A stretch of DNA of 23,497 bases from a virus, in IMG/VR virus record IMGVR_UViG_3300009593_000126, positions 1 to 23,497 of that record; one strand, 5' to 3'. Below the pieces are notes generated by a model that worked only from the letters and a program-made list of their open reading frames with translations, was not told the origin of the DNA and searched no databases. The position numbers were made by a program, and so were the translations under genes. Every line of letters starts with the position of its first letter. The stretch's first letter is position 1. Positions 1 through 23,497 of this stretch are shown here, piece by piece.

Positions 1-1
1 T

Positions 2-985
2 ATGGGACCAGAAGATGATATGTTTCAAGACTTCACAATGCATCCAGAAGACATGCAATTTGTATGTAGAGAACTTCCTATATATGATGACTACATTGAT
101 ATTGTTGCATCGCAGATGATACAGAAATCAATACCAGGCAAATCTCTTAAATGGGTTGTCTATGAACTTAATACAAATAAGATTGTTGGTTTCATTAGAT
201 TTGGTTCACCGACAATTAATTCAAAACCTAGAAATGAATTTTTAGGTAAACCTTTAAACACATTAGATAAAGAAGTAATGAAAAGATTTAATGATTCATC
301 AATCATGGGTTTCAATATCATACCAACACAACCATTTGGTTTCAATTATCTAGGTGGTAAACTACTTGCAGGCATTTGTAATTCACATCTTGCAAGAGAA
401 ACATTAAACAAGAAATATAATACAGAGTTCTGTATGTTTGAAACAACATCATTATATGGTTCAAGTAAATCAACATCAATGTATGATGGCATGAAACCAT
501 ATTTAAGATTTACAGGTTTAACTGATTCAGATTTTGTTCCTTCAATCAATGATGATAAGTATGCATTTTTAAAAGATTGGTTTGAAAATAAGAACAATGG
601 TAATCCTTTAGTTCATGAAGATGCTAGCAGTAGAAAATTAAAGACACAAGGTAAAATGATTTCTATAATAAGAAACTCATTACATAAACATCATAGTAAA
701 ATATTAAAACCATTTAGACAATGTTTTATAGATGCAAAGAATCTAACAGAACGCAAAAGACAATATCTAGGAACATATGGTTTTAAAAATGTTAAAGAGT
801 ATTTGAATTTAGAAACTGATACATTAGAAAAGAATATCAACTATGATAGATTTGAATATGATAATGTAATTACATGGTGGAAGAAACACGCAGGTAAAAG
901 ATTTGATAACTTAAAGAGAGATGGAAGACTTAGAACAGAATTAGAAGTTTGGTCTAAAAACTCAAACATAGACATAATAAGATAG
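2..985 (+). CDS. DruA/DUF4338-like protein, probably 5'-truncated
   Basis: At least 327 residues are visible. The ATG at position 2 is probably internal, because the paralogue at 10659-11939 is 426 aa and aligns from about its residue 130 onward. Shared blocks include 'PTQPxGFNYxGGKL' (about residues 108-121 here) and 'TTSLYGxSK'. The order of blocks (V(V/I)x(D/E)xxTxKxxGxI, an (I/L)PTQPxGxN stretch, then a TTSLYG block) follows the pattern of DUF4338, the family containing the Druantia protein DruA. The family match is by eye and distant. The biochemical role is unknown. A small ORF, a cytidylyltransferase and a glycosyltransferase-like gene follow closely, so the four may be co-transcribed. 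Being a gene is near certain; the family call is moderate. Confidence 0.8.
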   Translation: MGPEDDMFQDFTMHPEDMQFVCRELPIYDDYIDIVASQMIQKSIPGKSLKWVVYELNTNKIVGFIRFGSPTINSKPRNEFLGKPLNTLDKEVMKRFNDSSIMGFNIIPTQPFGFNYLGGKLLAGICNSHLARETLNKKYNTEFCMFETTSLYGSSKSTSMYDGMKPYLRFTGLTDSDFVPSINDDKYAFLKDWFENKNNGNPLVHEDASSRKLKTQGKMISIIRNSLHKHHSKILKPFRQCFIDAKNLTERKRQYLGTYGFKNVKEYLNLETDTLEKNINYDRFEYDNVITWWKKHAGKRFDNLKRDGRLRTELEVWSKNSNIDIIR

Positions 986-993
986 GAGTAATT

Positions 994-1173
994 ATGGATG
1001 ATAATGAAAAGTATGAAGTAGATTCAAGTGATGTTGGATATAGTTCAAGGTGGCAAGATAGATGTCCTACTGAAGCGATTCAAAACTTCGAAGAAATTAA
1101 ATCACTGATTAAAGAACTTACTAGAAAAGTGGATAAATTATCAAGAGCCCAAAAGAGAAGACATGGATACTAA
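994..1173 (+). CDS. small hypothetical protein (59 aa)
   Basis: An ATG at 994 follows the Shine-Dalgarno-like 'ataggag' (983-989) at suitable spacing. It opens a 59-codon frame ending with TAA at 1171-1173. The protein is charged, with an acidic N-terminal half and a C-terminal helix rich in Lys and Arg (KELTRKVDKLSRAQKRRHGY). Its end overlaps the start of the cytidylyltransferase gene (ATG at 1163) by 11 nt, the same packing seen throughout this operon. I recognise no family and assign no function. The good ribosome binding site and the clean fit between two genes argue that it is real. Confidence 0.65.
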   Translation: MDDNEKYEVDSSDVGYSSRWQDRCPTEAIQNFEEIKSLIKELTRKVDKLSRAQKRRHGY

Positions 1174-1561
1174 AATAGGATTCACTTGTGGTGCTTTTGA
1201 TTTGCTACATGCAGGACATATAGTAATGTTAAAAGAATCAGCACAAAATTGTGACTACTTAATTGTAGGTTTGCAAACAGACCCAAGCATTGATAGACAA
1301 GAAAAGAATCAACCAGTGCAATCAGTTTACGAAAGATTTATGCAACTACAGGCAGTAAAATATGTAGATGAGATTATACCATACGACACTGAACAAAGTC
1401 TAATTGACTTGTTAGAGTCAACGGATATTCATTTAAGATTTGTGGGTGAAGACTATGTAGAAAGAGATTTTACAGGCAAAGGTCTTCATGAAATTTATTA
1501 TACAAATAGACAACACTCATTTAGTAGTAGTGGTCTAAGACAAAGGGTGAGCCAATCATGA
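1163..1561 (+). CDS. glycerol-3-phosphate cytidylyltransferase-like nucleotidyltransferase
   Basis: A 132-aa protein of the cytidylyltransferase superfamily, close to the usual size of TagD/GCT enzymes (about 130 aa). Residues 6-19 read GFTCGAFDLLHAGH, the nucleotide-binding HxGH signature (H16, H19). The C-terminal 'SSSGLRQR' segment corresponds to the RTxGISTT/R region that closes the active site. Known relatives join CTP to a phosphorylated alcohol such as glycerol 3-phosphate, giving a CDP-activated donor. The substrate here cannot be told from sequence. The start overlaps the preceding small gene, and the stop overlaps the start of the next gene by 4 nt (ATGA), suggesting coupled translation with the glycosyltransferase-like protein. 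It may supply an activated group for surface or DNA modification, which is inference. Confidence 0.88.
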   Translation: MDTKIGFTCGAFDLLHAGHIVMLKESAQNCDYLIVGLQTDPSIDRQEKNQPVQSVYERFMQLQAVKYVDEIIPYDTEQSLIDLLESTDIHLRFVGEDYVERDFTGKGLHEIYYTNRQHSFSSSGLRQRVSQS

Positions 1562-2544
1562 ATATAACAATAGCAAGACTTCGTTCAAATGTAAAATACA
1601 ATGGACCATTAGAAACAGTATTAGATAGTTTCTTTGAGAATTATGTAAAATGGCAAAGAGCAAATCCACAATACAATTACGATACTTATAATGTATCATT
1701 TGATAACACAAGACCAAAGAGAACACCTGAAACTATTAAGTGGGCAGATGTAATAGTCATACCTAGTGATAGTGAGTTCAGGTATCATGGTGAACTACAA
1801 ATGAATCCAAAAGACTTGGCAAAGTCTAACGAACATATGGATGAGATTAGACCATACTTTGAAAACAAAGATGTTATTATGTTCTGTAGTGATAGAGCAG
1901 ATACAGAAGAACTATACAGAGAAGAAGTATTTAAAGGTATCAATTTAAAATCGTTCACTAAGATTGATGAGATAGATTTTAGTGGCAACATTCATGGCAT
2001 GAAGTATCACTTCATAAACACCTTGAAAAACCCCTTGGCGGAAATGGTTGGTACAACCAAAACCATTGACTTTGGATATTGGGGTCGTATGAAACACGGC
2101 CACGATAGAGAAAAGACTATACGCCAAATTTATCGAAGTGACCTTTCATGCCAACTTATTGGTGGTATGCCATCAGGCGTAGAGAGAAAATCTAAATGGA
2201 TAAAAGATTGGAAGAAATTATATCCTTTATTAGAATCTTGTAGAGAAACATTATGTTTCAATTGGTTAGATGAAACTGCAACAACATCTAGATATGTTGA
2301 GGCACTTGCAATAGGTATTGTTCCTTTTGTATGGAGAAACTATGACTGCAACAATACATATAGGATAGATAAATGGCAAAGAGTATATACCTTTGAAGAT
2401 TTTTTAGAGAAGTCATTACTATTAAGAGATGATTCATTTAGAGAAGAGAAGTTAGAACTTGCCAGACAAAACTACGCAGAAGTTCATCTAACAGAAGATG
2501 AATATTATGCAGAATTTGAGAAAAGAATGAACAATGCTTTTTAA
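1558..2544 (+). CDS. GT-B-like glycosyltransferase (putative)
   Basis: A 328-aa protein. I infer a GT-B fold from its C-terminal half: a YWGRM segment at the likely start of the second Rossmann domain, a strand containing 'LIGG', then 'CRETLCFNWLDE' and 'TSRYVEALAIGIVPFVW'. The last segment resembles the sugar-nucleotide-binding E/R-x-x-EALAxGxxP element of GT-B enzymes. The N-terminal half includes 'ADVIVIPSDSE', typical of the first Rossmann-like domain. No family name can be assigned with certainty. T4 glucosylates its DNA with GT-B enzymes, so a DNA-modifying role is possible, as is glycosylation of virion or host surface components. The ATGA overlap with the cytidylyltransferase supports a joint pathway. 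Confidence 0.7.
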   Translation: MNITIARLRSNVKYNGPLETVLDSFFENYVKWQRANPQYNYDTYNVSFDNTRPKRTPETIKWADVIVIPSDSEFRYHGELQMNPKDLAKSNEHMDEIRPYFENKDVIMFCSDRADTEELYREEVFKGINLKSFTKIDEIDFSGNIHGMKYHFINTLKNPLAEMVGTTKTIDFGYWGRMKHGHDREKTIRQIYRSDLSCQLIGGMPSGVERKSKWIKDWKKLYPLLESCRETLCFNWLDETATTSRYVEALAIGIVPFVWRNYDCNNTYRIDKWQRVYTFEDFLEKSLLLRDDSFREEKLELARQNYAEVHLTEDEYYAEFEKRMNNAF

Positions 2545-2869
2545 AGAAGTTTACATGGTGGTTGAGAATCCACAAGAAAAGGATGCAGGTATAGAAATTA
2601 TATCTGGAGAATTTGAGGGTTTAGTATATCAATATGGTGATGTTCAGTTTGTCGATGGCAAACCACAAATGAACTTTAAAAGAACCATAAGAAGATTGCC
2701 AAAAGGTGTAGAAGCTTACGAAGAAGCGTTTGAGGAATTACTAAATAATGGTGAATTAAATAATCTTATGGGCGATATTCTTGTAGAACTTATACAAGAA
2801 CAAATCAAAAGAGAGGAGAAAGATAAAGATGGAAAGAGTTCAAGCAAAATTCATGATTCTAGAGGGTGA
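2534..2869 (+). CDS. conserved phage hypothetical protein (about 104-111 aa)
   Basis: The frame runs from ATG 2534, overlapping the previous gene by 11 nt. An in-frame ATG at 2555 (MVVENPQEKD) has the better ribosome binding site, 'aaagaag' at 2543-2549, and may be the true start, giving 104 aa. The protein has an N-terminal beta-rich part (GIEIISGEFEGLVYQYGDV) followed by an acidic helix and a Lys/Glu-rich tail. The general look matches small accessory proteins common in marine T4-like phages. I do not recognise a named domain and give no function. Confidence 0.7.
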   Translation: MLFKEVYMVVENPQEKDAGIEIISGEFEGLVYQYGDVQFVDGKPQMNFKRTIRRLPKGVEAYEEAFEELLNNGELNNLMGDILVELIQEQIKREEKDKDGKSSSKIHDSRG

Positions 2870-2990
2870 AGGGAAAGACACACCAACTTATCATCTTATC
2901 GATTATACTAATACAGATGACCTTAATTCTAAAATATCAACTTTAGAAAGTGAACAAAATTTAGAACACATAGAAAATAAGGAGTTATAG
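2829..2990 (+). CDS. small hypothetical protein (53 aa)
   Basis: An ATG at 2829 inside the end of the preceding gene opens 53 codons, ending with TAG at 2988-2990. The next gene's GTG shares the final G. A purine-rich 'gaggagaaagataaag' stretch (2813-2828) lies directly upstream and could provide ribosome binding. The product starts MERVQAKFMILEGEGKDTP and is acidic and polar in its second half. It fills the only gap between two tightly packed genes and has no competing frame, which supports it as a real gene. No homologue is recognised. Confidence 0.55.
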   Translation: MERVQAKFMILEGEGKDTPTYHLIDYTNTDDLNSKISTLESEQNLEHIENKEL

Positions 2991-3193
2991 TGGACGAAAT
3001 AATCAAAGAATATAAATTTAGTGGCGATGTCACTATGGAAGACGGCGAAGTTTTAGAAAATGCAGAATTGTGGTTCAGAATGAAACACACTGATGACGAA
3101 GACCTTCAAGGCAAAATAGACCACAAAGAAAGTGAAGGTTTCACTTATCTTGGTGAATCAAGAGAATTAGAGGAAGTATCTGAAAGTGAATAG
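2990..3193 (+). CDS. small acidic hypothetical protein (67 aa)
   Basis: A GTG start at 2990 is preceded by a good Shine-Dalgarno, 'aaggag' (2979-2984), and overlaps the previous stop codon by one base. The 67-aa product is strongly acidic and seems to be a single small beta-rich domain: 'EYKFSGDVTMEDGEVLENA' followed by 'AELWFRMKHTDDEDL' and 'GFTYLGESRELEE'. It overlaps the lysozyme start by 8 nt. I recognise no family. Position next to the lysozyme does not by itself show a lysis role. Confidence 0.65.
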   Translation: MDEIIKEYKFSGDVTMEDGEVLENAELWFRMKHTDDEDLQGKIDHKESEGFTYLGESRELEEVSESE

Positions 3194-3644
3194 TGAAGTT
3201 TTAAAAGAACAGATTAAAAGACACGAGGGAGAAGTCCTTGAAGTTTATAAAGACTCTTTGGGTTATCTAACTCTAGGAGTTGGTCATTTAATCAGAGAAG
3301 ATGATGAAGAATATGGTGAACCAGAAGGAACACCTGTTTCACAAGAAGTAGTAGATAGATACTACGATGCAGATTTTGACAAACATGTAGATGAAACAAT
3401 ACATGTTTGCGATAGCAACAACATAATTTTTGATGAGTGTCCAGAGGACATTCAACATGTATTAGTTAATATGTGTTTTAATCTAGGTGCAAATCGTTTA
3501 GGTAAATTTAAAAATATGTTAAAGGCAGTTTCAAATGAAGACTGGCAAGAGATGTCAGTTCAAATGGAAGACAGCAAGTGGTATGGTCAAGTAGGTCGCA
3601 GAAGTAAAGAATTACAAGAGATGGTTCTAGGTTGTGAAAGTTAA
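3186..3644 (+). CDS. e: T4-type lysozyme (GH24 endolysin)
   Basis: A 152-aa glycoside hydrolase of the T4 lysozyme family (T4 enzyme 164 aa). 'RHEG' carries the catalytic Glu (E14, matching E11 of T4 lysozyme). 'YKDSLGYLTLGVGHL' carries the other two catalytic positions, D23 (D20 in T4) and T29 (T26 in T4). 'NMCFNLG' and 'MEDSKWYGQVGRRSKEL' match the family's C-terminal lobe (N-x-x-FNxG and SxWxxQxxxRA/S). It cleaves the N-acetylmuramic acid to N-acetylglucosamine bond in peptidoglycan. There is no signal peptide, so release to the periplasm would need a holin, not seen in the window. The GTG start has 'gaggaag' upstream and makes an 8-nt overlap with the preceding gene. Confidence 0.93.
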   Translation: MNSEVLKEQIKRHEGEVLEVYKDSLGYLTLGVGHLIREDDEEYGEPEGTPVSQEVVDRYYDADFDKHVDETIHVCDSNNIIFDECPEDIQHVLVNMCFNLGANRLGKFKNMLKAVSNEDWQEMSVQMEDSKWYGQVGRRSKELQEMVLGCES

Positions 3645-3918
3645 GTGTATTCGCCTAGATACTGGTGAAGTATTAATGGGATATACCAAGAAACACTTTA
3701 ATGGTGACTACACCATTATGGACGCACAAACATGTATAATGGAGGTAAAAGATGGAAATATGGAAGTCAATTTGGCACCATGGATTCCATTTGCCAAAGA
3801 ATACACATTCAGAATCCATAAAGGACTCATACAAACGGTCTTTGATGCAAAGCCCCAACTCGAAACTAATTTTAAAGTTGCGACAGGAAACACGCAAAGA
3901 GGCCAAGTCAGGAAATAA
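3634..3918 (+). CDS. Sm-like (Lsm/Hfq-fold) phage protein, putative
   Basis: A 94-aa protein with a GTG start overlapping the lysozyme gene by 11 nt. The opening 'VKCIRLDTGEVLMGYTKKHFNGDYTIMD' has the strand pattern of Sm-like domains, where a Gx(L/V)xG turn after 'L.TGE' is followed by a strand ending in an acidic residue. 'LAPWIPFAKEYTFRI' is typical of small marine-phage proteins with this beginning. Sm-like proteins bind RNA as rings in known cases, but residues proving RNA binding are not visible. The fold assignment is an inference from pattern, and the function is unknown. Confidence 0.65.
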   Translation: MKVKCIRLDTGEVLMGYTKKHFNGDYTIMDAQTCIMEVKDGNMEVNLAPWIPFAKEYTFRIHKGLIQTVFDAKPQLETNFKVATGNTQRGQVRK

Positions 3919-3921
3919 ATT

Positions 3922-4158
3922 ATGATAGATTTTATAGATAGAATATTATCTGCCCAAATTCAACAGGCAGATGCAATGATTGAGAAACATAAAGTAAACA
4001 TAGAAGTTCTTACAAAGAACGCAAGTGGTGTCGCAGAACATCCAGATATTATGGAAACAGTAGAGAAGGAGTTAGAAAGAATATCTTATTGGAAAGATAT
4101 TAAGTCTGCTACTCTCGAATTTGATTTCGAATCTAAGAAAAAGACCCTTGTAGAATAG
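3922..4158 (+). CDS. small helical hypothetical protein (78 aa)
   Basis: A 78-aa protein that appears wholly alpha-helical, with long runs of charged residues (ADAMIEKHKVNIEVLTKN, ETVEKELERISYWKDIK). It starts three bases after the preceding stop and ends 24 bases before the DNA polymerase gene. No family recognised. The sequence after its stop contains the likely polymerase promoter, and the promoter's -35 element lies over the last codons of this gene. Confidence 0.7.
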   Translation: MIDFIDRILSAQIQQADAMIEKHKVNIEVLTKNASGVAEHPDIMETVEKELERISYWKDIKSATLEFDFESKKKTLVE

Positions 4159-4176
4159 ACCAATCCATAGTATAAT
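4148..4176 (+). promoter_or_regulatory. sigma70-like promoter of the DNA polymerase gene
   Basis: TTGTAG (4148-4153), a 17-bp spacer and a perfect TATAAT (4171-4176). Six bases after the -10 comes the ATG of the polymerase gene at 4183, with no Shine-Dalgarno between. If transcription starts at the usual distance, the mRNA would begin at or next to the start codon, giving a leaderless message. Confidence 0.6.
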
Positions 4177-4182
4177 AGATAT

Positions 4183-6690
4183 ATGGATTTTTATACAAAT
4201 GTATGTCGGTCTCGTGACAAAATTCTCGCAATAGGATACAAGAACGGAAAGAAACAAAAACTTTCTGTATCATATCGTCCCAATCACTTTATACCTTCAA
4301 AGAAAGGTTCATCGCCTTACAAGGCACTCGATGGCAGACCATTAGAAGTTGTTAATCTCAACTCAATGGGAGGCGCCAAAAAATTCAAAGACAAGTATCA
4401 GAACATAGATGGTTTTGAAGTTCATGGTTATGATAGATATGTTTATACTTACATATCAGATAAGTTTCCAGGCAAAGTAGAATTTGACCCTAGTCTAATT
4501 AAGATTGCTACACTTGATATAGAGTGTGAATCAGAGAATGGTTTTCCTGAACCATCACAGGCAATCGAAAAAGTAAACGCAATTTCAATTAAACCATTTG
4601 GTCAGAAGTGTGTTGTCTTTGGTATTGGTCCATGGGAAACAGAATCAGATGTAGTCTATTACGAATGTGATGACGAGAAAGAACTGTTGATGAACTTCAT
4701 GAAGTATTGGAGACAAGAATGGTTTGATATTATTACAGGTTGGAATGTCGATGCATTTGATATGACTTATCTTTGTAATCGTTTAGATAGATTGTTTGGC
4801 GAAGACACTCACAAAAAATTATCACCATGGGGTATGTCATCTCAGAGAGAGTTTCTACAAAATGGTTATCAGAAGACTCAGATATTTGATTTGAGTGGTG
4901 TCAATGTTGTTGACTATATGGAACTATACAAGAGGTCAACATTCACCAACCAAGAATCATATAAGTTAGATTACATTGCTCATTTTGAATTGGGTAAAAA
5001 GAAACTAGACTATTCAGAGTATGGTTCACTTCATACTTTATATAAGAACAACTATGCAAAGTATCTTGAATACAATGTTCGTGATGTTGTTCTAGTAGAA
5101 GAGTTAGAAGACAAGTTAGGTTTCTTAGACTTAACTCAGGCAATGGCGTATGATGCCAAGTGTAATTACATCGATACATTCGGTATGGTTAAGTATTGGG
5201 AAACAATCATATACAACTTCTTAAAAGAACAAGGTGTTCAGACACCACCACAAAAACGAAATGAGAATAAGACATCTCAAATTGCAGGTGCCTATGTTAA
5301 AGAACCAATCGTTGGTGGACATAATTGGGTGATGTCGTTTGACTTGAACTCACTTTATCCTCATTTGATTATGCAGTGGAACATTTCGCCAGAGAAAATG
5401 ATAAAGGGAAACAAACAAGATGTCACTGTAGAAACTATGTTAGATATGAAGAGTGACTTGTCTGTATGTAAGAAGATGAATACAACAGTTGCACCTAATG
5501 GTGTTATGTTCTCTAGAGATAAACAAGGATTCTTTCCTGAGATTATGGAAGTCATGTATGATGAGCGTAAGGCATGGAAGAAAAAGATGATTGACTATCA
5601 GAAAGAGAAAGAGAAAACAACTGATGCGAAACGAATTAAACAACTAGATACACTTATCAAGAGGGCATACAACAACCAACAAGTAAGAAAGATTGCATTG
5701 AACTCAGCATATGGTTCTATGGCAAATCAGTGGTTCGCCTTCTTTGACCCAAATCTTGCAGAGGCAATTACTTATTCTGGTCAGTTAGTTATTAAATGGT
5801 CAGAGAAGATAGTCAATGAATATTTAAACAAGATACTTAAAACAGATAACGAAGATTATGTTATCGCAATGGACACTGATTCAATTTATCTAACAATGGA
5901 TAAGTTTGTTAATACAGTTATGCCAGACGAAACAGATAAGAATAAGATTATTGATTTCTTATCAAAGGCAGAGTCTAAGATAGAAGATGTTTTAGATGAG
6001 GGGTTTGAAGAACTCGCCAATTATGTAAACGCATTTCAACAGAAGATGGAAATGGGTAGAGAAGTTATCGCAGATAGAGGTATTTGGACTGCAAAGAAAA
6101 GATACATTCTTAATGTGTATGATAACGAGGGTGTTAGATTAGAGAAACCTAAACTAAAACTCATGGGTATAGAAACTGCAAAATCATCTACGCCTCTATG
6201 GGTTAGAAGAAGATTGGAAGATGCAATTAAAGTTGTAATGACAGGAACAGAACAAGAGTTGTGGGAGTTCGTAGAGAAATCTAGAAAAGAGTTTAGAGAA
6301 TTACCGCCAGAAGATGTTGCGTTCCCTAGAGGGTGTAGAGGTTTAATTCAGTATGCAGACTCTACAAATATATACTCAAAAGGCACACCAATTCATGTCA
6401 GAGGTTCATTGTTATTTAATCATAGACTTAAAGAGATGAATCTTACAAAGAGATACGAACCTATTATGAACGGTGAGAAAATACATTTTACATATCTGAC
6501 GATGCCTAATCCTTTAAATGAAAATGTAATATCATTTACGAGTTCATTGCCTAGAGAATTTGATTTACATAGATTCGTAGATTATGATATGCAGTTCGAT
6601 AAATCATTTGTTGAACCATTGAAAAACATTGTCCAATTAATCAATTGGAATGTTGAACCTACTGCAAGTCTAGATACATTCTTTGCATAA
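4183..6690 (+). CDS. 43: family B DNA polymerase (T4 gp43-like)
   Basis: An 835-aa replicative DNA polymerase (T4 gp43 is about 898 aa). The 3'-5' exonuclease motifs are intact: Exo I 'LDIECE' (D112, E114), Exo II 'NVDAFD' (188-193, D193) and Exo III 'YNVRD' (297-301, D301). Polymerase motif A 'DLNSLYP' is at 387-393, motif B 'KIALNSAYG' at 503-511 and motif C 'DTDS' at 564-567. It should copy the phage genome together with a sliding clamp and the UvsX and gp41 proteins encoded downstream. The gene is intact, with no intein or frameshift. It begins a new transcription unit with its own sigma70-like promoter and no visible ribosome binding site. Confidence 0.97.
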   Translation: MDFYTNVCRSRDKILAIGYKNGKKQKLSVSYRPNHFIPSKKGSSPYKALDGRPLEVVNLNSMGGAKKFKDKYQNIDGFEVHGYDRYVYTYISDKFPGKVEFDPSLIKIATLDIECESENGFPEPSQAIEKVNAISIKPFGQKCVVFGIGPWETESDVVYYECDDEKELLMNFMKYWRQEWFDIITGWNVDAFDMTYLCNRLDRLFGEDTHKKLSPWGMSSQREFLQNGYQKTQIFDLSGVNVVDYMELYKRSTFTNQESYKLDYIAHFELGKKKLDYSEYGSLHTLYKNNYAKYLEYNVRDVVLVEELEDKLGFLDLTQAMAYDAKCNYIDTFGMVKYWETIIYNFLKEQGVQTPPQKRNENKTSQIAGAYVKEPIVGGHNWVMSFDLNSLYPHLIMQWNISPEKMIKGNKQDVTVETMLDMKSDLSVCKKMNTTVAPNGVMFSRDKQGFFPEIMEVMYDERKAWKKKMIDYQKEKEKTTDAKRIKQLDTLIKRAYNNQQVRKIALNSAYGSMANQWFAFFDPNLAEAITYSGQLVIKWSEKIVNEYLNKILKTDNEDYVIAMDTDSIYLTMDKFVNTVMPDETDKNKIIDFLSKAESKIEDVLDEGFEELANYVNAFQQKMEMGREVIADRGIWTAKKRYILNVYDNEGVRLEKPKLKLMGIETAKSSTPLWVRRRLEDAIKVVMTGTEQELWEFVEKSRKEFRELPPEDVAFPRGCRGLIQYADSTNIYSKGTPIHVRGSLLFNHRLKEMNLTKRYEPIMNGEKIHFTYLTMPNPLNENVISFTSSLPREFDLHRFVDYDMQFDKSFVEPLKNIVQLINWNVEPTASLDTFFA

Positions 6691-6693
6691 ATA
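6686..6693 (+). promoter_or_regulatory. T4-type late promoter-like box upstream of iscU
   Basis: CATAAATA, one mismatch from the T4 late consensus TATAAATA, overlaps the end of the polymerase gene. It lies 5 nt before the iscU ATG at 6699. There is no -35 element, as expected for late promoters. The initiating base would fall at about the ATG. Confidence 0.45.
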
Positions 6694-6698
6694 ACAGT

Positions 6699-7118
6699 AT
6701 GGCATATAGTAAAAAGGTTGTAGAACGATTTGAATCTGTTCTAAACAATCCAGAAAAACATTCAGTTGGAAGATTTGACCCAAAGGCACCTGATATTGCA
6801 ACAGGAATGACCGGTGCACCTGCGTGTGGCGATGTTATGAAACTACAATTGAAATTAGATGAAGACGAAAAAATCATCGATGTTAAATTTAAAACATATG
6901 GATGTGGGAGTGCAATTGCATCTTCTACAATGTTTGTTGATATGCTTAAAGGCAAAACAATAGAAGAGGCAAAACAAGTCAAAGATAAAGAAATCGCTGA
7001 AGCACTTGAATTGCCACCAATCAAATTGCACTGTTCGGTTCTTGCAGAAGATTCAATCAGAAGAGCAATACTAGATTGGGAATCAAAAAAGGAGCATAGG
7101 CAACACAATTATGTATAG
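6699..7118 (+). CDS. iscU: IscU-like iron-sulfur cluster assembly scaffold
   Basis: A 139-aa protein with the full IscU signature. The three ligand cysteines are C43 in 'GAPACGD', C69 in 'YGCGSAIASS' and C112 in 'LHCSVLAED', with the associated D45 and H111. 'LPPIKLHC' matches the LPPVK site at which cellular IscU binds the HscA chaperone. In cells IscU accepts sulfur from the cysteine desulfurase IscS and builds [2Fe-2S] clusters. No IscS, IscA or chaperone gene is present here, so it would depend on host partners. It sits between the DNA polymerase and SNase genes, so it may serve Fe-S proteins made during infection, an inference. It overlaps the next gene by 8 nt. Confidence 0.95.
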   Translation: MAYSKKVVERFESVLNNPEKHSVGRFDPKAPDIATGMTGAPACGDVMKLQLKLDEDEKIIDVKFKTYGCGSAIASSTMFVDMLKGKTIEEAKQVKDKEIAEALELPPIKLHCSVLAEDSIRRAILDWESKKEHRQHNYV

Positions 7119-7548
7119 GTATAAAGTTAATATAGTAAAAGTCGTGGACGGTGATACCGTTGATGTAGATATAGATTTAGGTTTCGGCATGTCTTACAAA
7201 AAACAAAGAGTAAGAATGTTAGGTATAGATACACCTGAAAGCCGAACAAGAGATTTAGTAGAAAAGAAATTTGGTAAAGCATCAAAGGCACATCTGAAAA
7301 GTCTTTTAGAAGTTGGTGATGTAGAATTAGTATCACACGATAAGGGTAAGTTTGGAAGAATCTTGGGAGATTTATTCATTGGTTCAAGTGAAGTATCAGT
7401 TAACCAACAAATGATTAATGACCATCATGCAGTTCCATATACAGGTGGAAATAAAGAAGAGATTGAAGCTGGTCATATGGCAAACAGAGAAATTCTTATT
7501 GAACAAGGTGTAGTAGTTCTAGAAACACAACAAGAGTTAGAAGTATGA
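7111..7548 (+). CDS. staphylococcal nuclease-like thermonuclease (SNase family)
   Basis: A 145-aa single-domain SNase protein. 'VVDGDTVDV' holds the calcium-site aspartate region (D13, D15). 'RVRMLGIDTPES' carries R35 and E43, and 'GKFGRILGDL' carries R83; these correspond to the catalytic Arg35, Glu43 and Arg87 of staphylococcal nuclease. Members hydrolyse DNA and RNA with calcium. No signal peptide is seen, so the protein should act in the cytoplasm. It might help degrade host DNA or trim replication intermediates, which is inference. Its start overlaps iscU by 8 nt, and its TGA overlaps the next ATG. Confidence 0.92.
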   Translation: MYRYKVNIVKVVDGDTVDVDIDLGFGMSYKKQRVRMLGIDTPESRTRDLVEKKFGKASKAHLKSLLEVGDVELVSHDKGKFGRILGDLFIGSSEVSVNQQMINDHHAVPYTGGNKEEIEAGHMANREILIEQGVVVLETQQELEV

Positions 7549-7739
7549 TGATAACAATTATGGATGTATTTTACATCCTAATGATTTTAACAATCTTCGG
7601 ATTCATTATTCATCTAGAAACACAGATGAAAGTTATATTGGAGATGTTAAAACAGAGGTGGTCTTATAATTCGTTAGAGGAAGATTTAAAACGAAAAACA
7701 ATGTTTGAAAAGTCACTAGACAAATTAGACCCCAAATGA
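7545..7739 (+). CDS. small membrane protein (64 aa)
   Basis: The ATG overlaps the stop of the nuclease gene as ATGA; a second ATG follows immediately at 7548. Residues of about 6-23 (MDVFYILMILTIFGFIIH) form one hydrophobic transmembrane helix. A charged, mainly helical tail of about 40 residues follows and would face the cytoplasm or periplasm. No holin signature can be claimed from one helix. No family recognised. Confidence 0.7.
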   Translation: MMITIMDVFYILMILTIFGFIIHLETQMKVILEMLKQRWSYNSLEEDLKRKTMFEKSLDKLDPK

Positions 7740-7745
7740 TATACT
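7717..7745 (+). promoter_or_regulatory. sigma70-like promoter of uvsX
   Basis: TAGACA (7717-7722), a 17-bp spacer and TATACT (7740-7745), each matching the consensus at 5 of 6 positions. Unlike the polymerase promoter, it leaves a leader of about 36 nt containing 'ggag' before the uvsX ATG at 7788. The -10 forms the left half of an inverted repeat, TATACT-AATAC-AGTATA (7740-7756), which could be an operator or chance in AT-rich DNA. Confidence 0.5.
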
Positions 7746-7787
7746 AATACAGTATATTAAAAAATATATATTATGGAGAAGTGAAAT

Positions 7788-8843
7788 ATGTCATTTATTA
7801 AAGACTTAGTAAAAGCGTCAGGTAATGAATACGCAAGTATCGTTTCCGAAGGCGTTGCTGCTGGAGATGTAGACTCATTTATAGATAGTGGTTCTTATGT
7901 CTTCAACGCACTTTTAAGTGGTTCACTGTATGGTGGATTACCTAAAAACAAAATTACTGCAATCGCAGGAGAATCAGCAACAGGTAAAACTTTCTTCGCA
8001 TTAGGAATGTGTAAACAATTCTTAGAAGATAATCCTGAAGCTGCTGTAATCTATTTCGAATCCGAATCTGCAATCACTAAAGAGATGATTGAAGAGAGAG
8101 GTATCGATTCAGCAAGAGTTGTTATTGTGCCTGTAATAACAGTTCAACAATTCAGAAATCAGGCAATCAATATTCTCGATAGATATTTAGAAACACCAGA
8201 AGATGACAGACCACCAATGATGTTCTGTTTAGATTCTCTTGGTATGTTATCTACAACAAAAGAAATCGAAGATACTGCTGAAGGAAAAGAAACTAAAGAC
8301 ATGACTCGTGCCCAAATTACAAAGGGTGCATTTAGAGTATTAACTCTTAAACTTGGTCGTGCAAAAGTTCCTATGATAGTGACCAATCATACATATGATG
8401 TAATTGGTTCAATGTTCCCACAAAAAGAAATGGGTGGTGGAAGTGGATTAAAATATGCCGCCTCATCAATCATTTATCTTTCAAAAAGAAAAGAAAAAGA
8501 GGGTAGTGAAATCATAGGAAATATTATACACTGTAAGAACGCTAAGAGTAGATTGACAGTTGAGAACAGAATAGTCGATGTTAGATTGACATATGATAAA
8601 GGTCTCGACAGATATTATGGTCTCTTAGACTTGGCTCTTGCAAGTGGAGTTTTTGAAAAATCCTCAACTAGAGTTAAATTACCAAATGGTAAAACAGAAT
8701 TTGGTAAAACAATTAACAATAATCCAGAGAAATACTTCACCGAAGAAGTAATGGAAAGATTAGAAACAGTATGCAATCAGTATTTTAAATATGGAAACAA
8801 CGAGAATAGAAGTATCAATAATCAAGAATCTGATACAAAATGA
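7788..8843 (+). CDS. uvsX: UvsX RecA-like recombinase
   Basis: A 351-aa RecA-family strand-exchange protein (T4 UvsX about 390 aa). The Walker A motif is GESATGKT (61-68). The Walker B strand 'MMFCLDSLG' ends at D149. '[29 protein letters not shown]' contains the conserved region of loop L2 and the following helix. It forms filaments on single-stranded DNA and drives recombination-dependent replication and repair, working with the polymerase and helicase encoded on either side. The start is supported by 'ggag' 9-12 nt upstream. Its last 53 nt also encode the first residues of the helicase in another frame. Confidence 0.96.
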
Positions 8844-10179
8844 CCAGTTTGCACGGAAGGTAATTCCTTTCCTAAAATCTGAGTATTTTGCCGATTCATC
8901 TGAGCAACTAGTATATAAAGAGATTACACATTATTTCGAAAAATATACTAAAGGCCCAACACTCGAAGCACTTCTCATAAATCTAGATAATAATTCATCT
9001 GAGTCAGAGAATGTTATCAAGATGTCTAAAGAGTTGTTGGGTTCTTTGCCCAAAGATGAAACGCCTATAGAATGGCTTATTGACGAAACAGAATCATGGT
9101 GTAAAGATAGAGCAATCTATATTGCAGTAATGGATTCTATTGAAGTCTTAGATAAGAAATCTCAAAGGTCAACAGGTGAAATACCAGAGTTATTAAAGGA
9201 TGCCCTTTCCGTGTCTTTTGACCAACATATTGGTCATGACCAATTAGAAGATGCAGAACAAAGACATGAGTTCTATACTCATGAAGAAGAAAAACTTCCA
9301 TTTGATTTAGAATACTTCAACAAGATTACAAAGGGTGGTCTGCCCAATAAGACACTAAACATTTGTCTTGCAGGCACAGGTGTTGGTAAATCATTATTCA
9401 TGTGTCACATGGCATCTAGTGCCTTGATGCAGAACAAGAATGTTTTATACATTACATTAGAGATGTCAGAAGAAAGAATTGCAGAGAGAATAGATGCAAA
9501 CATAATGAATGTTCCTATGAAAGAATTACCAGACATGCCTAAAAAGGATTATGGTAAGAAGATTGAAAGACTTAAAAACAAGACAAAGGGTAAACTTATA
9601 GTTAAAGAATATCCAACTGCAGCTGCTCACGCAGGACATTTCAGACATTTACTACAAGAATTAAATATCAAGAAAGATTTTAAACCAGATGTTATCTTTA
9701 TTGATTATCTAAACATATGTGCAAGTCAGAGAATTAGACCAGGCGCTGGTGCAAACTCTTATACATTAGTTAAGAGTATTGCAGAAGAGTTGAGAGGTGT
9801 TGCAGTAGAATATGATGTTCCAATCATGAGTGCAACTCAAACAACAAGAAGTGGTTTTGGTTCTACTGATATTGGTTTAGAAGATACATCTGAATCATTT
9901 GGTTTACCTGCAACTGCTGACTTAATGTTTGCACTGATTACATCAGAAGAACTAGAAGAGTTAGACCAACTTGTAGTAAAACAATTAAAGAACAGATATA
10001 ATGACCCTACCATCTTCAAGAGATTTGTTATAGGTGTAGATAGGGCAAGAATGAAGTTATATGATGTAGAACAAGAGGCACAAGAAGAATTAGTTGATGG
10101 CGAACTGTTAATTGATGATAGTATTCCTGTCGCTGATAGAGCCAGAGCAACAGATAAGTTTAACGATTTTAAGGTATAA
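8791..10179 (+). CDS. 41: replicative DNA helicase (T4 gp41-like, DnaB family)
   Basis: A 462-aa DnaB-type hexameric helicase (T4 gp41 475 aa). The N-terminal helical domain begins '[19 protein letters not shown]', like T4 gp41. The RecA-like C-terminal domain has Walker A GTGVGKS (195-201), Walker B ending at D305 in 'VIFIDYLN', and the DnaB-type motif 3 around '[12 protein letters not shown]'. '[13 protein letters not shown]' is also conserved in gp41. It unwinds duplex DNA 5' to 3' and recruits primase. The start lies 53 nt inside uvsX in a different frame. The residues after this start match gp41's N-terminus, so the overlap is likely genuine. Confidence 0.96.
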
Positions 10180-10180
10180 T

Positions 10181-10327
10181 ATGGGAACAAAAGCAAGAGT
10201 AAAATTTAGTCACACAGGTGGAGTAAAAGGTAGAAGAGAGAGAGTATTAGAAAGATTGAAGTCTATTAAAGAACCTAACAAAGAACAACTCAAACATATT
10301 GAGATATTAGAACAGAGAATAAAATAA
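10181..10327 (+). CDS. small basic hypothetical protein (48 aa)
   Basis: The start at ATG 10181, one base after the helicase stop, is preferred over an upstream in-frame ATG inside the helicase gene because 'aagg' lies 7 nt ahead. The product (MGTKARVKFSHTGGVKGRRE...) is Lys/Arg-rich with a helical second half. It ends in TAATG, sharing a base with the cupin start. Strongly basic small proteins often bind nucleic acid, but nothing specific can be shown. Confidence 0.65.
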   Translation: MGTKARVKFSHTGGVKGRRERVLERLKSIKEPNKEQLKHIEILEQRIK

Positions 10328-10659
10328 TGCAGAAAGTTTCATTTGATGATATTGGTGGAGAAGTAATTAAAGATACTTCTCAGTATCTTCTTAAAGATAA
10401 TAAATTTGGCAAGAACTTAATTTTAAGTAGCACATTTTTAAGAGCGAATCAGATGACCAATGGCCATACACATTCAGGACAAGAAGAAGTATATTTCTTT
10501 GTAAAGGGTCACGGTGAAATGGAAATAGATGGTGAGAGATTTAAAGTAGAGAAAGGTGATGTTGTTTGCATTAATGATGGTGAATTTCATAAAGTATTCA
10601 ATACAGGACATCTCGCCCTAGTTTTTTTATGTGTATTTGATGGAGGAAGAAACCACTAA
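10327..10659 (+). CDS. cupin-domain protein
   Basis: A 110-aa single-domain cupin. Motif 1 is 'GHTHSGQEEVYFFVKGHG', with metal ligands H47, H49 and E53 or E54. Motif 2 is 'GDVVCINDGEFHKVFNTG', with H88. These supply the usual three-His/one-Glu site, so a divalent metal is expected. Small cupins include isomerases, dioxygenases and sugar-binding proteins, and the sequence does not discriminate between them. It shares a TAATG junction with both neighbours and directly precedes the second DruA-like gene. A shared role is possible but unproven. Confidence 0.88.
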   Translation: MQKVSFDDIGGEVIKDTSQYLLKDNKFGKNLILSSTFLRANQMTNGHTHSGQEEVYFFVKGHGEMEIDGERFKVEKGDVVCINDGEFHKVFNTGHLALVFLCVFDGGRNH

Positions 10660-11939
10660 TGGAACCATTTGTTCAGAAACAATTTGATGAGTATCAGGCG
10701 AATAGAGTCGAGAAAGAAATATTGCCTAAAGAAGAACTCAGAGATTTGATAATCAAAGATTTATCATTTGTTTCTACAATGGGTGTGGCAGAATACACCT
10801 TATATCAGAAGTATCAAGAAATACATTTGAAATATCCATCACAAACTGTATCAACATTGTTTGGTGAAGAAACAAACTTTGTTAATGAAGACCATTTAAA
10901 ATTAATTACAGAAACAAAAAACAACATATGGTTTCCTAATTCGTATGAAGACTTTGAGAAATTAGAACCAGAATTAGTATATACAGATTCAGAGAAAGAT
11001 AGACAAGCCGCTGGTTCTCTTACAGAGAGATGGAATTGTTTAAGAACAATGACACACAGCCAGAAGAACTCATCTAACATAGGGCGTAATCTACATTACA
11101 TTGTTAGAGATAAAGTCACAGGTAAATATCTTGGTGTCATTTGTATTACAGGTGACTTCATTGACTTAACACCTAGAGATAATTACATTGGTTGGGATAG
11201 AGAATACAAAACAAACAGTGGTAAACTAAACAATAGTGCAATTGGTTCAAGTATCTTACCAACACAACCATTAGGGTTTAATTATACAGGTGGTAAACTA
11301 ATGGCATTGTTATGCACTGCCGATGTAATACAGAAACAATGGGAAGAAAACTATGGTGATAAGTTAGTTGGTATGACTACAACATCACTCTATGGTAAAT
11401 CTAAAACAGGTGGGTTATCACAATACGATAGACTCAAACATTGGAAGAAAATGGGCTATAGTCAAGGTTCATTATCATTTGAGATGACCAAAGACACTGA
11501 AAGAGCTATGCTTGATTACGCAGAACATCATTTCAACGAGAGATACTTTCTATTGTATGTTGCTAAAAGAGAAAGTGGTCAGACATTAAAGAGAGACCAT
11601 AGAAATCGTATGAGGCAATTTATGTATTCACAATTGAAGATACCTAAAGAGTTGCAGAAGAGTGACCATCAAAGAGGTATCTACTATTCCACATTCTATG
11701 AGAACTCACGAGAGTTTCTTAGAGGTGAGATAGAACAAGAACAGTTGATTAGAAACTCAAACGATGGTTCAGTAGAATCGTTGACTCAATTGTGGAAAGA
11801 AAAGTATGCTGCTAAGAGAATAAATAATCTCATGAACGCAGAAAGACAGAATTTAACTGAAACACTTTTCTACGATGACATAATAGGTATGTCATGGGAA
11901 GAGTGTAAAGCAAAATATTTAGGAGATGTAGGACGATGA
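10659..11939 (+). CDS. DruA/DUF4338-like protein (full-length paralogue)
   Basis: A 426-aa protein, the complete paralogue of the truncated gene at the window start. Residues from about 148 on read 'LHYIVRDKVTGKYLGVICITGD', then 'YIGWDREYK', 'SSILPTQPLGFNYTGGKL' and 'TTSLYGKSKTGGLSQYDRL'. This is the order of DUF4338/DruA features: a YLG strand, an IGWD segment, an (I/L)LP segment followed by an N/A-rich helix, then a Y-G/C segment followed by a W/G position. About 130 N-terminal residues are helical and without match. DruA is a component of Druantia anti-phage systems; its role inside a phage is not known to me. Start by TAATG coupling to the cupin gene. Confidence 0.82.
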   Translation: MEPFVQKQFDEYQANRVEKEILPKEELRDLIIKDLSFVSTMGVAEYTLYQKYQEIHLKYPSQTVSTLFGEETNFVNEDHLKLITETKNNIWFPNSYEDFEKLEPELVYTDSEKDRQAAGSLTERWNCLRTMTHSQKNSSNIGRNLHYIVRDKVTGKYLGVICITGDFIDLTPRDNYIGWDREYKTNSGKLNNSAIGSSILPTQPLGFNYTGGKLMALLCTADVIQKQWEENYGDKLVGMTTTSLYGKSKTGGLSQYDRLKHWKKMGYSQGSLSFEMTKDTERAMLDYAEHHFNERYFLLYVAKRESGQTLKRDHRNRMRQFMYSQLKIPKELQKSDHQRGIYYSTFYENSREFLRGEIEQEQLIRNSNDGSVESLTQLWKEKYAAKRINNLMNAERQNLTETLFYDDIIGMSWEECKAKYLGDVGR

Positions 11940-12169
11940 ATGTATTAGATATGATACCTGCCAAGAAAAGAGGAGTTTTAATTCCAGGAAGAAAGATTAG
12001 AGTTGGCAGAGATGAGTATAGAGAATTTACTCAGAAAGTTGAAGAACTTGCTGAGAAAGGTCATGAATTACCACACTTGGTAGAACATGAGAAAGATGCA
12101 GATATGTTTGTGATAGAACTTTTGGGTGATGTAGACCTAGAAGAACTAGACAAAATTGCAGAAGGTTAA
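11936..12169 (+). CDS. small hypothetical protein (77 aa)
   Basis: The ATG overlaps the preceding stop as ATGA. The protein starts MNVLDMIPAKKRGVLIPGRKI and continues into a charged helical region (EYREFTQKVEELAEKGHEL), ending with the acidic 'LLGDVDLEELDKIAEG'. It stops one base before the tRNA gene. No family is recognised. Confidence 0.7.
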   Translation: MNVLDMIPAKKRGVLIPGRKIRVGRDEYREFTQKVEELAEKGHELPHLVEHEKDADMFVIELLGDVDLEELDKIAEG

Positions 12170-12170
12170 T

Positions 12171-12246
12171 GGGGCTGTAGCTCAGTAGGGAGAGCGGGGC
12201 CTTTGCAAGGCTCAGGTCGTAGGTTCGATTCCTATCAGCTCCACCA
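12171..12246 (+). tRNA. tRNA-Ala (anticodon UGC), CCA encoded
   Basis: A complete cloverleaf. Acceptor 12171-12177 pairs with 12236-12242, including a G3:U70 wobble, the main alanine identity element. The D stem GCTC pairs with GAGC (12180-12183, 12192-12195). The anticodon stem GGGCC pairs with GGCTC around the loop TTTGCAA (12202-12208), anticodon TGC at 12204-12206. The T arm is GTAGG-TTCGATT-CCTAT (12219-12235). Discriminator A12243 is followed by an encoded CCA (12244-12246). It reads GCA and GCU-type alanine codons. The next gene starts only 12 nt after the CCA. Confidence 0.97.
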
Positions 12247-12258
12247 TTTTAGATAATT

Positions 12259-12747
12259 ATGGAATACGAGATAAAAATGATTGCACCAAGATACGCACAA
12301 GGTTGTTATGATGTGCAACATTCTGGTGGAGAGTTTCAAGAGTTGACTTCTGGCCTTTGGTCATTAGATACTTGGAAATGGATTTCTCACAATTGCAACG
12401 ATACTTTTATCATTACAGATGAAGATGATAGAGTTCTTGGTTATTGGTTGGGTGTTATACAGGTATGCAATATACCTGATGATAAGGAAAGACATGGTAA
12501 ACTTAGTTGTTGTGCAATAGATGTATGTGTTCACAAAGAAATGAGGTCAACAGGCATCATGAATGAAGTCATGAAAACAGTATGTGATTATCATGAATCT
12601 ATCTATACTTGGACACATGTAGATAATGTTATCGCACAAAACATCATGGAGAAATATGGTTTCATTCAACACTCCAGACGAAAAGACTGGTTCGCACCAG
12701 GCGAAGACTCTTATTATTACACTTTCGATAGAAAGAATTACGAATAA
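12259..12747 (+). CDS. GNAT-family N-acetyltransferase
   Basis: A 162-aa protein with the GNAT order of elements: a central strand 'DDRVLGYWLGV', then 'CAIDVCVHKEMRSTGIMNEVMKTV', the motif A region where the acetyl-CoA-binding R/Q-x-x-G-x-G/A loop is present as RSTGIM. 'NVIAQNIMEKYGF' follows, the motif B N-x-x-(A)-x-x-x-Y-x-x-x-GF element. The transferred acyl group and target (protein, nucleotide or small molecule) are unknown. There is no clear ribosome binding site. It starts 12 nt after the tRNA-Ala 3' end, so tRNA processing would leave a very short leader. Confidence 0.85.
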   Translation: MEYEIKMIAPRYAQGCYDVQHSGGEFQELTSGLWSLDTWKWISHNCNDTFIITDEDDRVLGYWLGVIQVCNIPDDKERHGKLSCCAIDVCVHKEMRSTGIMNEVMKTVCDYHESIYTWTHVDNVIAQNIMEKYGFIQHSRRKDWFAPGEDSYYYTFDRKNYE

Positions 12748-12751
12748 AGAC

Positions 12752-12781
12752 TTGACAATGGGCCCTACTTTTTAGTAGGAT
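12752..12781 (+). promoter_or_regulatory. strong sigma70-like promoter, copy 1
   Basis: A perfect TTGACA (12752-12757), an 18-bp spacer and TAGGAT (12776-12781). This 30-bp block is nearly the same as the one at 13782-13811: TTGACAATG, seven variable bases, then (C/T)TTTTTAGTAGGAT. The spacer contains the inverted repeat CCTACT-TTTT-AGTAGG (12764-12779), whose right arm covers part of the -10. The ATG of the 31-aa peptide falls 6 nt after the -10. Confidence 0.7.
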
Positions 12782-12787
12782 GGATGC

Positions 12788-12883
12788 ATGTTGAGAAAGT
12801 TATTAAAAGTTATATTTTGGGTATCGTTATTCTGTATCGTATATCTAGGATTAATGTTTTTCGCATATAATAGTATTTCATAA
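12788..12883 (+). CDS. 31-aa single-span membrane peptide
   Basis: An ATG at 12788 sits at the predicted transcription start of the strong promoter and opens a frame ending TAA at 12881-12883. The product reads MLRKLLKVIFWVSLFCIVYL then GLMFFAYNSIS: a short basic N-terminus followed by one hydrophobic helix of about 22 residues. This suits a small inner-membrane protein with its N-terminus in the cytoplasm. It has no Shine-Dalgarno, so translation would be leaderless. Small early membrane peptides of phages often target host envelope functions, but nothing specific is shown here. Confidence 0.55.
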   Translation: MLRKLLKVIFWVSLFCIVYLGLMFFAYNSIS

Positions 12884-12894
12884 GGAGACCAAGA

Positions 12895-13308
12895 ATGGAA
12901 AAGGCACTAATAGTAAACACACAATATCTAGAGAACTATGATTTAGATGGTGGTAACGCTTGGAAGTTTAAAGGTGGCAAAGAGTATGTCATTTCATTTG
13001 GTGTCACCAAAGAGATTTATGAAGAAGATGCATATGGTAAGGGTGAACATTCTTACTATGAATGTCCTGAGGTTAGTGAAGCAACTATACTTGCATTAAT
13101 CAATCAATTAGGTAATGCATCTAGTGGTGGTTACCAAGAGTTTGTAAAGTCTTGGGAAGTGACAGATTTACCTTCTGCACTTACAGAACAAGAACTTTCT
13201 TGGTATCATGATAAAGAGGCCTACGAGTGTTTCAAGGCAGAAAGAATGTCTTGGAAAGAATTAGAACAACAATTAAAGGATACAAGAAAAGAAGAAAGTT
13301 ATGCCTAG
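12895..13308 (+). CDS. conserved phage hypothetical protein (137 aa)
   Basis: A 137-aa protein with a good ribosome binding site ('aaggag', 12882-12887). It begins MEKALIVNTQYLENYDLDGG, followed by 'AWKFKGGKEYVISFGV', and has an acidic helical C-terminus. The N-terminal pattern of a short strand, then 'QYLENY' and a 'WK.KGG..Y' strand is, from memory, found in small proteins of marine T4-like phages with no assigned function. It is probably transcribed from the strong promoter at 12752. It overlaps the phosphatase start by 8 nt. Confidence 0.8.
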   Translation: MEKALIVNTQYLENYDLDGGNAWKFKGGKEYVISFGVTKEIYEEDAYGKGEHSYYECPEVSEATILALINQLGNASSGGYQEFVKSWEVTDLPSALTEQELSWYHDKEAYECFKAERMSWKELEQQLKDTRKEESYA

Positions 13309-13747
13309 ATTAACAGTAGTTTTTGATGTAGATGGAACAATCGCTGATGTCGAACATAGAAGACATCTTGTAAATGGTGAGAACAAAGATTGGAAAAATT
13401 TTAGATTAGCAACTGAAAACGATACACCTGTTCAATGGGTTTGCGATATTGCAAAAAGATACATTGCACAAGGTGATGAAGTTGCTTTCTTTTCTGCAAG
13501 AAACGAATCAGAAAGAGAGATTACAGAAAGACAAATTTCAGAATGGATTGGTGATGGTCATAAAGGTGTCTTTTTAAGACCTAATGATTCATACGAACCA
13601 GATGAGGTTTTTAAATCAGAACTCGCAGATAAATTTGAAGAAATGGGTGGTAAAATTGACCTAGTATTTGACGATAGAAACAAAGTCGTTGATATGTGGA
13701 GACAAAGAGGAACCACTGTCGTTCAAGTTGCAGACGGCGATTTTTAA
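13301..13747 (+). CDS. HAD-superfamily phosphatase, PNKP 3'-phosphatase type
   Basis: A 148-aa HAD phosphatase. Motif I is 'FDVDGTIAD' (nucleophile D9, D11), motif II is probably 'FFSARNE' and motif IV is 'LVFDDRNKVVDMWRQRG' (D124, D125). The end, 'VQVADGDF', closely resembles the C-terminal phosphatase domain of T4 polynucleotide kinase (PseT), in which 'YDDRxxVVxMWR' and 'QVAxGDF' occur. The N-terminal kinase domain of T4 Pnkp is absent, so this is a stand-alone domain. It could remove 3'-phosphates from RNA or DNA ends, or act on nucleotides. T4 Pnkp repairs tRNAs cut by host anticodon nucleases. Confidence 0.87.
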   Translation: MPRLTVVFDVDGTIADVEHRRHLVNGENKDWKNFRLATENDTPVQWVCDIAKRYIAQGDEVAFFSARNESEREITERQISEWIGDGHKGVFLRPNDSYEPDEVFKSELADKFEEMGGKIDLVFDDRNKVVDMWRQRGTTVVQVADGDF

Positions 13748-13808
13748 CTACTAAAAAAGTGCAATTATTTTCGCCAAAAGGTTGACAATGACAGCACTTT
13801 TTTAGTAG
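13748..13808 (+). repeat. 15-bp perfect inverted repeat around a promoter
   Basis: The arms CTACTAAAAAAGTGC (13748-13762) and GCACTTTTTTAGTAG (13794-13808) are exact reverse complements separated by 31 bp. The loop contains the TTGACA -35 element (13782-13787), and the right arm runs into the -10. The left arm begins directly after the stop codon of the phosphatase gene. RNA from upstream would fold this as a stem, and DNA-binding proteins could use it as an operator. It lacks a U-tract after the stem, so it is not a standard intrinsic terminator. Confidence 0.85.
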
Positions 13809-13811
13809 GAT
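13782..13811 (+). promoter_or_regulatory. strong sigma70-like promoter, copy 2, of the large ncRNA
   Basis: A perfect TTGACA (13782-13787), an 18-bp spacer and TAGGAT (13806-13811), nearly identical to copy 1 at 12752-12781. Transcription would start near 13818 and meet no gene before the terminator at 14941-14967. The most economical reading is that it drives a non-coding transcript. Confidence 0.72.
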
Positions 13812-13979
13812 ATCCATAGTGAGATAACACTAATAGAAAAAAACAAGAAGTGCTTGAAAGTTCGACCTTCTAAAAAATAGAGAAACTTTACTTGACAAGA
13901 ATTTAGTTCCTCATGAACACCGAAAGGGTTTCGAAGTCATTAGAAAACAGTCACGAAGTTCAAAAGTCGCTGAGAGGTC

Positions 13980-13996
13980 GCAGGTTCGAATCCTGC
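13980..13996 (+). other. tRNA T-arm-like element inside the ncRNA
   Basis: GCAGG-TTCGAAT-CCTGC is a perfect five-pair T arm with the standard seven-base loop. It is preceded by 'aggtc', like a tRNA variable loop, and followed by 'cataacca', like an acceptor 3' strand. No matching 5' acceptor, D arm or anticodon arm is found upstream, so it is not a tRNA gene. It could be a tRNA remnant or a tRNA mimic within the larger RNA. Confidence 0.6.
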
Positions 13997-14516
13997 CATA
14001 ACCAGGCGTTGTGTGGAGAAGTGGTCCGAATCTTTCTGAACTGCTATTGGTTGATTTAGTCAACTGAACATAAAGCATAAGACTTATCGTAAATCGTAGA
14101 GTTTGTGGGTAAGAACACAACAGTGAGATTAGACCTAGTTCTTTTCAATATAACTGATTAACTACTTCACTATTCGAGCGAGAGCGGTCATAGAATCTTT
14201 TTTACTAGACTTTAATGTAAAAGTTAAAGGCGACATCCTAGGATGGTCCGGCGAAAATCGTTAGTATCAAAAAATGAAAGTTTATATTTTGAGTCGTTAG
14301 TGTAAGGGTAATCAAGAATGGAGAAGCTTGAAGTTAACCAGACTCCCTGAGACCTTTTAAACGAAATATAATACGAGTAAGTAAGAGATGACAAAAGAAC
14401 TATCATTGACGACTCACGGCGAGGGCATTATGTATTCCTGTCGGTATAAGGGTTAAATTTAGAGTTGTGGACATGATAGAGTGGTGATATACGAATACAA
14501 GAAGGAAGCGTGTTTA

Positions 14517-14563
14517 CTGATTATTGAGATACAAGAGAATAGACTCAAGCGTTCAATAATCAG
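14517..14563 (+). repeat. 11-bp perfect inverted repeat within the ncRNA
   Basis: CTGATTATTGA (14517-14527) is the exact reverse complement of TCAATAATCAG (14553-14563), with 25 nt between. It should form one of the main long helices of the RNA. Confidence 0.8.
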
Positions 14564-14940
14564 ATAGTCGGAGACCTATACAGAATCCGAGCGTAGGGAT
14601 AGTTCCTGAGTTAGAGTATGATGATAAGTGTATGGATGTGAGATGCAAAACAATGGTTGCTTGCAGTGTTAGATTCTCGGAGAATAAGAGAGTATAGTCG
14701 TCTAACAGTTAGTAGGGAGATTTAATATCTCGCTCAGGATGGAAACGAAACAGTGGTTCGAAACACCGAGTAGTTTCTACAGAACTTCACCTTTTTAAGT
14801 TGATTTGGAACAGAAGGTTAGTCGCCTTTGCAACTAGAGTTGCTACAAAAACAAATGACGATTGTGAGTCAGGAGACCAACAACTAGAATGATGATTCGA
14901 CACTGCTGAAGAGTATTGGATGCAGACATCATTTCGAATA

Positions 14941-14967
14941 ACCCACCTCTTTGAGGTGGGTTTTTTT
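14941..14967 (+). terminator. intrinsic (Rho-independent) terminator
   Basis: ACCCACCTC (14941-14949), loop TTT and GAGGTGGGT (14953-14961) make a nine-pair GC-rich stem followed by a run of seven T (14961-14967). It ends the ncRNA and separates the early-promoted region from the late genes. The stem is symmetrical, but the T-run lies only on the + strand. Confidence 0.95.
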
Positions 14968-15009
14968 GTATGGAAAACCACCTATACAAAATGGCTGCTT
15001 TTCTGTTAT

Positions 15010-15017
15010 AATAAATA
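15010..15017 (+). promoter_or_regulatory. T4-type late promoter-like box
   Basis: AATAAATA, one mismatch from TATAAATA, lies 5 nt before the ATG of the lipoprotein gene (15023) and just after the terminator. No Shine-Dalgarno is present, so the transcript would start at about the ATG. Confidence 0.5.
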
Positions 15018-15022
15018 GTAAT

Positions 15023-15256
15023 ATGAAAAATTTAACAACAATTCTTGTATCAATATGGTTTTTGACATCATGTTCTACATCAGTAATACTACCAGGCCTA
15101 TGTTATGATGATAGAGATGGAACATTTATGTGTCCACAACCAGATGTTCCTATAAAGATAGACCCAATACCTGAGGTTCCATTAGAGATACAAGAAATTC
15201 TTGATTGTGAGGAGGAACATCCACTCAACGATAAAGAATGTGTGATGATAGCATGA
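15023..15256 (+). CDS. small lipoprotein, possible outer spanin
   Basis: A 77-aa protein. The start is placed at ATG 15023, because the upstream in-frame ATG (14951) lies within the terminator hairpin. Residues 1-17 form a lipoprotein signal: MKNLTTILVSIWFLTSC, with lipobox LTSC and C17 as the lipidation site. The mature part of about 60 residues is rich in proline (PIKIDPIPEVPLEI) with further cysteines. Proline-rich small lipoproteins serve as outer-membrane spanins (Rz1 type) in lysis of Gram-negative hosts. Other options are superinfection-blocking or virion lipoproteins. No inner spanin candidate is obvious beside it. Overlaps the next ATG as ATGA. Confidence 0.78.
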   Translation: MKNLTTILVSIWFLTSCSTSVILPGLCYDDRDGTFMCPQPDVPIKIDPIPEVPLEIQEILDCEEEHPLNDKECVMIA

Positions 15257-15429
15257 CTAAGAACTTGAAACCAGATGAAGTAATTTCTTTAATCACAAAG
15301 AAAGTTCAAATCAAAAAAGATTTGAGAGAACTTAGAAAGAATAAAGAAGACCGTAAAGCTGATATTCTTCAGCTAAAATTAGAGCAATTAGAAGATAAAT
15401 TGCACTCCCGACCGCTAGCAAAAAACTAA
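15253..15429 (+). CDS. small charged helical protein (58 aa)
   Basis: The start is put at ATG 15253, which overlaps the lipoprotein stop (ATGA); an in-frame upstream ATG at 15238 is less likely. The product is almost entirely charged helix, with 'SLITKKVQIKKDLRELRKNK' followed by 'ILQLKLEQLEDKL', a heptad-like pattern suggesting a coiled coil. No transmembrane segment, so it does not fit an inner spanin. Function unknown. Confidence 0.65.
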   Translation: MTKNLKPDEVISLITKKVQIKKDLRELRKNKEDRKADILQLKLEQLEDKLHSRPLAKN

Positions 15430-15432
15430 ATA
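15425..15432 (+). promoter_or_regulatory. T4-type late promoter-like box
   Basis: ACTAAATA, two mismatches from TATAAATA, overlaps the stop of the preceding gene. The gene at 15458 lies about 20 nt after the expected start site and has an 'aggag' ribosome binding site, so this message would have a normal leader. Confidence 0.4.
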
Positions 15433-15457
15433 GTCCATAGAAACACAGGAGATTTCT

Positions 15458-15841
15458 ATGGGACATTATGCTGACGCAAAAACTAGATTAACAACTTTTA
15501 AAGAAGGTCACCAACGCAGTAGCCAGTTATTTGATACTAGTGCTTCATCTATGAACATTAAGTTTAGAGATGGAGATGGTAATCCAGACGATACTCTTTT
15601 ATATGATTACACAGGCACAGGTGGTATAAAGGGTGGTCTAACTGCATGGCGAGCTGCTAATGGTTCAGTTAGTTCTGGCACAATGTATGATATGTGGAAT
15701 AGGGGTATAAACACTATGTCTGATTCAGACTACGCCGCTGAGAAGGCGAAACACGACCAGACAGTTGCAGATACAGAAGCTGATATTGCATGGGTGCAAA
15801 AGATTATAGATAACGGTGAGGACCCTACCAACATTTCTTAA
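15458..15841 (+). CDS. hypothetical late protein (127 aa)
   Basis: A 127-aa protein with a strong ribosome binding site ('caggag', 15446-15451). It begins MGHYADAKTRLTTFKEGHQR, has a Gly/Asp/Thr-rich middle (RDGDGNPDDTLLYDYTGTGG) and ends with a helix containing 'AAEKAKHDQTVADTEADIAW'. The late promoter-like box upstream suggests a virion or assembly protein. No family recognised. Confidence 0.75.
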   Translation: MGHYADAKTRLTTFKEGHQRSSQLFDTSASSMNIKFRDGDGNPDDTLLYDYTGTGGIKGGLTAWRAANGSVSSGTMYDMWNRGINTMSDSDYAAEKAKHDQTVADTEADIAWVQKIIDNGEDPTNIS

Positions 15842-15853
15842 ACTATAAAAAGT

Positions 15854-15861
15854 CATAAATA
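15854..15861 (+). promoter_or_regulatory. T4-type late promoter-like box
   Basis: CATAAATA, one mismatch from TATAAATA, lies in the 61-nt gap before the gene at 15903. The expected start near 15867 leaves a leader of about 36 nt with only weak ribosome-binding potential. Confidence 0.5.
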
Positions 15862-15902
15862 GTAGTATTACACGAACATTAAGATAAAAGTGATACTACA
15901 AA

Positions 15903-17111
15903 ATGGCAGCAGTTAAAAACTTACATTTAGAACATCTAGAAGACGAAATCATCAACAATGGTATTGATGGTGGCCGAGCTGCAATTAATTTTCTTAGGTC
16001 TTTGAGAGATATGATGAAAGGTACCTCAAAGAAAAAAGTTAATATGACAGTTAAATGGGATGGTGCACCTGCAATATGGGCAGGACAACATCCAGAAACA
16101 GGTCAATTCTTCGTTGCAAAGAAATCTCTCTTCACAAAAGCACAACTATATTACACCTCTGAACAAGCAATCAAAGATGCATCAGAACTATCTGGTGACT
16201 TAGAAAAGAAATTCATAGAGTCATTTAAGTATCTATCTAAACTTTCCTGGAATAAAATCTTACAAGGTGACTTGATGTTCACCGATGCAGATAAGAAAAT
16301 GGAAGAGATAGATGGTGTAAACTATGTCACATTTCAACCAAACACAATATTATATGCCGCTGATATAGAATCAGATTTAGGTTCTGCCATCGCCAATGCA
16401 AAATATGGTATAGTATTTCACACCACATATGAGGGTGCAACTATAGAAGACCTTGGTGCTTCATTTGGTGCAGACATATCTACATTGGGTCATAGTAAAG
16501 ATATATGGATTGATGATGCAACATACAAAAGTGTTGCAGGTAATTCTACTCTAACTGCAAAAGATACAGTTGCACTAACAAAGGCATTATCAGAAACAGG
16601 TAAATCATTTCATAAGATTAAGAAACCTGCATTAACAAAGTTCATGAAAGTTCAACAGGCAATACAAACTAAAGGTGCAGGTGGAACATATAAGACATAC
16701 ATGAATACACAAATAAGAAAGGGTAAATTTAATTTATCTTACAAGGCATATCTAAGTCATTTTGATAAGTATTGGGAAGACAAAGTAGTTAGTAAAGTCA
16801 AAATGGAAAAGACAAAAGAAACAAAAAGACAAATCGGTAAACAACTTAGAAGAGAGATAGTTGGATTAAAGATTTTAATAACAGCATTAACATCGTTTCA
16901 GACAAACATGGTTGGTGCAAAGAGTTTAATAATAAAAGGTCTAAACACTATCAAAGATATTGGGACATTTAAAAAGACTTCTAGTGGATTTGAAACAGTA
17001 AATCCAGAAGGATATGTTGCAATAGATGACAGTGGTAAGGCAGTTAAGTTAGTAGATAGAATGGAATTTTCATTGAACAATTTCACTGTCGCTAAGAATT
17101 GGGATAAGTAA
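15903..17111 (+). CDS. nucleotidyltransferase/ligase-like protein with KWDG motif
   Basis: A 402-aa late protein. I see a sequence of motifs like the covalent nucleotidyltransferase (DNA/RNA ligase) superfamily: motif I 'TVKWDGAPAIW' (K51-x-D53-G54), where the lysine would carry AMP; 'ILQGDLMF', like motif III; 'YGIVFHTTYEG', like motif IIIa; 'EGYVAID' (369-375), like motif IV; and 'KAVKLVDR' (K382), like motif V. The resemblance is by eye. The protein resembles a family of uncharacterised T4-like marine phage proteins of about 400 aa. If active it could be a DNA or RNA ligase; if not, a structural relic. Followed by a gene with a capsid-targeting-like leader. Confidence 0.72.
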   Translation: MAAVKNLHLEHLEDEIINNGIDGGRAAINFLRSLRDMMKGTSKKKVNMTVKWDGAPAIWAGQHPETGQFFVAKKSLFTKAQLYYTSEQAIKDASELSGDLEKKFIESFKYLSKLSWNKILQGDLMFTDADKKMEEIDGVNYVTFQPNTILYAADIESDLGSAIANAKYGIVFHTTYEGATIEDLGASFGADISTLGHSKDIWIDDATYKSVAGNSTLTAKDTVALTKALSETGKSFHKIKKPALTKFMKVQQAIQTKGAGGTYKTYMNTQIRKGKFNLSYKAYLSHFDKYWEDKVVSKVKMEKTKETKRQIGKQLRREIVGLKILITALTSFQTNMVGAKSLIIKGLNTIKDIGTFKKTSSGFETVNPEGYVAIDDSGKAVKLVDRMEFSLNNFTVAKNWDK

Positions 17112-17554
17112 TGAAGAAAAGTTTTTCACAACAAATGGACTATCTTACAGAAGCGAATCGCATGTATGCTGGTCTATATCGTAAACATAAAGGTATCTTC
17201 TTTAGAGGAGAGAACGAAGGTGGTGTCACAGGTGTAGGGTTTGGCGCCTTGGGAAATGGTACCTATCTTACTTGGAAAGAATCAACTGCAAAGGCCTATG
17301 CCAATTTTGGTAAAGGAAAAGTTAATAAATATAAGATAAAGAAAGGTTTAAAGATTGCAGATGAAATGGGAAAAGAAGTAGTCGCAGTCAAAAAGATGTT
17401 AGGGTTTGAACCATGGGACTATACAGATGACCCACAATTCAATAAGATTTTAACATTTGAATTAAAGAGAAAGAAATTTGATGGCGTTATCAGTGATAAC
17501 GATATGAAAGGAATAGTTATATTCGATAGAAAGAATCTAACTTTAGAAAAATGA
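17111..17554 (+). CDS. ADP-ribosyltransferase-like protein with possible capsid-targeting leader
   Basis: A 147-aa protein. After a leader, MKKSFSQQMDYLTEAN, the body reads 'IFFRGENEGGVTGVGFG', 'GTYLTWKESTAKAYANFGKG', 'VNKYKIKKGLKIADE' and 'FDGVISDNDMKGIVIFDRKN'. This R-G..., (Y)LT...AKAYA, ...GIV(I/V)FD order resembles small ART-fold (ADP-ribosyltransferase-like) domains; R32 would be the NAD-binding Arg. The expected catalytic Glu is not clear near the C-terminus (a Lys lies in the usual place), so activity is uncertain. 'LTE' followed by A fits the T4 prohead protease site (L/I-x-E). T4 packages the ART Alt in its head, which makes the comparison attractive. Confidence 0.65.
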   Translation: MKKSFSQQMDYLTEANRMYAGLYRKHKGIFFRGENEGGVTGVGFGALGNGTYLTWKESTAKAYANFGKGKVNKYKIKKGLKIADEMGKEVVAVKKMLGFEPWDYTDDPQFNKILTFELKRKKFDGVISDNDMKGIVIFDRKNLTLEK

Positions 17555-17613
17555 CAGTAGAACAAATATTAGTATTATCAGTAGTTGTTGCTACAGTATG
17601 GGCACTATCATGA
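17551..17613 (+). CDS. 20-aa membrane micro-ORF
   Basis: MTVEQILVLSVVVATVWALS. Its ATG overlaps the preceding stop (ATGA at 17551), and its own stop overlaps the following ATG (ATGA at 17610). It is mostly one hydrophobic helix. The double coupling suggests ribosomes pass through it, either to make a tiny membrane peptide or simply to bridge translation to the next gene. Confidence 0.45.
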   Translation: MTVEQILVLSVVVATVWALS

Positions 17614-17798
17614 CACAATTTATTAGTGAATATAAAGGACAAGACAAGACAGCAGAAGTCATACTCAACAATGGTGTATGGGGTTGTAATTTTTACAAGG
17701 GCAATGAACTCATAAAGACAGAATTGTATGAGGGTCATTCTGAATCATATGCCGAAGACGCCGCTGAGAATTACACATTAGGTGTAAAACAATTATGA
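17610..17798 (+). CDS. small hypothetical protein (62 aa)
   Basis: The start at ATG 17610 is chosen for its ATGA overlap with the micro-ORF; an in-frame ATG at 17598 would add four residues. The product, beginning MTQFISEYKGQDKTAEVILN, appears to be a small beta-sheet domain (VWGCNFYKGNELIKTELYEGH) with a C-terminal helix. It ends in an ATGA overlap with the next gene. Related small proteins are common in marine T4-like phages; I assign no function. Confidence 0.7.
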   Translation: MTQFISEYKGQDKTAEVILNNGVWGCNFYKGNELIKTELYEGHSESYAEDAAENYTLGVKQL

Positions 17799-18541
17799 AA
17801 ACATTTTTAGAACATTGGGTAAACGAACAGACAGACCAACTGTTTGAGGCAGGTGGTAAAGCTGCTGGCAAACTTGAACTGTTAAAAACTCCATTAATAA
17901 AGGCAAGAAGTTATGCAGAGAAGTTATTCTCAAAAAACGATATGGAATTAGATGAACAACTACCTAACTTTGATAAGAACTATGATTTGGCACAGAAATC
18001 TGCAAAGTTAGGATTTGCACAAAGAAAAGATATGCCAGTTATAGACCTGAAAGATGTTAAGATGCTTCAACTTAGACTTTCAAAAGGTTCAATTGATATA
18101 TCACCACCTTTTGCACCGAATGAAGTTCCAGATAATCCATTTCCACAAGGTTTAGACCAAAAGACAGGAAAGAAATGGGTCACACAAGGCCTTCAAGTTT
18201 TTGATGGCGATGCAAAAGATGATGTTGTCAGTGCTAAATATGGCAAAGAGTCAGTTGGTAATTTGAAACCAATTCAAGCACAAATATATTTTGATAAATC
18301 AATTAAGAAGATGTCACAAGTTGGTGTTGTAGATTCTAAAGCATTTCAAACAAAGAAAGAAAATGTTTATATCATATCATCAGATAATAGAATCATAGAT
18401 GGCCATCATAGATTTTTAACATCAGTATTGATAGACCCTAGATTAAAAGTAAATGTGTTAAAGATAGATATGCCAATTAAAAAACTATTAGAGTTGACAC
18501 TGGCATACACTGATGCAATAGGAAATGTAAGAAACAAATGA
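17795..18541 (+). CDS. ParB/sulfiredoxin-like domain protein with capsid-targeting-like leader
   Basis: A 248-aa protein. The C-terminal third has 'NVYIISSDNRIIDGHHRFLT' (D202-G203-H204-H205-R206), the signature of the ParB/sulfiredoxin fold, followed by 'LKVNVLKIDMPIKKLLEL', typical of that domain's end. ParB-type proteins bind CTP; sulfiredoxins bind ATP; phage members are mostly uncharacterised. The helix-turn-helix part of chromosome-partition ParB is absent. The N-terminus, MKTFLEHWVNEQ, resembles the T4 capsid-targeting sequence (MKTYQEFIAEA), so the protein may be packaged in the head. Starts by ATGA coupling and ends by ATGA coupling to the next gene. Confidence 0.8.
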   Translation: MKTFLEHWVNEQTDQLFEAGGKAAGKLELLKTPLIKARSYAEKLFSKNDMELDEQLPNFDKNYDLAQKSAKLGFAQRKDMPVIDLKDVKMLQLRLSKGSIDISPPFAPNEVPDNPFPQGLDQKTGKKWVTQGLQVFDGDAKDDVVSAKYGKESVGNLKPIQAQIYFDKSIKKMSQVGVVDSKAFQTKKENVYIISSDNRIIDGHHRFLTSVLIDPRLKVNVLKIDMPIKKLLELTLAYTDAIGNVRNK

Positions 18542-19827
18542 AGACATTAGATACATTCATAAGAGAAGCGAAAGAGAAAACCGCTGTGTTTTCTTTTGGT
18601 CGTTTCAATCCACCAACAACAGGACATGCCAAACTTGTAGATGTATTGAATAGACTTGCAAAGAAAGTTGGTGGTGACCCGATACTATTTACATCTCATT
18701 CTAATGACAAGAAAAAGAATCCTTTACCACATAAACAAAAGATAAATTTTTTAAGAAAATTCTTTAAGAAGAAAGTTGGAGTTCCAGATATTGCAGCCAG
18801 AACAGTATTTGATATTTGTAATGCATTACAAGAACAAGGTTATACAAATGTAGTTATGGTTGTTGGTTCAGATAGGGTAAAAGAGTTTGAACTGTTATTA
18901 AAGAAATACAATAAAGTAAAAGGCAGACATGGTTTCTATGACTTCAAGAGTATAGAAGTTGTAAGTGCAGGAAATAGAGATGCATCTGCAACAGATGTTT
19001 CTGGTATGAGTGCAAGTAAGATGAGAGCAGCTGCAGAGAAAGGTGATATTGATTCATTTAAACAAGGTGTTCCGAGTAAAAGATTTGGAGACTTATTATA
19101 CAAGGCAGTTAGAAAGGGTATGGGTATAAATGAAGAGTCACACCTACCACACTATATGCAAGAAGACTTAATACAAGAAGGTGTATATGACCCAGGCATT
19201 TTCAAGGCAGTATTCTTAATGGGTGGACCAGGTTCAGGTAAATCAACAGTTGTTAAACAACTATCACTCAACGCATTAGGTTTAAAAACTGTTAATACAG
19301 ATAAGGCCTTTGAAATAGGTTTAAAAAAGGCAGGTCAAACTTTAGACTTGGCGACAGTCCCAGCAGATATTAGGGACCCTATAAGAAAACATTCAAAGAG
19401 AATAACAGGTAAGACAATGGATTTATATCTTCAAGCTAGATTAGGTCTTGTCTTTGATACAACAAGTGCAGATGCAAGTAAAATAAAAGCATACATGAAA
19501 AGACTAGAAATTTTAGGGTATGAGAGTAAAATGATTTATGTTTCTGCCTCACTAGATAATGCATTGAAAAGAAACAAGGCAAGAGCAAGAGTATTGCCAG
19601 ATGAAGTTGTTAGAAATGATTGGGAAAGGTCACAAAAGAATCTATCTACAATGAAAGGAATATTTAAAAAAGATTTGATTACAATAACAAATGATGATGA
19701 TTTGAAAGCATTACAATCACAAACAACTAAAATGTATGGTAAATTATTATCTTGGTCAACATCATTTCCTGGCAATAAACATGCAACTTTGTGGAAACAA
19801 AGACAATTACTACAGAAAAAGAGATAA
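18538..19827 (+). CDS. bifunctional nucleotidyltransferase and P-loop kinase (NadR-like architecture)
   Basis: A 429-aa two-domain protein. Residues 21-30 are GRFNPPTTGH, the nucleotidyltransferase HxGH-type signature (T28-x-H30), and 'SGMSASKMR' at about 158-166 matches the (S/T)xSxxxR closing motif. The second half has the Walker A GGPGSGKST (229-237) and kinase-like 'LVFDTTSAD'. A nucleotidyltransferase followed by a kinase is the layout of NadR (NMN adenylyltransferase plus ribosylnicotinamide kinase), but the substrate here is unproven, and the kinase part looks more like AAA_33/zeta-type kinases. The leader MKTLDTFIREAKEK is close to T4's MKTYQEFIAEA and has a clean I-R-E prohead protease site. 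Confidence 0.85.
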   Translation: MKTLDTFIREAKEKTAVFSFGRFNPPTTGHAKLVDVLNRLAKKVGGDPILFTSHSNDKKKNPLPHKQKINFLRKFFKKKVGVPDIAARTVFDICNALQEQGYTNVVMVVGSDRVKEFELLLKKYNKVKGRHGFYDFKSIEVVSAGNRDASATDVSGMSASKMRAAAEKGDIDSFKQGVPSKRFGDLLYKAVRKGMGINEESHLPHYMQEDLIQEGVYDPGIFKAVFLMGGPGSGKSTVVKQLSLNALGLKTVNTDKAFEIGLKKAGQTLDLATVPADIRDPIRKHSKRITGKTMDLYLQARLGLVFDTTSADASKIKAYMKRLEILGYESKMIYVSASLDNALKRNKARARVLPDEVVRNDWERSQKNLSTMKGIFKKDLITITNDDDLKALQSQTTKMYGKLLSWSTSFPGNKHATLWKQRQLLQKKR

Positions 19828-19830
19828 ATA
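19823..19830 (+). promoter_or_regulatory. T4-type late promoter-like box
   Basis: GATAAATA, one mismatch from TATAAATA, covers the stop of the nucleotidyltransferase-kinase gene. It lies 5 nt before the ATG at 19836, with no Shine-Dalgarno. Confidence 0.45.
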
Positions 19831-19835
19831 GTATT

Positions 19836-20786
19836 ATGGCTAAATTAACTTTCAAAGAACATTCTGCATACAAAAAATCTGATGAAGAATTTGTAAAAGT
19901 GGATTACAAAAGACTTTACGAGAGTCAGTATCCTAGTGAAGCGAAACTTAGTCCTGCAATCGCCAAAAAGATTAAACAGATTAAAGGTATCACTAAACAA
20001 CAGGCAGAAATACTTTTAACAATACCACAACCTACACTCATGACTCTAATACAACAAATGAGTCAACTTACAATGGGTGAGTCTAAAGTATCAAGTTCTG
20101 TTAAAACTCAAGCATTGAAACACATTAATAATCTTATGGATTTACCATATGGTTCACCTGCATTTAAGAAAGAAAAACAGTCTTTAAATAAAATACTTAA
20201 AAAACATAATCTATCGTATGATAAATTATTTTCTTTTGATGAAGAATTACAAGAGAAATCAAAACTAGTCACTAGTGTTGAACAAGTATTTGACATCATA
20301 TCTAGAAAACTCAAATCAGAAATGGGTAAAAGATATAAGAAAAGTAAGTCAGATGGACTTGCATTTGTTAATTCACTCGCACAAATAGTTGGTATGAAAG
20401 CAACAGATAAGAAACAGGCGCCTAATAAAATGTTCTTAAAAATGGATTATGAACTAGATGAAGCAGTTAAACCAAACAAGAAAACAATTACTTGGGCAAC
20501 AAAAAAAGTAAAAGAACTTGATACTGTAATCAATCAAATGATTAAAAATAAAATGCCTAAAGAAATATGGCAAAGTCTTCAAAAGGTTAAATTCAATTTA
20601 GAAAACTTCATAGAAGACAATTCTAATCTAGTAATGGGTGAAAAACTAGATGCAGACTCAGATGCAGGTGATTATGTAGATGATTTCAGAAAGTCAGATG
20701 CACCACAGTTTAAAGGTAAATCAGATAAAAAGATACAGAAGATGGCAATTGCCGCCTATCTAAAGAACAAAGGACAGAAGGAATAA
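19836..20786 (+). CDS. hypothetical late protein with conserved C-terminal tag-like segment (316 aa)
   Basis: Start at ATG 19836 (MAKLTFKEHSAYKKSDEEF), preferred over an in-frame ATG at 19791 that lies inside the previous gene, since it follows the late promoter box. The protein is lysine-rich and helical. Near residues 47-58 it has 'KIKQIKGITKQQAEILLT', a short helix-turn-helix-like pattern. The end reads 'DDFRKSDAPQFKGKSDKK' then 'IQKMAIAAYL', a segment I recall from the ends of several unrelated virion-region proteins of marine T4-like phages, perhaps an assembly tag. Function unknown. Its TAA shares a base with the next ATG. Confidence 0.72.
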   Translation: MAKLTFKEHSAYKKSDEEFVKVDYKRLYESQYPSEAKLSPAIAKKIKQIKGITKQQAEILLTIPQPTLMTLIQQMSQLTMGESKVSSSVKTQALKHINNLMDLPYGSPAFKKEKQSLNKILKKHNLSYDKLFSFDEELQEKSKLVTSVEQVFDIISRKLKSEMGKRYKKSKSDGLAFVNSLAQIVGMKATDKKQAPNKMFLKMDYELDEAVKPNKKTITWATKKVKELDTVINQMIKNKMPKEIWQSLQKVKFNLENFIEDNSNLVMGEKLDADSDAGDYVDDFRKSDAPQFKGKSDKKIQKMAIAAYLKNKGQKE

Positions 20787-21376
20787 TGAAAACATTCAAC
20801 GAATTTCAAACAGAAGACTTGCAAGAAAGATTAAGTCCTTATGAATTAAAACTTATCAATCAGATGTATGATAAGAAAGGTAATCAAACTGCATTTGGTA
20901 AGGCAGTTATGAACTTTAAAAAGGGTGATGACAAAAAGGCAATTCTAAAGAAACTAAACTCTATCAAAGAAGAACACGAAGATGATTTTCAGTTAGATGA
21001 AGTGGCTTCTATTCTAACCAGACTTAAAATGGCAAGAGCTGCTCGTAAGAGTAAGGCAAAAAGAATCATAGGTGCCAAGAGAGCAAGAAAGAAAATCAAG
21101 ATTGATAAGAAAACTCTCATGAAAAGGGCACAGAAGAGAGCAAGAAGTATTCTTTCAAAAAGAAGACTTAAAGGTGCAAAACTATCTGATTTGGGTGCAG
21201 GCCAGAAAGTCGCATTGAGTAAGTATCTTGCTAAAAAGACTGCAAAAATTAATAAAATGTCGAAAAAACTTATTAAAGTCGTAAGACAAGACGAACTTGC
21301 TAAGAAGAGGGGTAAGAAAAAAGACCCACAACAGAAGATTAAGGCGAATAAATCTGGAATACCAACTAAAAAGTAA
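20786..21376 (+). CDS. highly basic internal head-type protein (196 aa) with capsid-targeting-like leader
   Basis: A 196-aa protein starting MKTFNEFQTEDLQERL, very like the T4 capsid-targeting sequence MKTYQEFIAE. An acidic stretch follows (IKEEHEDDFQLDEVAS), with an L-D-E site for prohead protease. After it comes an extremely Lys/Arg-rich, mostly helical region (KMARAARKSKAKRIIGAK, RAQKRARSILSKRRLKG). Such a layout, an acidic leader removable by protease followed by a DNA-binding-type basic body, fits an internal head protein packed with DNA, like T4 IP proteins. It has no known homologue that I recognise. Coupled by TAATG to the preceding gene. Confidence 0.78.
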   Translation: MKTFNEFQTEDLQERLSPYELKLINQMYDKKGNQTAFGKAVMNFKKGDDKKAILKKLNSIKEEHEDDFQLDEVASILTRLKMARAARKSKAKRIIGAKRARKKIKIDKKTLMKRAQKRARSILSKRRLKGAKLSDLGAGQKVALSKYLAKKTAKINKMSKKLIKVVRQDELAKKRGKKKDPQQKIKANKSGIPTKK

Positions 21377-21420
21377 GAACTAAATATTAATATAATTTAA
21401 ACTCATAAGGATTGAGAACA

Positions 21421-21428
21421 TATAAATA
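21421..21428 (+). promoter_or_regulatory. T4-type late promoter, consensus match
   Basis: An exact TATAAATA 8 nt before ATG 21437. The initiating base would fall at about -3 relative to the ATG, with no Shine-Dalgarno. Another partial copy, CTAAATA (21380-21386), lies 35 bp upstream. This is the best late promoter in the window. Confidence 0.6.
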
Positions 21429-21436
21429 ACTATATC

Positions 21437-21808
21437 ATGGATAAACAAACTTGGAAAGAAAAACTTGAAGAAGTCCGAGGTTTTAATAAACCTCAGGAAG
21501 TAGATAATGTAAAATTAACTGAGCAGCAGGAATCAGATGAAATCGAAGAACTCCTTAAAAAGGAATTTGAAGAACAGACAGAGGTCCAAGAGGAGAATTT
21601 GGAGTCACTCGAAGAGAAGAGAGATAGACTCCAGACAGAACTTAACCAAGTAAATGAAGAACTTGCTCAACAAACTCAATCAGTTGAGAAGTCCATCGAG
21701 AAACTAACAGAACGCAACATGCTTGGTAGACTTGCCAAGTCATTACGACTTAACGAACAAGGTAAACAGAAGATGTTTAATTACTTCGAGAAAGGGGAAA
21801 TCAAATGA
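21437..21808 (+). CDS. coiled-coil late protein (123 aa)
   Basis: A 123-aa protein dominated by a long coiled coil, about residues 30-95 (QESDEIEELLKKEFEEQT, ENLESLEEKRDRLQTELNQV), rich in Glu, Gln and Leu. The N-terminus is MDKQTWKEKLEEVRGFNKPQ. Size and charge are like small prohead-core proteins of T4-like phages, but this is only a resemblance. It has an exact late promoter. It ends in an ATGA overlap with the next gene. Confidence 0.72.
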   Translation: MDKQTWKEKLEEVRGFNKPQEVDNVKLTEQQESDEIEELLKKEFEEQTEVQEENLESLEEKRDRLQTELNQVNEELAQQTQSVEKSIEKLTERNMLGRLAKSLRLNEQGKQKMFNYFEKGEIK

Positions 21809-22515
21809 GTATAAAAGACTTATCAAATAAATTACTAGACGACATGAAAACTATCCTCGAAGGTGGAACAGTTGTCGTTGAAGATGCATCTAATGACAAA
21901 TCAGATGATGGCGAGGGGCTAGACAAGGCAGACCCTAAAGCTGCAAAGAAAAAATTCAACGATAGAAAAGACAAAGACATCGATAATGATGGTGATGTTG
22001 ATTCATCTGATGAGTTTCTACACAAAAGAAGAAAGGCAATATCTAAAAAAGTTGACGAAGATTCTAGTGTAGAAATAGATAAAGATGATGAAGAAGATGA
22101 CGATGTAGTCAAGAAACCAGAAGACGATGAAAAGAGTAAGAAATTACTAAAGACTGGTAAAGGTGGTAAATATCTAAAGTATTCAAATCTACTTCTTAAA
22201 AAACAAAAAATGTCTAAAGATGCAGACATGACTGCAATCAACAAAGAAATTTCAGCAGAAAGAAAAAAACTAGGCATTAGTGAATCAACTCTAGAAGATT
22301 TACTTATACATTATCTTCCAGAAGATGAAGAAATAGAAATAAATGAAAAAGTTCTTTACAAAAGTCCTACAGGTTGGAGTTTTGTAAAAGATGATAAAGA
22401 TGATGCAATAATATTAACTCAATCAAAATCCTCATATTACCCAAGACCTTTTACGAAAATGACAAAAGACGATTTCAAAGTATTACAAAGAATCATAGGC
22501 CAAGTAAAGGTATAA
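21805..22515 (+). CDS. acidic late protein with EF-hand-like loop (236 aa)
   Basis: A 236-aa protein with an Asp/Lys-rich disordered middle. One canonical calcium-binding loop is visible: D58-I-D60-N-D62-G63-D-V-D66-S-S-D69, as in EF-hands and dockerin repeats. 'EFLHKRRKAI' follows, a helix often found with this loop in marine phage proteins. A compact C-terminal region of about 60 aa (VLYKSPTGWSFVKDDKDDAI, RPFTKMTKDDFKVL) looks folded. The Asp-rich region could bind calcium or mimic DNA charge. Placed in the late region, it may be a virion protein. An antisense 158-aa frame here is a shadow of its low complexity. Confidence 0.75.
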   Translation: MSIKDLSNKLLDDMKTILEGGTVVVEDASNDKSDDGEGLDKADPKAAKKKFNDRKDKDIDNDGDVDSSDEFLHKRRKAISKKVDEDSSVEIDKDDEEDDDVVKKPEDDEKSKKLLKTGKGGKYLKYSNLLLKKQKMSKDADMTAINKEISAERKKLGISESTLEDLLIHYLPEDEEIEINEKVLYKSPTGWSFVKDDKDDAIILTQSKSSYYPRPFTKMTKDDFKVLQRIIGQVKV

Positions 22516-22517
22516 CA

Positions 22518-23198
22518 ATGGCAGGCAATAAATCAGATAACGGTGTTCATGAAATAGGAACAAATGATATCCTTGCATCTTACAAGGCAGATACACCAGG
22601 CGAGATAGAAACAAAATATCTTGAAAATGTAAATGAATACATTAAAAATGGAAAAGAAAAACAAAAAGAACAAGTGAAGGCTTCTTTCGCTATGATATTT
22701 GATAATCCATTACAAGGTTATCCTTACAACGAACAGTATGGTATGGATAAAACACTTGAAGAAATTGAATACTATGAAGAAACAGTTGATGAAGCATATT
22801 CAAAGAAAGCAAAAAGTGGTGCAGAAGTTGCTAAGTTAATGATGAAGAAAAAGTGGACTGGAGAAACTTGGAGACGAAACACAATGCAAGGTTTTGCTAA
22901 CAAAGTTAAGAAAATGAAAACAATCACCGCTGACCAGTTAGATAAAATGTTACCAGATTATATTTCTGGTGGAGATATTCATGCAATGTTTGAAGGCCAG
23001 TTTTGGGGTCAAGACAAATGGTCAAAATCTATAGACAAAAAACTGAAAAAAACTCATGTCAGACTAGTTAAAGATGGTAAGGGTGGCATGTCTAGAGCGA
23101 CACTCTCTAAGAAAGATAAAAAGAAAATTGCACAATTAAAGAAAGATGGTTACAAAGAAGTTCCAATTGAAGCATTAGATTTAGAAGGAGTTAAGTAA
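22518..23198 (+). CDS. hypothetical late protein (226 aa)
   Basis: A 226-aa protein starting MAGNKSDNGVHEIGTNDILA. The segment 'EIGTNDILASYKADTPGE' is, from memory, met in virion-region proteins of related marine phages. The middle is an acidic helix (EQYGMDKTLEEIEYYEETVD), and the second half is lysine-rich, including 'RLVKDGKGGMSRATLSKKDK'. It follows the EF-hand-like protein by 2 bp and ends with TAATG at the next gene, so it belongs to the same late operon. No enzymatic motifs seen. Confidence 0.72.
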   Translation: MAGNKSDNGVHEIGTNDILASYKADTPGEIETKYLENVNEYIKNGKEKQKEQVKASFAMIFDNPLQGYPYNEQYGMDKTLEEIEYYEETVDEAYSKKAKSGAEVAKLMMKKKWTGETWRRNTMQGFANKVKKMKTITADQLDKMLPDYISGGDIHAMFEGQFWGQDKWSKSIDKKLKKTHVRLVKDGKGGMSRATLSKKDKKKIAQLKKDGYKEVPIEALDLEGVK

Positions 23199-23497
23199 TG
23201 AATTTATTCCAAGAAGCAAAACAAGTATTAGATAAAGATGGTAAAGTAAATCCATTGGGACCATATGGTAAGGGTAAACTTACTGGTCGTGAAATATCTA
23301 CTTACTTCCGTAGAAACAAAGTTAAAGACGCTCAAATCAAAAAGGCAGTAGAAGTTGCACTTGATTTAGGTGGCGCACACTCAATCGCATCACAAGAAAT
23401 AAGAAAGTTCTATGGCGATAAGATTTATAAATCAAAAGAAGTTCAGACTGCATTAAAGTATGCCAACGAATCAAGACAACCTGGCATGCATGTAGAA
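23198..23497 (+). CDS. hypothetical late protein, 3'-truncated by the window
   Basis: The ATG at 23198 shares a base with the previous stop, and the frame stays open for 100 codons to the window end. It begins MNLFQEAKQVLDKDGKVNPL, followed by 'GPYGKGKLTGREISTYFRRN', then helices (QIKKAVEVALDLGGAHSI) reminiscent of a helix-turn-helix arrangement. 'LFQEA' right at the start could be a very short prohead-protease-like site. Function unknown; the rest lies outside the window. Confidence 0.75.
   Translation, partial: MNLFQEAKQVLDKDGKVNPLGPYGKGKLTGREISTYFRRNKVKDAQIKKAVEVALDLGGAHSIASQEIRKFYGDKIYKSKEVQTALKYANESRQPGMHVE

Follow-up and report, generated by a model that had tools for sequence, protein, structure and literature searches.

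Between a near-consensus promoter and an intrinsic terminator, the marine T4-like phage genome IMGVR_UViG_3300009593_000126 carries what is, judging from its sequence and that of its homologues, almost certainly a genuine structured non-coding RNA gene. It comprises a promoter, a 948-nt conserved structured core, a portable pseudoknotted 3′ module, and a terminator. The window referred to below is the whole stretch of DNA analysed (23,497 nucleotides). A sequence-only reading had proposed that this T4-like phage encodes a structured non-coding RNA of very large size, and homologues, fold, and covariation strongly support that proposal. The RNA is a new class of large phage RNA, resembling GOLLD and ROOL and belonging to neither by the tests run, in which the family-search controls were weak, and its detachable 3′ domain is a new feature among large ornate phage RNAs. 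The best overall explanation, to which we give an even chance, is an independent RNA gene whose core would self-associate into a scaffold or cage and whose 3′ module would be an exchangeable adaptor.

The RNA gene and its surroundings

The carrier genome encodes the DNA polymerase, UvsX, and DnaB-like helicase of a T4-like phage and shares about 75% DNA identity with the marine phage Melnitz, in short stretches only. Two phrog_19197 proteins (window 2–985 and 10659–11939) lie on either side of the replication genes. The one at 10659–11939 contains the DruA domain of the Druantia defence protein family (PF14236, E 5.7e-22). The landmarks of the RNA gene are as follows.

13301–13747, plus strand: Pnkp gene upstream of the RNA, 148 aa, HAD_PNKP (polynucleotide kinase 3′-phosphatase) domain
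13748–13808, plus strand: 25-nt inverted repeat, 84% complementary, directly past the Pnkp stop codon and overlapping the promoter
13782–13811, plus strand: sigma-70-type promoter TTGACA-N18-TAGGAT, 10/12 consensus
13818–13831, plus strand: 5′ hairpin AGUGAGAUAACACU at the predicted transcript start
13845–14792, plus strand: conserved structured core RNA, 948 nt, 30 contigs
14813–14932, plus strand: 3′ module, 120 nt, a separate covarying pseudoknotted domain
14940–14967, plus strand: intrinsic terminator, hairpin 14940–14962 followed by a T-run

The Pnkp protein was assigned by Pfam PF25109 (E 1.7e-23) and phrog_415. Both arms of the inverted repeat are altered together in L004 (L-numbers are labels of viral contigs from the IMG/VR collection), and the repeat is possibly a terminator or an upstream promoter element. 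The promoter had been described as near-consensus. Wherever it is readable in the homologues, the 18-bp spacer is kept with a similar sequence, and most homologues have a perfect 12/12 promoter, TTGACA-N18-TATAAT, as read directly from their sequences, the −35 or −10 box being weaker in some. A second promoter, TTGACAATG...CTTTTTAGTAGGAT (12752–12781), is near-identical to that of the RNA gene, and the two probably represent a phage early-promoter class. In place of the 5′ hairpin, the homologues have GUAAU...AUUAC hairpins. The terminator, called strong in the earlier reading, is the strongest within 12000–16500, and the homologues end likewise in G+C hairpins with T-runs. The claim that 13818–14967 holds no plausible gene also stood, since even the longest stop-to-stop frames of the core are short, most of them antisense; a conserved reading frame was sought across the core homologues and none was found, the frames shifting between homologues. 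The G+C content does exceed that of the neighbours, but modestly (about 0.36–0.41 compared with about 0.33–0.36 alongside).

Homologues and conservation

Relatives of the upstream Pnkp protein, fetched from IMG/VR, served as the starting set. Two of these contigs contained the whole RNA, L003 (99.9%) and L004 (93%), and many others had just its last 110–120 nt, immediately past the Pnkp stop codon. Conserved-anchor pattern scans were then run over 2.9 million viral contigs. The final two scans, with independent anchors, found 27 and 29 core-bearing contigs, of which 26 were common, giving a union of 30; this overlap indicates that the set is near saturation in that collection for these anchors. 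Pattern matches in L157, L159, L160, L162, and L164–L166 were discarded as chance after their sequences had been read. Core identity to the window ranged from 94% down to 64%, the most distant lineage being L158, and the core was single-copy in all seven core-bearing contigs searched. Compared with L004, the core is 93.8% identical, versus 69–92% for third codon positions in the genes next to it. A blastn search of 50,697 phage records with the RNA as query returned only tRNA T-arm and terminator matches and no core, and one exact anchor pattern gave zero matches in 85,462 GTDB genomes.

Fold and covariation of the core

The single-sequence fold of the first 1000 nt was no more stable than those of shuffled sequences (z +0.7). 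Single-sequence minimum free energy was hence rejected as evidence of structure, and the many inverted repeats of the earlier reading, which are indeed present, prove nothing on their own. The 11-bp long-range repeat of that reading did not hold: the only perfect 11-bp pair (14517–14527/14553–14563) has its arms 25 nt apart and is a local hairpin.

RNAalifold on 22 core sequences gave a consensus fold of 253 pairs in 56 helices, which includes the following elements.

13955–13961 with 14782–14788, plus strand: long-range closing helix GAAGUUC/GAACUUC, 7 bp, conserved
13980–13996, plus strand: T-arm-like hairpin GCAGG-UUCGAAU-CCUGC, loop nearly invariant
13997–14013, plus strand: hairpin holding the most strongly covarying column pair, 14001/14009 (AU, GC, CG)
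14014–14025 with 14161–14172, plus strand: long helix of the RNAalifold consensus
14517–14563, plus strand: 12-bp hairpin stem with compensatory changes
14751–14768, plus strand: candidate symmetric kissing-loop hairpin, 8-nt loop with a 6-nt palindrome, UUCGAA or UUGCAA

Nine diverse sequences gave a consensus energy of −240 kcal/mol. Column-shuffled controls lay at −173 (sd 7.1), which puts the core at z −9.5. Its reverse strand came only to −176 (z −5.0), and the Pnkp gene, which served as a coding control of similar identity, to z −2.6. The closing helix had a base-pair probability of 1.00 in RNAalifold, with 147/147 cells paired. The predicted core stems contained 833 GU versus 66 AC cells, a count in which the prediction itself is biased toward GU. 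A tree-based covariation test of our own, modelled on R-scape, detected five significant structure pairs compared with 0–1 in slid versions, and a test of all column pairs returned a single significant pair, 14001/14009, which is Watson-Crick and lies within the structure. The small number of individually significant pairs is explained by the alignment, which holds only about 1.1 substitutions per column. As a guard against circular reasoning, each clade's predicted helices were scored in the other clade. Fourteen compensatory pairs were found in one direction, clearly above the 1–6 of the slid controls, and eight in the other, a modest margin over 0–6. The independent folds of the two clades had 52 pairs in common, and none with slid copies. 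Helices are thus retained by compensatory changes above the level of the controls, as expected of a structured non-coding RNA gene.

The T-arm-like region has 26 nt identical to the 3′ halves of phage tRNAs. Its interpretation as a tRNA, a permuted tmRNA, or a tRNA remnant was rejected, because the covarying hairpin occupies the acceptor position.

A portable 3′ module

The 3′ module, whose separate nature the sequence-only reading had missed, folds apart from the core and contains the following elements.

14813–14817/14825–14829, plus strand: module hairpin 1
14819–14823 (loop of hairpin 1) with 14857–14861, plus strand: module pseudoknot, with GC-to-AU and UA-to-CG changes
Module hairpin 2, plus strand
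14904–14915, plus strand: hairpin tip with an invariant GAAG loop, on a closing stem

Across 31 aligned sequences, with the pseudoknot included, 88.5% of cells pair compared with 71.5% after shuffling, and none of 500 shuffles equalled this value. The module occurs once per genome among those searched, in three settings: fused to the core, past Pnkp or deoxyribonucleotidase genes, and past a RusA-like resolvase gene. In the last setting (L121), the stand-alone module has its own promoter, TTGACA-N18-TATACT. In phages without the core, stand-alone modules directly follow stop codons, and the core was sought in three large module-bearing contigs (130, 124, and 79 kb) and not detected. Core 3′ ends vary in turn, with at least four kinds among the homologues. 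The cores of L142 and L130 are followed by a related module having the same tip, AACACUGCU....AGGUAUUGGAUGG, those of L138, L143, and L158 by a short hairpin and a terminator, and that of L161 by a terminator alone. The idea that all family members share the same 3′ module was therefore rejected. Modules without a core, together with cores bearing other 3′ ends, indicate that core and module are separable and freely combined.

Stand-alone modules recurrently lie behind HAD-fold phosphatase genes (Pnkp or deoxyribonucleotidase) at differing sites in L032–L081 and L085–L122. The related module of L142 and L130, a second kind that shares the hairpin tip, was seen past the core in L142, at 2300–2400 in L130, at 11820–12000 (reverse complement) in L087, and in L088; it also stands alone behind a deoxyribonucleotidase gene, and in L087, L088, and L142 it precedes an extra domain, GGUCUAA...UAGACCCAUUCAAAACUUU. 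In L099, a hairpin-rich intergenic stretch (5820–5902) lies immediately upstream of a stand-alone 3′ module. A match to the module in the jumbo phage FLC6 was weak (E 0.056 in nhmmer) and was dropped.

Genomic sites of the core

The core occupies at least four genomic sites among the homologues.

After Pnkp: window
Beside head-closure and DNA-end-protector genes: L109, L138 group
Beside the major capsid gene: L134, L161
Between a peroxiredoxin-like protein and a deoxyribonucleotidase gene: L152

The L152 neighbour reads as a peroxiredoxin from its sequence, PHROGs assigning it no function. The promoter travels with the RNA across the differing sites, and in L109, L134, L138, and L161 genes on the opposite strand flank the core. 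Its presence at several sites, sometimes amid opposite-strand genes, shows that the core is an independent unit, and the opposite-strand flanks exclude a leader or read-through explanation there. In L134 (4479–4606) and L161 (2986–3113), the large RNA is immediately preceded by a glutamine riboswitch (RF01739) on the opposite, minus strand.

Comparison with known RNA families

The sequence-only reading had suggested a member or a distant or new class of RNAs such as GOLLD and ROOL, with OLE and HEARO also named for comparison. Membership was not upheld. A relaxed Rfam scan of 13700–15050 (E up to 5) gave weak sub-threshold matches only and none to the GOLLD, ROOL, OLE, HEARO, intron, or tmRNA families, and Rfam found no GOLLD, ROOL, OLE, or HEARO in the diverged homologues. 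The window had no match to the GOLLD model (RF02032) at E up to 10, in a search whose 14-genome control likewise gave no above-cut-off hit. Nor did it match the ROOL model (RF03087) at E up to 10; the control of this search also found nothing, so the ROOL negative rests on cmscan. Of the options offered, the new class is thus favoured, and a search of the literature returned no description of the present RNA. The expected closeness to tRNAs is not a general feature: the tRNA-Ala of the window (12171–12243 by Rfam, 12171–12246 by ARAGORN), its sole Rfam match, is about 1.6 kb from the RNA, and no tRNA was found in 23 other core loci apart from an unlikely intron-bearing prediction in L158.

The RNA resembles GOLLD (RF02032) in being a giant structured phage RNA, one hairpin loop of which shows an apparent palindromic GC/CG switch like that of L21a in GOLLD (PMC12286853). 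It differs in having no sequence or covariance-model match and no tie to tRNA islands. In addition, GOLLD has a universally conserved 3′ region and a less conserved 5′ region (PMC12286853), whereas the present RNA has a core conserved along its full length and an exchangeable 3′ end. With ROOL (RF03087) it shares the character of a large ornate phage RNA with pseudoknots; it is longer (about 1.15 kb), its module also occurs separately in other phages, and no match was found. Melnitz, a related marine T4-like phage, carries a two-piece tmRNA (PMC9004378). Both are structured RNAs of related marine T4-like phages with a T-arm-like hairpin, and the present RNA differs in having no tmRNA-model or ARAGORN match, conserved acceptor, or tag frame. 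It is also about three times as long. ARAGORN predicted no tmRNA in any homologue, and the Rfam tmRNA and intron families had no match there.

Possible self-association and alternative explanations

Three lineages have GUUCGAAA as the loop of the 14751–14768 hairpin, and 18 sequences have GUUGCAAA; the stems covary too. Within the loop (14756–14763), UUGCAA (n = 18) or UUCGAA (n = 3) forms a palindrome in every sequence covering it. The GC/CG switch corresponds to about three parsimony changes with no intermediates; if phages exchanged whole hairpin alleles, the palindrome could have spread in that way and the switches may number fewer than three. One of 21 loops has a 6-nt palindrome in every sequence, and by our own estimate about one such loop could arise by chance. 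In a cryo-EM study of GOLLD, ROOL, and OLE, an adjacent-nucleotide GC/CG switch in L21a of GOLLD (bridge B8) was taken as evidence of a symmetric intermolecular contact (PMC12286853). The loop described here shows the signature used for that kissing loop, which makes homo-oligomer assembly of the core plausible but unproven. From this one loop we infer, with moderate confidence, that the RNA may self-associate; formation of a homo-oligomeric cage is only hinted at.

Judging from its promoter, the gene would be transcribed by the host sigma-70 polymerase, probably early in infection, and the product would work as a folded RNA and not as an mRNA. Copies of the core may associate through the palindromic loop as one symmetric contact, and the associated cores could form a scaffold or cage of RNA like those that GOLLD and ROOL build. 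We judge this the most likely mechanism, at somewhat under an even chance. For the 3′ module, which can be exchanged, we propose the role of an adaptor or cap; in other phages it may act alone as a small RNA or an mRNA 3′ end. Only tentatively can these steps be combined into a class of giant RNAs that self-assemble via symmetric kissing loops, with a 3′ domain serving as a mobile adaptor that marine phages also use alone.

The RNA might instead be a monomer whose binding partner is the ribosome or a protein of the host or the phage, and serve as a decoy, a regulator, or an anti-defence factor, the palindrome being incidental and no oligomer being formed; we regard this as possible, no more firmly than that. 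The core has the T-arm-like hairpin with its nearly invariant T-loop, and protein- and ribosome-binding RNAs often have such T-loops. A weak hit to Y RNA-like RNA stayed below threshold, and raiA and similar large RNAs are monomers (PMC12286853). However, the palindrome is maintained across GC/CG double changes, and the RNA is not accompanied by any constant partner protein gene, its neighbours varying by site. A GOLLD or ROOL diverged beyond recognition by the Rfam models would account for the size, the phage location, the ornate structure, and the palindromic loop like L21a. It is very unlikely, given the absence of matches in the region (E up to 5), the window (E up to 10), and the diverged homologues, and given a variable 3′ end where GOLLD has a universal one.

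Same-strand genes on both sides in the window, and stand-alone modules directly after stop codons, would suit a long untranslated region or a cis-regulatory leader of a neighbouring mRNA. The core amid opposite-strand genes in four contigs and the conserved promoter and terminator at several sites make this highly improbable. We consider least probable an RNA that encodes a protein or has a dual function, a decayed or tmRNA-like gene, or an intron. The T-arm with a CCA-like end (13980–14004) does recall a tRNA or a permuted tmRNA, and Melnitz has its two-piece tmRNA, but the CCA is not conserved, no conserved frame was found, the ARAGORN and Rfam tmRNA and intron searches were negative, and conservation is too high for a decayed gene.

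Significance

To our knowledge, only a handful of protein-less RNAs this large and complex occur in bacteria and their viruses, and we know of no function for GOLLD or ROOL. A third phage class, unrelated in sequence and residing in compact marine T4-like genomes, would show that such RNAs have originated repeatedly and would independently test self-assembly as a common principle of giant phage RNAs. The portable 3′ module, of about 120 nt and present also in core-less phages, offers a small handle on function and is an example of domain shuffling between RNAs. If the self-assembling class is real, complex RNAs would evolve by domain swapping, as proteins do.
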